64,000 bases of DNA from Polaromonas vacuolata (lineage in GTDB: Bacteria; Pseudomonadota; Gammaproteobacteria; Burkholderiales; Burkholderiaceae_C), in NCBI RefSeq assembly GCF_012584515.1, contig NZ_CP051461.1:790001-854000 (forward strand), read 5' to 3'. Shown piece after piece: positions 1 to 64,000 of this stretch. Each line of letters opens with the position of its first letter. Within the stretch, counting starts at the first letter, position 1. The translations under genes were made by a program, and so were the position numbers. The notes below the pieces were generated by a model. That model was not told the origin of the DNA, made no database searches, and saw only the letters and a program-made list of their open reading frames with translations.

Positions 1-117
1 TATAGCTTGGCGCGCAATAGTTTCGAAGCTAGCTTTATTGATGACGCGGCGAAGTTGAAATTTGTGGCCAGCTTAGACCAATGCTTTGCCAACTTTGATA
101 CCGCTGGCGTGAATTGA
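1..117 (+). CDS. add: Adenosine deaminase, C-terminal fragment (5' end outside window)
   Basis: Reading frame 1 is open from the first base to a TGA at 115-117 and encodes the last 38 residues of a protein. The stretch LARNSFEASF is the conserved C-terminal helix of bacterial adenosine or adenine deaminases, metal-dependent hydrolases that deaminate adenosine to inosine in purine salvage. Only the tail is present, so the catalytic metal-binding residues cannot be checked and adenine deaminase cannot be excluded. The gene converges on the TolC-type gene with a 26-base gap. No convincing terminator hairpin is visible in that gap. Confidence 0.7.
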   Translation, partial: YSLARNSFEASFIDDAAKLKFVASLDQCFANFDTAGVN

Positions 118-143
118 CAAAAGGTCTTGCCAATTCCTAGACT

Positions 144-1481
144 TTATTTAGCAACCAGTAGCGCTTGAACTGGTTGCAAATCGAGCTCAGTCAAACTGCC
201 ATTGGCTTGACGCAAACGCAAGCCGCCTAGCAGCACGTTATAGCGAGCCTGAGCCAAGTCGCGCTTGGTTTGAAACAGCTGGCTTTGCGAGTTGAGTACG
301 TCGATATTGATGCGTACGCCGACTTGGTAACCAAGCTTGTTGGCGTCTAGTGCGCTTTGGCTAGAAAGCTCTGCTGCTTCTAGCGCTTTGACTTGGCCTA
401 GGTTAGATACCACACCGTAAAACGCCGTGCGTGTGGCTTGGGCTACGCTGCGGCGTGCGCCTTCTAAATCGCTTTGTGATTTGTCTCTGAGGAACAAGGT
501 TTCGCGAATCCGGTTTTCGACTGAAAAACCAGAAAAAATCGGCACGTTTAGCAACAAGCCTACTGTGCCGGTATTGGTGCGATACGCCAGCGCTGAGGTG
601 GTGGCTGTGCCAGATGGGTTACGAGCAACGTTGTAACTCGCGTTCAAATCTAGCGTGGGTTTGTGACCGGCTTGGGCTTTTTGGATTTCAAGCTCGGCGA
701 CTTCAAGCCCATTTTTGGCTTGACGTATCAAGGGGTGTAAGGCTTCTGCTTGATCGACCAAACTGTTGGGATCGGCCGGCAGTATCGAAGGCAGTATGGT
801 TGGCGTTGCCAGTGCCAAGGGTTGGGTTCCCGTTCGGCCTACGAGTTGATCGAGCGCGATTTTTTTAATCCGTAAATCATTGTCTGCGGCTATTTCTTGC
901 GCCACGACCAAATCGAAGCGGGCTTGTGCTTCGCGGGTGTCGGTAATCGTGGCGGTGCCGACTTCGAAGTTACGTTTGGCTGAAGCCAGTTGCTCGGAGA
1001 CGGCGCTTTTCTGGGCCAGCACAAAGGTCAAAGTGTCTTGCGCGGCGAGCACATCAAAGTAGCTTTGGCTGGCGCGCAGGATTAAATCTTGCTCTGCCGC
1101 ATCGAGCTGCGCTCTGGCTTGCGCCACTTGCGGCTGGCTTTGCAAATAACTGGCCCAATTGGCTGGTCGGTAAAGCGGCTGGCTGGCGGTGAGGCCTAGA
1201 CTTTGGTTGCTAAAGCTGCGCTCTATGACGGGTGCGCTATTTTCAAAACGGCTAGCGCTAGCACCCAGCGATAGACCGGCGCTGGGCAGCAAACCGGCCC
1301 TAGTCTGGTCGGCTTTTGCAACGGTGGCGTCGTACTGCAATCTAGCTGACTGGTAGCTGGCATCGAATGCACGCGCCGCCGTGTAAAGCTCACCCAAGCT
1401 TTGGGCCTTAGCCGTCAGACAGGAAACGAGTAGCAGGCCAGCAATAGCCAGTGGCATTGGTGATTTGTCTTGCAGGTTCAT
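144..1481 (-). CDS. TolC-family outer membrane efflux channel
   Basis: Outer membrane channel of a tripartite efflux or type I export system. The protein of about 445 residues begins with a signal peptide (MNLQDKSPMPLAIAGLLL, predicted cleavage after AKA) and has two long helical repeats typical of the family, with YxxQV-like and LNxxSQLF segments and a C-terminal repeat ending near LLGGLRLRQANG. I chose the ATG at 1481 because it places the signal peptide at the N terminus. A TTG 36 bases upstream (1517) is in frame and possible. It is the last gene of a same-strand series with the RND adaptor and pump genes further upstream, so it is likely the channel for that pump. Length matches E. coli TolC-like proteins without a C-terminal extension. 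Confidence 0.92.
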   Translation of the reverse strand: MNLQDKSPMPLAIAGLLLVSCLTAKAQSLGELYTAARAFDASYQSARLQYDATVAKADQTRAGLLPSAGLSLGASASRFENSAPVIERSFSNQSLGLTASQPLYRPANWASYLQSQPQVAQARAQLDAAEQDLILRASQSYFDVLAAQDTLTFVLAQKSAVSEQLASAKRNFEVGTATITDTREAQARFDLVVAQEIAADNDLRIKKIALDQLVGRTGTQPLALATPTILPSILPADPNSLVDQAEALHPLIRQAKNGLEVAELEIQKAQAGHKPTLDLNASYNVARNPSGTATTSALAYRTNTGTVGLLLNVPIFSGFSVENRIRETLFLRDKSQSDLEGARRSVAQATRTAFYGVVSNLGQVKALEAAELSSQSALDANKLGYQVGVRINIDVLNSQSQLFQTKRDLAQARYNVLLGGLRLRQANGSLTELDLQPVQALLVAK

Positions 1482-1534
1482 AGTCGTTGGCTTGGATGTT
1501 GCTGAGCGAGGAGTCAAAAATGATTAGGGCGCTA

Positions 1535-1912
1535 TCAATAGTGCGGAACGCTGGTGTCAAGTTGGTTCGACCAAGCTTGTATTCCGCCCTGTAAATTGAC
1601 CACCGCACTAAAACCGTTTTGGGCTAAAAAACTGGCGACGCGCTGACTGCGTATGCCGTGGTGGCAAAGGCAGGCTATTGGCTGATCGCCGTCGAGAGCA
1701 TCTTGTAGCTCACTCAGGCGAGCCGATATCTGACCCATGGGAATGTGCAACAGCGTGAAACCGTCGGGCTGTACGGATGCGATTTGTAATTCCCAGTTTT
1801 CTCTAACATCGAGCACTATGGGCTGGATTTTCTCAGCAGTCGATTTTGCGTCGGCGCTGAGGGCAACGTCGCGCCAGGCTAGAAAATTTGCAGGGTTGAG
1901 TTGAAGTGTCAT
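1535..1912 (-). CDS. Rhodanese-like sulfurtransferase domain protein
   Basis: Single-domain rhodanese of 125 residues. The active-site loop CHHGIRS puts the probable catalytic cysteine at Cys83, and LDVRE near residues 34-38 is the standard CH2A-type motif of the fold. Proteins like this carry a persulfide on the cysteine and transfer sulfane sulfur; the physiological acceptor cannot be told from sequence. There is no signal peptide, so it should be cytoplasmic. It lies 20 bases downstream of the Pcm-like gene and about 50 bases upstream of the TolC-type gene on the same strand, which suggests co-transcription with the efflux genes. A link to export is not obvious. Confidence 0.88.
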   Translation of the reverse strand: MTLQLNPANFLAWRDVALSADAKSTAEKIQPIVLDVRENWELQIASVQPDGFTLLHIPMGQISARLSELQDALDGDQPIACLCHHGIRSQRVASFLAQNGFSAVVNLQGGIQAWSNQLDTSVPHY

Positions 1913-1932
1913 TAGGCTTTTTCAGGGACTGA

Positions 1933-2628
1933 TTAAAAGCTAAAGCGCGATGGCTCGGGGAAGTTTTGCAAGCGCGGCGCGACAGTGTCCCAGGCTTGCG
2001 TGGTGCGCCAGGCTTTCTCGCCAACCCGGGTAATCAGTGAGTGGCGCATCATGGGCTCAAAGCCGACGATGGCGCTTAAGCGACCACCAATTTTCAGCAT
2101 GGACAGCAAAGCATCGGGTACTTTGGCCACTGAGCCGCTCAGCACGATCACATCAAACGGGCCTTGTAGCGGGTCGGTGTTGGAGACGGCTTTGGCGATA
2201 TTGGCAGCGCCATCGCCGGTGCGTACTTCGGCGTTGTGAACGCCAGCATTAAGCAGGTTCTCACGCGCTATTTCGGCTAAATCGGCATCAATTTCTAAGC
2301 TGATCACGCGCTGGCTGCGGTGCGCTAGCAAGGCCGCCATGTAACCAGTGCCGGTGCCGATTTCCAGCACTGATTCGTGTTTTTGAACGCTCAGATCTTG
2401 CAGTATGCGGGCTTCAACTTTGGGCAACAACATGCACTGGTCGGGATGCTTGGCGAGTGCTTCAGTCAGTGGAATTTCAAGGTCAGCAAAAGCCAGTGCA
2501 CGGTGGGCTGCGGGTACAAAGTCTTCACGCTTGACAATTGCCAGCAGGGAAAGAATTTGGCTGTCAAGCACTTCCCAAGGACGGATTTGCTGCTCAATCA
2601 TGTTGAATCGGGCTTGTTCGTAATTCAT
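1933..2628 (-). CDS. Protein-L-isoaspartate O-methyltransferase-like protein (divergent Pcm)
   Basis: SAM-dependent methyltransferase of the PCMT family, 231 residues. The N-terminal part contains REDFVP (34-39) and the SAM-binding motif I is VLEIGTGTGY (87-96), both standard for Pcm, which repairs isoaspartyl residues in aged proteins. However, the conserved substrate-binding element of true Pcm, usually close to GQTISQP, is replaced here by DQCMLLP (63-69). The repair function should therefore be treated as unproven; a different methyl acceptor is possible. The gene lies between the RND pump gene (128 bases upstream) and the rhodanese gene (20 bases downstream) on the same strand. The ATG start at 2628 fits the usual N terminus. 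Confidence 0.8.
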   Translation of the reverse strand: MNYEQARFNMIEQQIRPWEVLDSQILSLLAIVKREDFVPAAHRALAFADLEIPLTEALAKHPDQCMLLPKVEARILQDLSVQKHESVLEIGTGTGYMAALLAHRSQRVISLEIDADLAEIARENLLNAGVHNAEVRTGDGAANIAKAVSNTDPLQGPFDVIVLSGSVAKVPDALLSMLKIGGRLSAIVGFEPMMRHSLITRVGEKAWRTTQAWDTVAPRLQNFPEPSRFSF

Positions 2629-2756
2629 GTTCTACCTGTGTTTGGCATGGGGAAGGGAAAGCGCTTGCAGCGTGGATTAAACCGAAACCTAGCTAGAAAA
2701 CCAAGCTTCAAACTGAGCTGGCTTAAAACGCTGAATTAATGTTGCTGTTTTTGATT

Positions 2757-5700
2757 TTAGTCACTGCCGGACGCTGCCTTGCCAAACCTGCGCTTGAGCC
2801 ACTGTGCGAAGTCATCCAGATAGCAATACGTCACCGGCACAACCACCAGTGTTAGCAGCGAGGAGGTGATAACCCCGCCTATCACGGCCTGGCCCATGGG
2901 GGCGCGCTGCTCCGAGCCTTCGCTGAGTGCCAAGGCCAACGGCAGCATGCCAAAAATCATCGCCAAGGTGGTCATCAAAATTGGCCGCAACCTGACTTTA
3001 GCGGCCATTAGTAACGCTGCATTGCGTGCCATGCCGGGTTGATTCAGGCCGGCTTCATCGATGTGCGGCTGGCGCAGGCGGATGGCAAAGTCGATCAGCA
3101 AAATCGCATTTTTGGTCACCAAACCCATCAGCATGACCACGCCAATCACCGAGAACATGGACAGCGTAGAGCCAAACAGCAGCAATGACACGACCACGCC
3201 TATCAGCGTCAGCGGCAGCGAAGTCATCAGCGCCAAGGGCTGCAAAAAGCTCTTGAACTGGCTGGCCAGAATCATGTAGATAAACAGCATGGCCATAATC
3301 AGTGCCGAGATGGCGTAACCAAAAGACTCCGCCATATTTTTAGTCGAGCCATTAAAACGGTAACGGTAGCCGGGCGGGAACGACATGGTGTCCAACGCTT
3401 TTTTGATTTCGTCAGAGACCTCGCCGGCCGATCGGTTCTGGGTGTTGGCATTGACCGCCACTTCACGCGTGAGATCGCGTCGATTGATCTGATCTGGCCC
3501 GGTGGTCTCTTTAATATCGGCGATCTGACTGAGCTGTATGGTGCGGGCCGAGCCATCAGCGTTATTACCCAAGCTGCTGCTGGTAAAGGCCAACCCGGCC
3601 AGGTCTTGTGGCGAGTAGCGTGACTCGGGCGCTAGCCGCACGTTGACGTCATAGGTTTGGTCATCCGGCGCACGCCAATTGCCCACCGTCTGACCGGCCA
3701 ACAAAATACGCAAGCTATTGCCGACCTGCGCCACAGATAAGCCTAAGTCACTGGCGACACCACGCCGCATATCAACTTGTATCACCGGCTTGTCGGCTTT
3801 GACGCTAGAGTCCAGATCGACCAGACCAGGAATTGTGCTGATGCGGTCCCTGACTTGACGACTCAGGCGCTCTAACTGCCTCAGGTCTGGGCCTTGTAAT
3901 GAAAACTCTATGGTCTTGTTGCCGCCCACCGAATCGAGTAGGCCCACATGGGTAACGGTGATGCCGGCAACTTGTTTAAGGCGCTCGCGCAGCACGCTTG
4001 ACATTTGGTCCACGCTGCGCTCGCGCGCTTTGCGATCGACTAAGCGCAGATAGACGCTGGTGTACATTTTCCCCACTGCATTGCCGGTGTTGATGGTGGC
4101 CAGTGAGTAGCTCACTTCGGGGAACTCGGCCACTATGGCTTGGACTTGACGCGCTTTGGCCTCGGTTGCCTCTAGCGATGAGCCGGCTGGTGTGTAGAAG
4201 TTAAGCGTGGTTTCGGAGTAATCCGCTTTCGGCACAAACTCTGTGCCCAGCAGCGGCAGCATGAAAATACTCAGCAGAAAAATGCCTACTGCTAGCGCCA
4301 AAGTGCTGAGTTTGTGCAGCAGTGCCAAGCTCAAAATGCTTTGATAGCTGCGGCTAATGCTGTCGGTGGCGCGCGCAAACCATCCCGTCACGCGGCCCAG
4401 CGTTTTGCCATACAGGGAATTGTCTTGGCCTTTGTGGCCTAGGCTGGGGTCGTGCCAGATGCTGGACAGCATGGGGTCTAGCGTAAAACTCACAAACATA
4501 GAGATCAGCACAGCAGAGACTATGGTGATGCCAAACTCGTGAAAGAATTTGCCTATGATGCCGCCCATAAAGCCAATCGGTAAAAACACCGCCACGATAG
4601 ACAGCGTGGTGGCCAGCACCGCCAGACCGATTTCTTGTGTGCCGTCTAGTGAGGCTTGGTAAGGCGACTTGCCCATGTGCACATGGCGAACAATGTTTTC
4701 TCGCACCACGATGGCATCATCAATTAACAGCCCGACGCAAAGAGACAGCGCCATTAACGTAATCATGTTGATGGTGAAACCAAACATGTTCATAAACAAA
4801 AAAGTACCGATGATGGAGATCGGCAAGGTCAGCCCGGTGATCACCGTCGAGCGCCAGGAGTTGAGAAATAAAAACACAATCAGCACCGTGAGCAGTGCGC
4901 CTTCGACCAGCGTGCGGCCAACGTTGGCAACCGCCACGCGTATCGCGCGCGAGCTGTCGGTGACTAGCTCTAGGCGCACGCCGGGCGGTAGTTGTGGGGC
5001 CAACTCGCGCAGCGCAAGATTAAGTCCATCGACCACTGCAATAGTGTTTTCGTCCTGGGCTTTTTGTACTGTCAGCAGCAAGGTGCGCTGACCGTTGTAG
5101 AGCGCTAGGCTGTCGATTTCTTGTGATCCATCGCTGATACGTGCGACTTGCGCTAGCGTGATGGGCGCGCTGCTGCTGGCGGATGGCTTGCGTGTGATGA
5201 TGATGTTGCCGAAGTCTTCTGGGCGCTTCATGCGGGCGTCTATCCGGACCGATCTTTCTTGCGTCAGTGAGCGTATCGCGCCTAGCGGCAGGTCTTGGTT
5301 TTCGCTGCGGACGGCGGCCACCACCTGGTCGGCGGTGATGCCTAGCGCCTGCATGGCTTGTGGCTTAAGGTAGAGGTTGATCTCGCGCTTGCTGCCGCCC
5401 ACCAAGGTGACTGAGCCGGCACCGCGTACGTTTTCTAAACGCTTTTTCAGAACCTGATCGGCCCAATTGGTCAACTCGACTGCCGACATAGTCCCTTTGG
5501 CTGGATCGGGCAGTACGGCAACCGACCAGACGGCGCGGCTAGACGGATCAAAGCGCAGCACCCGTGGCTCTTTGACTTCATCCCGCAGGGTGGGGCGTAT
5601 GGCGGCGATTTTCTCGCGCACATCTTCGGCGGCGCGGCGACCGTCTACATAGAGTTGGAATTCCAAAATGATGATGGCTTGGCCTTCATAGCTGCGCGAG

Positions 5701-5942
5701 CTGAGCGAGCTGATGCCGGCTATCGAGTTGACGCCTTCTTCGATTTTTTTCGTCACCTCACTCTCGACAATTTCCGGTGCGGCGCCCGGATAGTCGGCGG
5801 TGATCACCACTACTGGCAGATCAATATTCGGAAATTGGTCTACCTGCATGCGCTGGTAGGAGAAAAACCCCAACACCACAATAGCCAGCATGACCATGGT
5901 GGCGAAGACCGGATTTTTCAGACTAACTTTTGTGAACCACAT
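2757..5942 (-). CDS. RND-family efflux pump inner membrane transporter (AcrB-like)
   Basis: Proton-driven drug or metabolite exporter of 1061 residues, the usual length for the HAE-1 group. The N terminus has the TM1 signature with PVFATMVML, followed by a large periplasmic porter loop. TM4 contains Asp408-Asp409 ([10 protein letters not shown]), equivalent to the proton-relay pair of AcrB, and TM10 has the matching lysine in [10 protein letters not shown]. Two internally duplicated halves with six TM segments each can be followed. It starts 59 bases after the adaptor stop on the same strand and is followed by pcm-like, rhodanese and tolC-like genes. Substrate cannot be deduced. The motifs exclude a heavy-metal (CusA-type) pump. 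Confidence 0.95.
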
Positions 5943-6001
5943 GCTGGGCGAACTCGCTTGGTTGGGCTTTTTTAGACTTGATTAAACGCTTTGGCGATGC
6001 T

Positions 6002-7177
6002 TTAAGGCGCTGCTACTGCAGGGCTTGTTGGCGTCATGGCTGGTTGGGTAATGCGCAGCGGCAAGTCAACACTTAGCAGTCCTACGTTGCCGCGCAGCAC
6101 GCTGTCTTGATCGTCAACGCCTTGCACCGCGACCACAGCTTGCCCGGCGTTCATGCCGCGTACGCCGAGTTGTACATTGCGATGCGCTATGCGCTGGTTG
6201 CTGTTAATTTGCACATAGGGTTGGGGCTTATCGGTGCGCACACTGCTGACTGGTAAAGCCAGCAGCCGCACACTGCTGGTCCCCAAGCTGCCTTGTGCAT
6301 ACATGCCTTGGCGCAAGCCTGGCACGCTTGGCAAGCTCAGGTAGACCAATACGCTGCGGCTACCGGCTTGTGCGCTAGGGTTAATCCGCACCACTTGGGC
6401 GGACAAAGTTTGGCTCAAACCCTCAACCCGTAACTCAGCCGTTTGACCGACTGCCACTTGGAGTGACTCTGCGGCGCTCAAAGACGCTTCTAGCTCTAAG
6501 CGACTGAGATCAATGATTTCTACGATTTTGCTGTCAATCGCTAAACGCTCGCCGGTTTGCGCTAGGCGCTGCGAGATTTGGCCGGCAATCGGTGCGCGTA
6601 TCAGGCTGTCATCGAGCGTTTTGGCGCTGATGTCGCGGCCAGCCAGTGCGGCTTTGTAAGTTGATTGCGCCGCGCTTAGGCTAGAGAGCGAGGTCTCTAA
6701 GCTGTTTTTAGAGATAAAGCCTTGCTCAACCAGCGCTTGGTTGTTGGCGTATTGGCGCTGCGCGATGTCGAGTTGTGCTTTAGCGGATTCTGCCTGCTGC
6801 TGGGTCTGGCGCAAGCTTGCTTGGTATTGGCTGGCATCAATCTGGGCTAGAACTTGGCCGGCCTTGACGAAGTCACCTTCTCTGACCTTGAGGTTGAGCA
6901 GTTCGCCGGCGACCCGGGCTTTGACGACGGCACTGTTGACGGCTTTTATGCTGCCCGAAATAGCAACGCCCTGACTGATGTCAAGCACTTGTGCTCGAAC
7001 TAGGTCACTTTGCGCCAGCTCGACAGTACTCAACGCTAATTGATGGGTCGTCATCGAAGCTACTGCTTGTCTTTGAGTCGCTCGCTTATCCAGCGCGCGC
7101 CAGACGCCGGCGCTCAGTATCAGCAGCAGCACCAAAGCCAAGGCCCATTTACCCCGGTTATTTTTAAAGCTATGCAT
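6002..7177 (-). CDS. RND efflux periplasmic adaptor (membrane fusion protein, HlyD/AcrA family)
   Basis: Adaptor of 391 residues that should bridge the RND pump and the TolC-type channel. It has one N-terminal membrane anchor (residues about 11-28, WALALVLLLILSAGVW), then a lipoyl half-domain (VKARVAGELLNLKVREGDFV), a coiled-coil hairpin rich in Gln and Ala (about 120-180), the second lipoyl half, and beta-barrel and membrane-proximal domains. No lipobox cysteine is present, so it is membrane-anchored by a helix and not lipidated. It is the first gene of the efflux series, 113 bases downstream of dinB. No regulator gene of the TetR or MarR type is adjacent, so control of the system is not visible here. 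Confidence 0.93.
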   Translation of the reverse strand: MHSFKNNRGKWALALVLLLILSAGVWRALDKRATQRQAVASMTTHQLALSTVELAQSDLVRAQVLDISQGVAISGSIKAVNSAVVKARVAGELLNLKVREGDFVKAGQVLAQIDASQYQASLRQTQQQAESAKAQLDIAQRQYANNQALVEQGFISKNSLETSLSSLSAAQSTYKAALAGRDISAKTLDDSLIRAPIAGQISQRLAQTGERLAIDSKIVEIIDLSRLELEASLSAAESLQVAVGQTAELRVEGLSQTLSAQVVRINPSAQAGSRSVLVYLSLPSVPGLRQGMYAQGSLGTSSVRLLALPVSSVRTDKPQPYVQINSNQRIAHRNVQLGVRGMNAGQAVVAVQGVDDQDSVLRGNVGLLSVDLPLRITQPAMTPTSPAVAAP

Positions 7178-7290
7178 AAGATAGAAAGTAAAAGAATTTC
7201 AAGAGCGTCGTCTTGTGCAAAAAATCAATTGCGTAAATGTAGCCTCTTCGATGCGCCCGTCCTAGCGCTTAGACGTTTATCCCTTGGCGA

Positions 7291-8529
7291 CTAAAAAAGT
7301 TGATCACTAATGCCCAAGTTCAAGCCAAGGCCTTGCTCAGCCGCACTCGCTTGATCGCCGTTGCTAACTGCCGCTAGCTCGCTGCCAAGCTTGATCAGTG
7401 AGCCAGCCCGCACACCAATCAGTCGCAAGCGTTGCTCTAACGGTACGCGTTTGAGGCACTGACCGGCAGCACGTCGAATGGCGACGGCCTCACAAGTGTA
7501 GGCATCTAAGGTCAGGTCTCGGGTGGCGATTTTGAAGTCGTCATAGCGAAGCTTGATACCAATTGTCTTTGCTTGATAGCCTTTGTTTTGCAAATCCTGT
7601 GCGATGCGCTGGCACAGCGTGGTGAAAATTTCGCCCAGTTCGGCTTTGTCGCGTACCGCATGCAAGTCGCGCGAGAAGGTGGTTTCGCGGCTCATGCTGA
7701 CAGGCTCGCTATGGGTCACCACTGGTCTGTCGTCACGGCCCCAAGCCACGGCGTGCAGCCAAGCGCCAGTCGCTTTGCCGAATTTTTCAATCAAGAGAGT
7801 TGGCGCTTGCGCTGCCAGCTCACCTATGGTTTTTACACCGATAGCCGCGAGTTTTTCATCCGCTTTGGGTCCTATGCCATTGACCTTGCGGCAGGGTAGG
7901 GGCCAGATTAAGTCTTGTAAATCGGCGGTGTGAATGATGGAAATGCCATTCGGCTTATTGAATTCACTGGCCATTTTTGCCAGCAACTTGTTCGGCGCCA
8001 CGCCTATCGAGCAGGTCAGCCCAGTGGCTTCTTGTATGGCTTTTTGAATCAAGCGGGCCAGCACCCGTCCGCCTTCTCTTTGGCCACCGGCTACCTCGGT
8101 AAAGTCTATGTAGACCTCGTCTACGCCGCCTTCTTGAACCTCCGGTGCGATGTCTCGAATAATGCGTTTAAAAAGCCGAGAGTAGTGCCTGACTTCCTCA
8201 AAGTCCACTGGCAGCAAGATAGCTTGCGGGCAAAGTTTGGCGGCCTTCATCAAACCCATCGCCGAGCCAACTCCAAACTGCCTGGCCGCATAGCTGGCGG
8301 TGGTGATGACGCCGCGGCCAACATAGCCCTCTAGCAGAGGGAAGTTGGCAATCGGTATAAAGCGCGGCTCGCGTTCACCGTGTGCTTCTAGCAAATCCAA
8401 GTCGGCTTGGCGTTTGCCGCCGCCTATGACCACCGGCAGGCCTTTGAGTTGTGGGAAACGAAGTAACGCGACTGACGCGAAAAACGCGTCCATGTCTAGG
8501 TGGGCGATGCGGCGGATAGGAGGTGTCAC
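7291..8529 (-). CDS. dinB: DNA polymerase IV (Y-family translesion polymerase)
   Basis: Error-prone translesion polymerase of 412 residues. The catalytic acidic residues are visible as Asp12 (HLDMDAFF) and Asp137-Glu138 (GGVDEVYIDF); Phe16-Phe17 occupy the steric-gate position. The helix-hairpin-helix thumb (KVNGIGPKADEKLAAIG) and little finger follow. Compared with E. coli DinB there is an insertion of about 30-35 residues after VVIGGG (roughly residues 38-72). The last residues, DQLF, resemble a beta-clamp-binding tail. The start codon is GTG at 8529; no in-frame ATG precedes the HLDMD motif. No clear LexA box was found in the 90 bases upstream. Confidence 0.93.
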   Translation of the reverse strand: MTPPIRRIAHLDMDAFFASVALLRFPQLKGLPVVIGGGKRQADLDLLEAHGEREPRFIPIANFPLLEGYVGRGVITTASYAARQFGVGSAMGLMKAAKLCPQAILLPVDFEEVRHYSRLFKRIIRDIAPEVQEGGVDEVYIDFTEVAGGQREGGRVLARLIQKAIQEATGLTCSIGVAPNKLLAKMASEFNKPNGISIIHTADLQDLIWPLPCRKVNGIGPKADEKLAAIGVKTIGELAAQAPTLLIEKFGKATGAWLHAVAWGRDDRPVVTHSEPVSMSRETTFSRDLHAVRDKAELGEIFTTLCQRIAQDLQNKGYQAKTIGIKLRYDDFKIATRDLTLDAYTCEAVAIRRAAGQCLKRVPLEQRLRLIGVRAGSLIKLGSELAAVSNGDQASAAEQGLGLNLGISDQLF

Positions 8530-8618
8530 TGGGTAAGCATAGCTTGCATAGCGGTGACTTCTATCTACCTACCTACTGACACCATTTCGCAGGCTGAGGT
8601 CGACCTTTTTCGTTTGGC

Positions 8619-9773
8619 CTATACCGGGTAAGAGCCCGGCAGCAATATGCCTTTGTCCACTTTGTTGATATCCGTGCGGCCGCAAAAAGCCATGCTCAGA
8701 TCGAGTTCTTTGTGAATGATCTCCAAGGCCTTGGTGACGCCGCTTTCACCCATAGCGCCCAGCGCATACAACATGGCCCGGCCAATATAAGTGCCTTTAG
8801 CGCCCAAGGCGGTGGCCTTGAGTACGTCTTGGCCCGAGCGTATGCCGCCGTCCATATGCACTTCTATTTTGTCGCCCACCGCGTCAACAATCGCTGGCAG
8901 TGCATGGATGGAGGATGGCGCCCCGTCTAGCTGACGCCCGCCATGGTTGGAGACGATGATGGCATCAGCGCCGGTTTTAACCGCGATTACCGCATCTTCT
9001 GCATCTTGCAAACCTTTGAGAATGAGTTTGCCACCCCAACGGTTTCTGACCCATTCAATGTCGGCCCAACTGAGTCGGGGGTCGAACTGGCTGGCGGTCC
9101 ATTCGGACAACGAACCCATGTTTTCAATCCCTTTGACATGACCAAAGATATTGCCAAATTGACGCCGCTGCGTGCCCAACATGCCTAGGCACCAGCGCGG
9201 CTTGGTCATCAGATTAATGATGTTGGCCAGTGTTGGCTTGGGCGGTGTGGACAGTCCGTTGCGCAAGTCTTTGTGGCGCTGACCTAGGATTTGCAAATCT
9301 AAAGTGAGCACTAACGCAGAGCAACCCGCAGCTTTGGCGCGGTCTATCAAACGGCCAGAAAAGTCTCGATCGCGCATCAGGTAGAGCTGAAACCAAAACG
9401 GGTGGTTACCGGTTTCTTTGGCCACGTCTTCGATAGAGCAAATGCTCATGGTCGAGAGGGTAAAAGGAATACCGAATTTTTTCGCCGCACGTGCCGCCAG
9501 AATCTCGCCATCCGCATGCTGCATGCCAGTCATGCCGGTGGGTGCAATCGCTACAGGCATGGCGACTTTTTGGCCAATCATCTCGGTCGCTGTAGAGCGG
9601 CCATCCATGTTGATACCAACCCGTTGGCGCAGCAGTATTTTTTGGAAGTCGCTCTCGTTGGCGCGGTAAGTGCCTTCGGTCCACGAGCCTGAATCGGCGT
9701 AGTCGTAAAACATGCGCGGTACGCGTTTTTCTGCCAACACGCGCAGGTCTTCAATGTGGGTAATGACGGTCAT
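8619..9773 (-). CDS. lldD: FMN-dependent alpha-hydroxy acid dehydrogenase, probable L-lactate dehydrogenase
   Basis: Flavoenzyme of 384 residues in the family of L-lactate dehydrogenase, glycolate oxidase and mandelate dehydrogenase. It oxidises a 2-hydroxy acid to the keto acid and passes electrons to the quinone pool or oxygen. Visible active-site elements are YYxYADSGSW-type N-terminal FMN region (FYDYADSGSW), Lys253 (LILKGL), and the catalytic His277 with Arg280 in SNHGGRQLDG. TLDLQILGQRHKD is typical of the L-lactate-specific branch of betaproteobacteria. Length and ends match LldD. It lies downstream of an HPF-like gene and upstream of dinB on the same strand, with no lactate permease or regulator next to it, so substrate assignment is by family resemblance only. 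Confidence 0.88.
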   Translation of the reverse strand: MTVITHIEDLRVLAEKRVPRMFYDYADSGSWTEGTYRANESDFQKILLRQRVGINMDGRSTATEMIGQKVAMPVAIAPTGMTGMQHADGEILAARAAKKFGIPFTLSTMSICSIEDVAKETGNHPFWFQLYLMRDRDFSGRLIDRAKAAGCSALVLTLDLQILGQRHKDLRNGLSTPPKPTLANIINLMTKPRWCLGMLGTQRRQFGNIFGHVKGIENMGSLSEWTASQFDPRLSWADIEWVRNRWGGKLILKGLQDAEDAVIAVKTGADAIIVSNHGGRQLDGAPSSIHALPAIVDAVGDKIEVHMDGGIRSGQDVLKATALGAKGTYIGRAMLYALGAMGESGVTKALEIIHKELDLSMAFCGRTDINKVDKGILLPGSYPV

Positions 9774-9856
9774 GGGGTCTCCTGTTGACCCATGTTAATA
9801 GCTGGGACAGGAAACTAGCGTGAATACAACTTTGAGCTGATTGAATTTATTTCCAT

Positions 9857-9888
9857 GCCGCGTCGGCGCTCGGTAGGCTCGGCGCGGC
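9857..9888. other. GC-rich inverted repeat between hpf-like gene and lldD
   Basis: GCCGCG at 9857-9862 pairs with CGCGGC at 9883-9888, with two further GC pairs after a mismatch. It follows the HPF-like gene on the minus strand, so it could slow transcription, but no T tract follows on either strand. I therefore do not call it a terminator. Confidence 0.35.
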
Positions 9889-9903
9889 TGGAGTGTTGGC
9901 GCG

Positions 9904-10248
9904 TTAGGCTGCGTCAGGAATCGCCGCATTGCGCCGCGGATCATGTTTTTCTAGCACGGTGGCGACTGCGCGCTTGAGTTTTCCAGTCGCACCGGTGATG
10001 GCTTGGTGAGCGGTGGCTGCGCGGTCTTTCACGACGACCGGCTCCAAGCCAACTAGTCGAGCTTCAAGGGTGCATTGAATCTCATCAGGCGTGCTTTTGG
10101 CATGGCTGTTTTCGTCGGCCAGATGAGCCTCCACGCGTGTGATCTGCTCACCAAATCGACCCAGCGCGTCTTTGACAACGCTGCTCAGGTGATCGGCCAT
10201 GGGTTGGCCGCCATCAACATGGGGATCGGTATGGAGTAAAACTTGCAT
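9904..10248 (-). CDS. HPF/RaiA-family ribosome-associated protein
   Basis: Small protein of 114 residues with the beta-alpha-beta fold pattern of ribosome hibernation factors (hydrophobic strand MQVLLHT, then a helix with LGRFGEQITRVEAHLADEN and the KDRAATAHQAI helix). Family members bind the decoding region of the 30S subunit in stationary phase. The longer reading frame starting at 10434 is not used here: the ATG at 10248 has an AGAAG ribosome binding site seven bases upstream and fits the family N terminus. The C-terminal dimerisation domain of long HPF is absent. It is a divergent short member and may act in stress response only. Neighbours give no further hint. Confidence 0.75.
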   Translation of the reverse strand: MQVLLHTDPHVDGGQPMADHLSSVVKDALGRFGEQITRVEAHLADENSHAKSTPDEIQCTLEARLVGLEPVVVKDRAATAHQAITGATGKLKRAVATVLEKHDPRRNAAIPDAA

Positions 10249-10463
10249 TGAGCTTCTTTCTTTGATGGCTGTATGCGGCGGGTAAGTGCCGCCTTGTAGC
10301 CGGATGGTGGCGGGCGCCTCGCCTTGGCCTAATGTTCTTTGGGAACATCTCCATGCTAACGCGGGAAACCTGACATCACAAGTTTGCGGGTAAGGCGTTG
10401 AGGCTATTGCGTGTAGGCCAAGGCCTTGGCCCAATAAACAAGGGCTAAATTTATCGCACCCAT

Positions 10464-11687
10464 TTAGGCGCCTAGGAACTCACCGACTGGCTTGAGTTCG
10501 TCGACCCGGTCGCAAATCGCTTTAACTATCATCAGTATCGGTATGCCTAACAGCAGCCCCCACACGCCCCACAGCCAACCCCAAGACAGCAGGCCAACAA
10601 ACACCGCCACTGGGTTCATACGACTGGCGCGACTGGTTAGCCAAGGCGTGATCAAGTTACCAATAATGGCATGTATAAACAGCGAAGCGCCGCCCACCAG
10701 TAAGGCCATGTTGATGCTGCCAAACTGCAAAAATCCAATTAGTGAAGAGGCTGCAGCCATCGCCAGTGAGCCTATATACGGCACCAAATTGAGCACAGCC
10801 GCCACCACGCCCCATACAACCGCGTTTTCCAATCCTATTAAGGCCAGTGCAAGACCCGTGAGCAGACCGACCAAAGCGCTGGTGAACAGTTGCACTTGCA
10901 AATAGCGCTGAATTTGGCCAGTGATTTCGTCAAGCACTTGGAGTGTGATTTTTTTCCGCGCTCGGCTAGTGCCCGTTAACTTGATGAGCTTGCGCCTAAA
11001 GGTGTCGCCCGAGACCATTAAAAAATAAGTCAGAAACACCACCACGGTGAACTGTCCGGCAAATTGTGCAAAACCCAGTGTGCTGGTCCAGAGGTAGTCG
11101 GTAATTTTAAAGCGCGGCGACTCGACCACCACCCGCATCGCACCCTTGCTGGTGGTGATGGGGCTGGCATCTTGGGTCGCCTGTTCGAGTTGAGTGGCGG
11201 CTTTTTGCATGGTCGCTAGCGTGCCTTCAGACTTATTTGGTCTGTCTTTCAGTGCATGGGTAAATTTCTGCGTTGCCGCAGGTATTGCATTGATCAGACT
11301 GCCGGCCTCGTCGCTAAGGACGTAAGCGCTGCTGCCGATGGAGCAAAAAATAGTCAGCAGCAGCAACGCCGCACTCAGCCAGCGCGGCATGCGGCGTTGC
11401 TCTAACCAGTTAATCACGGGTGACAGCGCGTAGCTAAGAATTAGGCCCAACATCAGTGGTATGAAAACCGCTCTCGCCCATTGCAATACCCACAAGCTGG
11501 CGAACAAGGCCATGACGAGTAGCGACAAGCTGCGCACGTGCATGGGCAGCTGAATCAGGGGCTCGGTTTCTTGGACGGGTAGTTTTTCTTTGGCCGACAT
11601 GCTGCCGGTACTGTCCTCTGTGGATGCCGGGATACGGGCCGGTTGGTTGTCGGGTTGTACGTCGGACATTTTGTCGGCTAGGGTCAT
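10464..11687 (-). CDS. AI-2E family transporter (PerM/TqsA-type membrane protein)
   Basis: Polytopic inner membrane protein of 407 residues. After a hydrophilic Pro/Glu-rich N terminus of about 55 residues come two TM helices (SLLVMALFASLWVL and AVFIPLMLGLILSYAL), a third helix, a periplasmic or cytoplasmic loop of about 70 residues, and then four or five helices including VVWGVVAAVLNLVPYIG and GLLLGIPILMIVKAI. The PYIG and GLLLG motifs are hallmarks of the AI-2E/UPF0118 family. Members export autoinducer-2, ions or unknown solutes; despite the name, few have a proven substrate. The gene stands alone, 154 bases downstream of the LytTR regulator gene. Confidence 0.85.
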   Translation of the reverse strand: MTLADKMSDVQPDNQPARIPASTEDSTGSMSAKEKLPVQETEPLIQLPMHVRSLSLLVMALFASLWVLQWARAVFIPLMLGLILSYALSPVINWLEQRRMPRWLSAALLLLTIFCSIGSSAYVLSDEAGSLINAIPAATQKFTHALKDRPNKSEGTLATMQKAATQLEQATQDASPITTSKGAMRVVVESPRFKITDYLWTSTLGFAQFAGQFTVVVFLTYFLMVSGDTFRRKLIKLTGTSRARKKITLQVLDEITGQIQRYLQVQLFTSALVGLLTGLALALIGLENAVVWGVVAAVLNLVPYIGSLAMAAASSLIGFLQFGSINMALLVGGASLFIHAIIGNLITPWLTSRASRMNPVAVFVGLLSWGWLWGVWGLLLGIPILMIVKAICDRVDELKPVGEFLGA

Positions 11688-11841
11688 GCAGTTTCCTCTG
11701 TCGCGGAGTTGGATGTCTGTTCAAGCTTGCCGGTTGGCCTCAAGATTTTCATTTGCTGCTATTGGCGTTATTAGCGCTGTTTGGATTAGACCTGTGCTGC
11801 ACCCGGCAAGCTGTAGGACGTTCGCCTCAAGGTCTCTAGGC

Positions 11842-12594
11842 CTAAACTGAAAGCGCTTGGCGCAACGTAACCAGCTGGCGTCGCGAAACAATCAAGGCTT
11901 CGTCCTTTAAGCCATGCAGATGAATAGTCCAAATTTCACCATCCACCGGGTCTACCTGCTTTTCAAGTACGCGCATAGCTCGCCTAGCGACTAATGCATT
12001 GCGGTGTATGCGCACAAATTGCGCGGAATATTTCTCCTTTAATTCACTCAGCGAGCCCTCCCAGATAAAGCTGCGTGCAAGTGTGCGAACCGTGATGTAT
12101 TTGAGTTCAGCTTTGAGGTAGATCACGCTGGACAGCGGCACGCGTTCAGTGCGGCCTCGGTCTTGAATGATGAGCATGTCTGAAGCGGCGCTGCCTTCTT
12201 GCGCCAGAGACAATGACAGTTGATGCTCGACTTTTTGCAGCGCTTGCTGCAGTCGCTCTTGGCGTACCGGCTTGGTCAGGTAGTCCGCAGCACTTAAGTC
12301 GAAAGCGGCTAACGCATGCTCTGCATGCGCGGTCACAAACACCACCGCAGGCGGTTGGTTTAAACCTTGAGAGGTGCGTATGGCATGGGCCAGCGTCAAG
12401 CCGTTAATACCGGGCATGCCAATGTCCAGTAGCACTAAATCAAAGTGCCTGGTTTGCAGAGCCGCCATGGCTTGGCTGGCATTGGCCGCTTCGGCCAGCA
12501 CCTGTGCGCCGGGTGCATTGCAATTGGCAAGCAGACTTTTTAGGCGCGAACGCGCCAAGGCTTCGTCATCGACCAATAAGGTTTTAAGCATCAT
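11842..12594 (-). CDS. LytTR-family response regulator
   Basis: Two-component response regulator of 250 residues. The receiver domain (1-120) has the acidic pocket Asp9-Asp10, the phospho-acceptor Asp57 (LVLLDIGMPG), the conserved Thr in FVTAHAEHA and Lys in YLTKPVR. The C-terminal LytTR DNA-binding domain (about 145-248) includes FVRIHRNALVARRAM, typical of AlgR/LytR proteins that bind paired direct repeats. It overlaps the upstream kinase gene by four bases (ATGA), so the pair is translationally coupled and almost certainly a cognate system similar to AlgZ-AlgR. Two ATG codons in a row occur at the start; I keep the first. Target genes cannot be read from the sequence. Confidence 0.92.
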   Translation of the reverse strand: MMLKTLLVDDEALARSRLKSLLANCNAPGAQVLAEAANASQAMAALQTRHFDLVLLDIGMPGINGLTLAHAIRTSQGLNQPPAVVFVTAHAEHALAAFDLSAADYLTKPVRQERLQQALQKVEHQLSLSLAQEGSAASDMLIIQDRGRTERVPLSSVIYLKAELKYITVRTLARSFIWEGSLSELKEKYSAQFVRIHRNALVARRAMRVLEKQVDPVDGEIWTIHLHGLKDEALIVSRRQLVTLRQALSV

Positions 12595-13562
12595 GCGGGA
12601 ATCTCCAAACAGACCTGAAAAATACCGTCTCTGTAGACGCTTTGAAAGTGCGCCTGCACATCGTGCAGCAGCGCCAAGCGCTCGCGCAGATTAGCCAAGG
12701 CGAGACCGTTACCGCGCTCACCACTGCCCGCTGGCATGGTGTTGCTGACTTTTATGAGCACCACAGAGCCACGTCTGAGGCTGGTGATTTTGAGCTCTGC
12801 ACCATCTGCGCTGGGCTCGACGCCGTGGCGTATCGCGTTTTCAACCAGCGGTTGCAGCAGCAGCGGCGGCACTCTGGCTTGATCAGCCCTAGGGTCAATC
12901 TGCCATGTCACGCGAAGACGTGCGCCAAAACGAATTTCTTCGATCGCAAGATAACGCCGTGCCAAAGCGACTTCTTGTGCCAACGTGTCGGATTCAGCTG
13001 GGTTTGCCAGCGCGCTTCGAAATAATTCGCTGAGATCTTCCAATACGGCTTCGGCCTTAAGCGGCTGCTCGCTGACCAAAGCGATAGCGGTATTTAAGGT
13101 GTTAAATAAAAAATGCGGGCGTATGCAAGATTGCAACTCACTTAGCCGGGCCGTCGTTGCCGCTGGCATGCGCGCCTTAGCGCGCCAAAACAGCCAGCTC
13201 AGCAAAACGGCCGAGAGCAGCAATCCGGCCGCCATGCTGGCCAGCCAAGGCGGTGAGGTCAGCAGATTCACTAATGCCAACATGGCGCAGCCATAAAGGC
13301 CGGCTGCAGCGCCCAAGCTCAAGCCGCTTAACCAGCGCAGGCGTGGTGAGCGATTTTGCAGATATTTTTCAACGCCGCAGGCGGCAATCAGCCAAGCCAG
13401 TGTTGCCGGTAGCATGCCGACGCTGAGCAGGGAAAAGTGTTGTATCCAGTCTTGTGGACCAGCACTTTCAAACCCGGCGGCAACGCCGGCGATAGTGCTG
13501 GTAAACAACACGGCTCTGAGTGCTACGCCGATATGGCAGGGAGTGAGCGAGGGGTGGGTCAT
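12591..13562 (-). CDS. LytS/AlgZ-type sensor histidine kinase
   Basis: Membrane-bound sensor kinase of about 323 residues. Four hydrophobic segments occupy residues about 15-125, followed by the His_kinase domain with phospho-accepting His150 in IRPHFLFNTLN and an ATP-binding HATPase domain containing VENAIRHG and GNGLALANLRERL. The family uses this unusual HisKA-less architecture and partners LytTR regulators; the partner gene overlaps its end by four bases. I selected the ATG at 13562, since the 31 residues preceding it in the open frame are not family-like. It is divergent from argH. The signal sensed is not evident because there is no recognisable periplasmic domain. Confidence 0.88.
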   Translation of the reverse strand: MTHPSLTPCHIGVALRAVLFTSTIAGVAAGFESAGPQDWIQHFSLLSVGMLPATLAWLIAACGVEKYLQNRSPRLRWLSGLSLGAAAGLYGCAMLALVNLLTSPPWLASMAAGLLLSAVLLSWLFWRAKARMPAATTARLSELQSCIRPHFLFNTLNTAIALVSEQPLKAEAVLEDLSELFRSALANPAESDTLAQEVALARRYLAIEEIRFGARLRVTWQIDPRADQARVPPLLLQPLVENAIRHGVEPSADGAELKITSLRRGSVVLIKVSNTMPAGSGERGNGLALANLRERLALLHDVQAHFQSVYRDGIFQVCLEIPA

Positions 13563-13677
13563 GGCGCTGGGTAGCAACAAAGTTATGTATTGGTCGGTAC
13601 GGAGAAATGTGACTGCAAACGTTTTACCGGCTGGCCTTGCTTTAAAGGTGTGCAAAGAGTCAACGAGGGCACTTTTT

Positions 13678-13705
13678 TTGGCTTGTTGTGGCGTACAGAT
13701 AAAAT
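13678..13705 (+). promoter_or_regulatory. Candidate sigma70 promoter for argH
   Basis: TTGGCT at 13678-13683 and TAAAAT at 13700-13705 are separated by 16 bases. They lie about 120 bases upstream of the argH start in the intergenic space shared with the divergent kinase gene. This is a sequence-match call only. Confidence 0.3.
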
Positions 13706-13826
13706 CAAACTGTGTTTAGCGCGCTTTGCACTAAAAAAAGCCGACATTCTTTAAACCTAAGCCTGCGGATTTGTTTTTTTAAAACCGGCAGCCCCGGCCT
13801 CAGGTCGTCCTCCCAGAAAGTTTCCC

Positions 13827-15272
13827 TTGAACCAATTTGATAAAAAATCCCAAGCTTGGTCGGCTCTGTTTTCCGAACCCATGAGCGATTTGGTCAAGCG
13901 CTACACCTCCAGTGTTTTTTTCGATAAACGCCTCTGGCAAGCCGATATTGAAGGTTCGCTGGCGCATGCGGAGATGCTCGCCGCGCAAGGCATTATTGGT
14001 CAAGCCGACCACGCTTTGATTGCCCAAGGTCTGGCCCAAATCACGCAAGAAATCGAGACCGGCGCATTCGAGTGGAAGCTCGATTTAGAGGATGTGCACT
14101 TAAACATAGAAGCGCGCCTGACCCAGTTGGTCGGCGACGCCGGTAAACGCCTGCACACCGGTCGCAGCCGCAACGACCAAGTCGCTACCGATGTGCGGCT
14201 CTGGCTGCGCGGTGAGATTGATCAAATCACAAACTTGATGACTGACTTGCAGCTTGCGCTGATAGGCTTGGCTGAGAAAAATGTCGATGTCATCATGCCC
14301 GGTTTTACCCATTTGCAAGTCGCTCAGCCGGTCAGTTTTGGTCACCATATGTTGGCCTATGTTGAGATGTTCTCGCGCGATGCTGAGCGCATGCAAGAGA
14401 TCCGTCGGCGTGTAAACCGTTTGCCGCTGGGCGCTGCAGCGTTGGCCGGCACTAGCTACCCGCTGGACCGCGAGCGAGTGGCCATCACGCTCGGAATGCT
14501 CGATGCGCAAGGTCAGCCAGCTGTGTGTCAAAACAGTCTTGACGCGGTCAGTGATCGGGATTTTGCGATTGAATTTACCGCTGCCGCTAGTTTGGCCATG
14601 GTTCACATCAGCCGCATGAGTGAGGAGCTTATTTTGTGGATGAGCCAGAACTTTGGCTTTATTCAGATTGCTGACCGTTTTACAACCGGAAGCTCCATCA
14701 TGCCGCAAAAGAAAAATCCTGACGTGCCAGAACTCGCGCGTGGAAAGACTGGCCGCGTAGTTGGTCATTTGATGGGTTTGATCACTTTGATGAAAGGTCA
14801 ACCATTGGCCTACAACAAAGATAATCAAGAAGATAAAGAGCCCTTGTTCGATACCGTAGATACGCTCAAAGATACGTTGCGAATTTTCGCTGAAATGGTG
14901 GGCGGTCAACTTGACGCGCAAACCGGTTTGCGTACCGGCGGCATCAGTGTCAAACCCGAAGCCATGGAGCGCGCTGCACTGCGCGGCTATGCCACGGCGA
15001 CTGATTTGGCCGACTATTTGGTTAAAAAAGGTCAGCCATTTCGCGATGCGCATGAGACCGTCGCACATGCCGTTAAAGCGGCAATCGATCATGGCGTGGA
15101 TTTGTCTGAATTGCCGCTGGCTGTGCTGCAGTCGTTCAGCGCGGCAATTGAAAAAGATGTCTATGAATGTTTGAGTCTGCGCGGCTCTTTGAATGCCCGC
15201 AATGTGCTGGGCGGCACGGCACCGGTTCAAGTCAGGGCGCAAATTGCGCGGCATAAAATTCGGCTGGCTTGA
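13827..15272 (+). CDS. argH: Argininosuccinate lyase
   Basis: Last enzyme of arginine biosynthesis: cleaves argininosuccinate to arginine and fumarate. The 481-residue protein has the fumarase-superfamily signature [12 protein letters not shown] (carrying the catalytic serine region), the [12 protein letters not shown] loop (substrate and catalytic site), and HTHLQxAQP in the form [12 protein letters not shown]. Length matches the family. The start is a TTG at 13827 preceded by AGAAAG seven bases upstream; there is no ATG before the conserved SQAWSALF element, so the TTG is well supported. The gene is divergent from the LytTR system and stands alone in its direction. Its antisense frame is long but is only a shadow. 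Confidence 0.97.
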
Positions 15273-15309
15273 TAAGCATTTTCAGTAGCAGGACTGGGCT
15301 GCAAACCTC

Positions 15310-15726
15310 TCAAAATACAAACTGTATGAGATGTTTGTTGTCCTTTTGAACATCTTTGCTTTTGTAGACATTCAACGCTTTTTTAAGATCAACGACGATT
15401 TCGTTTTTAGCCCATTCAAGCCGGTGCGGCAGCCAGATTTTTTTATTCGTCTTCCCACTCATGACGCAAAAACTGGCGAAGATGGTGCCGCCTTTTATGC
15501 CGCAACCAGTTCTTCTTAAGCGTAGATGCAGCAAATGTCCGTGCCAGTAAAAACACAAGGCTTGTTGTTCGGGAAGTGGCTTACCGAGTGCGCGAAGATA
15601 GACTTTTTTGTCCCGGTCTATAGTCCATTCCGCCGGCAAATCGTCAATTAAAAAATGTTTATTAATTTTGATAAGTCCATACTTTTCAACATCAGTGTCT
15701 GAAATTTTTTCGTTCACGAAAGCCAT
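15310..15726 (-). CDS. Hypothetical protein, low-GC orphan gene
   Basis: I do not recognise this 138-residue protein. It is basic, without a signal peptide or TM segment, and has a WHGHLLHLRLRRTG segment followed by Gly-Gly and a LPHRLEWAKNEIVVDLKKAL stretch. The ATG at 15726 has a strong GGGAG ribosome binding site seven bases upstream, so I prefer it over an in-frame GTG/ATG further upstream. Base composition is clearly lower in G+C than the flanking argH and PLP-enzyme genes and codon use is rich in AAA and AAT. Together with the AT-rich, gene-free stretch upstream this suggests recent acquisition. No mobility gene is present to explain it. Confidence 0.6.
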   Translation of the reverse strand: MAFVNEKISDTDVEKYGLIKINKHFLIDDLPAEWTIDRDKKVYLRALGKPLPEQQALCFYWHGHLLHLRLRRTGCGIKGGTIFASFCVMSGKTNKKIWLPHRLEWAKNEIVVDLKKALNVYKSKDVQKDNKHLIQFVF

Positions 15727-16338
15727 TTTTTTCTCCCTTTTGCTTTTGTGCAAATCTAATTAGTCGAGGCCTAAGTAGTGGATGTAAATAGTAAACACTC
15801 GATATGACTCATACCTTGGGAATACAGCTGTGCGCTGTACGATTAAAGTTAAAAATGCGACCCATAAAAAAGATTTAAACCTAATTTTTCGGTGCAATAG
15901 TTAGCTAATTGCAAACACGTTACAAGATTGTGTTTTTTATTTAGTGTAACTTTTTGAGACGTTTTAATGTATCACGTAAATACTTTTAAAATGAAAATAT
16001 AAGCCGGTTAGATATATAAAGTTTCTAAGTCTTATTCCGGTTTAAGTACAACATTCAAATAAGATTTTTTTATGTTTTTATAAAAATTAAATTGAAATTT
16101 ACGCGTGACTAGGCGTGGCTCTGCTGAGCAGCGAAGAGCTTAAAAATGCATCTAGGGTGAGTAAGGTTGAGAAATGTGGCCGACGATTTTTTTAAAAAAG
16201 TGACCATAAAGATGTCACAAAGTAATCAAGAATTACGTTGCTTATTGCTTTGCGACTTTTCGTCAATGGCGACGAAAAAAGCTTTGTAGCCCATGCGCAT
16301 ACGGCTTGATATCAGCGCGGCAAGGGCGTGAAAAAAGA
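15727..16338. other. AT-rich gene-free stretch
   Basis: About 610 bases without a credible coding frame on either strand and much richer in A+T than the rest of the window. It holds several small inverted repeats: GTTACA at 15919-15924 with TGTAAC at 15945-15950 followed by five T; GTGAC/GTCAC at 16200-16218; and a perfect 8-base hairpin TTTTCGTC (16257-16264) with GACGAAAA (16271-16278). None has a clear assigned function. The orphan gene's promoter is presumably at its left end. Confidence 0.6.
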
Positions 16339-16551
16339 TTAAAAATGCGGTGGTAAATCGTCTCTTAAACTGCGTGCGCTGCCAGAATCTGAGGGAGCTT
16401 GCCGCAAGGCGGTGACTTCGCGCATTAGCAAATCTATTTGCTGCTGCTGGCGGGTAATGATTTTGTCAAGCTGATCGATTAAATCTTCGGCAAAACTGGC
16501 CTTGATTTCTAGCTCAGTCAGGCGTGTATTTGTAGTTTGTGAATTTTCCAT
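16339..16551 (-). CDS. slyX: SlyX family protein
   Basis: Small coiled-coil protein of 70 residues with the SlyX pattern: LTELEIKASFAEDLIDQL near the N terminus, a Gln-rich heptad region (ITRQQQQIDLLMREV), and the conserved C-terminal DDLPPHF, close to the family's usual ending of PPHY. The function of SlyX is unknown. The start is the ATG at 16551, which gives the family N terminus; a longer open frame upstream is not conserved in style. The gene is divergent from the PLP-enzyme gene by about 100 bases. Confidence 0.85.
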   Translation of the reverse strand: MENSQTTNTRLTELEIKASFAEDLIDQLDKIITRQQQQIDLLMREVTALRQAPSDSGSARSLRDDLPPHF

Positions 16552-16647
16552 GCTTGTATTGGACCTCATCTGGGTGAGCGTCGGCAAACAGCTTGCGGTG
16601 CGATACTGATATCCAGCCAATATCTAAACCTAGGGAAAATCTTCGCC

Positions 16648-17790
16648 ATGCTACCGAAAAAAAAACTCAGAATCGAAACCTTGGCTGTGCATGCCGGCCA
16701 CTCGGTAGACGTGGGCACTGGCGCAGTAACCGAAGCCATACATCTCTCAACCACCTTTGAGCGTGATGCTGATGGCGGCTATTCACGCGGCTTTTTGTAC
16801 TCCCGCAATCACAACCCCAACCGTAATTCGTTAGAAGCGGCCCTCGCGGCGCTTGAAGGCGGTGCTGCCGGCGCAGCGTTTGGCTCAGGCCTGGCCGCTG
16901 TGACGGCTATTTTTCAAGGCCTCAAACCCGGCGACCATGTGCTTGCCCCCAGCGATATTTATCACGGCACAGCCAATGTGCTCAAACACCTGTTTGCCAA
17001 ATGGAATGTCACGGCGTCTTTTGTCGACATGACTGACCTCGATGTGGTGCGCCAATCCTTGCTGCCGCAAACTGCAATCGTTTGGATGGAAACACCGTCC
17101 AACCCGCTGCTGCAATGCGTCGACATAGCTGCTATTGCCGAGATTGCCCATAGCCACGGCGCACGGGCGATTGCTGATAACACCTTTGCTAGCCCCATAC
17201 TGCAACAGCCGCTGGCACTGGGCTGCGACATGGTCATGCATGCCACTACTAAATATTTAGGTGGGCGTAGCGATGTGTTGGGCGGCGCTGTTGTCTCGCG
17301 GCTAGATGACGAGCACTTTGCGCAATTGCGCACTGCGCAACTTTTTGGCGGTGCCGTGCCTTCGCCGTTTGATTGCTGGCTGGTGATGCGTAGCCTGCCT
17401 ACGCTGCCTTACCGCATGCAGGCGCATTGCGCTAATGCTGGCAAGATAGCAGCGTTTTTGCAGTCTCACGCAAAGGTCAGTGCGGTGCATTACCCAGGTC
17501 TTGCTGAGAATGCTTTTCATGCAATTGCTAGTCGGCAAATGTCTGGCTTTGGCGGCATGCTGTCCTTTGAAGTCAAAGGCGGTAAAGACGCTGCCATGGC
17601 ACTGGCGGCGAATGTCGAGATCTTCACCCGCGCCACTAGCTTGGGCGGCGTTGAAAGCCTGATCGAGCACCGCGCCTCGATAGAAGGCCCGACCAGCAAA
17701 ACGCCGCAGGGCTTGCTGCGTGTGTCAGTGGGATTAGAGCATGCTGACGACTTGATTGACGATTTAACCGCGGCATTAAGCCACGCTTGA
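16648..17790 (+). CDS. Cys/Met metabolism PLP-dependent enzyme (cystathionine gamma-synthase/lyase family)
   Basis: Fold-type I PLP enzyme of 380 residues from the trans-sulfuration family. The cofactor lysine is Lys202 in HATTKYLGGRSD, with Asp177 (AIADNTF) holding the pyridine ring, the YSRNHNPNRN substrate/phosphate loop (51-60), and SLGGVESLIEHRAS near residues 331-344, which is the standard C-terminal signature. Members include cystathionine gamma-synthase, beta-lyase, gamma-lyase and O-acylhomoserine sulfhydrylase, and sequence inspection alone does not separate them. The gene overlaps or abuts the following MFS gene, suggesting the two are co-transcribed. Confidence 0.88.
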   Translation: MLPKKKLRIETLAVHAGHSVDVGTGAVTEAIHLSTTFERDADGGYSRGFLYSRNHNPNRNSLEAALAALEGGAAGAAFGSGLAAVTAIFQGLKPGDHVLAPSDIYHGTANVLKHLFAKWNVTASFVDMTDLDVVRQSLLPQTAIVWMETPSNPLLQCVDIAAIAEIAHSHGARAIADNTFASPILQQPLALGCDMVMHATTKYLGGRSDVLGGAVVSRLDDEHFAQLRTAQLFGGAVPSPFDCWLVMRSLPTLPYRMQAHCANAGKIAAFLQSHAKVSAVHYPGLAENAFHAIASRQMSGFGGMLSFEVKGGKDAAMALAANVEIFTRATSLGGVESLIEHRASIEGPTSKTPQGLLRVSVGLEHADDLIDDLTAALSHA

Positions 17791-17804
17791 GGCATTTGCT
17801 GACT

Positions 17805-19010
17805 ATGAACAAACGCTGGGCTGTTGGCCTAATCGTGCTGGCCCAGTGGATGGGTACATCCCTGTGGTTTAGTCCAAACAGCGCGGCCGATGACTTAATG
17901 TCTACGCTGCAAATTGGTAATACGCAGTTCGCTTGGTTGCTGGCGGCTACTCAATTAGGTTTTATCTCCGGCACTTTGTGGCTGGCTTATTCCGGTTGGG
18001 CGGATAAATATTCGAGTAGCCGCATGTTTGCGCTGTCTTGTGTGGCGGGCGCTCTGGCTAATGCTATTTTTTCCAGCCCGTGGTCTGGTTATGAGTCTGG
18101 TCTGGTCATACGCTTTGCGGTCGGCTTGTCGTTAGCCGGCATTTATCCCTTGGGCATGAAGATGATAGTGGGCTGGGTGGGCAATAAATCTGGCGCTGCG
18201 CTTGGCCTGTTGGTGGGCATGCTCACGCTAGGCACAGCTTTGCCGCACGGCGTCAAAGCCTTGGGTGCAACGTTGCCATGGCAAAGCGTTATGCAGGTCT
18301 CATCAGTACTGGCAGTTTTGGGTGCAGGCTTGGTTTACTTTCTGGGTGATGGTCCGTATTTGAAAAAAGCGGTTGTCAGCGGTCGTGCTTTAGGCGAAGC
18401 ATTCAGTGTTTTTAAAATAGCTGATTTTCGCGCCAGCGCATTTGGTTACTTCGGCCATATGTGGGAGCTTTACGCGTTTTGGGCCGTACTGCCGTGGCTG
18501 GCCGCGCAGTGGCTTAGTGATGCCCGACTGGTTTACCCAAACCTAGGTTTATCGGTCGCAGCGCTTAGCTTTGGCGCTATCGCGATTGGTTTTTTGGGTT
18601 GTGTGTTGGGTGGACGTTTGAGTTTGAAGTTCGATAGCGTTCACATAGCCGCAGGGGCATTGCTCGCGTCTGGTTTGATGTGTCTGCTCTATCCGCTGCT
18701 AGGGCCTGACTGGTTAATTTTGCGTTTGGCTGTGCTTTTGGCGTGGGGATTTTTTGTCGTCGCCGACTCGCCGCAATTTTCTGCCGTTGCCGCGCGCAGC
18801 TGTCCAGCGCAATTAGTCGGTGGTGCGTTAGCTCTGCAAAATAGCATTGGTTTTTTAATCACCATCGTCAGTCTCACTCTGCTGTTGTCCATGATTGAGC
18901 GTGTTGGCAGTCAAGCCTTGTGGTTGTTGCTTCCCGGTCCTGTGCTGGGCTTGCTGGGGCTTTGGCCGTTACTGAAAAAAACTCGGCTGACTGTGGCTGG
19001 TGGCGGCTGA
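17805..19010 (+). CDS. MFS transporter
   Basis: Major facilitator superfamily protein of about 401 residues with eleven or twelve predicted TM helices. The N-terminal half has WMGTSLWFSPNSAADDL and a loop-2/3-like motif (YSGWADKYSSSRMF) resembling the MFS motif A. It may export or import a small solute; substrate is unknown. The ATG at 17805 is chosen, with GAGG about 12 bases upstream; a TTG at 17787 overlapping the previous stop is an alternative. The arrangement right after a trans-sulfuration enzyme hints at sulfur amino acid transport, but that is guesswork from position alone. It converges on ppc. Confidence 0.83.
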   Translation: MNKRWAVGLIVLAQWMGTSLWFSPNSAADDLMSTLQIGNTQFAWLLAATQLGFISGTLWLAYSGWADKYSSSRMFALSCVAGALANAIFSSPWSGYESGLVIRFAVGLSLAGIYPLGMKMIVGWVGNKSGAALGLLVGMLTLGTALPHGVKALGATLPWQSVMQVSSVLAVLGAGLVYFLGDGPYLKKAVVSGRALGEAFSVFKIADFRASAFGYFGHMWELYAFWAVLPWLAAQWLSDARLVYPNLGLSVAALSFGAIAIGFLGCVLGGRLSLKFDSVHIAAGALLASGLMCLLYPLLGPDWLILRLAVLLAWGFFVVADSPQFSAVAARSCPAQLVGGALALQNSIGFLITIVSLTLLLSMIERVGSQALWLLLPGPVLGLLGLWPLLKKTRLTVAGGG

Positions 19011-19111
19011 GGTCAGTGGTTAACGGCACAAATACTTTGCTTAAATGCAATTTTCTTCATATGAGAACAGTGTGAAAACTATGGACAGACATGGCTTTCA
19101 CACTCAACCTA

Positions 19112-22024
19112 TCAACCCGTATTTCTCAGCCCCGCTGCGATCCCATTAATGGATATGTGAATGCCGCGCTGAACTCGCTCATCAGCCTGACCATCACGGT
19201 AACGCCGCACCAGTTCGACCTGTAAGTGATGCAGTGGATCGATGTAAGGAAAGCGGTGGCGAATCGAGCGCTGCATGCTGGCGTTGCCGGCTAAGCGCTG
19301 CTTTTCACCGGTGATTTTCTCTAGTGCGTCGACAGTGCTTTGCCACTCGGCTTGAATCATGCCAAAGATGCGTTTGCGCATTCGCGCGTCGCCCACCAAT
19401 TCTGAATAGCGTGAGGCCAAGGCTAAATCACTTTTTGCCAGCACCATGTCAATATTGCTCAGCAAGGTGTTGAAAAAAGGCCATTGCTTATTCATTTTTT
19501 GTAGCAAAGCCAATGCATCTTTGCGCTCAGCTGCGGTTTTTCCTTGTTCGAGAAAATGCGCAATCGCAGAGCCAAAGCCGTACCATCCCGGCAGTGTGAG
19601 CCGGCATTGACCCCAACTAAAGCCCCAGGGAATAGCGCGCAAATCTTCGATTTTTTGCGTTGCTTTGCGGGAGGCTGGACGCGAGCCTATGTTGAGCTCG
19701 GCAATTTCGCGAATCGGTGTGGCGCTAAAAAAGTAGTCGGTAAAGCCCGGCGTTTCAAACACCAGTGCGCGGTAGGCGGCCATGCTGGACTTTGATAACT
19801 TATCGGCGGCTTGTAAAAAGTCTGGACTTGCGGGTTTGGTCGGTTGCAGTAGCGTCGCCTCCAGTACAGCGGCGACAAGTGTTTCTAAATTGCGTCTGCC
19901 GATTTCTGGGTTTGCGTATTTCGAGCCAATCACTTCGCCTTGCTCGGTCAAGCGTATCTGGCCGCGCACTGTGCCTGGCGGCTGCGCCAGTATGGCTTGG
20001 TAGCTAGGGCCACCGCCGCGCCCGACAGTGCCGCCGCGGCCATGAAACATGCGCAGTTGAATTTTGTACGAGGCTGCTAGCTGATCAAACAATTCGACCA
20101 AAGCAATCTCGGCGCGGTATAGCTCCCAGTTGCTGGTGAAAATGCCGCCGTCTTTGTTGCTGTCTGAGTAGCCCAGCATGATGTCTTGTTCGCTGCCGCT
20201 GTTTTGAATCATTCGCGCAATGCCGGGCAGCGCGTAGTACTCGCGCATGATGGGCGCTGCGTTGCGAAGGTCTTCTATGGTCTCAAACAAAGGGACGACG
20301 ATAAGATCATTGCGCGCTTTGCTGGTTAGACTGTTATCAAGAATGCCCTGCATCAAGCCGACTTCTTTTTGCAGTAACAACACTTCTAACAAGTCGCTCA
20401 CGGTCTCGGTGTGACTGATGATGTAGTGGCGTATGGCCTCTTTGCCATAGCGCTTTCGGGCTTCTAGCGCGGCTTGAAAAATAGCCAATTCACTTTGCGT
20501 GTGCGCCGAATATTCAGCACCTGTCACGCGCAGGCTTCTCGCATCATTGAGCAGGCCTAGCAGCAGTTTGCGCTTGGCCGCTTCATTCAGTGCGCTGTAG
20601 TTTTGCTCCAAGCGTGCGCTGGCCAGAAGTTCGGCAATCACTTCTTCGTGCTTGTCTGAGCTTTGGCGCAAGTCGACGGTGGCCAAATGAAAACCGAATA
20701 CATCAACCGCACGTATCAGCGGCTTAAGGCGCTGAGCTGCCAGTGCTTGACCGTGGTTGGCTGCTAGCGAGGCTTCAATAGTGCGCAAGTCGGCGAGAAA
20801 TTCTTCTGCTTTTGCATAAGGGTTTTGCGGTGCGATGGCATGCCGCGCAGCTTCCCGGCCAGTCAAGTCCTTGAGCGTCGCGGCCAGCCGTGCGTAGACC
20901 CCAGTCAGAGCGCGGCGATAGGGTTCATCTTGGCGGTGTGCGTTGGTGTCCGGCGAGCGTTCGGCTAAGCGCTGCATCTCTGGGCTGATTCGGGTAAGCA
21001 TGGCTGACAGTGAGAGTTCTGCACCTAGAAAATGCACCTCGGTTAAATAGTGGCGCAGCGCGACATCGGCTTGACGGCTGAGTGCGTGGTTGAGTGTTTC
21101 TGCGCTGACGTTTGGGTTGCCATCTCGGTCGCCGCCTATCCACTGGCCCATGCGCAAAAAGCTGTGCACATGTTCTTTGCCCAACTCGGTTTCTAAGCTG
21201 GCGTAAAGCTTGGGGATTTCGCGTAAAAAAGTCGATTCGTAATACGTCAGCGAGTTCTCAATCTCGTCTGCTACGGTGAGTTTGGTAAAACGCAGCAGCC
21301 GGGTTTGCCACAACTGCATTACACGGGCACGCAACTGGGCCTCGTTGGCCGCGAGTTCGCGTGGAGTTAGTGCGTCTTTTGCAGCTTGTGCCGGGCTAAC
21401 AGCCAGCACGGCCAGCCCGAGTGCTTTGATGCTGTCGCGTGCGGTCAGCAATTGGGCGATAAAGCGCTCGGCGTCCAATATGCTTTTGCGTTGTACCTCA
21501 GTCGGATGGGCGGTGAGTACTGGCGAGACAAAACTTTGTGCCAAGGTGGCGGCAATGGTTTTGCTCGATATACCCGACCAGCGCAGCCTAGCTAAGGCCA
21601 CTTCAAGACTGCCTTCGCGGCTTTCACCGGCGCGTTCATGGATGGCGCGGCGGCGATTCTGGTGCCGGTCTTCAGCCAGATTGGCCAGATGACTAAAGTA
21701 GGTGAAGGCTCGAATCACGCTGACAGTCTGGTCGCCGGATAGGCTTTTCAGTAGTTTTTTCAGGATTTTGTCGGTCTGAGGATCGGCGTCGCGTCTAAAG
21801 GCCACTGACAGCGTACGTACTTGTTCGATTAACTCGTAAGCGGCCACGCCTTCTTGTTCGCGGATTACATCACCTAGCAGTCGGCCCAATAGACGTATGT
21901 CCTCAACCAATGGGCGCTCGTTAGCGCGGGTGCGGGCATTGCTGCTGGTGATGTTGCCAGCGACTTTTTTCGCCTTGACAGATTTGACGGATTGCTCGTG
22001 GCTAGTGTTGGCGCGTGAAGGCAT
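19112..22024 (-). CDS. ppc: Phosphoenolpyruvate carboxylase
   Basis: Anaplerotic enzyme that fixes bicarbonate onto PEP to give oxaloacetate. The 970-residue protein carries the catalytic His173 in [13 protein letters not shown], the [10 protein letters not shown] lysine motif, the [14 protein letters not shown] loop, and the C-terminal NTG ending typical of PpcA-type bacterial enzymes. The first 40 residues are a Lys/Ser/Asn-rich extension before the family domain. The ATG at 22024 is preferred; a TTG seven codons upstream is in frame. It is divergent from hemC, with 178 bases between the start codons, a gene arrangement common in Comamonadaceae. Confidence 0.97.
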
Positions 22025-22202
22025 CTTGGCTTTCTTAAGAGTCAAAGTTCAGGACAAAGTACGGATCAAACTATGTGTTTATCGCCATGCTAGCATCGAC
22101 CAAACCTCATTTATGCAGCACTCGAGCTGCATTTTCCTATTCTCGGTGCCGACAGCACCCCAGCGCATTGACACCTATGCGCCTGAAATAAGCACAACAC
22201 TC

Positions 22203-23168
22203 ATGGTCAAAAAAGTAATCATCGCTACCCGCGAAAGCCGCTTAGCTTTATGGCAAGCCGAGCATGTCAAAGCCTTGTTAGAAGCCCGTATGGGCTGGCA
22301 GGTCGAGCTCTTGGGCATGACCACCATGGGCGATCAAATACAAGACAGATCGCTGAGCAAGGTTGGTGGCAAAGGCTTGTTTGTTAAGGAGCTTGAGGTT
22401 GCTATTGAAGAGGGTAGGGCTGATATGGCCGTGCACTCGCTCAAAGATGTGCCCATGGATTTACCCGATGGCTTCGCGCTGGCCTGTGTGCTTGAACGAG
22501 GCGATCCGCACGATGCTTTTGTGTCCAATAATTTCGATTCGCTGGCCGCGCTGCCTTTGGGCGCGGTAGTCGGCACGTCTAGTTTGCGCCGGTTAGTGCT
22601 GCTCAAAGCGATACGCCCAGACTTGCTGGTTAAGCCACTGCGCGGCAATCTCGATACTCGACTGCGCAAGCTTGATGAGGGCCAATACGACGCCATTGTT
22701 TTGGCCGCTGCCGGCTTGCAGCGCTTAGGCATGCAAGCGCGAATTAAAAGCATTTTTAGCAGCCAAGACATGCTGCCCGCAGCTGGTCAGGGTGCTTTAG
22801 GCATCGAGGTTGCTGCTAGCCGAAGTGATTTGATTCAAGACCTCGCCACGCTGGCTGATATGCCGACTTGGCTGGCGGTCACAGCCGAGCGTACGGTCTC
22901 GCGCGCCATGGGCGGGAGTTGCTCTATGCCTTTGGCAGCTTTCACCACTGGCAATGCCGCTGAAGGACTGCTGCTGCGCGCCGCCTGGGGCGATCCGGCC
23001 AGCGATCAGCTTGCATCGACGCCACTCAAACCCATGGTTTATGCGAGTGATACCGCGTCAGTTTCAAACTTTGCCCAGGCCGAGGCTTTGGGCGACAAGG
23101 TCGCTAGCGCACTGCGCGCCGGTGGTGCTGTCTGGACTAACAATGCGGGACTGGTCCAAGGCCAATGA
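22203..23168 (+). CDS. hemC: Porphobilinogen deaminase (hydroxymethylbilane synthase)
   Basis: Polymerises four porphobilinogen units to hydroxymethylbilane in heme synthesis. The 321-residue protein shows catalytic Asp82 ([10 protein letters not shown]), the Arg-rich cofactor loop [21 protein letters not shown], and Cys240 in GGSCSMPL, which carries the dipyrromethane primer. I use the ATG at 22203 because it gives the family start [18 protein letters not shown]; a longer open frame reaching back to 21897 runs through the divergent ppc start region and is not conserved. It overlaps hemD by four bases (ATGA), so the two are coupled. Confidence 0.97.
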
Positions 23169-24001
23169 ACGCAAGGTCAGCGCCCAAGGTCTTGGTGACA
23201 AGGCCTGCGCATGATGCGGTTAGCTGGGTTAGCGCGCTACAGCAGGCCGGCTTCGTCGCCGAGGCTTTGCCGTTGATCTCTATTGCTGCGCTTAGCGGCG
23301 CTGAGCATGATCTAGCGTTGCAGCAGGCGTGGGCTAATTTGGCGGATTACTCGGCCTGCATGTTTGTCAGCGGTAACGCTGTAGAGGCTTTTTTTCGGCC
23401 TCAAAACGCAACCCGTCCCATGCTCCCGCCAAAGCTTCGCTTTATGGCGCCTGGCCCGGGCACCGTCGCTGCTTTGCTGGCCGCTGGTGTTGCGCTTTCG
23501 CAGATAGATGCGCCGCCAGAGGATGCTGCGCAGTTCGATTCCGAGTCTTTATGGCGCGTGGTTGGCAAGCGCAACTGGCAAGGCTTGCGCGTCTTGCTGC
23601 TGCGCGGCGTAACTGTTGCTGCTCACTCAGATTCAAACCAAGCCGCGCCAGGGCGCGACTGGTTGGTGCGGCAGTTGCTTGACGTGGGTGCTAGCGTTGA
23701 TCAGTTGCTGGTGTATGCGCGCCGAGCGCCAGTTCTCAACGCGCTAGAACTCCAACGTGTGCGCATTGCTGCGCAAGATGGTTCTGTATGGCTCATGAGT
23801 AGCTCTGAGGCTTTGGCTAATTTGCTGGCGCTTGACGGCTTGCAAGACCTCAATTGGCAAGGCGCAAGGGCGATAGCCACGCATGAACGGATTGCTGCGG
23901 CGTTGCGCGCAGCCGGCTGGGGTGTTGTTGTGGCGTCACGTCCGGCACTCATTGACATTGTTGATGCGCTGGGCTGGCTAGAATCACCTCCTAATGAGTG
24001 A
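23165..24001 (+). CDS. hemD: Uroporphyrinogen-III synthase
   Basis: Closes hydroxymethylbilane with inversion of ring D to give uroporphyrinogen III. The family is poorly conserved, but the 278-residue length, the N-terminal [22 protein letters not shown] strand-helix, [11 protein letters not shown], and [12 protein letters not shown] with [15 protein letters not shown] are typical. It follows hemC with a four-base overlap and itself overlaps hemX by eight bases, so hemC, hemD and hemX should be translated together. Confidence 0.93.
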
Positions 24002-25127
24002 AAGCAAACCAGCCCCTAATTCCCAGATCGAGCTTGATGAAAAAGCCCGCTTAGCTACGCCAGTGATAGAGGCGGATATTCCGTTTTGGCGCTTATCGCG
24101 GTTTTGGCTGCTGCTCATGTTGGCACTTGCCGCTGCTGGGTTGATTGCCAGCATATTGCTGTGGCAAAAGCTCTACAGCATCCAAGAGGAGTTGGCACGC
24201 CGCAGCCTAGACTCTGGTACGCAGTCGATAGAGGCGCGCGCTTTGGCGCGTCAGGCGCAAGACAGTAGCCGTGAGTTGGCCGTCAGGCTTGGTTTGCTGG
24301 AGACGCGAATAGGCGAGGTCAGCTTGCAACGCAGTCAGCTCGAAGAATTGATGCAAAGTTTGTCCCGCTCGCGTGATGAAAATCTGGTGATAGACATAGA
24401 GTCCACCATACGCTTGGCGCAGCAGCAGTCTCAACTCACCGGTAGCTCTGAGCCCCTGATTGCAGCGCTAACCAGTGCAAGCCAGCGCTTGGCGCGCGCT
24501 GCCCAGCCGCGCTTATACCCTTTGCAGCGTGCTGTGGCTAAGGACACCGAGCGGATTAAATCAGCCAGTCTTACCGACGTGCCGGCGCTCATGCTCAAAC
24601 TCGATGAATTGGTTCGCTTGGCCGACGACTTGTCTATGGCCAATGCGATGCGCGCCTCAGTCTCTAGCCGTCCTCAAACGGCGACCGCTGAGTCTGCTCC
24701 GCTTAGCGCCGCTTCGACTTCAGGAATAACCGGTCTGGCTTTCTTTGACAAAATGACTTTGCCGGTTTGGGTTGGCGGAGCGCTGACTAGTTTGCGCGAT
24801 AGTGTGGGTCAATTGTTGCGTTTGAGCCGCATAGACCAACCAGAAGGTGTGTTGCTCTCGCCAGAACAGTCTTTTTTCCTGCGTGAGAACTTCAAACTCA
24901 AACTTCTTAACGCCCGGCTAGCACTGCTTTCGCGTCAAACCGACGGCGCTCGGGGTGACTTGCAAAATGCATCGGCGTGGTTGAATAAATATTTTGACCC
25001 TAACTCGCGCAAGACCCAATTGGCCGCGCAAATGCTGCAGCAAGCGCAGGCTCAGCTCAAGACCAGCGACTTGCCACGTCTCGATGACACCATGACTGCT
25101 CTGGCCACGGCCACGGCAGGCCACTAA
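23994..25127 (+). CDS. hemX: HemX family membrane protein (uroporphyrinogen-III C-methyltransferase-like annotation)
   Basis: Protein of 377 residues with a short cytoplasmic N terminus, one TM helix (about residues 32-55, LLMLALAAAGLIASILLW) and a long periplasmic, coiled-coil-rich region (LEELMQSLSRSRDENLVIDIESTIRLAQQQSQ). HemX is often labelled a uroporphyrinogen methyltransferase, but it lacks the SAM-methylase fold and its function is unknown; conservation next to hemD and hemY ties it to tetrapyrrole synthesis. It overlaps hemD by eight bases and is followed after 18 bases by hemY. Confidence 0.9.
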   Translation: MSESKPAPNSQIELDEKARLATPVIEADIPFWRLSRFWLLLMLALAAAGLIASILLWQKLYSIQEELARRSLDSGTQSIEARALARQAQDSSRELAVRLGLLETRIGEVSLQRSQLEELMQSLSRSRDENLVIDIESTIRLAQQQSQLTGSSEPLIAALTSASQRLARAAQPRLYPLQRAVAKDTERIKSASLTDVPALMLKLDELVRLADDLSMANAMRASVSSRPQTATAESAPLSAASTSGITGLAFFDKMTLPVWVGGALTSLRDSVGQLLRLSRIDQPEGVLLSPEQSFFLRENFKLKLLNARLALLSRQTDGARGDLQNASAWLNKYFDPNSRKTQLAAQMLQQAQAQLKTSDLPRLDDTMTALATATAGH

Positions 25128-25145
25128 GTAAAGGTCGAGAAAAAG

Positions 25146-26444
25146 ATGCGCGCTGCATTCTGGTTATTGGCTTTGTTCGCTGTGGCGACTGCTTCTGCTT
25201 TGTTCGCTGGTAACAACCAAGCGATGGTTACGCTGTTCTGGCCACCTCACCGTATAGATATTTCTTTTAATTTTGCGGTGCTTCTGCTGGTCAGTCTATT
25301 TTTATTGCTTTACGTCGCCATTCGTGCAATGTCGGCAGTTGTGTCGCTGCCGACCGAAGCTAGACGCTGGCGTGCGCAGCAAAAAGAGCGCGCCATGTAT
25401 GGCGAGCTAATGGATGCGCTGGCGCATTTACTAGCTGGGCGCTATATACGCGCGGCTAAGTCGGCTAAAAACGCGTTGGCACAAGAAAGTGGCCTGATGT
25501 ATTTGGTCGACCATGGCGACTTGATCGGGCCAGCCATAGGCCACAAGCTTGGCCGCTCCAATCAGCTGCGCGCTCTGGCTCATTTGCTGCTCGCTGAGAG
25601 CGCCCAATCGCTGCAAAACAGTGCTCTGCGCGATCAACATTTGAGCTTGGCACTCAGCAGCTCTGCGCCGCGCAATGCGCAAGATGTGCGCGAAGGTGTG
25701 CAGTTACGCGCCGCCCGTTGGGCGCTGGATGACCAAGATGCTGACGCGGCCCTGGACATGTTGTCCCAGTTGCCGCAGGGCGTGGCCAGGCGCACCTTAT
25801 CGCTGCGCCTGAAGTTGCGCGCAGCACGCCTAGCCAGGCAAACCGCGCAGGCGCTAGAGACGGCGCGTCTACTGTCTAAACACCGGGCTTTTTCTGCGGC
25901 TGCAGCGCAAAGTTTGGTGCGCGGTTTAGCGCTTGAATTGCTTAACGAGGCACACGACCCAGCACAACTCAAGCAAGCTTGGGCAAGCCTTGATGACAGC
26001 GAGCGCGCCATGCCTGAGCTGGCCGTTCATGCCGCGCTGCGCCTGATGGCACTGCACGGCGATGCCCGTACAGCACTGGTTTGGCTGCTGCAAATTTGGG
26101 ATAGGCTGGTGCAACCGCGCTCGGCGATCAGTGAAGTCGTTCGTGTCAAGGCCATCACCGTGTTGGAGCAATGCTTTGAATCTCTGGATGCAGCCTGGCT
26201 TGCGCGCATAGAGTCGGCACAACGTGCGCTGCCTAATGATGGCAATCTTCAGTATCTGGCTGGCATGACTTTTCTCAGTCGCCAGCTCTGGGGTAAGGCG
26301 AAACAGTTGCTTCAACAGTCAAGCTCGAACCTGCAAGATAAAGGTTTGCAGCGCAAAGCTTGGCTCGCCCTCGCCACTTTGGCAGAGCAGCGGGAAGACT
26401 TGGCGGCGGCGGCTGAGGCTTACAAACGGGCGGCGCTGATTTAA
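25146..26444 (+). CDS. hemY: HemY family protein (heme biosynthesis-associated TPR protein)
   Basis: Inner membrane protein of 432 residues: two N-terminal TM helices (about 1-20 and 40-62) carry the HemY_N region with MVTLFWPPHRIDISFN, followed by a periplasm- or cytoplasm-facing alpha-helical TPR-like domain rich in Ala and Leu that ends with a repeat LAAAAEAYKRAAL. In E. coli, hemX and hemY form one operon with hemC and hemD. The precise role of HemY in late heme synthesis is not known. This gene converges on the ABC-2 permease gene with a gap of 39 bases. Confidence 0.9.
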   Translation: MRAAFWLLALFAVATASALFAGNNQAMVTLFWPPHRIDISFNFAVLLLVSLFLLLYVAIRAMSAVVSLPTEARRWRAQQKERAMYGELMDALAHLLAGRYIRAAKSAKNALAQESGLMYLVDHGDLIGPAIGHKLGRSNQLRALAHLLLAESAQSLQNSALRDQHLSLALSSSAPRNAQDVREGVQLRAARWALDDQDADAALDMLSQLPQGVARRTLSLRLKLRAARLARQTAQALETARLLSKHRAFSAAAAQSLVRGLALELLNEAHDPAQLKQAWASLDDSERAMPELAVHAALRLMALHGDARTALVWLLQIWDRLVQPRSAISEVVRVKAITVLEQCFESLDAAWLARIESAQRALPNDGNLQYLAGMTFLSRQLWGKAKQLLQQSSSNLQDKGLQRKAWLALATLAEQREDLAAAAEAYKRAALI

Positions 26445-26483
26445 TAGCTGGCTACTTTTCACACCGTCAAACGGCCGTATTTT

Positions 26484-27818
26484 TTAAACATTCACTCGTG
26501 TGAAAGCCCAGCGGTCGCGGATTCGTCGGCTGGCTAGTGACCATGCAATGACTACCTGAAGTAGGGCTGTGAGCGACTGCATAGTTTTGCCTTCAGCGTA
26601 CAGGGGTAGAACCAGGCCCGCAGCAAACTCCGCGCCTAGTGCGTGCAGTGCTCCAGGCAGCACCAAGTTTAGTATCACTAGGTAGACTAATAGTGAGCCA
26701 ACTAAGCGTCGCGGCTTGGCTGCTGCAGCGAAGAACATGAATATACCGGCGTCGCGCACTAGCAAGAGCACTACTGGCAGAGGTTCGAGTATAAATTTCG
26801 GCAGAAATGTAGACATCTCACCAATGGGGCGCAATGCAATCAAGATCAAGGCGCAAAAAAGAGCACAAGCGACACTGACGGGCCAACACGGTAGTTCCTC
26901 CGCAGCACGTCGCCATTGCCTAAGTTTGATACGGCACAGTATCCGCCGCACCACTATTGGACCGCTGGGTTCGAAGCACAGCATGAAGTAGCTAAGCACA
27001 ATCGACAACGTCCATACACACCAAGCGACTGTCTGAATATGGGGTAAGCCTGCCGTTTTAAAGCCAGTCCAGTACAGCGCAGCAGTGGCTATAAATCCAA
27101 GTAATACGATGGGCACCGTGCGCACTGTAAGCGCTTGACATAGCGTGCGGTATGCGCCCACTAATGCCCACCCCGCAAAGAAGACAACCGTCGCTAAGAC
27201 AAAGTTGGCGTTATTCATAATCCAACCGTACCAATAAATCGGTGCTTCAAAAGTTGGATTGACGACTAACCGAATCGATCTAAAGCTCAGCATTCCAGAA
27301 GTAATTAGGAGGGCGAAAAAAATGATTAAGGGACTGCTTTTTTTCAGCGGGTCTTGGCGCGTAAGCTGTACAGCTAATGCCAGTGCGCAGGCGTGGGCTG
27401 TGATAGCCAAAAAAACGACAGTCAAAGCAGTTTGGATTGGGTCGGTAAATGGTTTGGCGGGCGCATAAATTAAAAATACCGATAAGCAGAGAAAGCCGCC
27501 ATACCAGGTAAATGCGGTCGCACCCAACAGCTTGCCCCAAGTAATAGTCCAAGGACCCATTGCGGACAAACGCTGCCAATCCCAAGTGCGCTCCGCCAGT
27601 TCGTCACTAAACGCCTTAGCGGCTAACTGCGTGCCCCAGCCAAAACTGATCAGCATAAAGCCGCCTAGCCCAGCCGCGGCTAGGTATTCATTTACCTTGT
27701 TCGGATCTGTCAGCATGCCGACCATCACAAATACCAAGCCAAGCAGCAGCGGCATGAGCAGCATGCGGTGCGGTGTTATCTCAAGCCACAGATTGCGGCG
27801 TAGTTCTGGGTTGTTCAT
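26484..27818 (-). CDS. ABC-2-type transporter permease
   Basis: Membrane component of an ABC exporter, 444 residues, with about ten to twelve hydrophobic segments beginning with MLLMPLLLGLVFVMVGML. A WDWQRLSAMGPWTITWGKLLG segment in the first cytoplasmic loop resembles the coupling region of ABC-2 permeases. Its start overlaps the ATPase stop by four bases, so the pair makes one transporter. What it exports is unknown; no biosynthetic or regulatory gene lies beside it. G+C appears slightly lower than in the hem genes. Confidence 0.82.
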   Translation of the reverse strand: MNNPELRRNLWLEITPHRMLLMPLLLGLVFVMVGMLTDPNKVNEYLAAAGLGGFMLISFGWGTQLAAKAFSDELAERTWDWQRLSAMGPWTITWGKLLGATAFTWYGGFLCLSVFLIYAPAKPFTDPIQTALTVVFLAITAHACALALAVQLTRQDPLKKSSPLIIFFALLITSGMLSFRSIRLVVNPTFEAPIYWYGWIMNNANFVLATVVFFAGWALVGAYRTLCQALTVRTVPIVLLGFIATAALYWTGFKTAGLPHIQTVAWCVWTLSIVLSYFMLCFEPSGPIVVRRILCRIKLRQWRRAAEELPCWPVSVACALFCALILIALRPIGEMSTFLPKFILEPLPVVLLLVRDAGIFMFFAAAAKPRRLVGSLLVYLVILNLVLPGALHALGAEFAAGLVLPLYAEGKTMQSLTALLQVVIAWSLASRRIRDRWAFTRVNV

Positions 27819-28801
27819 TGCTGATCTCCCTTTTGATTTGCCGATTGCATGATGCGTAAATACGATTGGTGTAAATTTTCTTGTTTCGGCTCAAAGGCGC
27901 TAACAGGCAAACCTCCTAGGACTAAGGCGCTGAGCAGTGCTTGGCGCGCGCAAGGCTCGGGTGGCACTAAAAAGAGCGCTTCATGCGCACTTGTCTGAAC
28001 CAGCTCGACGCCGCCAAGCGGCGCAATCAACTGCGCCACTAAGCGGCTCTCTACCGGTTGCGCCCATTGCACGCTAACGTGTATGCGTTCAGCCCTGGCG
28101 CTGTCTGAGTTCAGAGCGCGGTTCTCGACAATGCAGCCTTGGCGAATGACTAGCAGGTGGGTGGAGTATTCATCTAGCTCAGCCAAGATGTGAGAAGACA
28201 CGATCAAGGTCATGCCGGCTGCACGCAGCTGAGAAAACAAGGTGGCCAATTCATGCCTTGCCTCGGGATCTAAACCCGAGGCAGGCTCATCGAGTATGAG
28301 TAGCGCTGGCGTATGGATTAAGGCCTGACCTATCGCTAGGCGCTGGCGCTGGCCGCGGGAGAGTGTTTTACTGATGGTGTCTAGTTTGAGGCTGAGATTG
28401 AGTTGTTGCGCGGTTTGCTCAACCGCGCTGGACACCGCATTTTTTAACAGACCCTGAGACAGTGCGGCATAAGTTAGGCATTGCCTGACGGATAGCGAAT
28501 CGTACAAACCATAAAAGTCAGATAAATAGCCTATGCGCCGGTGGCATTCGCGCGCTTGCTCTCCTACATCAATGCCGTCGACTGATATGTCGCCATCGAA
28601 TGCTTGCTCTAAAGCTGCCATGCAGCGCAGTAGAGTAGATTTTCCAGCCCCGTTGGGGCCAACCAGCGCTGTCACACTGCCACGGGCCACGTTAAAGCTG
28701 AGATTGTTAAGAGCGCGTACGCCTGGGTCCTCGTAACTTAGGTTGCGAATCTGGACGATGTCCGATGCGGCGCTAAAAGGGTAATGGGTAGCAGAAACCA
28801 T
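27815..28801 (-). CDS. ABC transporter ATP-binding protein (ABC-2 exporter type)
   Basis: ATPase of 328 residues. Walker A is GPNGAGKST (48-56), the Q-loop lies in the YLSDFYGLYD region, the signature motif is LSRGQRQRLA, and Walker B is LLILDEPASGLD followed by the H-loop SSHILAELDEY. A C-terminal extension of about 90 residues follows the nucleotide-binding domain, as in many exporters of the CcmA/GldA-like group. The ATG at 28801 gives the usual start. A pair of 10-base direct repeats lies 77-100 bases upstream. Confidence 0.9.
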   Translation of the reverse strand: MVSATHYPFSAASDIVQIRNLSYEDPGVRALNNLSFNVARGSVTALVGPNGAGKSTLLRCMAALEQAFDGDISVDGIDVGEQARECHRRIGYLSDFYGLYDSLSVRQCLTYAALSQGLLKNAVSSAVEQTAQQLNLSLKLDTISKTLSRGQRQRLAIGQALIHTPALLILDEPASGLDPEARHELATLFSQLRAAGMTLIVSSHILAELDEYSTHLLVIRQGCIVENRALNSDSARAERIHVSVQWAQPVESRLVAQLIAPLGGVELVQTSAHEALFLVPPEPCARQALLSALVLGGLPVSAFEPKQENLHQSYLRIMQSANQKGDQQ

Positions 28802-28877
28802 GACAGTACTTTCACTGAGTTCACTTTTTGTGCGCGAATCTTAGTGTCTGTCTGAGCTGGCTGACAAGCGGTTATTC

Positions 28878-28900
28878 GTATTAATGCAGCGTATTAATGC
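28878..28900. repeat. Direct repeat upstream of ABC exporter (possible operator)
   Basis: GTATTAATGC occurs twice with its start points 13 bases apart, 77-100 bases upstream of the ABC ATPase start. Direct repeats spaced like this often bind dimeric regulators, but no regulator gene is adjacent. Confidence 0.4.
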
Positions 28901-29043
28901 GGTATGCCAACTTGAGTCTGCTGGCTATGTTGAGCAACGACTGCAACGTTTTTGTGTGTTCGTTCGCACTAGTAATAGCATTTTTTCTGCTGCTAATTAA
29001 ACCAAGCTGCTTTGACCGAATAGCCGCGCAATTGATTCTCCAT

Positions 29044-29136
29044 TAGCCTGAGTGATTTAATTTTTACCAGCGTAAAAAAACCCGCCGAAACGGTTAAGTT
29101 AGGGCGGGTTTTGTCTGAGCTTAATCGCTCAGGCTA
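29044..29136 (-). terminator. rne terminator inside a larger inverted repeat
   Basis: Inner stem AAAACCCGCC (29077-29086) pairs with GGCGGGTTTT (29103-29112); on the minus strand the hairpin is followed by seven T, a good intrinsic terminator for rne. An outer imperfect stem of about 16 bases (29044-29060 with 29121-29136, core CCTGAG/CTCAGG) encloses it. Confidence 0.8.
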
Positions 29137-29146
29137 GGGCTGCTTT

Positions 29147-32100
29147 TTATGCCGCTGGCTTGTCTTCTGAAGGCAAAGCCATGGCGCTCAGGTCGCGCTT
29201 GGTTTCAACCAAAACTAACGGACCTTCGCCACTGACGACGGCCACTGGACGCATACGCGGTACATGCACAGGCTTGGCTTCAGCTGCAATCGCTGCGGCG
29301 ACCTGGGCAATTTTTGCCGTGTTGGAATTGACCCACTGCAAACCCGAAGACTGGGCGACGTCGGCTAAGTCTTGCATTGGCAAGGCGTAGCTGTCAATTT
29401 GCGGCAAGGCTTGTCCGGCGGCTGGGGCGGTGGCTATGGTGGCTGGTGCCACTACAACGGGTGCTTCGACAGGCTTGGCTTGTGCTGCCGGTGCTGGAGT
29501 CGCAACTGGCGTTGGAGTCACAGCTGCTACAGGTGCAACAGCGGCTACAGGAGGTGCGGTCAACGCAGGCGCCTGTGCAGCTGCTGTGTTGGCTACAAAC
29601 TCAGGCGCAAACTCGGCAGCATTAGTCTCGGCATAGGCCGGTGGTTGGCTAGGCTGAAAGTCGTTGCTTGCAGCTTGCGGCGCGCGGCTTTCGCGGTTGT
29701 CAGCATCACCGCGTTCGCGGCGTTCGCGGCCATAACGGTCGCGGCTGCGGCGTGGTGGGCGCTGATCGGCGCCTACTTCTGCGTCTGGACCGTTTCCTTC
29801 ACTGCGATCGGCAAGGGGTGCGTTATCGAGCTGAGCCGAAACGTCACGGGCTTGTGGCGCTGCTTGCGCATCAAGTGCCAAGTTTTGCTGAGCACTGTCT
29901 TCTTCAACACGGCGCTCGTTGCGACGACCGCCACGCTCACCACCGCGTTCCGCACCACGTTCACGGCGACCATCGCCGCGCTCGGCACGTTGGCCTTGAA
30001 CGGCTTCTTGGTTGGAGCGATCTTGAGGTGCACGTTCTTGGCGCTGCTCTTCCGAGTTACCGGCAGCGGCCATGGCGGCTTGATTGGCCAGTGCCAAGTC
30101 CTGCTCTACTGGATCGCGAGCAATGCGGTCTGTGCGCTCTGGCCGTTCGCGGCGACCACGACTGCCTTCTGCGCGGGGTTCACGTGGCTCACGGCCACCT
30201 TCTGCGCGGGGCTCGCGTGGTTCACGCGGTTCGCGGCCACCTTCGGCGCGCGGTTCACGTGGCTCACGAGTCTCTTGGTTGCGCGGTGATTCTGCGCGGC
30301 CTTCACCGGTTGGGCGTTCAGTGCGACCTTCTGGATTGCGTTCGCGGCGCTCACCGCCACGGCCTTCAGAACGACCGCCTTCAGCACGCTCACCGCGGGC
30401 TTCGTTGCGACCATCGGCTGGGCGGCCATCTGTTCGGCCTTCTGCTCGACCTTCTGAGACTGGACGACCATCAGCGCGTCCATCAGCTTTACCTTCGGTG
30501 CGAGCGTCATTGCGGTTGCGTCCACCACGGCGACCATCTCTGCCACCTTCGCGGCCACCGCGGCCGTCACGGCGTGCGGTGTCGCGCTCTTCTTTTTTCA
30601 CTTCTGGTGCGGGTGTTGCTGGCTCTGCGACTGCCGGTTCGGCAGAAAACAAATCCTTGATCCAACCAAAAAAGCCTTTTTCCGCTGGTACAGCAACCGG
30701 AATCGGTGCTGCTGCGGTGGCTTGCGGCTTAGGTGGAACCATGGGCGCCGGTGCATCGGGCAACACGCCTTTGATGATGGGCTCTTGACGGTTTTGCTTT
30801 TCTTGGCTGCGGCGCGTCACGGCTGTTGTGTCGTCCATCTCGACGGCCATTTTGTAGCTCGCTTCGATGTTGTCAAGGCGCGGGTCGTCGTGCTTGAGGC
30901 GCTCTAGGCGGTAGTTGGGAGTCTCCAGCGTTTTGTTGGGTACTAGCAGCACGTTGATGCGTTGCTTGAGTTCAATTTTGCTGATTTCTGAACGCTTTTC
31001 ATTGAGCAGGAAAGACGCCACGTCGACGGGTACCTGGCACAGCACGGAGGCGGTGCTGTCTTTGAGCGACTCTTCTTGGATGATGCGCAAAATTTGCAAT
31101 GCCGAGCTCTCGGTGTCGCGAATATGGCCTGAACCGCCGCAACGTGGGCAAGGAATCGAGGCACCTTCTGAGAGGGCTGGACGCAGGCGCTGGCGGCTCA
31201 TCTCCATCAGGCCGAATTTGCTGATGGTGCCGAACTGCACACGGGCGCGGTCTTGGCGCAGCGCGTCGCGCAGGCGGTTTTCCACATCACGGCGGTTGCG
31301 TGACTCTTCCATGTCGATAAAGTCGATCACGATCAGGCCACCCAAATCGCGTAAGCGCATCTGGCGTGCGACTTCGTCGGCGGCTTCTAAGTTGGTGCGG
31401 GTTGCGGTCTCTTCGATGTCCCCGCCCTTGATGGCGCGGGCCGAGTTGACGTCAACAGAAACCAAGGCTTCGGTATGGTCAATCACGATAGCGCCGCCGG
31501 ATGGCAGTTGTACCGTGCGGGCATAGGCCGATTCGATTTGGTGCTCGATCTGGAAACGCGAGAACAAAGGCGCGTCGTCACGGTAGCGCTTAACGCGGTG
31601 CTCATGCTCAGGCATTACGTGGGCCATGAATTGGCGCGCTTGCTCGTAGACGTCGTCGGTGTCGAACAAAATGTCGCCGATGTCGCTGTTGAAATAGTCG
31701 CGGATGGCGCGAATGACTAGGCTAGATTCCTGATAAATCAGGAAAGCGCCCTTGCCCTTGCTGGCGCCGTCAATGGCGGTCCAGAGCTTGAGCAGGTAGT
31801 TCAAGTCCCACTGCAACTCTGGCGCGCTGCGGCCAATGCCGGCGGTGCGCGCGATGATGCTCATGCCGCCCGGGTATTCGAGCTGGTCCATGGCTTCTTT
31901 GAGCTCGGCCCGGTCGTCGCCCTCAATGCGGCGGCTAACACCGCCACCACGTGGGTTGTTCGGCATCAGTACAACGTAGCGTCCAGCTAGCGAGACAAAA
32001 GTTGTTAGCGCCGCACCTTTGTTACCGCGCTCTTCTTTTTCGACTTGGACCAGCATTTCCTGGCCTTCGCGGATCACGTCGCTAATACGTGCCTGATTGA

Positions 32101-32350
32101 CTGGCACGCCTTGGGCGAAGTATTGACGCGAGATTTCTTTGAAAGGCAAAAAGCCGTGACGGTCTTCGCCGTAGTCGACGAAGCAGGCTTCCAAGGATGG
32201 CTCTACGCGTGTGACGACGGCTTTATAGATGTTGCCTTTGCGTTGTTCGCGGCCTTCGATTTCGATTTCGTAGTCTAAGAGTTTTTGTCCGTCAACTATC
32301 GCCAGACGGCGTTCTTCTGATTGTGTGGCGTTTACCAGCATCCGTTTCAT
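29147..32350 (-). CDS. rne: Ribonuclease E
   Basis: Endoribonuclease that starts mRNA decay and processes rRNA and tRNA precursors. The catalytic half (about 1-510) has the S1 domain (about 36-118), the DNase I-like domain with metal ligands Asp300 (VSVDVNSARA) and Asp343 (VIDFIDM), and the Zn-link Cys401-Cys404 (CPRCGGSGH). The C-terminal half (about 550-1067) is disordered and extremely rich in Arg, Glu and Gly, with tandem REPR/AEGG units and later an Ala/Pro tract, and ends in a conserved VLVETKRDL-like segment. The ATG at 32350 gives MKRMLVNATQSEERR, the family start. A 5' region of up to 600 bases separates it from rluC, room for an autoregulatory leader. Confidence 0.97.
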   Translation of the reverse strand: MKRMLVNATQSEERRLAIVDGQKLLDYEIEIEGREQRKGNIYKAVVTRVEPSLEACFVDYGEDRHGFLPFKEISRQYFAQGVPVNQARISDVIREGQEMLVQVEKEERGNKGAALTTFVSLAGRYVVLMPNNPRGGGVSRRIEGDDRAELKEAMDQLEYPGGMSIIARTAGIGRSAPELQWDLNYLLKLWTAIDGASKGKGAFLIYQESSLVIRAIRDYFNSDIGDILFDTDDVYEQARQFMAHVMPEHEHRVKRYRDDAPLFSRFQIEHQIESAYARTVQLPSGGAIVIDHTEALVSVDVNSARAIKGGDIEETATRTNLEAADEVARQMRLRDLGGLIVIDFIDMEESRNRRDVENRLRDALRQDRARVQFGTISKFGLMEMSRQRLRPALSEGASIPCPRCGGSGHIRDTESSALQILRIIQEESLKDSTASVLCQVPVDVASFLLNEKRSEISKIELKQRINVLLVPNKTLETPNYRLERLKHDDPRLDNIEASYKMAVEMDDTTAVTRRSQEKQNRQEPIIKGVLPDAPAPMVPPKPQATAAAPIPVAVPAEKGFFGWIKDLFSAEPAVAEPATPAPEVKKEERDTARRDGRGGREGGRDGRRGGRNRNDARTEGKADGRADGRPVSEGRAEGRTDGRPADGRNEARGERAEGGRSEGRGGERRERNPEGRTERPTGEGRAESPRNQETREPREPRAEGGREPREPREPRAEGGREPREPRAEGSRGRRERPERTDRIARDPVEQDLALANQAAMAAAGNSEEQRQERAPQDRSNQEAVQGQRAERGDGRRERGAERGGERGGRRNERRVEEDSAQQNLALDAQAAPQARDVSAQLDNAPLADRSEGNGPDAEVGADQRPPRRSRDRYGRERRERGDADNRESRAPQAASNDFQPSQPPAYAETNAAEFAPEFVANTAAAQAPALTAPPVAAVAPVAAVTPTPVATPAPAAQAKPVEAPVVVAPATIATAPAAGQALPQIDSYALPMQDLADVAQSSGLQWVNSNTAKIAQVAAAIAAEAKPVHVPRMRPVAVVSGEGPLVLVETKRDLSAMALPSEDKPAA
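30150..30590 (-). repeat. rne: Arg/Glu/Gly-rich tandem repeats inside rne
   Basis: The coding sequence for the disordered tail repeats short units: REPREPRAEGG-like blocks at about 30160-30275, and GRADGR/EGRAEGR-like blocks at about 30400-30580. The repeats keep frame, so length may vary between strains by slippage or recombination. Long open frames on the plus strand here are shadows of this composition. Confidence 0.75.
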
Positions 32351-32979
32351 AGTGCTCAACCTTTTTCGTTCTATTCGTTTCAAACCCAAAATGGGTAATT
32401 GACGCCGAAAGCTGACGCAGTGCGAACGTGGGGAATTGCCGGAGAGCTTTTGACGGCGCCTAGTGCTTACTATTGATTAGTCAGCTTAGCGGTCTGGGCG
32501 TGGGCGCGTGGATGGAGTGAGCAGGGGTCTGACAGGTACGTGCTACAAAAAAAATAGCTTCAAGCGCACTCTGAGCAAGAGCTGTAGGCTGATGCATGCC
32601 CAAAAGCAGGGCCATGAGGCGCCGCAGGCATGTATCTATCAGACTAATCAGTGTTGTTCTCAAGGGGCGACCTGTTTAAAAGACTTGATCTCATTGATCC
32701 GCCTGCAGCCGGTTGTGTATGACTAGGGCTGCGGGCATGGTATTCCGTAGTTGTATTCGCAAAACGTCGACTTTTTACTGCCAAACAGCGGCAAGACAGG
32801 TGCTTGGCACGCATGGCTTGGGGGCGTTGACAGTCTTGGGCGTCGACCTTCCAGCGCGGCTGTGCATGGTTTGTACCGGCCGGTTCTCCCGACTCAGAGC
32901 TTGTGTAGATTAAAATCTAGACAAATCAACTACTTACAGCGCATCGCTAGTGAAACATATTATAGGGGTAGCCAAGACC
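32351..32979. other. Divergent intergenic region between rne and rluC
   Basis: About 630 bases without a credible gene. It should include both promoters and the rne leader. A likely dispersed intergenic repeat lies at about 32546-32596. TAGATT-AA-AATCTA (32905-32918) is a small palindrome near the rluC end. I see no convincing promoter for either gene. Confidence 0.6.
32546..32596. repeat. Putative Comamonadaceae dispersed intergenic repeat
   Basis: An A8 run leads into ATAGCTTCAAGCGCA, then GCAAGAGCTGTAGGCTGAT. This resembles, from memory, short imperfectly palindromic repeats scattered between genes of Acidovorax, Rhodoferax and Polaromonas. Only this one copy was noticed in the window, so the call depends on that recollection. 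Confidence 0.4.
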
Positions 32980-34095
32980 ATGGCCACAGATTTAGCCAAT
33001 CGGCGCAGCCCTCAGGTTGCAGCCAAGTCAGACAAGGCGCTGTCGAGCGCGTCACCGCAACCGACAGCCCAGGCCACACTGGTCACGGTGGATGAAGATT
33101 ACGCCGGTCAGCGGCTGGATAATTTTTTAATACGCCAACTCAAAGGCGTACCAAAAACCCATGTCTACCGCATTATTCGCAGCGGCGAAGTGCGTATTAA
33201 CAAGGGCAGGGCGCAGGCCGAGACCCGCGTGCAGACCGGTGACGTGGTGCGCCTGCCACCGGTTCGCACTTCAGACCGAGCGCTGGAAAAAGCCGAGGTT
33301 ATGGCGCAGCTGGTGGCCAATCATGGTGCGACTTCAAGCGTAGGCGGTTTCGCGCCAGCGGCTGAATTTCCGGTGCTGTTTGAAGACGACTTTTTGCTCG
33401 CCATCGATAAGCCCGCTGGCGTTGCCGTGCATGGCGGCAGCGGCGTGAGTTTTGGAGTGATAGAGCAACTGCGTATGGCCAGACCAGAGGCGGACTTTTT
33501 AGAACTGGTGCACAGGCTAGACCGCGAAACCAGCGGTATCTTGCTAATCGCCAAGCGCCGCATGGCGCTCAAACTGCTGCAAGAGCAGTTCCGTGAGCGT
33601 GAAACGGACAAGGTCTACCTCGCATTAGTCAGTGGCGAGTGGTCACCTAGTCGGCGCGTGATTGACAAGGCCTTGCATAAATATCTGCTCCCTAATGGTG
33701 AGCGGCGCGTGAAAATTGTGCCTAACGAGCATCCCGATGGCATGCGTTCTATCACATTGGTCAAGCCCCGGGCTGTAATAGCACCTCGGCGATCCTCTAC
33801 ACCAAACACCGCTTTTAGCTTGCTTGAGGTAACGATTAAGACCGGTCGTACGCATCAGATTCGCGTGCACTTGGCCGGCGAAGGTCATCCGATAGCAGGC
33901 GATGATAAATACGGTGACTTTGAACTGAATAAAGCCTTGCAAAAAATAGTAGCCGGTGCGCCGGCGCTCAAGCGCATGTTTTTGCATGCCTGGACGCTTA
34001 AGTTCAACCATCCCAAGACCCGAAAAACCATACAGTTGCAGTCTGAGCTACCGCCAGAGCTGCAGCAGTTTTTACCGCTCCCCACGCTAGACTGA
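32980..34095 (+). CDS. rluC: 23S rRNA pseudouridine synthase, RluC type
   Basis: Converts uridines in the 23S rRNA (positions 955, 2504 and 2580 in E. coli) to pseudouridine. The 371-residue protein has an N-terminal S4 RNA-binding domain (GQRLDNFLIRQLKGVPKTHVYRIIRSG in segments at about 40-70) and the RluA-family catalytic motif HRLDRETSGILL with the nucleophilic Asp. GRTHQIRVHLA near the C terminus is also standard. I use the ATG at 32980, preceded by AGGGG; a GTG ten codons upstream is also in frame. It is divergent from rne, the classic arrangement in proteobacteria, and followed by a HAD phosphatase gene. Confidence 0.94.
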   Translation: MATDLANRRSPQVAAKSDKALSSASPQPTAQATLVTVDEDYAGQRLDNFLIRQLKGVPKTHVYRIIRSGEVRINKGRAQAETRVQTGDVVRLPPVRTSDRALEKAEVMAQLVANHGATSSVGGFAPAAEFPVLFEDDFLLAIDKPAGVAVHGGSGVSFGVIEQLRMARPEADFLELVHRLDRETSGILLIAKRRMALKLLQEQFRERETDKVYLALVSGEWSPSRRVIDKALHKYLLPNGERRVKIVPNEHPDGMRSITLVKPRAVIAPRRSSTPNTAFSLLEVTIKTGRTHQIRVHLAGEGHPIAGDDKYGDFELNKALQKIVAGAPALKRMFLHAWTLKFNHPKTRKTIQLQSELPPELQQFLPLPTLD

Positions 34096-34146
34096 GTCAA
34101 CAACCCCAAAGCGGCAGCGTACTAGCTGCCGGGTCACAATAACAGC

Positions 34147-34806
34147 ATGCAAACTAGACAATTTGACTTGATCGCCTTCGACTGGGACGGCACCTTGTAT
34201 GACTCGACGGCCAGCATCATCCGCTGCATCCAAGCGGCTGTGGCTGATGTTGGAGGTACGGTGCCTAGTGACGAAGCCGCTGGCTACGTGATAGGCCTTG
34301 GCCTGATGCAGGCGTTGGCTCATGCCGCGCCAGATGTACCTCAGGATAAATACCCAGCGTTGGGTGAGCGTTATCGCCACCACTACGCCAAACACATTGA
34401 TGATTTGAGCTTGTTCGATGGCGTGCTGCCTTTATTGGTAAGCCTCAAAGAGCGCGGCTATTTGCTCGCTGTTGCTACCGGAAAATCGCGTCTTGGCCTT
34501 GATGAGGCGCTGCGCAATGTGGCGCTCAAGGGCATGTTTGACGGCTCGCGTACGGCTGATGAAACGGCTGGCAAACCCAATCCCCGAATGCTGCATGAGC
34601 TTGCTACTGAGTTCGGTGTGCCAGCCAGTCGCCTGCTCATGATCGGAGACACCACACATGATTTGCAAATGGCGATCAATGCCGGCTGCCCCAGTGTTGC
34701 GGTGAGTTATGGCGCGCATGGCAGCGAAGCCTTGACAGCGCTAGGTCCACGCCATCTGGCGCACTCGGTACGCTCGCTGCACGACTGGTTGCTGCTGCAG
34801 GACTAA
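34147..34806 (+). CDS. HAD-superfamily hydrolase (phosphoglycolate phosphatase-like)
   Basis: Soluble phosphatase of 219 residues. The nucleophile Asp12 and acid/base Asp14 are in FDWDGTLYDS; motif II is AVATGKSR, motif III includes GKPNP with its Lys, and motif IV is MIGDTTHDLQMA. The alpha-helical C1 cap is inserted after the first motif, as in Gph and similar enzymes. The substrate is not certain; phosphoglycolate and other small phosphates are candidates. In betaproteobacteria this gene commonly follows rluC, and here it starts 51 bases after it and is 12 bases upstream of the Rieske gene. Confidence 0.88.
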   Translation: MQTRQFDLIAFDWDGTLYDSTASIIRCIQAAVADVGGTVPSDEAAGYVIGLGLMQALAHAAPDVPQDKYPALGERYRHHYAKHIDDLSLFDGVLPLLVSLKERGYLLAVATGKSRLGLDEALRNVALKGMFDGSRTADETAGKPNPRMLHELATEFGVPASRLLMIGDTTHDLQMAINAGCPSVAVSYGAHGSEALTALGPRHLAHSVRSLHDWLLLQD

Positions 34807-34818
34807 GGCGCTAATTCC

Positions 34819-35184
34819 ATGGATGATTTGCAAACGCTTTGCTCCAGCTCTCAGCTACAAGATCGCGGTCTGGCCATGCCATTCGATGTGGTTTATGCCG
34901 GCCAGACATGCCGCGCTTTTGCTGTGCGTTTTGACGGCCATGTTCAGGCCTATCTCAACCGTTGCACGCATGTTGCAATGGAGTTGGACTGGCAAGCGAA
35001 TCAAGTTTTTGACGGCAGTGGCCAATGGTTGTTGTGTGCCAGTCATGGTGCGGCCTACCATCCTGCCAGTGGTGAATGTGCTGGTGGTCCTTGTCGTGGT
35101 GGTCTGGTCAAGATAATGCTGTCAGAATCCGACGGTATCGTTTATTGGCATGGCTCTTACAAGCTCAAGCCCTTGGCTTTTTGA
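34819..35184 (+). CDS. Rieske [2Fe-2S] domain protein
   Basis: Single-domain Rieske ferredoxin-like protein of 121 residues. The cluster ligands are Cys49 and His51 (NRCTHVA) and Cys73 and His76 (LLCASHGAAY), matching the CxH...CxxH pattern. The protein has no TM segment or leader and should be cytoplasmic. Such proteins donate electrons to oxygenases or serve as small electron carriers; the partner is unknown. It follows the HAD gene by 12 bases and precedes sppA by 39 bases, the conserved rluC-HAD-Rieske-sppA order of Burkholderiales. Confidence 0.9.
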   Translation: MDDLQTLCSSSQLQDRGLAMPFDVVYAGQTCRAFAVRFDGHVQAYLNRCTHVAMELDWQANQVFDGSGQWLLCASHGAAYHPASGECAGGPCRGGLVKIMLSESDGIVYWHGSYKLKPLAF

Positions 35185-35223
35185 TTTATTTCTTTAATTT
35201 TTTAAGTAGCCCTTATTTCTCTC

Positions 35224-36204
35224 ATGACTGAATCCAATCATCTTGAAAACAATCCAGCGCCGCAAAGCGCCTCTGCCGCGCCAGCTTGGGAGCGTGCAAC
35301 GCTTGAAAAGTTAGCTTTTGCCGCTCTCGTCGAGCAAAAGTCCACGCGCCGTTGGAAGACCTTTGTGCGTCTTTCATGGCTGGCCTTTTTTGTAGCCTTG
35401 TTGTGGTTGGGTTTGCGGACCGCCGCACCGGTTGCCGATGTCTCATCACCGCATACTGCCGTGGTTGAAATCAAGGGTGAGATTGCTGCAGGCTCAGACG
35501 CCAGCGCTGAGTTTGTGAACGCTGCCTTGCGCGCTGCGTTTGAAGACAGTGGCTCCAAAGCCGTCGTGCTGCTGATCAACTCGCCCGGCGGCAGCCCGGT
35601 TCAGGCCGGCATGATGAATGATGAGATTTTGCGTTTAAAGGCCAAGTACAAAAAACCGGTTTACGCCGTGGTTGAAGAAACCTGTGCCTCAGCTGCTTAT
35701 TACATTGCGGTTTCAGCCGACCAAATTTTTGTCGATAAAGCCAGTATTGTGGGCAGCATTGGCGTGTTGATGGATGGTTTTGGTTTTACCGGTTTGATGG
35801 ACAAACTCGGCGTCGAGCGCCGCTTGCTGACTGCTGGCGAGAACAAAGGATTTTTAGATCCGTTTAGCATTCAGACCGAAAAGCAACGCGCTTTTGCGCA
35901 GACCATGCTCAACCAGATTCACCAGCAATTTATCGGTGTGGTCAAAGCCGGGCGCGGCCAACGACTGAAGGAAACACCAGAGATGTTCACAGGCCTGTTC
36001 TGGACTGGCCAGCAAGCCATAGAGCTCGGATTGGCCGATCATCTGGGTAGTCTTGACTATGTGGCGCGTGAAGTCGTCAAGACCGAGGACATAGTTGATT
36101 ACACCAAGCGTGACAATGTTGCTGAACGTCTGGCTAAGAAGTTTGGTGCTGCCATAGGCGAGGGCGGCATGAAGGCGTTTAAATCTATTCCTTCAATTCA
36201 CTAA
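35224..36204 (+). CDS. sppA: Signal peptide peptidase SppA-type S49 protease (short form)
   Basis: Membrane-anchored serine protease thought to degrade released signal peptides. The 326-residue protein has one N-terminal TM helix (about 48-64, VRLSWLAFFVALLWLG) and a single S49 domain. The catalytic Ser156 sits in CASAAYYIA and the likely general base Lys208 in AGENKGFLDP, 52 residues apart as in the short B. subtilis-type enzyme; the oxyanion region is SPGGSPVQAG. E. coli SppA is twice as long. It is the last gene in the rluC series and is followed by a hairpin that probably ends transcription. Confidence 0.92.
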   Translation: MTESNHLENNPAPQSASAAPAWERATLEKLAFAALVEQKSTRRWKTFVRLSWLAFFVALLWLGLRTAAPVADVSSPHTAVVEIKGEIAAGSDASAEFVNAALRAAFEDSGSKAVVLLINSPGGSPVQAGMMNDEILRLKAKYKKPVYAVVEETCASAAYYIAVSADQIFVDKASIVGSIGVLMDGFGFTGLMDKLGVERRLLTAGENKGFLDPFSIQTEKQRAFAQTMLNQIHQQFIGVVKAGRGQRLKETPEMFTGLFWTGQQAIELGLADHLGSLDYVAREVVKTEDIVDYTKRDNVAERLAKKFGAAIGEGGMKAFKSIPSIH

Positions 36205-36278
36205 ACTGACTCAAACCCTTTTTAGAGGCGAGGCGCTGCCAAGGCATGTCGCTCTCGCCGCTGTGTAGGCGTTGAGAT

Positions 36279-36302
36279 AAAAGGCTTTAAATGCAGCCTT
36301 TT
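36279..36302. terminator. Bidirectional terminator between sppA and the RsmI-like gene
   Basis: AAAAGGCT (36279-36286) and AGCCTTTT (36295-36302) form a perfect 8-base stem with an 8-base loop. The T run on one side and A run on the other suit both converging genes. The GC core is short, so strength is uncertain. Confidence 0.6.
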
Positions 36303-36333
36303 CTGGCCTTGACTTTGATTTCTAGAGCAAGCC

Positions 36334-37110
36334 TTATCGCCCAATACAGAACACTGCTGGCAAATCTAGTGGCGGCGTGGGTTTGCTCTTTTTCCAACCC
36401 GAGGTCAAGGCGCTAAAAGACCAGCTTTTCTCCAGCGTCAAGCCACAACTAAGTGCTAGCCGTGTATTGCCGTGCAGTGTTTGCAGAAGTGCGCCTAAAA
36501 GCACGGTATTGCGGTAAGGCGTTTCAATAAAAATTTGCGTTTGACCGGTTTTTAGTGCCAACGACTCGAGTTCGCGAATGCGTTGTGCGCGCTCACCTGA
36601 CTCTTGCGGCAGATAGCCGACAAAGGCAAAGCTCTGTCCATTCAGACCGCTAGACGCCAGCGCCAACATCAGTGACATAGGTCCACCCAATGCAACGACT
36701 GTTATGCCTAAGTCGTGCGCTGCTCGCACCACAGAAGAGCCTGGATCGGCAATCGCCGGCATACCGGCTTCGCTGACCAAGCCCATGTCGTGACCGGCTA
36801 GTGCAGCCGCTAGCAGCGGCCGTGCGTCGAAGTTGCCGTTGTGATCGCCTTTCTTATGCACCTCTCGCGGTAGTTCTTGAATTTTTTGCTCTTGCACCGT
36901 GCAAGCCAGTGGCTGCAACTCGCCCACGCGTTTGAGGTAAGCGCGCGTGCTCTTAGCGTTCTCGCAAACCCAGTGCGTTAACAGTGCGGCAGCGCGTACG
37001 GTTTCCATGGGCATGACTTCGGCTAGCGGAGTCTGGCTGTTGCAACCAAAGTCGAGTGGGGCGGGTACTAAATAGAGTTTGCCTTTTGGGGTCGAGTTGG
37101 CGGCGGTCAT
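36334..37110 (-). CDS. RsmI-like SAM-dependent methyltransferase (tetrapyrrole methylase fold)
   Basis: Protein of 258 residues in the TP-methylase superfamily related to RsmI, the 16S rRNA C1402 ribose methyltransferase. It keeps GLVSEAGMPAIADPGSSVVRAAHDLG and the SGLNGQSFAFVGYLPQ region, but its N terminus reads LYLVPAPLDFG and not the LYVVATPIGNLGD of RsmI, and the KSTRAYLKRVG segment is divergent. It therefore appears to be a paralogous group whose target is not established. It overlaps maf by four bases (ATGA) and should be co-translated with it. Confidence 0.8.
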   Translation of the reverse strand: MTAANSTPKGKLYLVPAPLDFGCNSQTPLAEVMPMETVRAAALLTHWVCENAKSTRAYLKRVGELQPLACTVQEQKIQELPREVHKKGDHNGNFDARPLLAAALAGHDMGLVSEAGMPAIADPGSSVVRAAHDLGITVVALGGPMSLMLALASSGLNGQSFAFVGYLPQESGERAQRIRELESLALKTGQTQIFIETPYRNTVLLGALLQTLHGNTRLALSCGLTLEKSWSFSALTSGWKKSKPTPPLDLPAVFCIGR

Positions 37111-37781
37111 GCATTGGCCTTTGTGTTTTTCGTTAAGTGTTGTCCGCCTAGCAAATCAATGCCGGCGGCGCGCAGCATGGCGCAAGTGCGAATTAAAGGT
37201 AGACCGATTAATGCGGTTGGGTCATCGCTGTCAATGGCGTCGAGTAAAGCAATGCCAAGACCTTCGCTTTTGGCGCTGCCAGCACAGTCGTAGGGTTGTT
37301 CGGCGCGCAAGTAGTTTTCAATCTCGTCATCGCTCAAGTCGCGAAACTTAACCCGTACTGCTGCCAAGCGGCACTCTGAAAAACCGATTTCAAGGCAAAC
37401 CACGGCGACCGCAGTTTGAAACACGACGGACTGGCCGCGCATACGGCGCAACTGGGTTACAGCGCGTTCGTGGTTGCCAGGTTTACCCAGCGACTCGCCT
37501 GCAAGATCAGCGACTTGATCGGAGCCAATCACAACCGCTTGTGGATTGGTTTTTGCCACTGTGTTGGCTTTTTCCAGCGCCAAGCGCATAGCGAGATCAG
37601 CGGGGGTTTCGCCAGCTTGAGCACTCTCGTCAAGTTCTGGTGAGACGCTATCGAACGGGATACGTAGGCGCTGGAGTAGCTCGCGCCTGTAAATTGAGCT
37701 TGAGCCGAGTATCAAGGGGCGAGACGGCTGGCTATAAGTGGGAGGGATTGCGGCTAAAGCGCCGGGCTTGTCAAAGTTCAT
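37107..37781 (-). CDS. Maf-like nucleoside triphosphate pyrophosphatase (YceF type)
   Basis: House-cleaning pyrophosphatase of 224 residues. Hallmarks are LILGSSSIYRRELLQRL with the Maf SxxR motif, the DESAQAGETP loop, LALEKANTVA, and VIGSDQVADLAG with catalytic Asp. Position beside yceD-rpmF-plsX and the sequence point to YceF, which prefers 7-methyl-GTP, but substrate preference was not tested here. An extension of about 20 residues precedes the family start. It is divergent from yceD with only 26 bases between starts, so their promoters must overlap each other's coding region. Confidence 0.88.
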   Translation of the reverse strand: MNFDKPGALAAIPPTYSQPSRPLILGSSSIYRRELLQRLRIPFDSVSPELDESAQAGETPADLAMRLALEKANTVAKTNPQAVVIGSDQVADLAGESLGKPGNHERAVTQLRRMRGQSVVFQTAVAVVCLEIGFSECRLAAVRVKFRDLSDDEIENYLRAEQPYDCAGSAKSEGLGIALLDAIDSDDPTALIGLPLIRTCAMLRAAGIDLLGGQHLTKNTKANA

Positions 37782-37807
37782 GGCTTGATTCTCTTACACT
37801 GCTTGCT

Positions 37808-38359
37808 ATGACCAGAATGATTCAAGCCAACCAACTCAATATACAGGCCTTTGCTCAAGAGGCTGTGTCGTACGCAGAGACCACGCCACTGCAACAATTT
37901 TCGCGCCTCGCGCATGAAACCAGCCTTAAGCAAGACGATGCAACCGTTGTCTGGCAAGCCAGCGCGGAGCTGCGTAAGGGCTCTACTCCAGAAGACGATA
38001 TTTGGCTGCACTTGCAAGCCACGACGAAGCTGGCATTAACTTGCCAACGCTGCATGACGGCGCTGAGCATGCCTCTTGAGGTCAACCAGTGGTACCGTTT
38101 TGTCGCCAGCGAGGAAGTTGCCATGCTGCAAGACGACGAGTCCGAGGAAGACCTGTTGGTGATGGAGCCGCAATTTGACCTGCTCGCAGTACTGGAAGAT
38201 GAGCTGCTAATGGCCTTGCCACTGGTGCCTATGCATGAGCAATGTCCCGTGCCACCGGTTATGCAAAGCGCTCAAAGCGGTGCCGAGGAAGAAGCGCTGA
38301 CTTTGGCCGAAAAGCCTAATCCTTTCGCGGTGTTGGCTCAGTTAAAAGGCAAGAAATAA
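37808..38359 (+). CDS. yceD: YceD/DUF177 family protein (23S rRNA accumulation-associated)
   Basis: Protein of 183 residues of the DUF177 family, encoded immediately upstream of rpmF throughout proteobacteria. The core has LTCQRCMTALSMPLEV, with the CxxC pair at the family's usual site, then an acidic DDESEEDLLV tract and EDELLMALPLVPMH, both standard. Homologues in E. coli and plants are linked to 23S rRNA accumulation. I start it at the ATG at 37808, giving the family N terminus; the open frame reaches further back antisense to maf but that part is not protein-like. Confidence 0.88.
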   Translation: MTRMIQANQLNIQAFAQEAVSYAETTPLQQFSRLAHETSLKQDDATVVWQASAELRKGSTPEDDIWLHLQATTKLALTCQRCMTALSMPLEVNQWYRFVASEEVAMLQDDESEEDLLVMEPQFDLLAVLEDELLMALPLVPMHEQCPVPPVMQSAQSGAEEEALTLAEKPNPFAVLAQLKGKK

Positions 38360-38444
38360 GGCTAATACAGGCAAGAAAGAAGCTGAAAATAGCAGGGGAT
38401 AATTCTTCACTAGAGTGCTGTTCTTTGGTGACTGTCTCCCAACT

Positions 38445-38473
38445 TTTGGGGCGATAAGATTCCCAGCTATAAT
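38445..38473 (+). promoter_or_regulatory. Candidate sigma70 promoter for rpmF-plsX-fab
   Basis: A perfect TATAAT at 38468-38473 is preceded at 17 bases by TTTGGG (38445-38450). Transcription would start about 38480, giving a leader of nearly 150 bases before rpmF. Confidence 0.45.
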
Positions 38474-38626
38474 CAAAGGCTTCGCGTACTAAACATTGAT
38501 TGTTAAGCTGCGGCAAGATTTTGAAGTTCTATTTTTTAAGACGACAAAATCTCCCGCTTGTGACTTTGAGTCTGGTGCGCAATTTACCAACCCTACACCC
38601 CACCAGTGTTGTAACAGGAGCGGATT

Positions 38627-38806
38627 ATGGCCGTCCAGCAGAACAAAAAGTCACCTTCGAAGCGCGGTATGCACCGCTCGCACAATGCACTTAACGTGCC
38701 AGGCATCGCAGTGGAATCCACCACTGGTGAGATCCATTTGCGTCACCACATCAGCCCAACCGGTTTTTACCGCGGCCGTAAGGTGCTCAAAACTAAATCT
38801 GATTAA
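38627..38806 (+). CDS. rpmF: 50S ribosomal protein L32
   Basis: Protein of 59 residues starting [19 protein letters not shown] and ending in [10 protein letters not shown], a clear L32. Of the family's features it has the basic N terminus and the [15 protein letters not shown]-terminal segment. It lacks the two CxxC zinc motifs found in some bacteria, like most proteobacterial L32. The ATG at 38627 follows an AGGAG site by seven bases. A strong intrinsic terminator lies 19 bases after the stop, so much transcription should end before plsX. Confidence 0.98.
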
Positions 38807-38824
38807 TTCAGAGCGCTAAGCACT

Positions 38825-38850
38825 AGCCCGCACTCATACTGCGGGCTTTT
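38825..38850 (+). terminator. rpmF terminator
   Basis: AGCCCGCA (38825-38832) pairs perfectly with TGCGGGCT (38840-38847) around a 7-base loop and is followed by TTTTCTTTT. It should separate high-level rpmF expression from the plsX-fab genes, at least partly. Confidence 0.85.
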
Positions 38851-38894
38851 CTTTTGGCGCAGCATTTTATTTTTATGACTGTAGTGGCCGTTTC

Positions 38895-40001
38895 ATGATC
38901 AGAATTGCTGTAGATGCTATGGGTGGAGATTTCGGCCCGCGTGTCACGGTCGCTGCCAGTCTTGCCTTTTTGCAAGGTCATGCCGATGCAAGCTTGATTT
39001 TGGTTGGTCAGCCTGAAGTGCTGTCTCGTCACCCCCATTACGCACAACTCATAGCCAGTGGTCGCTGTGAAGTTATTTCAGCCAGTGACGTGGTGAGCAT
39101 GGACGACAGCATTGAAGTGGCCCTTAGGCGCAAGAAAAATTCTTCCATGCGTCTTGCCATCAACCAAGTAAAGCTTGGTGCTGCACAGGCTGCTGTTTCG
39201 GCCGGCAATACCGGCGCGTTAATGGCGATTGCCCGCTATGTCCTCAAAACAATGGATGGTATTGATAGGCCAGCGATTGCTACGCAGTTGCCGAATGCTG
39301 CCGGCGGTGCCACTACCGTGCTGGATTTAGGCGCCAATGTAGATTGCAGTGCCGATCACTTGCTCCAGTTCGCAGTCATGGGTTCGGCTCTGGTCGCCGC
39401 TATTGGCGGCAATGACTCGCCTAGCGTTGGTTTACTCAATATTGGTGAAGAGGCCATTAAAGGCAGCGAAGTGATCAAAAAAGCCGGCGAATTACTGCGT
39501 TCAGCAGCCAGTTCTGGCGACCTCAATTTTTACGGTAATGTTGAAGGTAATGATATTTTTAAGGGCACTACCGACATAGTTGTTTGTGACGGTTTCGTGG
39601 GTAATGTGGCGCTAAAGGCCAGTGAAGGTCTGGCCAGCATGATTGGTGCTTTCATGAAGGCTGAGTTTTCACGCAATATCTTTACCAAAGCTGCAGCTAT
39701 CGTGGCCTATCCGGTTTTAAATGCGTTTAAAAAACGTGTTGATCACAGGCGTTACAACGGTGCAGCGTTGCTTGGTTTGCAAGGTTTGGTGTTTAAAAGT
39801 CATGGTTCTGCAGATGCATTTGCTTTCGAGCGCGCTCTGAATCGGGCTTATGATGCGGCTCGGAACAATCTTTTAGAGCGAGTTCGTGAACGCATAGCGC
39901 ATGCAGCGCCATTGCTGCTCGCGGCACAGGCTGCACCTATTGCTGATGTAGCCACCTTATCGACGCCAGAGCCGGTTGTTCTCACAGTCAATCCGGCTTG
40001 A
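38895..40001 (+). CDS. plsX: Phosphate acyltransferase PlsX
   Basis: Makes acyl-phosphate from acyl-ACP for phosphatidic acid synthesis. The 368-residue protein starts [18 protein letters not shown], the family signature, and has [14 protein letters not shown], the [11 protein letters not shown] region, and [13 protein letters not shown], all standard for PlsX. Length is usual, with a short Ala/Pro-rich C-terminal tail. It begins 45 bases after the rpmF terminator and is followed by fabH after 22 bases. Confidence 0.96.
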
Positions 40002-40023
40002 CCAACATAGATCAATGACCCTC

Positions 40024-41001
40024 ATGACCCGCTACTCTCGCATCACCGGAACCGGAAGTTTTCTGCCCCCCAAACGATTGACCAATGCCGACCTAGTTGC
40101 CGAATTGGCTGCCAAGGGCATTGAAAGCTCAGACCAATGGATAGTCGAGCGCACTGGCATACATGCACGTCACTTTGCTGAGCCTGATGTGTGCAGCAGT
40201 GATTTAGCGGTTGAAGCTGGAAGACGTGCAATTGAAGCGGCTGGTCTAAAGCCTGAAGACATAGACTTGATTATTGTGGCGACATCTACGCCCGACATGG
40301 TGTTTCCTTCAACCGCCTGTATCTTGCAAGCCAAGCTTGGCATTCATGGTTGCCCCGCGTTTGATGTTCAGGCTGTTTGCAGCGGTTTTATTTTCGCGCT
40401 GACCATGGCCGACTCCTTGATCAAAACTGGCACGGCTAATAAAGCGCTGGTCATAGGCGCCGAAGTATTTTCGCGACTTCTTGACTTTACCGATCGCGGC
40501 ACTTGCGTGCTGTTTGGCGATGGCGCCGGCGCAGTCGTGTTGGAAGCTTCCAGTACGCCAGGTATTTTATCTAGCGACTTGCATGCCGATGGCAAATACG
40601 CTGGCATTTTGTGCGTCCCTGGCAACGTCTATGGCGGCAAAATTTTGGGTGATCCCTTACTTAAGATGGACGGCCAAGCCGTATTCAAACTCGCCGTTGG
40701 CGTGCTTGAGAAAACTGCACATGCCGCGCTTGAGAAAGCTGGCTTGAGTGCGACTGACGTTGACTGGCTGATTCCGCATCAGGCAAATATTCGCATCATG
40801 CAAAGCACCGCTAAGCGGCTCAAGTTGCCGTTGGAAAAAGTCATTGTCACGGTCGATCAGCATGGTAATACTTCGGCTGCCTCTATACCTTTGGCGCTAG
40901 ATGTTTCTGTGCGTGATGGACGTATTAAAAAGGGTGACACCTTGTTGCTAGAAGGCGTAGGCGGTGGTTTCACTTGGGGTGCAGTGGTTCTTAACTACTG
41001 A
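40024..41001 (+). CDS. fabH: Beta-ketoacyl-ACP synthase III
   Basis: Starts fatty acid synthesis by condensing acetyl-CoA with malonyl-ACP. The 325-residue protein has the catalytic triad Cys119 (VQAVCSGF), His252 ([10 protein letters not shown]) and Asn282 ([10 protein letters not shown]). I prefer the ATG at 40024, which gives [16 protein letters not shown], close to the family; ATG codons at 40015 and further upstream are in frame but overlap plsX or lack support. In related bacteria fabH is normally followed at once by fabD, but here two other genes come first. Confidence 0.96.
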
Positions 41002-41039
41002 GATGCCCAGTCCTGTGTTGATAATTTTTGACTGGCGGC

Positions 41040-42386
41040 ATGCGGCGCGCTGACCAGTTACTCGCTTTTGTACTGGCCTTGGCTTTCGTGGCTGCTGGCG
41101 CGAAGACGCTGCTGCGTGCGCCGCCTGCGGACTATGCTTTCCAACCAACGGCGTATAAATCCTTTCCGCTCAGCGACGTCGTTGCAGCGCCTGCAGCGGC
41201 TATGCCTGTGTCGACTCCGGCCCTTAGTAGCCCCAGCCTTCAATACGATGCCCACTTTGTTTCGGCCCTACCCGGCCAATCCGTGCATGCAGCCACACTG
41301 GTCGAGCTAAACAATGGCAATTTGCGCGCCGTCTGGTTTTCTGGCTCGCGTGAGGGTGCGGGCGATGTCACTATTCAAACAGCGGTGCTCGACACTACTG
41401 CCATGCAATGGGGCGCGGAAAAAACGCTGCTAGAGCGCCACCAGATAGAGCGCGATCTTTGGCGCTACGTCAAAAAAATTGGCAATCCCGTCATTGGCCG
41501 TGCGCCCGACGGCTCGCTTTATCTGTGGATGGTCACTGTCTCACTGGGCGGTTGGGCCGGTAGTTCGATTAGCTATATGCGCTCAGTTGACGACGGCCTC
41601 AGCTGGAGCCCAATGCGCCGATTAGTGACCTCGCCGTTTCTCAATATCAGCACGCTGGTCAAAGGTAATCCAGTGGCACTGGAGAATGGGCAGATTGCAT
41701 TGCCGGTTTATCACGAGTTCGCAACCAAGTTTGCTGAGGTGTTGCGTCTGGATGCAAACGGGCAGGTGCTCGATAAGCTTCGCATACCGAATAGTCAGAC
41801 TGATTTACAGCCGGTCTTACTGCCCGCTGATGAGCAAAATGCGCAGATATTTATGCGCTCGGGACAGGCTCAGTCGGTAATGCGTTCAGCTACGGTGGAT
41901 GGTGGCAAACACTGGTCGCCAGCCGAGCCCATAGCATGGCATAACCCAGACTCTGCGTTAGCCGGTGTCACTGCGCGTGATGGCACGAGCTGGCTGGCAC
42001 TCAACACCCAGCAAAACACCCGTCAAGTGCTGGATTTAATCAGTGCTGGCAAGGGCGCGAGTTTTGACGCTGCTAGACCTATGACGGTAGAGACTTCTCC
42101 CACGCCAGGCCAGTTGCTCAGCATTGAGGCCTACGAAAATTTACTCAGCAAAGAACTGCTAGCTGCTGGCGCCAATGCAGCACAAACGGCTGAATATGTG
42201 GCTAGCGCTAGACGTCAGCTGTGTGGTGTCAAGGCTTGCTCGCTTGAGTATTCCTACCCTTATTTGCTGCAAAGCCGCGACGGTTATATGCATTTGATTT
42301 ACACCTGGCACCGCAGCCGCATTAAATACCTGCGTTTTGATCCGCTCAAGCCTTTGGCTGATACCCATGTTCCCACCGCTCACTGA
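41040..42386 (+). CDS. Sialidase-fold (BNR/Asp-box) protein, membrane-anchored or secreted
   Basis: Protein of 448 residues with an N-terminal hydrophobic segment (about 7-24, LLAFVLALAFVAAGAKTL) acting as signal or anchor, then a six-bladed propeller-like domain of the BNR_2 sialidase family. Two Asp boxes are visible, S182-W189 (SVDDGLSW) and T285-W292 (TVDGGKHW). The blade AVWFSGSREGAGDV and the ending EYSYPYLLQSRDG with HLIYTWHRSRIKYLRF match that family. The enzymatic activity is unproven: many such proteins act on other glycans or are not enzymes. It sits between fabH and fabD, an unusual place, and overlaps the next gene by 20 bases. The ATG at 41040 is used; a TTG four codons upstream is in frame. 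Confidence 0.8.
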   Translation: MRRADQLLAFVLALAFVAAGAKTLLRAPPADYAFQPTAYKSFPLSDVVAAPAAAMPVSTPALSSPSLQYDAHFVSALPGQSVHAATLVELNNGNLRAVWFSGSREGAGDVTIQTAVLDTTAMQWGAEKTLLERHQIERDLWRYVKKIGNPVIGRAPDGSLYLWMVTVSLGGWAGSSISYMRSVDDGLSWSPMRRLVTSPFLNISTLVKGNPVALENGQIALPVYHEFATKFAEVLRLDANGQVLDKLRIPNSQTDLQPVLLPADEQNAQIFMRSGQAQSVMRSATVDGGKHWSPAEPIAWHNPDSALAGVTARDGTSWLALNTQQNTRQVLDLISAGKGASFDAARPMTVETSPTPGQLLSIEAYENLLSKELLAAGANAAQTAEYVASARRQLCGVKACSLEYSYPYLLQSRDGYMHLIYTWHRSRIKYLRFDPLKPLADTHVPTAH

Positions 42387-42975
42387 TTTTGTGGCCCTGC
42401 TAGGCGTGAACCTAGCGCTGTGTGCTGGACTGCTGTGCCTGCCGCTTAGTCGTCGCCTGCCACAGCCGGCCGCGCGCTGGTTGGTGCTGCTGTTGCTGAT
42501 AAGTCTGTGGTGGCCTGTGGGTTTGAGCGCTATTCCTATGGCGGGCTATCTGCGCGGCATAGTCTCAGACCTGAGCATCACACTCGTGGCTTTGAGCTGC
42601 TTGTCATTACAAACGCGACTTTTTGGGACGGCAAGACTGCCTGAGCGTGAGCGACTCAGCCTTTATGCTGTGTTAGCCGTGAGCGCCATAGTGCTCTACC
42701 CGACAGCCTTGGGTTGGGGTAACTGGGATGCTTACCGACTCGGTTGGGGTTCGCTGTCTATGCAGCTAGGGCTGCTGCTGGTTTGTCTGGCCAGCTGGTT
42801 TGTCGGTTTACGATTACTACCCGGCTTGACCGCGTTGGCCCTGTTGGCTTGGTCCGCTGGGCTGATGGAATCGAATAACCTTTGGGACTACCTGCTGGAC
42901 CCTTGGTTGGCGGTTTTCTCGCTTGCTTACTGCATCAAGTACGCTATCAAACGATTATTGGAGAAACTGACTTGA
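42367..42975 (+). CDS. Unknown small multipass membrane protein
   Basis: I do not recognise this 202-residue protein. Five or six hydrophobic segments can be drawn (for example VALLGVNLALCAGLLCL, WLVLLLLISLWWPVGL, LSLYAVLAVSAIVLYP, LGLLLVCLASWFVGL, LTALALLAWSAGL). The loop has GWGNWDAYRLGWGS and MESNNLWDYLLDPW, both rich in Trp. It starts at the ATG at 42367, inside the end of the sialidase-like gene, and its stop overlaps the fabD TTG start by three bases. So it is coupled on both sides and very likely partners the sialidase-like protein. Both genes lie inside the fatty acid cluster. Confidence 0.7.
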   Translation: MFPPLTDFVALLGVNLALCAGLLCLPLSRRLPQPAARWLVLLLLISLWWPVGLSAIPMAGYLRGIVSDLSITLVALSCLSLQTRLFGTARLPERERLSLYAVLAVSAIVLYPTALGWGNWDAYRLGWGSLSMQLGLLLVCLASWFVGLRLLPGLTALALLAWSAGLMESNNLWDYLLDPWLAVFSLAYCIKYAIKRLLEKLT

Positions 42976-43922
42976 AACCTTTTGCATTTGTTTTTCCCGG
43001 CCAGGGCTCCCAGTCCGTGGCCATGCTAGATGGCTGGGCCGACCATGCGGTGCTGCGCCAAACACTGGCTGAAGCCTCTGATGCTTTGGACCTTGATATC
43101 GGCCTGCTGATCAGCCAAGGACCTAAAGAGCTGCTGGCTCTGACCACCAATACCCAGCCAGTCATGCTAGTTGCCGGGGTTGCGGCTTACCGCATCTGGA
43201 TGGCCGAGACCGGCATGGCGCCTGCGGTGTTGGCTGGCCACTCGCTGGGGGAGTATTCCGCTTTGGTTGCAGCCGGTGTGTTGACGCTGACGCAGGCAGC
43301 GCCCTTGGTGCGTTTTAGGGCTCAGGCTATGCAAGACGCAGTGCCGGTAGGTATGGGTGCTATGGCCGCCATTCTTGGCCTTGACGCGGCCAAGGTGATT
43401 GCCGGCTGTGCCGAAGCAATGGCAAGTTTTACGATGGATAGCCGCGAGGTTGTAGAGGCCGTGAACTTTAACGATCCTATGCAGACGGTTATCGCCGGAA
43501 GCAAGGCTGCCGTCGATAAAGCCTGCGAAGTGCTTAAGGCGGCAGGCGCTAAGCGCGCGCTGCTGCTGTCGGTGTCCGCACCATTTCATTCAAGTTTAAT
43601 GCGGCCGGCGGCAGACAAGTTGCTGCAAAAGCTGCAAGAAACTGCATTTGCTGCACCGAGTATTCCCGTCATCAACAACATTGACGTGAGTGTAGAGACT
43701 GATGTTGACGCGATTCGTGCCGCGCTATTTCGCCAAGCATTTGGCCCAGTTCGTTGGGTCGAGTGTGTGCAGGCAATAAAGGCCAGAGGCGTTTCCTGCA
43801 TAGTCGAATGCGGCCCGGGTAAAGTATTGGCAGGTTTGGCTAAGAGAATTGACCCGGAGTTGAACGGTATGCCCTTGTTCGACCCGGCCAGCATGGCCCA
43901 GGTAAAGGAATCAATCAAATGA
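42972..43922 (+). CDS. fabD: Malonyl-CoA-ACP transacylase
   Basis: Transfers malonyl from CoA to ACP for fatty acid elongation. The 316-residue protein has FPGQGSQSVAM at the start, the nucleophilic Ser91 in GHSLGEYSAL, and the catalytic His in APFHSSLMRPA. It begins with TTG at 42972, in the sequence TTGA that also ends the upstream membrane protein gene; a GGAG site is eight bases upstream, and no ATG or GTG precedes the conserved FVFPGQGSQ element in frame without running into the membrane gene. It overlaps fabG by four bases. Confidence 0.95.
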   Translation: MKPFAFVFPGQGSQSVAMLDGWADHAVLRQTLAEASDALDLDIGLLISQGPKELLALTTNTQPVMLVAGVAAYRIWMAETGMAPAVLAGHSLGEYSALVAAGVLTLTQAAPLVRFRAQAMQDAVPVGMGAMAAILGLDAAKVIAGCAEAMASFTMDSREVVEAVNFNDPMQTVIAGSKAAVDKACEVLKAAGAKRALLLSVSAPFHSSLMRPAADKLLQKLQETAFAAPSIPVINNIDVSVETDVDAIRAALFRQAFGPVRWVECVQAIKARGVSCIVECGPGKVLAGLAKRIDPELNGMPLFDPASMAQVKESIK

Positions 43923-44668
43923 GCGACGTTAAATTTGCCGGACAAATTGCACTGGTCACAGGCGCATCGCGCGGCATAGGTGCTGCTATTGCGCTAGAAC
44001 TGGCGCAAAAAGGTCTCAAAGTGATTGGCACGGCCACCACGGAGGAAGGCGCAAGCAAAATCAGCCAGACGCTGTCGGCCTTTGACGGTTGTTCTGGGCG
44101 CAAGCTAGACGTCAATGATGTCAGTGCTGCTGAGGCGTTGATAGACGCACTGGTCAAGGAACACGGTGGTTTGCAGGTGCTGGTTAACAATGCCGGCATC
44201 ACCCGGGATATGCTGGCTATGCGCTTAAAAGATGACGACTGGGACGCGGTGTTAGATACCAATCTCAAAGCTGTTTTTCGTATGAGCCGGGCCGTGATGC
44301 GCACCATGATGAAACAACGCTATGGGCGCATCATCAGCATTACTTCGGTGGTAGGCACCTCCGGTAATGCGGGTCAAGCCAATTACGCTGCGGCTAAGGC
44401 CGGTGTCGCTGGTATGACTCGCGCTTTGGCGCGGGAATTGGGCTCACGTAACATCACTGTCAATTGCATAGCGCCGGGTTTTATCGAGACGGATATGACG
44501 GCGGGCTTGAGTCTTGAGCAACAAAAATCCCTGCTTGGCCAGATTCCACTGGGACACTTGGGTAAGCCTCAAGATATTGCGCACGCGGTCGTATTTGTCG
44601 CCAGCCCAGAGGCGGCGTACATTACGGGTCAGGAAATTCACGTCAATGGCGGCATGCACATGGCTTAA
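43919..44668 (+). CDS. fabG: 3-oxoacyl-ACP reductase
   Basis: NADPH-dependent reductase of the short-chain dehydrogenase family, 249 residues, for the first reduction in each fatty acid cycle. The cofactor motif is TGASRGIGAAIA, the NNAG motif is in VLVNNAGITRD, and the catalytic Ser-Tyr-Lys lie in SVVGTSGNAGQ and NYAAAKAG. Length matches FabG. It starts with ATG overlapping the fabD stop. A gap of 165 bases with its own signals precedes acpP. Confidence 0.95.
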   Translation: MSDVKFAGQIALVTGASRGIGAAIALELAQKGLKVIGTATTEEGASKISQTLSAFDGCSGRKLDVNDVSAAEALIDALVKEHGGLQVLVNNAGITRDMLAMRLKDDDWDAVLDTNLKAVFRMSRAVMRTMMKQRYGRIISITSVVGTSGNAGQANYAAAKAGVAGMTRALARELGSRNITVNCIAPGFIETDMTAGLSLEQQKSLLGQIPLGHLGKPQDIAHAVVFVASPEAAYITGQEIHVNGGMHMA

Positions 44669-44711
44669 TTGCCGTGCCATACGCGCAGACTTTTTTGTCA
44701 TTTAGTACACG

Positions 44712-45073
<362 letters not shown>

Positions 45074-45081
45074 TGCCAACT

Positions 45082-45110
45082 AGAAAGCCTTCACCGGCTT
45101 TCTTTTCTTT
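45082..45110 (+). terminator. acpP terminator 1
   Basis: AGAAAGCC (45082-45089) pairs with GGCTTTCT (45096-45103), loop of six, followed by TTTCTTT. It lies nine bases after the acpP stop. Confidence 0.8.
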
Positions 45111-45131
45111 ACCTGCGGCCTAGCCGCCATC

Positions 45132-45169
45132 AAACCTGAAAAACCGTTGATGGTTATTCAGGTTTTTTT
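45132..45169 (+). terminator. Second hairpin with T tract, just upstream of fabF
   Basis: AAACCTGAA (45132-45140) pairs with TTCAGGTTT (45157-45165); an inner AACC/GGTT stem extends it. Seven T follow (45163-45169). The run ends three bases before the fabF ribosome binding site AGGA. It is either a second terminator for acpP or an attenuator for fabF. Confidence 0.75.
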
Positions 45170-45182
45170 CCAGGATTTATGA

Positions 45183-46427
45183 ATGAGTCGTCGTCGTGTC
45201 GTAGTGACAGGTCTCGGATGTGTCAGCCCAGTCGGCAACACCGTGGCCGAGTCCTGGTCAAACCTGCTTGCCGGAAATTCCGGCATCGATTTAATAACCC
45301 ACTTTGATGCGAGCAACTTTTCTTGCAAGTTCGCTGGCGAAGCCAAAGGCTTCAAAATTACGGATTACATCCCTGAAAAAGAAGCGCGTCATATGGACCG
45401 CTTTATCCATCTAGGTCTTGCCGCCGCATGTCAAGCAATTGTCGACAGCGGCCTGCCGACCGGTGATGCTTTAGATCACGAATTAGCCACCCGCATAGGC
45501 TGCAACATAGGCTCTGGCATTGGCGGTCTGCCAATGATCGAACAAACCCATGGTGAATTAACCGAGCGCGGTCCGCGTCGGATTTCTCCTTTCTTCGTAC
45601 CCGCTTCCATCATCAACATGATTTCAGGTCATGTGGCGATCAAGTTTGGCTTTAAAGGCCCGAATTTGGCGGTTGCAACGGCTTGCACTTCTGGCTTGCA
45701 TGCCATAGGCATGTCAGCCCGCATGATTGAGTACGGTGACTGCGATGTGATGATTGCTGGCGGCGCCGAAGCGACTGTCTCGCCACTAGGTGTTGGCGGC
45801 TTTTGCGCAGCACGCGCACTGTCAACCCGTAATGAAGATCCCAAAACTGCTTCGCGGCCTTGGGACAAAGACAGAGATGGCTTTGTGCTAGGTGAAGGCG
45901 GCGGCGTGATGGTGCTCGAAGAGTACGAGCATGCTAAAGCGCGCGGCGCAAAAATCTACGCTGAAATCACCGGTTTTGGTATGAGTGCCGACGCTTTTCA
46001 CATGACTGCTCCAGACAGCGATGGCCCGAGTCGTGCCATGTTGATGGCGTTGAAAAACGCTGCTGTGAATATCGATGAGGTTGATTACATCAACGCCCAC
46101 GGTACATCCACGCCGATTGGAGATTTGAACGAGACTAAAGCGATTAAGGCGACTTTTGGCGATCACGCCAAAAAGCTCATGGTCAGCTCGACCAAATCCA
46201 TGACCGGCCATTTGCTTGGCGGTGCTGGCGGCGTAGAGTCGGTGTTTACCGTGTTAGCACTGCATCACCAAAAAATTCCACCAACGATTAATATTTTTAA
46301 CCAAGACCCAGAGTGCGACTTGGACTTTTGCGCCAACATAGCGCGAGACGTCAAGATGGAAACTGTGGTTAAAAATAATTTTGGCTTTGGCGGCACCAAC
46401 GGCACGCTGGTGTTTAAGCGCGTTTGA
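45183..46427 (+). CDS. fabF: Beta-ketoacyl-ACP synthase II
   Basis: Condensing enzyme for chain elongation, 414 residues. The catalytic Cys168 is in [13 protein letters not shown] and the two catalytic histidines are in [12 protein letters not shown] and [13 protein letters not shown]-terminal [15 protein letters not shown] is standard. The ATG at 45183 has AGGA seven bases upstream; another ATG at 45179 is out of frame. Two terminator-like hairpins lie between acpP and this gene, so its expression relative to acpP may be strongly reduced or regulated. Confidence 0.96.
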
Positions 46428-46482
46428 CGCGTCTTGGCACGCACTCTTACTGCCTGTGTTCGGCCTGACTACCAGGTGCTTT

Positions 46483-47010
46483 GTGAATCGCTATAACGCC
46501 CCCCCGGTTATTTATCCTTCGGGGCGTTCTTTGCTTGAAGCGTATGGCTTAGTACTGGCTTGGACTTGTGGCTTGCTAACGCTGTCTGGTTGGCTGCTAA
46601 CAGCGGGCGGTTCTGCATTTATCTTTGCAGCAGTTGCGGCCGTCTTGTTGGTAGTCGGTGTGACCGCGCTCAGGTGTTGGCGCAGCGCAGATCATGGCCA
46701 ACTGCACTGGGACGGTAAATGCTGGCGTTGGGAAAGCCAAGCGGGTCACACGCTAGCGCAAAAACATAAGCAAGAGCAAGAGCAAGAGCAAGAGCAATCC
46801 ATCTGTGTCATCGTGGATTTTCAAAGCTGGCTGCTAATTCGAATGGAAAATCAGTCCCACGCTTGCCAGTGGCTTTGGCTTGAACGTAAAAACGCGCCCC
46901 ATCGTTGGCTGGATTTGCGTCGTGCAATTTACGCACCGCATAGGGATATTGGCCTTGAACACGGCCTTGAGTTGCATGGCAATTCTGATCGAACGAATTT
47001 CCAGCTATGA
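46483..47010 (+). CDS. Hypothetical protein upstream of rpoE, with (Glu-Gln) hexanucleotide repeat
   Basis: Protein of 175 residues that I do not recognise at the family level. It has a hydrophobic N-terminal third with two likely TM helices (LVLAWTCGLLTLSGWLL and FIFAAVAAVLLVVGVTAL) followed by a polar domain with several Trp (GQLHWDGKCWRWES, CQWLWLERKNAPHRWLDLRRA). A GTG at 46483 preceded by AGG six bases upstream is the likely start. The coding sequence has four or five GAGCAA units at 46767-46798, giving EQEQEQEQ. It overlaps rpoE by four bases. Genes in this slot are common in Burkholderiales. A hairpin covers its first codons. Confidence 0.65.
   Translation: MNRYNAPPVIYPSGRSLLEAYGLVLAWTCGLLTLSGWLLTAGGSAFIFAAVAAVLLVVGVTALRCWRSADHGQLHWDGKCWRWESQAGHTLAQKHKQEQEQEQEQSICVIVDFQSWLLIRMENQSHACQWLWLERKNAPHRWLDLRRAIYAPHRDIGLEHGLELHGNSDRTNFQL
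46495..46528 (+). terminator. Hairpin over the start of the gene upstream of rpoE
   Basis: AACGCCCC (46495-46502) pairs perfectly with GGGGCGTT (46521-46528), loop 18 bases, followed by CTTT. Lacking a long T run it may act as a weak fabF terminator or a translation-blocking hairpin, since it begins 12 bases after the proposed GTG start. Confidence 0.45.
46767..46798 (+). repeat. GAGCAA hexanucleotide tandem repeat
   Basis: The unit GAGCAA is repeated four times in a row, preceded by AAGCAA. A change in copy number adds or removes Glu-Gln pairs without shifting frame. Confidence 0.8.
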
Positions 47011-47642
47011 GCGCAGAAGATATCTCCAAAGCCGTAGTGCCGGCTGAGAACACCGACATGATGCTGGTCGAACGCACTGTTGCGGGCGACCAAAAAGCCT
47101 TTGAGCTGTTGGTGATTAAATATGAAAAGCGTATTCAGCGGCTAATTGGCCGCATGGTGCGTGACGTCGATTTAGTCGAAGACATCGCCCAAGACACTTT
47201 CATTCGCGCCTACCGTGCGTTGGCACAGTTCCGGGGCGAAGCGCAGTTCTACACCTGGCTATACCGTATTGCCGTCAATACCGCCAAAAAAGCATTGATG
47301 GATTTAAAGCGTAACCCGACAGTTTCTGAAAATTTCTTTAAATCTAGCGATGACGATGAAACTTCTCGGATCGAGAACGAACAAACAAGTTCTGAGACAC
47401 CCGAAGCAGTACTTGCCAGCAAAGAAATTGCCGAAATGGTCAATGCTGCAATGGACGCCTTACCCGAGGAACTTAGGCAAGCCATCACCTTGCGTGAAAT
47501 AGAAGGACTGAGTTATGAAGAGATATCGCTGGCTATGAATTGTCCGATAGGCACCATACGCTCACGTATTTTTAGGGCGCGTGAAGCTATCTCACAAAAA
47601 ATCAAACCATTGCTTGAGAACCAATCCGGAAAGCGTTGGTAA
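47007..47642 (+). CDS. rpoE: RNA polymerase sigma factor RpoE (ECF, envelope stress)
   Basis: ECF sigma factor of 211 residues. Region 2 includes DLVEDIAQDTFIRAYRAL and FYTWLYRIAVNTAKKAL; region 4 includes DALPEELRQAITLREIEGLSYEEIS and the recognition helix GTIRSRIFRAREA. This matches RpoE/AlgU. It responds to misfolded envelope proteins when the anti-sigma factor encoded by the next gene is cleaved. It overlaps the preceding unknown gene by four bases. A 141-base gap to rseA is larger than usual. Confidence 0.95.
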   Translation: MSAEDISKAVVPAENTDMMLVERTVAGDQKAFELLVIKYEKRIQRLIGRMVRDVDLVEDIAQDTFIRAYRALAQFRGEAQFYTWLYRIAVNTAKKALMDLKRNPTVSENFFKSSDDDETSRIENEQTSSETPEAVLASKEIAEMVNAAMDALPEELRQAITLREIEGLSYEEISLAMNCPIGTIRSRIFRAREAISQKIKPLLENQSGKRW

Positions 47643-47783
47643 AAAGTAAAAGTTTCCGCTGTATTTTTTTATCTGCGCGTACTTATTTAACGAATTGTTT
47701 TAGAACTCGAATTACGACAACAACTGACCCCTCCCGCTGCTGCAAATTTGTGCTGTCAGCGGCCGGCCAAAAGTAGCAAAGCC

Positions 47784-48419
47784 ATGAATACCAAACCAAC
47801 GTCAATAGCCTCACGCGAACTCCTGTCAGCCTTGGCCGATGGCGAATTAATGCAAGATGAATTGACGCTGGCTTTAGCCTCCTGTAGCCAAGACAGTAAT
47901 GCCCTGGAAAGTTGGAATAGCTACCAGATCATTGGCAACGTGCTGCGCAATCCTGCTGGAGCTTTTGACCAAGTCTCACAAGGCGCAAGCCCAATTTTTC
48001 TGGATAAATTGAAGTTGCGCCTAGCTCAAGAGCCGGCGCTGCAAGTTCAACCATTGGCTTTATTTTCTGCGTTGCAGATTCCGACCTCGCCAACTTTAGT
48101 GCCAACTCCGGCGGCTAACGACAGCCTGTTTCGCTGGAAGATGGTTGCAGGTTTTGCATCACTCGCTGCAGTGTCGGTGATTGCATTGAATAGTTTTTCC
48201 ACGCTCTCAACTGCTCCTGAAACCCAACTGGCACAGTCAACGCAAGTGCCAAGCGAGCAAGTATTAATCGCTTCGCCCCAAGGCAATATAGTTCGTGATG
48301 CTCGATTTCAAGAGTTGCTCGCAGCACACCGTCAAATGGGCGGCACCTCGGCGCTTCAAGTGCCTTCGGGGTTTCTCCGTAACGCAACATTTGAGGCTCA
48401 ACAAAATGGTTCGCGATAA
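47784..48419 (+). CDS. rseA: Sigma-E anti-sigma factor (RseA/MucA-like)
   Basis: Single-pass membrane protein of 211 residues. The cytoplasmic N domain has RELLSALADGEL and WNSYQIIGNVLRN, typical of RseA domains that hold RpoE, and a TM helix (about residues 114-132, VAGFASLAAVSVIAL) is followed by a periplasmic C domain. The ATG at 47784 is chosen since it gives the family N terminus. Its position between rpoE and rseB fits. The sequence is not strongly conserved, so the call relies partly on context. Confidence 0.85.
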   Translation: MNTKPTSIASRELLSALADGELMQDELTLALASCSQDSNALESWNSYQIIGNVLRNPAGAFDQVSQGASPIFLDKLKLRLAQEPALQVQPLALFSALQIPTSPTLVPTPAANDSLFRWKMVAGFASLAAVSVIALNSFSTLSTAPETQLAQSTQVPSEQVLIASPQGNIVRDARFQELLAAHRQMGGTSALQVPSGFLRNATFEAQQNGSR

Positions 48420-48451
48420 GTATTTTCTGATCACGCGGTGTTAAATCAAAT

Positions 48452-49486
48452 ATGAAATACAAGTTTTTTTGTAAACCTTTTTTGATCGCAGTGCTTGCCG
48501 TAATCGGTACTGTGCAAGCAAAGTCGCAGACGCCCCCGAGCCCGCAAGCACCGCCTAGTGTTGAGTCCTCTTTCCACTCTAAAAACATAAATGACTGGCT
48601 GATGCGTATGCATGAGGCCTCTAAGAGCCGTACTTATGTGGGCACTTTTGTAGTCTCGGCTGGCGCTAATATGTCTAGCGCCAAAATCTGGCATGTCTGC
48701 GAAGGTGAGCAACTAGTCGAACGCGTTGAAAGCCTGACAGGTGCGCCGCGTTCGGTTTTTCGACACAACGATTTGGTCATGACTTTTGTGCCCGAGCAAA
48801 AAATATTGTTGAAAGAAAAGCGCGAATCACTGGGCATGTTTCCGGATTTACTCAAGTCCGCTGACAGTCGTATCGCAGACTTTTATGAAGTCAAACCTGA
48901 TGGAGTAGGGCGTGTCGCAGGCGTTGACGCCGACGTTGTGCGGCTGATACCGAAAGACAATTTGCGCTTTGGCTACCGTATCTGGGTCGAGAAAAAAAAT
49001 GGCCTGGTTGTTAAATTGCAAACGCTCAATACCAAGGCTCAAGTGCTAGAGCAAGCAGCGTTTTCTGAATTGCAGCTAGGCGCTCCTGTGAAGATGGATC
49101 ATTTATTACAAATGATGAATAAGGTTGAAGGCTATCGGGTCGAGCAGCCAATGCTAATTAAAACCAAAGCAAGTAGCGAAGGCTGGCAATTGATATCGCC
49201 GATTCCCGGCTTTATGCCAATGAGTTGTTATAAGCGCCCGCCTTCTGGTGCCAACACAGCCAATGCGAGCGATCCGTTGCAGTGCACGTTTTCTGACGGT
49301 CTGGCATCTGTTTCCCTGTTTGTCGAACCCTATGACGCTCAGCGCCAAGACCGCGAGTCCAGCATGGCTTTGGGTGCAACACAAAGCATGACACGCAAGC
49401 TTGGGGCCCACTTGATTACTGTTGTGGGTGAAGTACCCATGAGTACGCTACAGCTTTTTGCCAACGCACTTGAAAGTAAGAAATAG
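48452..49486 (+). CDS. rseB: Sigma-E regulatory protein RseB/MucB
   Basis: Periplasmic regulator of 344 residues with a signal peptide (LIAVLAVIGTVQA, cleavage after QAK or nearby). The MucB/RseB domain begins at about residue 48 with WLMRMHEASKSRTYVGTFVV and includes HNDLVMTFVPEQ and RFGYRIWVEKKNGLVVKLQT. It binds RseA and senses lipopolysaccharide or lipoprotein stress, shielding RseA from DegS. The gene lies 32 bases after rseA. Confidence 0.92.
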   Translation: MKYKFFCKPFLIAVLAVIGTVQAKSQTPPSPQAPPSVESSFHSKNINDWLMRMHEASKSRTYVGTFVVSAGANMSSAKIWHVCEGEQLVERVESLTGAPRSVFRHNDLVMTFVPEQKILLKEKRESLGMFPDLLKSADSRIADFYEVKPDGVGRVAGVDADVVRLIPKDNLRFGYRIWVEKKNGLVVKLQTLNTKAQVLEQAAFSELQLGAPVKMDHLLQMMNKVEGYRVEQPMLIKTKASSEGWQLISPIPGFMPMSCYKRPPSGANTANASDPLQCTFSDGLASVSLFVEPYDAQRQDRESSMALGATQSMTRKLGAHLITVVGEVPMSTLQLFANALESKK

Positions 49487-49575
49487 ATTGAGATTGCTGG
49501 TATCAATATTTTCCAGCTCAGTATTCGGTTTTTTTAATTTTCTAATTTTCAACATTGATAAAGAGGTGCATTGAC

Positions 49576-51051
49576 ATGCGTACATTGAAGTTAAAACCCC
49601 TGCGCTTTTGGCTCACCGCCGGCATGATGGTCATTGCGGCCAGCACCACAGTACTGCCGACGCAATCCGTCTGGGCGCAGGTTCGTACCTTGCCAGACTT
49701 CACTGATTTGGTTGAGCAAGTTGGCCCGTCGGTTGTGAATATTCGCACGTCCGAATTGGTTAAAGCCAGTGCTGCTGCTACCGATGGCGCACCTGACGAG
49801 CAGATGCTTGAATTTTTCAAACGTTTTGGTATTCCGGTTCCACCGGGCATGCGCGCACCGCGTCCAGACCGTGGCCAAGTCAAGCCTCAGCCAGATGAAG
49901 AGCAGCCACGTGGCATTGGCTCCGGATTTATTCTCACGGCTGATGGCTTTGTCATGACCAATGCCCACGTCGTAGAAGGCGCTGATGAAGTGATAGTGAC
50001 CTTGACCGATAAACGCGAGTTCAAGGCCAAGGTCATAGGCTCTGATAAACGCAGTGACGTCGCTGTATTGAAGATAGAAGCCACTGGTTTACCAGCGGTC
50101 AAGATTGGTGATATTTCACGCTTGAAGGTCGGCGAATGGGTGATGGCCATAGGCTCACCGTTTGGTTTGGAGAATACGGTGACTTCCGGCATCGTCAGCG
50201 CCAAACAGCGCGATACCGGCGACTACATACCGCTGATACAGACCGACGTGGCGATTAATCCCGGCAATTCCGGTGGTCCTTTGATTAATATGCGCGGTGA
50301 GGTAGTTGGCATTAACAGCCAGATCTATTCACGCTCGGGTGGCTTTCAAGGTATCTCTTTTGCAATTCCCATCGATGAAGCCACGCGTGTTGCTGAGCAA
50401 TTACGCGCCACTGGCAAGGTCACTCGCGGCCGTATCGGTGTGCAGATAGACCAAGTCGGAAAAGATATTGCTGAATCTTTGGGATTAGCCAGCCCACAAG
50501 GCGCGTTGGTGCGCGGTGTTGAATCCGGTGGTCCAGCTGAAAAAGCCGGCATAGAAGCGGGCGACATCATCATCAAGTTTGATGGCAAAGCGATTGAACG
50601 CTTTAGCGAATTGCCTCTCATGGTGGGCAAGATCAAGCCCGGCAGCAAATCGGTTGTGACGGTCTTTCGACGTGGTGCGACCAAAGATTTGACGGTCACT
50701 ATCGCTGAAGTCGAGTCCGAAAAACCAGTGGTTAAAACTTCCGCACCGAAACCTAAAGCCCCAGTCGCTGGTCCGGCTCAAGTCATTGGATTGGTGATTA
50801 GCAATCTGACAGACGTGCAAATGAAAGAGAGCAAACTCACTGGCGGCGTAAAAGTCGACAGTGCAACGGGTCCTGCAGCACGTGCTGGCTTGCGTGAAGG
50901 CGATGTGATCGTGTCTTTAGGCAATGCCGAGATCAATAATGTTAAAGATTTTGATAACGCTTTGTCCAAGGCGGATAAGGCAAAACCCGTTAATGTGTTG
51001 TTCCGGCGCGGTGAGTTGGCTCAATATGCGTTAATTAAATCGGCTCGTTAA
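49576..51051 (+). CDS. mucD: Periplasmic serine protease of the DegP/MucD family
   Basis: HtrA-type protease and chaperone of 491 residues. A signal peptide (predicted cleavage after VWA, about residue 34) is followed by the trypsin-like domain with triad His131 (TNAHVVEG), Asp161 (RSDVAVLK) and Ser232 (GNSGGPL), then two PDZ domains (about 285-375 and 395-485). It degrades misfolded periplasmic proteins as part of the RpoE regulon. The ATG at 49576 has a good AGAGGTG site upstream. A clear terminator follows. Confidence 0.95.
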   Translation: MRTLKLKPLRFWLTAGMMVIAASTTVLPTQSVWAQVRTLPDFTDLVEQVGPSVVNIRTSELVKASAAATDGAPDEQMLEFFKRFGIPVPPGMRAPRPDRGQVKPQPDEEQPRGIGSGFILTADGFVMTNAHVVEGADEVIVTLTDKREFKAKVIGSDKRSDVAVLKIEATGLPAVKIGDISRLKVGEWVMAIGSPFGLENTVTSGIVSAKQRDTGDYIPLIQTDVAINPGNSGGPLINMRGEVVGINSQIYSRSGGFQGISFAIPIDEATRVAEQLRATGKVTRGRIGVQIDQVGKDIAESLGLASPQGALVRGVESGGPAEKAGIEAGDIIIKFDGKAIERFSELPLMVGKIKPGSKSVVTVFRRGATKDLTVTIAEVESEKPVVKTSAPKPKAPVAGPAQVIGLVISNLTDVQMKESKLTGGVKVDSATGPAARAGLREGDVIVSLGNAEINNVKDFDNALSKADKAKPVNVLFRRGELAQYALIKSAR

Positions 51052-51072
51052 GTCTTATAGATTAGAAAAAGA

Positions 51073-51104
51073 CCTCTAAAACTCAATGGGTATTAGAGGC
51101 TTTT
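51073..51104 (+). terminator. mucD terminator
   Basis: CCTCTAA (51073-51079) pairs with TTAGAGG (51093-51099), then CTTTT. It lies 22 bases past the mucD stop and should end the rpoE operon. Confidence 0.75.
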
Positions 51105-51339
51105 GCTAAATTTGATGACTTTTTTTGACTTTTAAAAAATATTTTTTAAGCCTTACTTGAACTTTGTTAGTGATTGCCAACTTTAAAAAAAGATGGTGAA
51201 ACTGATTTGGTTAGAATATGACTTCTCCATTGCCGGATCTGTCCGCTCTTACTGCTATTTATCTGTGATCTACATATTACCCACAACCTTTGCAAAGTCA
51301 TAAATTTGCTATGTTGATAACATGTGTATAAGTTTTTCG

Positions 51340-51368
51340 TTGCTAGCTTGCAACGACAAAGATATGAC
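51340..51368 (+). promoter_or_regulatory. Candidate sigma70 promoter for a small RNA or leader
   Basis: TTGCTA (51340-51345) and TATGAC (51363-51368) are spaced by exactly 17 bases, about 80 bases upstream of a strong terminator. Confidence 0.4.
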
Positions 51369-51374
51369 AATTTC

Positions 51375-51478
51375 AGGGCTATGGCGATCTGGCTTTTTGC
51401 CTACAATGAACTTCCAACTATCGCAGTTGCCATAGATTGTTGGTTCAGGGCGCGTCGCTTGTAGACGCGCCTTTTTTT
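51375..51478 (+). ncRNA. Candidate small RNA or lepA leader with intrinsic terminator
   Basis: If transcription starts near 51375 it would end at a terminator formed by GGCGCGTC (51449-51456) and GACGCGCC (51464-51471), loop of seven, followed by seven T. The product of about 104 bases contains no open frame of note. It could be a free small RNA or an attenuated leader of lepA, which begins 66 bases later. The terminator is certain; the promoter and the RNA are inferred. Confidence 0.45.
51449..51478 (+). terminator. Strong intrinsic terminator upstream of lepA
   Basis: Perfect 8-base GC-rich stem, 51449-51456 with 51464-51471, 7-base loop, seven T. It does not follow any protein gene closely; the nearest upstream stop is 400 bases away and already has its own terminator. 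Confidence 0.9.
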
Positions 51479-51543
51479 ATGGTCTGTTGCGAATGCAGCC
51501 TTCCTTCTTCGTAATACTCACAAGTACTTAGGCGTTTTCGTTG

Positions 51544-53355
51544 ATGAATCACATCAGAAATTTCTCTATCATCGCGCACATCGACCACGGCAAATCGACG
51601 CTGGCCGATAGATTAATCCAACGTTGCGGCGGCCTCCAAGACCGTCAAATGAGCGCTCAGGTGCTTGACTCGATGGATATCGAAAAAGAGCGTGGAATAA
51701 CCATCAAAGCCCAGACTGCATCGCTGAAATACACAGCACAAGACGGGCAGGTCTACAACCTCAATTTAATCGACACACCAGGTCACGTAGACTTTTCCTA
51801 CGAAGTCAGTCGCTCACTTTCCGCTTGCGAAGGTGCATTGCTGGTGGTCGATGCCAGTCAGGGTGTTGAAGCGCAGACGGTGGCTAATTGCTATACCGCG
51901 CTCGACCTAGGTGTTGAAGTCGTGCCAGTGCTAAACAAGATGGATTTGCCGCAAGCCGATCCGGATAACGCACGCAAAGAAATTGAAGAAGTCATAGGCA
52001 TTGACGCGACCGACGCTATCGCTTGCAGCGCCAAAACTGGTATGGGTATTGACGAAATTCTCGAAGCCGTCATTGCGCGCATTCCTTGCCCGAAAGGCAA
52101 TGCCAGTGGTCCTTTGCGCGCCATGATTATTGACAGCTGGTATGACGCTTATGTTGGCGTCGTGATGCTGGTGCGCGTGGTTGACGGTCGTTTGGCTAAA
52201 GGCGATCGCATCAAACTCATGGCCAGCGAGGCTATGTATAACGCCGAGCAGCTTGGCGTATTTACTCCGCATACCGAGGCGCGTCCGTCGCTAGAAGCCG
52301 GCGAGGTTGGTTTCATCATTGCGGGCATCAAAGAATTGCAAGCGGCCCGAGTGGGTGACACCGTGACTCAGGTTAAAGCCGGCTCAGGCGGTGCCGCCTT
52401 TACGGCGACCGAACCTCTACCTGGTTTTAAAGAAATTCAACCACAGGTGTTTGCCGGCCTTTACCCCTCGGAAGCGAGTGAGTACGAGTCTCTGCGCGAT
52501 GCGCTGGAAAAGCTCAAGCTCAACGACGCTTCCTTGCACTACGAACCAGAGGTCAGCGAAGCGCTGGGTTTTGGTTTTCGCTGCGGTTTCCTCGGTCTGC
52601 TGCACATGGAAATCGTACAAGAGCGCTTAGAGCGTGAATTCGATCAGGACTTAATTACTACCGCGCCAAGCGTTGTCTACGAAGTGCTCAGCGCAAGTGG
52701 CGAGGTGTTGCGGGTCGAAAATCCATCCAAAATTCCAGACGCTGGTCGCGTCAGCGAAATCCGTGAGCCTATCGTCACAGTTCACCTCTACATGCCGCAA
52801 GACTATGTGGGCGCTGTCATGACGCTGGCCAATCAAAAGCGCGGTGTGCAGCTCAATATGGCCTACCACGGTAAGCAAGTCATGCTGACTTATGAAATGC
52901 CGCTAGGCGAGATAGTGTTGGACTTTTTTGACAAGCTCAAATCGGTCTCGCGCGGCTACGCTTCTATGGACTATGTGTTTAAAGAATTCCGTCCGTCTGA
53001 TGTAGTGAAGGTCGATATATTGCTCAACGGTGAGCGCGTCGATGCACTGTCCATCATTGTTCACCGCAGTCAGTCGGCCTACCGCGGTCGTGCGGTAGTG
53101 GCCAAAATGCGTGAAATAATTTCGCGCCAGCAGTTTGACGTCGCCATTCAGGCGGCCATCGGTGCTAACGTGATTGCGCGTGAGACGATCAAAGCCTTGC
53201 GTAAAAACGTGATTGCTAAGTGCTATGGTGGCGATATCTCGCGCAAGAAAAAACTGCTTGAAAAACAAAAAGCAGGCAAAAAACGAATGAAACAAATCGG
53301 TTCAGTCGAAGTGCCTCAAGAAGCCTTCCTAGCCATATTGCAGGTGGAAGATTAA
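51544..53355 (+). CDS. lepA: Elongation factor 4 (LepA)
   Basis: Ribosome-associated GTPase of 603 residues. G1 is AHIDHGKST, the switch-I region has [10 protein letters not shown]3 is [17 protein letters not shown]4 is NKMDLP and G5 is CSAKTGMG. The C-terminal domain with [16 protein letters not shown] is unique to LepA. The ATG at 51544 is used. It overlaps lepB by one base. Confidence 0.97.
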
Positions 53356-54332
53356 TGCGCAATCTAATGAGCTCAATCACGGCCTTAATACTGGCGGCTT
53401 TTGTTGGTTACGGTGCTGCTTGGTACGTCGGACAAGTCGAGGGCAACTTTGCGCTGCTACTGTTTCTCGCCACACTGATTACTGGCTTGTATTGGTTCGC
53501 TGAGCGCCTTTACTTTTTGCCCGAGCGTCGCAAGGCCTTGCTTGCTCTGGAAGAAAACACCGCTAAGCGTCGCACTGAGTTGGCCAAAATGGGCATAGAC
53601 AAAGTCGATGACAACACCAGCGAAGCCAAAAGTCGCATCATCATGCAGCCTTGGTGGTTGGACTGGACAGCGGGATTGTTTCCAGTCATTTTGGTGGTAT
53701 TTTTGCTGCGCTCGTTTTTATTTGAGCCGTTTAAAATTCCTTCCGGCTCCATGATTCCAACGCTGTTGGTCAACGACTTGATACTGGTTAATAAATTTCA
53801 TTACGGCGTTCGCCTGCCAGTTCTCAATCTCAAAGTCTTAGACAACAACAGTCCCCAACGCGGCGATGTGATGGTGTTTCGCTACCCACCAAAACCTAGT
53901 TTGGATTACATCAAGCGTGTAGTTGGCTTGCCGGGTGATGAGGTCTCTTACCTGAATAAAAAGCTCAGCATCAATGGTGTGCCATTAAACAAATCGGCAC
54001 TGCCTGACTTTTTTGAAGAAGACGCGATGCGCTACGCCAAGCAGTTTGAGGAAGTCACCGGCACCAAACATTACCGAATTCTTAATGACGACGATCGTCC
54101 AGCGTTTATTCCTGGCGTGGATGATTTTGCCTTCAAACAAAATTGCCGCTACAGTAGTGAAGGCGTTGTCTGCAAGGTCCCTGAAGGTCAGTATTTCATG
54201 ATGGGCGATAACCGCGACAACTCGCTGGACTCACGCTACTGGGGTTTTGTGCCAGAGAAAAACATTGTTGGCAAAGCCTTTTTTGTTTGGATGAATTTCG
54301 GTAATTTAAAGCGCATCGGCTCGATTCATTAA
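53355..54332 (+). CDS. lepB: Signal peptidase I
   Basis: Removes signal peptides from exported proteins. The 325-residue protein has two N-terminal TM segments (about 5-25 and 33-50), a third at about 107-121, then the catalytic Ser132 (PSGSMIPTL) and Lys187 (YIKRVVGLPGDEV), and box E GDNRDNSLDSRYWG. A start ATG overlaps the lepA stop by one base. Its position lepA-lepB-DUF4845-rnc is conserved in betaproteobacteria. Confidence 0.95.
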   Translation: MRNLMSSITALILAAFVGYGAAWYVGQVEGNFALLLFLATLITGLYWFAERLYFLPERRKALLALEENTAKRRTELAKMGIDKVDDNTSEAKSRIIMQPWWLDWTAGLFPVILVVFLLRSFLFEPFKIPSGSMIPTLLVNDLILVNKFHYGVRLPVLNLKVLDNNSPQRGDVMVFRYPPKPSLDYIKRVVGLPGDEVSYLNKKLSINGVPLNKSALPDFFEEDAMRYAKQFEEVTGTKHYRILNDDDRPAFIPGVDDFAFKQNCRYSSEGVVCKVPEGQYFMMGDNRDNSLDSRYWGFVPEKNIVGKAFFVWMNFGNLKRIGSIH

Positions 54333-54352
54333 TGCCTTCACTGGAGATACAT

Positions 54353-54694
54353 ATGAAATATAAGCAGCTTGGAATGTCTCTAATCAGTTTGGTATTTTTT
54401 TTGGCTGTACTCGGTTTTGCCGGCGTGATGATTGCGCAGGTTTTTCCAACTTTGATTGAAAAGCAGGCCATCACCAAGGCCGCAAGCAAGGCCGCTGATG
54501 GCCAGACTGTTTCCGATGTGCGTGCTATTTTTGACCGTGCAGCACTAGTCGATGACATTCACTCTGTTGCTGGCAAGGATTTGGATATTCGTAAGGAAGA
54601 TGACAAAACAATAGTTTTGTTTGCCTACAACCGTGAAATTCACATAGCGGGTCCAGCGTATTTGCTGCTCAAATACTCCGGACGCTCCCAATAA
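54353..54694 (+). CDS. DUF4845 family membrane-anchored protein
   Basis: Protein of 113 residues with one N-terminal hydrophobic segment (about 5-30, GMSLISLVFFLAVLGFAGVMIAQVFP) resembling a pilin-like leader, followed by a soluble domain with VRAIFDRAALVDDIHSV and DKTIVLFAYNREIHIAGPAYLLLKY. Genes of the DUF4845 family occupy the lepB-rnc gap in many betaproteobacteria, and the function is unknown. The ATG at 54353 has GGAG six bases upstream; an ATG at 54332 is an alternative overlapping lepB. Confidence 0.85.
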   Translation: MKYKQLGMSLISLVFFLAVLGFAGVMIAQVFPTLIEKQAITKAASKAADGQTVSDVRAIFDRAALVDDIHSVAGKDLDIRKEDDKTIVLFAYNREIHIAGPAYLLLKYSGRSQ

Positions 54695-55390
54695 GTGGCG
54701 TCAACTAAGGCTTTGTCCCCCCAGTTGCAAGCCTTGCAAAAGCGCTTACAGCACGAGTTTGCTAATCCCAATTTGCTGCTTCAAGCGCTCACCCATAGAA
54801 GTTTTTCTAGCGACCATTACGAGCGCACTGAATTCTTGGGCGACTCAGTGCTGAACTTGGCTGTCTCGGGACTTTTGTATGAGCGTCTCAAAGATCAACC
54901 TGAAGGTGAACTCTCACGCGCCCGCGCCAACTTGGTGAAACAAGAAACCTTGTACCAGTTAGCGCTGTCACTAGGCCTGCCAGAACTGCTGCGCTTAGGC
55001 GAGGGCGAGGCCAAGTCTGGCGGCCAAAAGCGTCCTTCTATCTTGGCCGATGCTTTAGAGGCTGTGCTGGGTGCGGTGTATCTCGATGCCGGCTTTGAGC
55101 CTGCGAATGCTTTGGTGCGGCGCCTGTTTGCGGATGTTGAGATCAACGCCCAAATGCAGGCGATCGGCAAAGATCCCAAAACCGAGTTGCAAGAGTGGCT
55201 GCAGGGCCGAAAAATGAAGCTGCCGCTTTACCGCGTGGTTGGCACTCAAGGGGCCGAGCACAAGCAAACTTTTGATGTCGAATGCGAGATTGCCGAATAC
55301 CGCCGCTCTGAACGCGGCATAGGCGGCTCGCGCCGTGCCGGTGAGCAAGCCGCCGCCAGCGCTATGCTGCTGTTTATCAAGACGCTTTAA
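54695..55390 (+). CDS. rnc: Ribonuclease III
   Basis: Double-strand-specific endoribonuclease that matures rRNA and cleaves mRNA hairpins. The 231-residue protein has the signature ERTEFLGDSVLNLAVS, the second metal site region LADALEAVLGAVYLDAG, and a C-terminal dsRNA-binding domain (about 155-229, with GSRRAGEQAAASAMLL). The start is GTG at 54695, directly after the DUF4845 stop, and no other start is available before the conserved part without loss. Confidence 0.95.
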   Translation: MASTKALSPQLQALQKRLQHEFANPNLLLQALTHRSFSSDHYERTEFLGDSVLNLAVSGLLYERLKDQPEGELSRARANLVKQETLYQLALSLGLPELLRLGEGEAKSGGQKRPSILADALEAVLGAVYLDAGFEPANALVRRLFADVEINAQMQAIGKDPKTELQEWLQGRKMKLPLYRVVGTQGAEHKQTFDVECEIAEYRRSERGIGGSRRAGEQAAASAMLLFIKTL

Positions 55391-55465
55391 AGGCAATGCC
55401 CATTCGTTTTTAAAAAATATTTCCCGCTGTGCGGCACCAGCTTTGTAAAACCTGTGCCGCTGCAA

Positions 55466-55528
55466 ATTTTCGACCACCTTTTTGGCCACTTTATTGGCCA
55501 CTTTATTGGCCACAATTTCGACCACCTT
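55466..55528 (+). repeat. Short tandem and direct repeats upstream of era
   Basis: GGCCACTTTATT occurs at 55484-55495 and 55496-55507 and starts again at 55508. The block is flanked by near-identical ATTTTCGACCACCTT (about 55466-55480) and ATTTCGACCACCTT (about 55515-55528). Confidence 0.75.
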
Positions 55529-55545
55529 CAGATCCGACACACCAC

Positions 55546-56619
55546 ATGACTACCGGCAAACGCAAACCCACCTCCAGCCTAGACGCAACCCAGTCCAGCC
55601 CATCCGCCTCCGAGGTGCTCGCACCCCAAGACGCTTCGCTGGAAGCCATGCTGTCCAAGGCCATGTCAGCGCGTACCAATATGGATGCAGCTTCCGACGC
55701 ACCGGACGCGCCGCCAGCCAAACCGATTCCACCTGAGAGCGAGCAGCGCTGCGGCTTGATCGCGATTGTGGGCAAACCCAACGTCGGCAAATCAACTTTG
55801 CTCAATGCTTTGGTGGGTCAGAAAATCAGTATCACTTCGCGTAAAGCGCAGACCACACGTCACCGCATCACTGGCATGCGCACGGTCGAGGCAACGCAGT
55901 TCGTATTTGTTGACACGCCCGGTTTCCAAACCCGTCACGGCAATGCGCTCAATCGCTCGCTCAACCGCACGGTTGTCGGCGCGGTTAACGACGTAGATCT
56001 GATTGTGTTCGTCGTCGAAGCTGGCCAGTTCAACATGGCCGACGCCAAGGTTTTGTCATTACTCCCGGCTAAAACACCAGCCATTTTGCTGGCGAATAAG
56101 TTCGATTTGATTCACCGCCGCGCCGAAATCGCGCCTTGGCTGCGCGCCATGCAAGAGCGCCATGACTTTGCCGAGTTTGTGCCTATGTCGGCTAACAACG
56201 CCAAAGACATCGAGCGCTTGTTTGGCATTTGTGAGAAATACCTGCCCCAGCAACCTTGGATGTATGGCGCAGAAGAGCTCACAGACCGCAGCGATCGCTT
56301 TATGGCCGCTGAGATCATTCGTGAAAAACTGTTCCGATTGACTGGCGACGAGTTGCCTTACACCTCGACTGTCATCATCGACAAATACGAAGAAGAAGGC
56401 GCTTTGCGTCGGGTTGCCGCCACTATTGTGGTCGAGCGCGATGGCCACAAAGGCATGATCATTGGCGAGAAGGGCGAAAAGCTCAAGCGCATTGGCACGG
56501 AAGCGCGCCATGAATTAGAGCGTTTGACCGGCGGCAAAGTGTTTCTTGAAATCTGGGTCAAGGTTCGTTCCGGTTGGGCTGACGACGAAGCCCGGGTCAA
56601 GACCTTTGGCTACGAGTAA
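55546..56619 (+). CDS. era: GTPase Era
   Basis: Ribosome-assembly GTPase that binds 16S rRNA. The G domain starts at about residue 73 with [16 protein letters not shown], has DTPGFQ and NKFDLI, and the KH domain includes [23 protein letters not shown]. The 357-residue protein carries an N-terminal extension of about 65 residues rich in Ala, Ser and Pro that is likely disordered. The ATG at 55546 is chosen; the upstream open frame runs through a tandem repeat giving a repetitive [13 protein letters not shown] string and is not credible as protein. recO follows after 32 bases. Confidence 0.94.
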
Positions 56620-56651
56620 AAATTCTTTGCACGTTATTTTCGGATTCGCTT

Positions 56652-57401
56652 GTGGCCACCCAACGCATCACCGATGAGCCGGCTTACGTATTGCATCGTT
56701 ATGACTGGAGCGAGTCCAGTCTGATACTCGAAGTGTTCAGTCGCAGCTATGGACGCATCGCCTTGATAGCGCGCGGTGCGAAAAAGCCAAGTTCTAACTT
56801 TCGCCCCATATTGCTGCCGCTGCAGCCACTGCATATTGCTTTTGGCGGGGATGCCGAGATTCGCAACCTCAGGGGCGCGGAGTGGCAGGGCGGTCATGTG
56901 ATGCCGACTGGCGACGCATTGCTCTCGGGTTATTACCTCAATGAGTTGTTGATGCGGCTGCTCGCGCGGGATGACCCGCATCCGGTCTTGTTCGACGCCT
57001 ATGCCAAAGCAGTCCAGCTACTAGCCAACCAAAGCATAGATACGCTGCAAGTTGCGCTGCGTGCTTTTGAGTTGCGCTTGCTGCGCGACATTGGCTTGCT
57101 ACCCATGCTTGATATTCAAACTGGCACGTTAAGTGCGCTCGATCCTGATACGGAGTATGTATTGCTAGCCGAAGCCGGCCTGCGTGAAGCGCACGAGGAC
57201 GACCGCTACAGCATGAGCGGCAGGCAATGGTTGACGCTACAGCAAGCGCTGCACGGCGACTCGCCTTTTTCTGACACGATGCACGCTTGCGTCAATAGTC
57301 TGCCGGCCCTACGCTCTCAATTGCGCACCTTACTACACTACCATTGCGATGTAAAAGTTCTCAAGACTCGGCAAATGATGCTGGACTTGCAGTCGCTTTA
57401 A
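56652..57401 (+). CDS. recO: DNA repair protein RecO
   Basis: Recombination mediator of 249 residues that loads RecA with RecR. The N-terminal OB fold has [38 protein letters not shown], in line with the family; the C-terminal region has [15 protein letters not shown] and the final [14 protein letters not shown]. No zinc-binding cysteines are present. It starts with GTG at 56652. Its place after rnc-era is the standard proteobacterial order. Confidence 0.92.
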
Positions 57402-57435
57402 TTTTTAAACCGCTAATCCAATCGAGCCCTTAGCC

Positions 57436-58305
57436 ATGAACTCTTTAGGCATACACAAGACTGCGCTGTCGGTCAATATCAACAAGATAGCGTTGTTGCG
57501 CAATACCCGGCACCTAGATGTTCCCAATGTGCTGCGTGCTGCCGAGCTAAGTTTGCAAGCCGGTGCGCGCGGTATTACCGTTCACCCCCGTCCTGATGAG
57601 CGGCATATACGCGGCAGCGATGTGTTTGAAATCGCAGCGCTGATGAAAGACTGGCCGGACCGTGAGTTCAATGTCGAAGGCAATCCATTGCAAAACTTGA
57701 TGGACTTTGTGCGCGATCTCAGTGCCCGTGGTTTGCCGATTCACCAATGCACTTTTGTGCCTGACAGCCATGACCAATTTACCAGCGATCACGGTTGGAG
57801 TTTTCCGCATGATTTGCTGCAACTGCAACCCTTGATCGCGCAGGCGCATGCGCGAGGTGTGCGGGTAAGCCTTTTCATGGACCCTGTTCCTGCCGCCATG
57901 GCTGCGGCTAAGCAGGCAGGCGCAGACCGGGTTGAGCTCTATACCGAGTCCTTTGCCAGCGCTTTTAACAGCGCCCATGCGATCGCACGTGTTGGCACAC
58001 ACGCTCACGCTCGCGCGCAGCTTCAGACCGTTCTAGCCCGATTTGTTGAAACAGCGCAGGCGGCTATTGACGTGGGTTTGGGTATTAATGCGGGCCATGA
58101 TCTCAATCGCGCCAACTTGACTGAGTTTTTAATCGCTGTGCCTGGCGTGCAGGAAGTCTCTATTGGCCATGCATTAATTGCCGATGCGCTTGCGATGGGA
58201 CTGGACGCTAGCGTCAAGGCTTATCAAGCGTGCATTGATAGCGCCGAAATATCCGTCAAGGCCAAAGCTGAAAATACAGTAAATCTCAGCGTCACGAGCG
58301 CATGA
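57436..58305 (+). CDS. pdxJ: Pyridoxine 5'-phosphate synthase
   Basis: Last step of the de novo vitamin B6 pathway (DXP-dependent). The 289-residue TIM barrel has [73 protein letters not shown] and [12 protein letters not shown], the complete family motif set. The C terminus is somewhat extended. It overlaps acpS by four bases, as in E. coli. Confidence 0.97.
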
Positions 58306-58694
58306 TTTACGGCACAGGCACAGACATCTGTGACATACGCCGTATACGCGCCAGTCTAGAGCGCAACGGCGAGCGCTTGGCGCGCAGAGTACTCAGTGCT
58401 GCTGAGTTTGCCGTCTGGCAGGCCAGAAGCGGGCGCTGCACCCAGCGCGGCGTGAGCTATCTGGCCAGTCGCTTTTCGGCTAAGGAGGCGTTTAGCAAGG
58501 CAATTGGTTTGGGCATGCGCATGCCTATGACTTGGCGCGACTGTGAGATTGCCAATGCCGAAAGCGGCAAACCAGTTGTAGTGTTGCACGGCGCTTTGCG
58601 CGATTGGTTTGACGCCCGTGGCTTGACGGCTCACATCAGTGTGACTGACGAGACCGATTACGCCGCTAGCTTTTGCGTCGTCGAAAAAAATTAA
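58302..58694 (+). CDS. acpS: Holo-[acyl carrier protein] synthase
   Basis: Attaches 4'-phosphopantetheine to AcpP. The 130-residue protein starts [16 protein letters not shown], with the metal-binding Asp8, and has [15 protein letters not shown], the second catalytic motif. It follows pdxJ with an ATGA overlap and would activate the AcpP of this same cluster. Confidence 0.95.
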
Positions 58695-58723
58695 ATTTCA
58701 AATTAAATACGAGCCGCCCATTC

Positions 58724-59782
58724 ATGACCCAGCATTCCCCCTTAATTATTGATATCCCCGGCCTGAGCCTGAGTAAAACCGACCGTCAACGGCTCAAGCA
58801 TCCACTGACAGGCGGCATCACCTTGTTCGCGCGTAATTGGCAGAACCGCGAGCAGCTCACCGAGCTCTGCGCGGAGATCAAAAGCTTGCGCCAAGACATA
58901 CTCATTTGCGTAGACCACGAAGGCGGTCGGGTACAGCGTTTTCGCACTGATGGCTTTACCCATTTGCCGCCCATGCATGCCCTGGGCGATCTGTGGATTA
59001 AAGACCAAATGGCGGCCACCAATGCGGCTACTGCTTGCGGCTATGTGCTGGCCAGCGAGTTGCGCGCCTGCGGTGTGGACTTGAGCTTTACGCCAGTATT
59101 AGACCTTGACTATGGCGGCAGCAGCGTCATCGGCGACCGCGCTTTAGGGCGTGACCCGCGCGTCGTCAGCATGCTCGCCAAGGGTTTGATGCACGGTCTG
59201 TTGCAGGCCGGTATGAGTAACTGCGGCAAGCATTTTCCCGGTCACGGTTTTGTTAAAGCCGATTCGCACTTCGACATGCCGATTGACAAACGCAACCTCA
59301 AAGCCATTCTTGCTGACGACGCTGCGCCTTACGAATGGCTCAACACAACGCTGACCAGCGTGATGCCGGCGCATGTTATTTATCCCAAGGTCGATGCTAG
59401 ACCGGCTGGTTTTTCCAGTCGCTGGCTGAACTTTGTGCTGCGCAGTCAGCTTGGCTTTGGTGGCGCCATCATTAGCGACGATTTGAATATGGTCGGCGCT
59501 CGAATGTTGGACGGCAAGGCAGTGACTTATACCGAGGCCGCAGTAGAGGCGCTTAACGCTGGTTGTGACATGGTGTTGCTGTGCAATCAGTCTGTCGACA
59601 AAGGCACGCCGGTGGACGAATTACTCGCTGGCATGACTCAGGCACTGGTCAAAAACCAATGGGAGGCGATGGAGTCTAGCGAGCTGCGCCGCTTGGCTCT
59701 GCTGCCGCAAATGCCGGCGCTGGACTGGGACGACTTGATGCTGCATCCGGCTTATGTGCATGCTTTAGGTCTTATTCCCTGA
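58724..59782 (+). CDS. nagZ: Beta-N-acetylhexosaminidase NagZ
   Basis: Cytoplasmic GH3 enzyme that removes GlcNAc from anhydromuropeptides in cell-wall recycling. The 352-residue protein has the KHFPGHG motif with the catalytic Asp-His loop (Asp180-Ser-His182), the nucleophile Asp252 in ISDDLNM, and VDHEGGRVQRF near residue 64. The ATG at 58724 gives the family start. It is the last gene of the co-directional cluster. Confidence 0.95.
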   Translation: MTQHSPLIIDIPGLSLSKTDRQRLKHPLTGGITLFARNWQNREQLTELCAEIKSLRQDILICVDHEGGRVQRFRTDGFTHLPPMHALGDLWIKDQMAATNAATACGYVLASELRACGVDLSFTPVLDLDYGGSSVIGDRALGRDPRVVSMLAKGLMHGLLQAGMSNCGKHFPGHGFVKADSHFDMPIDKRNLKAILADDAAPYEWLNTTLTSVMPAHVIYPKVDARPAGFSSRWLNFVLRSQLGFGGAIISDDLNMVGARMLDGKAVTYTEAAVEALNAGCDMVLLCNQSVDKGTPVDELLAGMTQALVKNQWEAMESSELRRLALLPQMPALDWDDLMLHPAYVHALGLIP

Positions 59783-59856
59783 GTCACGCCATTGGCGTGT
59801 CAGTCGTGCTACTGTGGGACTTATGTTTTTTTAAGGCCTAGCCATAGGAAATCACT

Positions 59857-61155
59857 TTGACTTCAGACGCTTCTTTGCCGATATCGGCTACCGCCGTCAC
59901 CCAGATTATTGACTCGCCTTTGATGCGCAGCGCAGGCGCCGATGTGTTGTCACTGGCTTTGATGGACGCACGCAACCACAGCCTAAACTTATTCGCTCAA
60001 TGTCAGAGCGCGCTTGAGTCAGCGCCGGGCGGTGCTCGCAGCCTGGCTAAGCCGTTGCAGCTAATAGGCCATATTGGTTGGTTTCAAGAGCGCTGGGCAG
60101 GCCGCAACGTGCAGCGTGGCTTGGGCCTACTGTGCGACCCCACACGGGTCAAGTTAGCCTCTATTGAGCCTCTCGCTGATGTTTGGTGGAGCGTCGCTGG
60201 ATCACAAGCCAGCGATGCCCCTCTACCCGATGCGGCCCATACTCGGGCCTATTTGCTTGAGACACTGGAAAGCACGCTGGAGTTACTGGAGAAAACCCGT
60301 CTCGCTGCCACTGAACCTGATCAAGCGCTGTATTTTTATCGACTCAGTTTATTCCACGAAGACATGCAGTCTGAGGCTTTGGTGTGTATGGCACAGGCTT
60401 TGGGTTTGACGCTTGAGCCGACTTGGCAGCGAGTTTTTACAGCGCCAGTCATGCAAATGCGTGAAGCGCTTTTGATTCCTGCTACGCGCTGCAACATAGG
60501 CGGCGCGCAGCTTGGTGGATTTTCTTTTGACAATGAGTTGGCCGGCTATGCACTGGATGTGCCCGAGTTTGAGATAGACGCGCAGCCGGTGAGTTGGTCT
60601 CAGTATGTAGAGTTTGTCGCCGATGGCGGCTATGACAGACCAGAACTTTGGCATAGCGCCGGTTGGGACTGGCTGCAAGGCTCGCATGCAGATCAAGATG
60701 AAGCGCTTAGCCCAGGCCGGCGCGGACCACGCTATGTCGACCAAATTAGCGCGCTCAGCGGCGCAGTGCTGCAAACCCGCTTCGGCCGTAGCGTGCGCAT
60801 GGCGGGTAATCAGCCGGCCATGCACATGACTTGGTGGGAGGCCGATGCTTGGTGTCGCTGGGCCGGTCGTCGATTGCCTTTGGAATGCGAGTGGGAATCA
60901 GCCGCGCATAGCGCATCCAGGCGTGGCTTTCGTTGGGGCGATGTGTGGGAGTGGACCGCCAGCAGTTTTCAGCCTTATCCGGGCTTTGTGGCTGGCCCAC
61001 AGGCAGACTATTCTCAGCCCTTTTTTGGCACTCACAAAGTGTTGCGTGGTGCTTCTTTTGCGACCCGTGCACGCATGAAAAGCCTGCGGTTTCGGCGTTT
61101 TGAGCTGCCTTCCAGCGACAGCTTGTTTTGCGGCTTTCGCTCTTGCGCGGTCTAA
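59857..61155 (+). CDS. EgtB/SenA-type nonheme-iron enzyme (DinB + FGE-sulfatase domains)
   Basis: Protein of 432 residues with an N-terminal DinB-like helical bundle (about 25-185) and a C-terminal formylglycine-generating-enzyme-like domain (about 205-432, with GDVWEWTASSFQPYPGF and HKVLRGASFATRARM). This architecture is that of the C-S-forming EgtB and of the selenoneine synthase SenA; the style (HIGWFQERW, LPATR, EFEIDAQPVSWSQY) recalls the SenA group of Comamonadaceae. Iron ligands should be His72 and an HxxxH pair; here the pair reads His167-Glu-Asp-Met-Gln171, so the third His is Gln. No senB, senC or egtD gene is adjacent. TTG start at 59857 with AGGA eight bases upstream. Confidence 0.72.
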   Translation: MTSDASLPISATAVTQIIDSPLMRSAGADVLSLALMDARNHSLNLFAQCQSALESAPGGARSLAKPLQLIGHIGWFQERWAGRNVQRGLGLLCDPTRVKLASIEPLADVWWSVAGSQASDAPLPDAAHTRAYLLETLESTLELLEKTRLAATEPDQALYFYRLSLFHEDMQSEALVCMAQALGLTLEPTWQRVFTAPVMQMREALLIPATRCNIGGAQLGGFSFDNELAGYALDVPEFEIDAQPVSWSQYVEFVADGGYDRPELWHSAGWDWLQGSHADQDEALSPGRRGPRYVDQISALSGAVLQTRFGRSVRMAGNQPAMHMTWWEADAWCRWAGRRLPLECEWESAAHSASRRGFRWGDVWEWTASSFQPYPGFVAGPQADYSQPFFGTHKVLRGASFATRARMKSLRFRRFELPSSDSLFCGFRSCAV

Positions 61156-62321
61156 GTTGGGTCTAAGTCTTGGGGCTGGCTTTGGCTTAGCTTGAGGTTG
61201 GTTTTCTTAACCCGATAATTCCACCACGGCAGCGTGGCCCGCAGCGACAGCACCTTGCCGCTTTGGGTGTTAATGTCCGCGTTGCTCTGCGAAGGTTTGC
61301 CGCCATAACCGGGTAGTGCTTGCAACGTGTCTTGCCAAGCCTGACTTTGCAGCTCGCTTAGCAAGGCTTGAACCGGTTTAGAGTCCAACTCGGACTTTAG
61401 ACAAACCAAGTGGTAACGCTCCTGTGTCAAGGCGATAAACCCCAGTCCTTTTTCATATGCTGCCGCTTGAATACCCAAACCGACATCGGCCGCGCCGCTG
61501 GCCACCGCTTGGGCTACTGCGCTGTGTGAAGGCTCTTGGCTGGCATAGCCGTTAATATCTTGCGCTGCAATACCGGCTTGGCGCAGCAAGTCGTCTAGCA
61601 GCACTCTGGTGCCTGTGCCCAGCGCGCGGTTGACGTAACGCAGTTGGCTAGAGGGGATATCTGCCAAGCCTGTGATGCGCAGAGGGTTGTTTTTTGCCAC
61701 TATCAAACCTTGGCTGCGCTGCGCAAAACTAATTAACTTGTGCAGACCTGGTTTGAGTAGTTTGCGGTAGGCCGCTGCTGACAGTGAATGCCGGCTTGGT
61801 AAGTCTTGGGTGTGAAAGCCCGCCATCATGCAGCGCCCGGCATTGAGCGCTGCGATAGCGTCTACGCTGCCCATAAAGCGAATGTCCAGGTGCAGGCCAT
61901 GTTGGCTGGTTTGATCGCGCAGCGCAGACAGAGCCGCATCGTGGCTGGCGAAAAGGGTTAGCACGTGGGTGTTGTCGTCAAACGCGCTGGCAAAGGCGCG
62001 CTCTATATCGCCGCGCAAGGTCTCAATCTGCGGTGCTAGTCGGGCTTGGGCTTGGCGTTCTGACCAAAGCAGTTTTTCACCAAACTCGGTCAAGCGTGCA
62101 CGCTGGCCTTTGTCCCACACGATTAAGCCGCGGCCCAGTGTTTGCTCCCATTCGCGCAGTGCGCCCCAGACATGACGGTAAGACAGCTGCATGGCAGAGG
62201 CGGCTTTTGAAATTGAGCCTTGTTCGCGCACTGCATGTAGTAAATCCATTAAGGGATTGCGGATTAGCGCGTCTTTACCGCGCTGGGCGGTAAGTAGGTA
62301 GGAGAGTTCGACTTTGTGCAT
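61152..62321 (-). CDS. ModE-type HTH regulator fused to a PBP-like domain
   Basis: Regulator of 389 residues. The N-terminal winged helix (about 18-85) has LLHAVREQGSISKAASAMQLSYRHVWGALREWEQTLGRGLIV in ModE style. The C-terminal region (about 115-350) is a periplasmic-binding-protein-like domain (PBP_like) with SQLRYVNRALGTGTRVLLDDLL, known from molybdate-linked proteins. It likely senses an oxyanion or a cofactor precursor in the cytoplasm. It is divergent from the tungstate-type ABC genes with a ModE-like palindrome between. It converges on the EgtB/SenA-like gene, overlapping its end by four bases. Confidence 0.85.
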   Translation of the reverse strand: MHKVELSYLLTAQRGKDALIRNPLMDLLHAVREQGSISKAASAMQLSYRHVWGALREWEQTLGRGLIVWDKGQRARLTEFGEKLLWSERQAQARLAPQIETLRGDIERAFASAFDDNTHVLTLFASHDAALSALRDQTSQHGLHLDIRFMGSVDAIAALNAGRCMMAGFHTQDLPSRHSLSAAAYRKLLKPGLHKLISFAQRSQGLIVAKNNPLRITGLADIPSSQLRYVNRALGTGTRVLLDDLLRQAGIAAQDINGYASQEPSHSAVAQAVASGAADVGLGIQAAAYEKGLGFIALTQERYHLVCLKSELDSKPVQALLSELQSQAWQDTLQALPGYGGKPSQSNADINTQSGKVLSLRATLPWWNYRVKKTNLKLSQSQPQDLDPT

Positions 62322-62340
62322 GGTGTGAATCGATTATCCG

Positions 62341-62361
62341 TGTTGGCTGTTGGCTGTTGGT
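62341..62361. repeat. TGTTGGC triple direct repeat
   Basis: TGTTGGC occurs at 62341-62347 and 62348-62354, and TGTTGGT at 62355-62361, just upstream of the regulator start. It lies between the regulator gene and the ModE-like palindrome. Confidence 0.6.
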
Positions 62362-62378
62362 CTTGGCTGCCAAGTGTT

Positions 62379-62401
62379 CGCTATGCACGAAACTGCATAA
62401 C
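62379..62401. promoter_or_regulatory. ModE-like operator between the regulator and tup genes
   Basis: CGCTATGCA (62379-62387), six bases, then TGCATAAC (62394-62401) forms an inverted repeat close to the recalled ModE consensus of CGCTATATA-N6-TATATAACG. It lies 58-80 bases upstream of the regulator start and 62-84 bases upstream of the permease gene. A second, weaker motif is the direct pair GGCTATAG/GGCTACAG at 62425-62445. Confidence 0.55.
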
Positions 62402-62462
62402 TTAGGAAACCGCAGATAGTTAAAGGCTATAGCTCTAGGCTACAGTGCATCAATTCAAATCT

Positions 62463-63206
62463 ATGAACACTTTTTATGCCAGCGTCCAGGCCGCCATTGA
62501 TCTGATATTTTCTTTTGATCCTTTGCTGGCGAGTATTGTTTTGCGCTCGCTAGCGGTCAGCGCCTGCGCTTGTTTGATCGCTTGCAGTGCGGGTCTTTTA
62601 ATCGGCGGCTGGTTGGGTGTGGCGCGCTTTCGCGGCCGCAGCTTTGTGCTGGTATTACTCAACACCGCATTAGCGCTACCTTCTGTCGTCGTAGGCTTGG
62701 TGGTTTATTTACTACTTTCTCGCAGTGGGCCATTGGGCTTTTTGGGTTGGCTGTTTTCTTTTAAGGCGATGGTGCTGGCTCAGGCCGTGTTGGTGTTGCC
62801 GGTGGTCGCGGCGCTGGTGCGGCAAAGCGTAGAAGACGCTGACAAAAGCCACGGCGGGCAGTATGCCTCTTTAGGGGCTGGCGGCTTTGTGCGCAGCTTG
62901 ATTTTGCTTTGGGATGAACGTTTTGCTTTGCTTACTGTGCTCATTACTGCTTTTGGTAGAGCTATCTCCGAAGTTGGTGCTGTGATGGTGGTGGGCGGCA
63001 ATATTGATGGCTTTACCCGTGTCATGACTACCGCTATTGCGCTGGAGACCAGCAAGGGTGACTTGCCGTTGGCGCTGGCCTTGGGCATGTTGTTGCTGGG
63101 AGTGGTGCTACTGCTCAATCTCGCCATTGCGCTGCTCAGAAGCTGGCGTGAACGCCGCGACTATCCAACAGGCAGCCCACACATCAGCTTGCGTACGGCC
63201 AGATGA
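62463..63206 (+). CDS. tupB: Tungstate/molybdate-type ABC transporter permease (TupB-like)
   Basis: Inner membrane permease of 247 residues with about five or six TM helices. The BPD_transp_1 EAA-like loop is EDADKSHGGQYASLGAGG, and LITAFGRAISEVGAVMVVGGNIDGFTRVMTTAIALETSKGD is the TupB/WtpB/ModB style signature. It is the first gene of a tupBCA operon, overlapping the ATPase gene by four bases. The ATG at 62463 is used; an in-frame GTG at 62445 is an alternative. Tungstate versus molybdate or vanadate selectivity cannot be read from the sequence. Confidence 0.87.
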   Translation: MNTFYASVQAAIDLIFSFDPLLASIVLRSLAVSACACLIACSAGLLIGGWLGVARFRGRSFVLVLLNTALALPSVVVGLVVYLLLSRSGPLGFLGWLFSFKAMVLAQAVLVLPVVAALVRQSVEDADKSHGGQYASLGAGGFVRSLILLWDERFALLTVLITAFGRAISEVGAVMVVGGNIDGFTRVMTTAIALETSKGDLPLALALGMLLLGVVLLLNLAIALLRSWRERRDYPTGSPHISLRTAR

Positions 63207-63892
63207 CAGCGCTATTTCATCTCGACAACATCAGCCTGCGCTACGGCAACGTAGCGGCACTGACGGACTGCAGCTTGCACGTTAAGGCCGGTGAAAAGCT
63301 GGCCGTGGTTGGTGCCAACGGCAGCGGTAAAAGTAGCTTGTTGAGTGTTCTACACGGTCAGCTTGTGCCGACAAAAGGCATTCGGCAGGGACCTGATCAG
63401 CTACGCCAAGCCATGCTGTTTCAACGCCCGCACATGTTGCGCGCTAGCGTGCAAAACAATGTAGCGCTTGGGCTATGGCTGCGCGGAGTGCCTTGGCGCC
63501 AGGCCCGGCGTGATGCACTCGCCGCCCTTGACTGGGTCGGGCTGGCCGATCTGGCGCAGCGCAATGCCCGTGCGCTTTCGGGCGGTCAACAGCAGCGCGC
63601 AGCACTGGCGCGCGCATGGTGTCTTAAGCCGCAGGTGATGTTGCTGGACGAGCCGACAGCCAATCTTGACCCGGGCGCTAAACGCGAGGTCGAAGCCTTG
63701 ATGGCGGACTTTTGTGCCGCCGGTACGACCTTGATATTCAGCAGTCACAACCTAGGCCAAGTCAAACGCTTGGCCAGCCGTGTGATCTACATGGAGCACG
63801 GCCGGCTGATCGCCGACTTGCCCGTGCATGAATTTTTTAACGGATCGCTGCCGGCTGCAGCGGCCAGTTTTTTAAAAGGAGAACTCGCATGA
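63203..63892 (+). CDS. tupC: Tungstate-type ABC transporter ATP-binding protein (TupC-like)
   Basis: ATPase of 229 residues: Walker A GANGSGKSSLL, signature ALSGGQQQRAALARAW, Walker B VMLLDEPTANLDP, H-loop FSSHNLGQVKRL. It lacks the C-terminal TOBE domain of ModC, as usual for TupC. It overlaps tupB and tupA by four bases each. Confidence 0.88.
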   Translation: MTALFHLDNISLRYGNVAALTDCSLHVKAGEKLAVVGANGSGKSSLLSVLHGQLVPTKGIRQGPDQLRQAMLFQRPHMLRASVQNNVALGLWLRGVPWRQARRDALAALDWVGLADLAQRNARALSGGQQQRAALARAWCLKPQVMLLDEPTANLDPGAKREVEALMADFCAAGTTLIFSSHNLGQVKRLASRVIYMEHGRLIADLPVHEFFNGSLPAAAASFLKGELA

Positions 63893-64000
63893 GAAAAGTT
63901 TTATTCACCCCAAGCCGTTTGAGAAAAGTCGGCACATTAGCCGTGCTGTCGGTTTGCCTGTCGGCTTCGCTGACGTGGGCACAAACCAAAACCATGGTGA
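63889..64000 (+). CDS. tupA: Tungstate-binding periplasmic protein, N-terminal fragment (TupA-like, truncated by window)
   Basis: The ATG at 63889 overlaps the tupC stop (ATGA), with an AGGAG-type site upstream. The 37 residues present form a signal peptide (RKVGTLAVLSVCLSASLTWA) followed by QTKTMV, consistent with the mature N terminus of TupA, which binds the oxyanion. The rest is outside the window, so family assignment rests mainly on operon order. Confidence 0.8.
   Translation, partial: MRKVLFTPSRLRKVGTLAVLSVCLSASLTWAQTKTMV

Follow-up and report, generated by a model that had tools for sequence, protein, structure and literature searches.

What does a SenA-like protein do once a histidine of its iron site has been replaced? 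SenA is the enzyme that builds selenoneine, a selenium antioxidant, and Polaromonas vacuolata carries a gene of this kind in the window, by which we mean the whole 64,000-nucleotide stretch of DNA analysed here (positions 790001-854000 of the single contig of a 3.84 Mb genome). The gene and its iron-ligand positions, the latter aligned with those of EgtB from Mycolicibacterium thermoresistibile (Mth EgtB), are as follows.

59857..61155, + strand: SenA-like paralogue with a lost iron ligand and a predicted selenoneine/sulfoxide-synthase fold; open reading frame of 432 aa with a TTG start
60070..60072, + strand: His72, first iron-ligand position, kept (His51 of Mth EgtB)
60355..60357, + strand: His167, second iron-ligand position, kept (His134 of Mth EgtB)
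60367..60369, + strand: Gln171 (CAG), third iron-ligand position, lost (His138 of Mth EgtB)

The original prediction, that His72 and His167 are present and that Gln171 (CAG) occupies the third site, agrees with the reading frame, the codons, the SenA alignment and P0003 (JGI), a protein with 83% identity to the window protein that is also His/His/Gln. Gln171 aligns with the second His of the HxxxH motif in V. paradoxus SenA (PDB 8k5i/8ryz; HEAMHAE), and the corresponding motif HEDMQSE, which occurs a single time in the window and in 0 of 100 shuffles, holds no other His; the three-His iron site (HxxxH plus an upstream His) is therefore absent in the alignments with both SenA and 4x8b. An error of sequencing or frame at codon 171 was dismissed, given the open frame and the identical Gln in P0003. 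Glu168, Asp169 and Glu173 were rejected as replacement third ligands, because they hardly vary in either active or ligand-lost copies (counted in the non-redundant set without the window protein), and no other residue was found to take that place in the SenA and EgtB alignments. Between 59650 and 61300, one promoter-like site was found, at 61192 (0.6 expected), and none upstream of the senA-like gene.

It had also been claimed that no senB/senC or egtD partner is adjacent, which is true of the window locus, where the gene lies between nagZ and a modE-like gene; senA, senB, an oxidoreductase-SelD gene and egtD are all present elsewhere in the genome. The canonical senA (2343032-2344276) encodes a protein that scores 502.8 bits against SenA (cut-off 420), reads HEDMHCE and is 41% identical to the window protein. 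Beside it and divergent from it, at 2344303, is senB (TIGR04348, 419.5 bits, cut-off 300), so that the search for sen genes elsewhere, which the prediction had proposed, did recover senB, next to a canonical senA and with a SelD fusion. The latter, directly downstream of the canonical senB (L115:10823-13126), is a 767-aa fusion protein with a pyridine-nucleotide oxidoreductase domain ahead of SelD (TIGR03169 + TIGR00476). egtD, at 1165371, lies apart from this cluster. The window protein was thus rejected as the sole SenA of the genome, and the gene content indicates that the canonical cluster and egtD would provide selenoneine synthesis without the window gene.

The substitution at position 171 is accompanied by changes in the substrate pocket; the features concerned, placed by alignment, are listed below, where the 52 copies are those that are canonical or adjacent to senB.

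60061..60063, + strand: Leu69 (Glu in 52 of the 52 copies)
60193..60219, + strand: residues 113-121, a loop three residues shorter and without HxxRW
61009..61011, + strand: Tyr385, kept (Tyr377 of Mth EgtB)
61096..61098, + strand: Arg414 (Asn in 98% of the 52 copies; position 406 of the SenA chain)
61114..61122, + strand: Ser420 and Ser422 (Arg and Asp in 98% of the 52 copies)

The HxxRW motif of relatives aligns over R87/R90 of Mth EgtB, which we take to be donor-binding; in the structure model of the window protein, residues 111-120 have a mean confidence of only 66. The Asn introduced by Q430N in OvsA aligns exactly at SenA Asn406, the equivalent of Arg414 in the window protein, and the OvsA variant M401Y/Q430N/A431F binds hercynine according to its entry title (8ux5), which supports a hercynine-binding role for SenA Asn406. 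FDNE and Trp364 are kept, as is Tyr385, whose counterpart Tyr377 is a catalytic-type Tyr in Mth EgtB according to an excerpt of PMC10903977.

Comparison with known families placed the protein outside each of them. It falls short of the SenA model (NF041186, 384.1 bits, cut-off 420) and differs from SenA (V. paradoxus PDB 8k5i, 8k5j, 8ryz) in having Gln for the third His, in lacking the hercynine Asn, the HxxRW loop and the C-terminal pocket Arg and Asp, and in not being encoded beside senB. From EgtB, the ergothioneine sulfoxide synthase (TIGR03440, 199.7 bits, cut-off 360; M. thermoresistibile 4x8b), it differs in the loss of the third His and the absence of the R87/R90 positions. The selenoxide/sulfoxide synthases OvsA and OvoA (8u41, 8ux5, 8khq) were, as far as their entries tell, solved with histidine rather than hercynine, except for the engineered 8ux5, and OvsA keeps HxxxH, which the window protein does not. 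The DinB-FGE architecture originally proposed held for FGE, the only part that Pfam scores, and the predicted structure has the full SenA/EgtB fold; DinB itself was unscored in the window protein, although PF12867 is precomputed for many relatives.

To place the gene among its relatives, 397 genomes of the family were searched for SenA-like proteins (E <= 1e-40); these were present in 174 genomes, and senB in 134, and no internal stops occurred among the matches listed. From 142 of the 174 positive genomes, 151 loci were fetched (two from the window's own genome), which, with further loci obtained by scanning named genomes, made 225 rows. After six were dropped (four shorter than 350 aa, the EgtB-like L264 on the minus strand, and L116, a duplicate of the window), the remainder collapsed at 97% identity to 201, comprising 31 canonical copies and 170 copies of the window's clade (Comamonadaceae and relatives). 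All 31 canonical copies are His/His/His. The clade divides into 21 His/His/His copies beside senB, 37 His/His/His copies without adjacent senB and 112 ligand-lost copies; none of the ligand-lost copies is beside senB, and none of the 21 senB-adjacent copies carries Gln.

Every one of the 112 ligand-lost copies lacks His at position 171, which is Arg in 54, Gln in 17, Leu in 16, Cys in 11, Ile in five, Val in four, Trp in two, Thr in two and Ser in one. Both other histidines are kept in 72, including the window protein, and a further ligand is lost in the other 40. With the ligand columns left out of the trees, the third-ligand state changed 17 times on a 201-row FastTree and 12 times on an 85-row IQ-TREE, nine of the latter being forced by well-supported branches; on these trees, ligand loss is clade-wide and the outcome of repeated events. 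One branch of 50 rows, in the non-redundant set without the window protein, spans several genera and has no His/His/His copy. The senB-adjacent copies, in turn, are scattered over several parts of the clade tree, which suggests that the ancestor of the clade was an active SenA with its own SenB. Ligand state and senB adjacency were associated in a plain Fisher test (p 9e-12) that ignores relatedness, and a tree-aware sign test found 0 contrary pairs at a median p of 0.25. The range of residues at position 171 makes Gln look like an outcome of relaxed constraint. The proposal of a new His/His/Gln facial triad found no support in this comparison: Arg is three times commoner and pocket residues decay too, and for these reasons the idea that selection favoured Gln171 in place of the His ligand was not adopted as the main reading.

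Pocket decay was then scored across the clade. In the 52 copies that are canonical or lie beside senB, 94 columns show conservation of at least 96%, and 35 of these fall below 85% in the ligand-lost copies. The pocket score counts 24 columns of this kind, triad excluded, that are below 75% in the ligand-lost copies; its medians, which are partly built in because the columns were chosen partly for variation in those copies, were 24 for canonical, 24 for senB-adjacent, 18 for other His/His/His and 9 for ligand-lost copies, with 11 for the window protein. The lowest senB-adjacent score was 15 of 24 (L040). A less circular comparison came from a local set of 149 sequences, mostly database proteins outside the column choice, scored over 17 pocket columns. 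Here the HxxRW loop is present in all 101 His/His/His rows, which retain 16-17 of the 17 columns, versus 11-15 in the 47 rows with a ligand lost at 167 or 171; among these 47, Glu69 is replaced in 40 and HxxRW is still present in 25. One row in which only position 72 is changed keeps 17 of 17. Ligand and pocket are not strictly tied, given that 20 of the 37 His/His/His copies without adjacent senB already have pockets below 22 of 24. L235, L236 and L237, which belong to this group, keep only two, two and four of the 24 columns, and such copies indicate that pocket decay can precede ligand loss.

We also assessed whether retention of the gene follows its partner genes. An intact site was defined as His/His/His with at least 22 of 24 pocket columns, and the genomes were searched for all three genes. 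All 15 intact-site copies have both senB and egtD in the genome, eight of them being senB-adjacent and so having senB by definition, which leaves seven as the freer test. Of the remaining 117 copies, 98 ligand-lost and 19 His/His/His with a decayed pocket, 72 are in genomes without senB, and 16 of these 72 are in genomes that also lack egtD. The association of an intact site with senB in the genome gave a plain Fisher p of 2.5e-6 and, in the tree-aware sign test, 0 contrary pairs with a median p of 0.0625 (range 0.016-0.125). Judging from these gene contents, retention of a decayed copy does not appear to depend on hercynine or selenosugar. At the genome level, 102 of the 142 sampled genomes have a ligand-lost copy, and 63 of the 102 lack senB; genomes with both senB and a ligand-lost copy may hold a canonical senA beyond the matches listed. 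egtD is present in 51 of the 63 senB-less genomes with ligand-lost copies only, versus 89 of 190 in a senB-less background that is mixed with unfetched SenA-like matches and from which phylogeny was not removed.

The ligand-lost copies are nonetheless under constraint. Pairwise omega (NG86) was computed over pairs that are not independent and include a repeated locus. Ligand-lost copies gave 190 pairs with a median of 0.231 and values from 0.054 to 0.591; the median was 0.147 among 132 pairs of senB-adjacent copies and 0.275 among 17 pairs of canonical ones. The 14 closest ligand-lost pairs shown fall into ten at 0.065-0.147 and four at 0.27-0.59. These values cover other ligand-lost members, the nearest fetched DNA relatives of the window gene being about 65% identical, and purifying selection acts on ligand-lost members of the clade other than the window lineage. 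Among the 112 ligand-lost copies, 68 columns reach a conservation of at least 97%, and the window protein itself conforms to all of them. Its branch is long (0.62 versus a median of 0.24 on the 85-row IQ-TREE), which also fits relaxed constraint.

The genes that follow in the window are frequent neighbours of the clade.

61152..62321, - strand: HTH plus PBP-like regulator (HTH_1, ModE-like), convergent with the senA-like gene; frequent downstream neighbour in the clade
62445..63892, + strand: tupB-like permease and ABC ATPase (tupC by position), frequent neighbours in the clade; a tupA-like gene follows outside the window

The modE-like regulator is divergent from the tupB-like and ABC ATPase genes. 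The order dctP/dctMQ - senA - modE-like - tupBCA is met repeatedly, at intact as well as decayed loci, and TRAP genes (dctQ/dctM divergent, dctP beyond) are a common upstream neighbour, as in L160, L165, L172 and L204. Within 4 kb, TRAP genes were found in 83 of 169 clade loci (55 of 111 ligand-lost, 20 of 37 non-adjacent His/His/His and eight of 21 senB-adjacent) and in 0 of 30 canonical loci; the corresponding counts for modE/tup-type genes were 74 of 169 (41 of 111, 21 of 37 and 12 of 21) and 0 of 30. Because these neighbours accompany intact and decayed copies alike, the arrangement looks like inherited synteny, and no function was claimed from a link to a TRAP or tungstate-type transporter. 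The window keeps the modE-tup side, but directly upstream of the senA-like gene lies the housekeeping gene nagZ; in this lineage the gene seems to have come to stand beside the lepA-to-nagZ cluster through a rearrangement. The nagZ-senA junction (59782-59857) was seen in no other fetched locus.

We favour, with a probability of roughly 60%, the reading that the window gene encodes a retained SenA-derived pseudoenzyme with a new role outside selenoneine synthesis, most likely a non-catalytic one. It would derive from a second senA lineage that had its own divergent senB and occupied the dctP/dctMQ - senA - modE-like - tupBCA locus in Comamonadaceae and relatives. senB would have been lost or relocated in many lineages, the window's included, after which the freed SenA would have lost the third iron ligand and the hercynine- and donor-binding residues, with the fold and a set of other residues staying conserved. 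Ligand and pocket loss, its repeated occurrence, the recurring synteny, partner-independent retention and purifying selection in other members are features of the sequences; from them we infer the order of events, the absence of activity and a binding role. The window protein would thus no longer join selenium or sulfur to hercynine, a step left to the canonical senA/senB/selD genes, and may bind a partner or a small molecule. That the protein may have lost catalysis was one option of the original prediction, and for selenoneine or sulfoxide synthesis at least it is favoured by the missing hercynine Asn and HxxRW loop and by the way in which an intact site tracks senB and egtD. As in pseudoenzymes generally, that is, dead paralogues kept by selection, catalytic residues have gone (the third iron ligand, the hercynine Asn and HxxRW, with Tyr385 kept) and the fold is retained; purifying selection is seen in other ligand-lost members of the clade. 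Our search for a positive function of the window protein found none, and the TRAP and tungstate-type transporter neighbours gave no clear partner. Against the pseudoenzyme reading stand the two histidines kept in 72 of 112 copies, the retained Tyr385 and FDNE, the HxxRW motif in 25 of 47 rows and sign-test medians above 0.05.

Some of these points would suit a re-tooled metalloenzyme, in which His72 and His167 hold iron, Gln171 is a weak ligand or none, and an altered pocket takes a different substrate. We consider this unlikely, even though the two kept histidines, the retention of Tyr385, FDNE and Trp364 and the purifying selection in other ligand-lost members fit it. In the evolved EgtB_CHF1, according to an excerpt of PMC13426267, H138A, H138D and H138E kept partial non-native activity, whereas H51 and H134 mutants lost it, and with two histidines kept this makes a two-His iron site possible. 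However, that enzyme was evolved, and in EgtB_CHF2, a second evolved variant in the same excerpt, the H138 mutants were near-inactive; in the clade, at least two ligands are lost in 40 of the 112 copies, position 171 is Arg in 54, and positions 69, 113-121, 170 and 174 are varied, with no single new residue set. It is similarly doubtful, if slightly more speculative, that after the loss of SenB the SenAs of the clade repeatedly passed from a three-His to a two-His site (Arg, Gln, Leu or Cys at 171) and took up a new oxygen or radical reaction on a substrate other than hercynine; H138 mutants of evolved EgtB did show changed reaction outcomes in the laboratory (excerpt of PMC13426267).

A redundant senA copy that is heading for loss, and is open only because its decay is recent, also has a small chance of being correct. 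Its redundancy with the canonical senA of the same genome, its long end branch and the ligand-lost pairs at omega 0.36-0.59 are what such a gene would show, but no stops occurred among the matches listed, 68 of 68 clade-conserved columns are kept in the window, the 50-row branch without His/His/His copies spans several genera, and omega is 0.065-0.147 in ten of the 14 closest ligand-lost pairs shown. The case for this explanation is better in the window lineage than in the clade. Far less probable than any of these is that the protein continues to act as a selenoneine or sulfoxide synthase, with Gln171 serving as the third ligand: the predicted SenA fold, the catalytic-type Tyr and presumably available hercynine (egtD is in the genome) would permit it, but the hercynine Asn is Arg, the HxxRW loop is absent, senB is not adjacent, a canonical SenA is present, and senB shows no association with copies that lack an intact site.

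Neither a pseudoenzyme of the SenA/EgtB fold nor a description of the ligand-lost clade was found in the open-access full-text literature searched; the original SenA discovery and structure papers lie outside that coverage and may mention the clade. Ligand-lost members are publicly labelled 'selenoneine synthase SenA' (for example, P0062, P0064, P0079 and P0092), and given how many sampled genomes hold such copies, most of them without senB, selenoneine production is probably over-predicted in public records. In this clade a defined iron ligand has been lost many times independently from proteins that selection retains, and His/His/His sisters exist in the same genus; the clade would therefore be a good system in which to follow the sulfoxide/selenoxide-synthase fold after its metal chemistry has gone or been altered.
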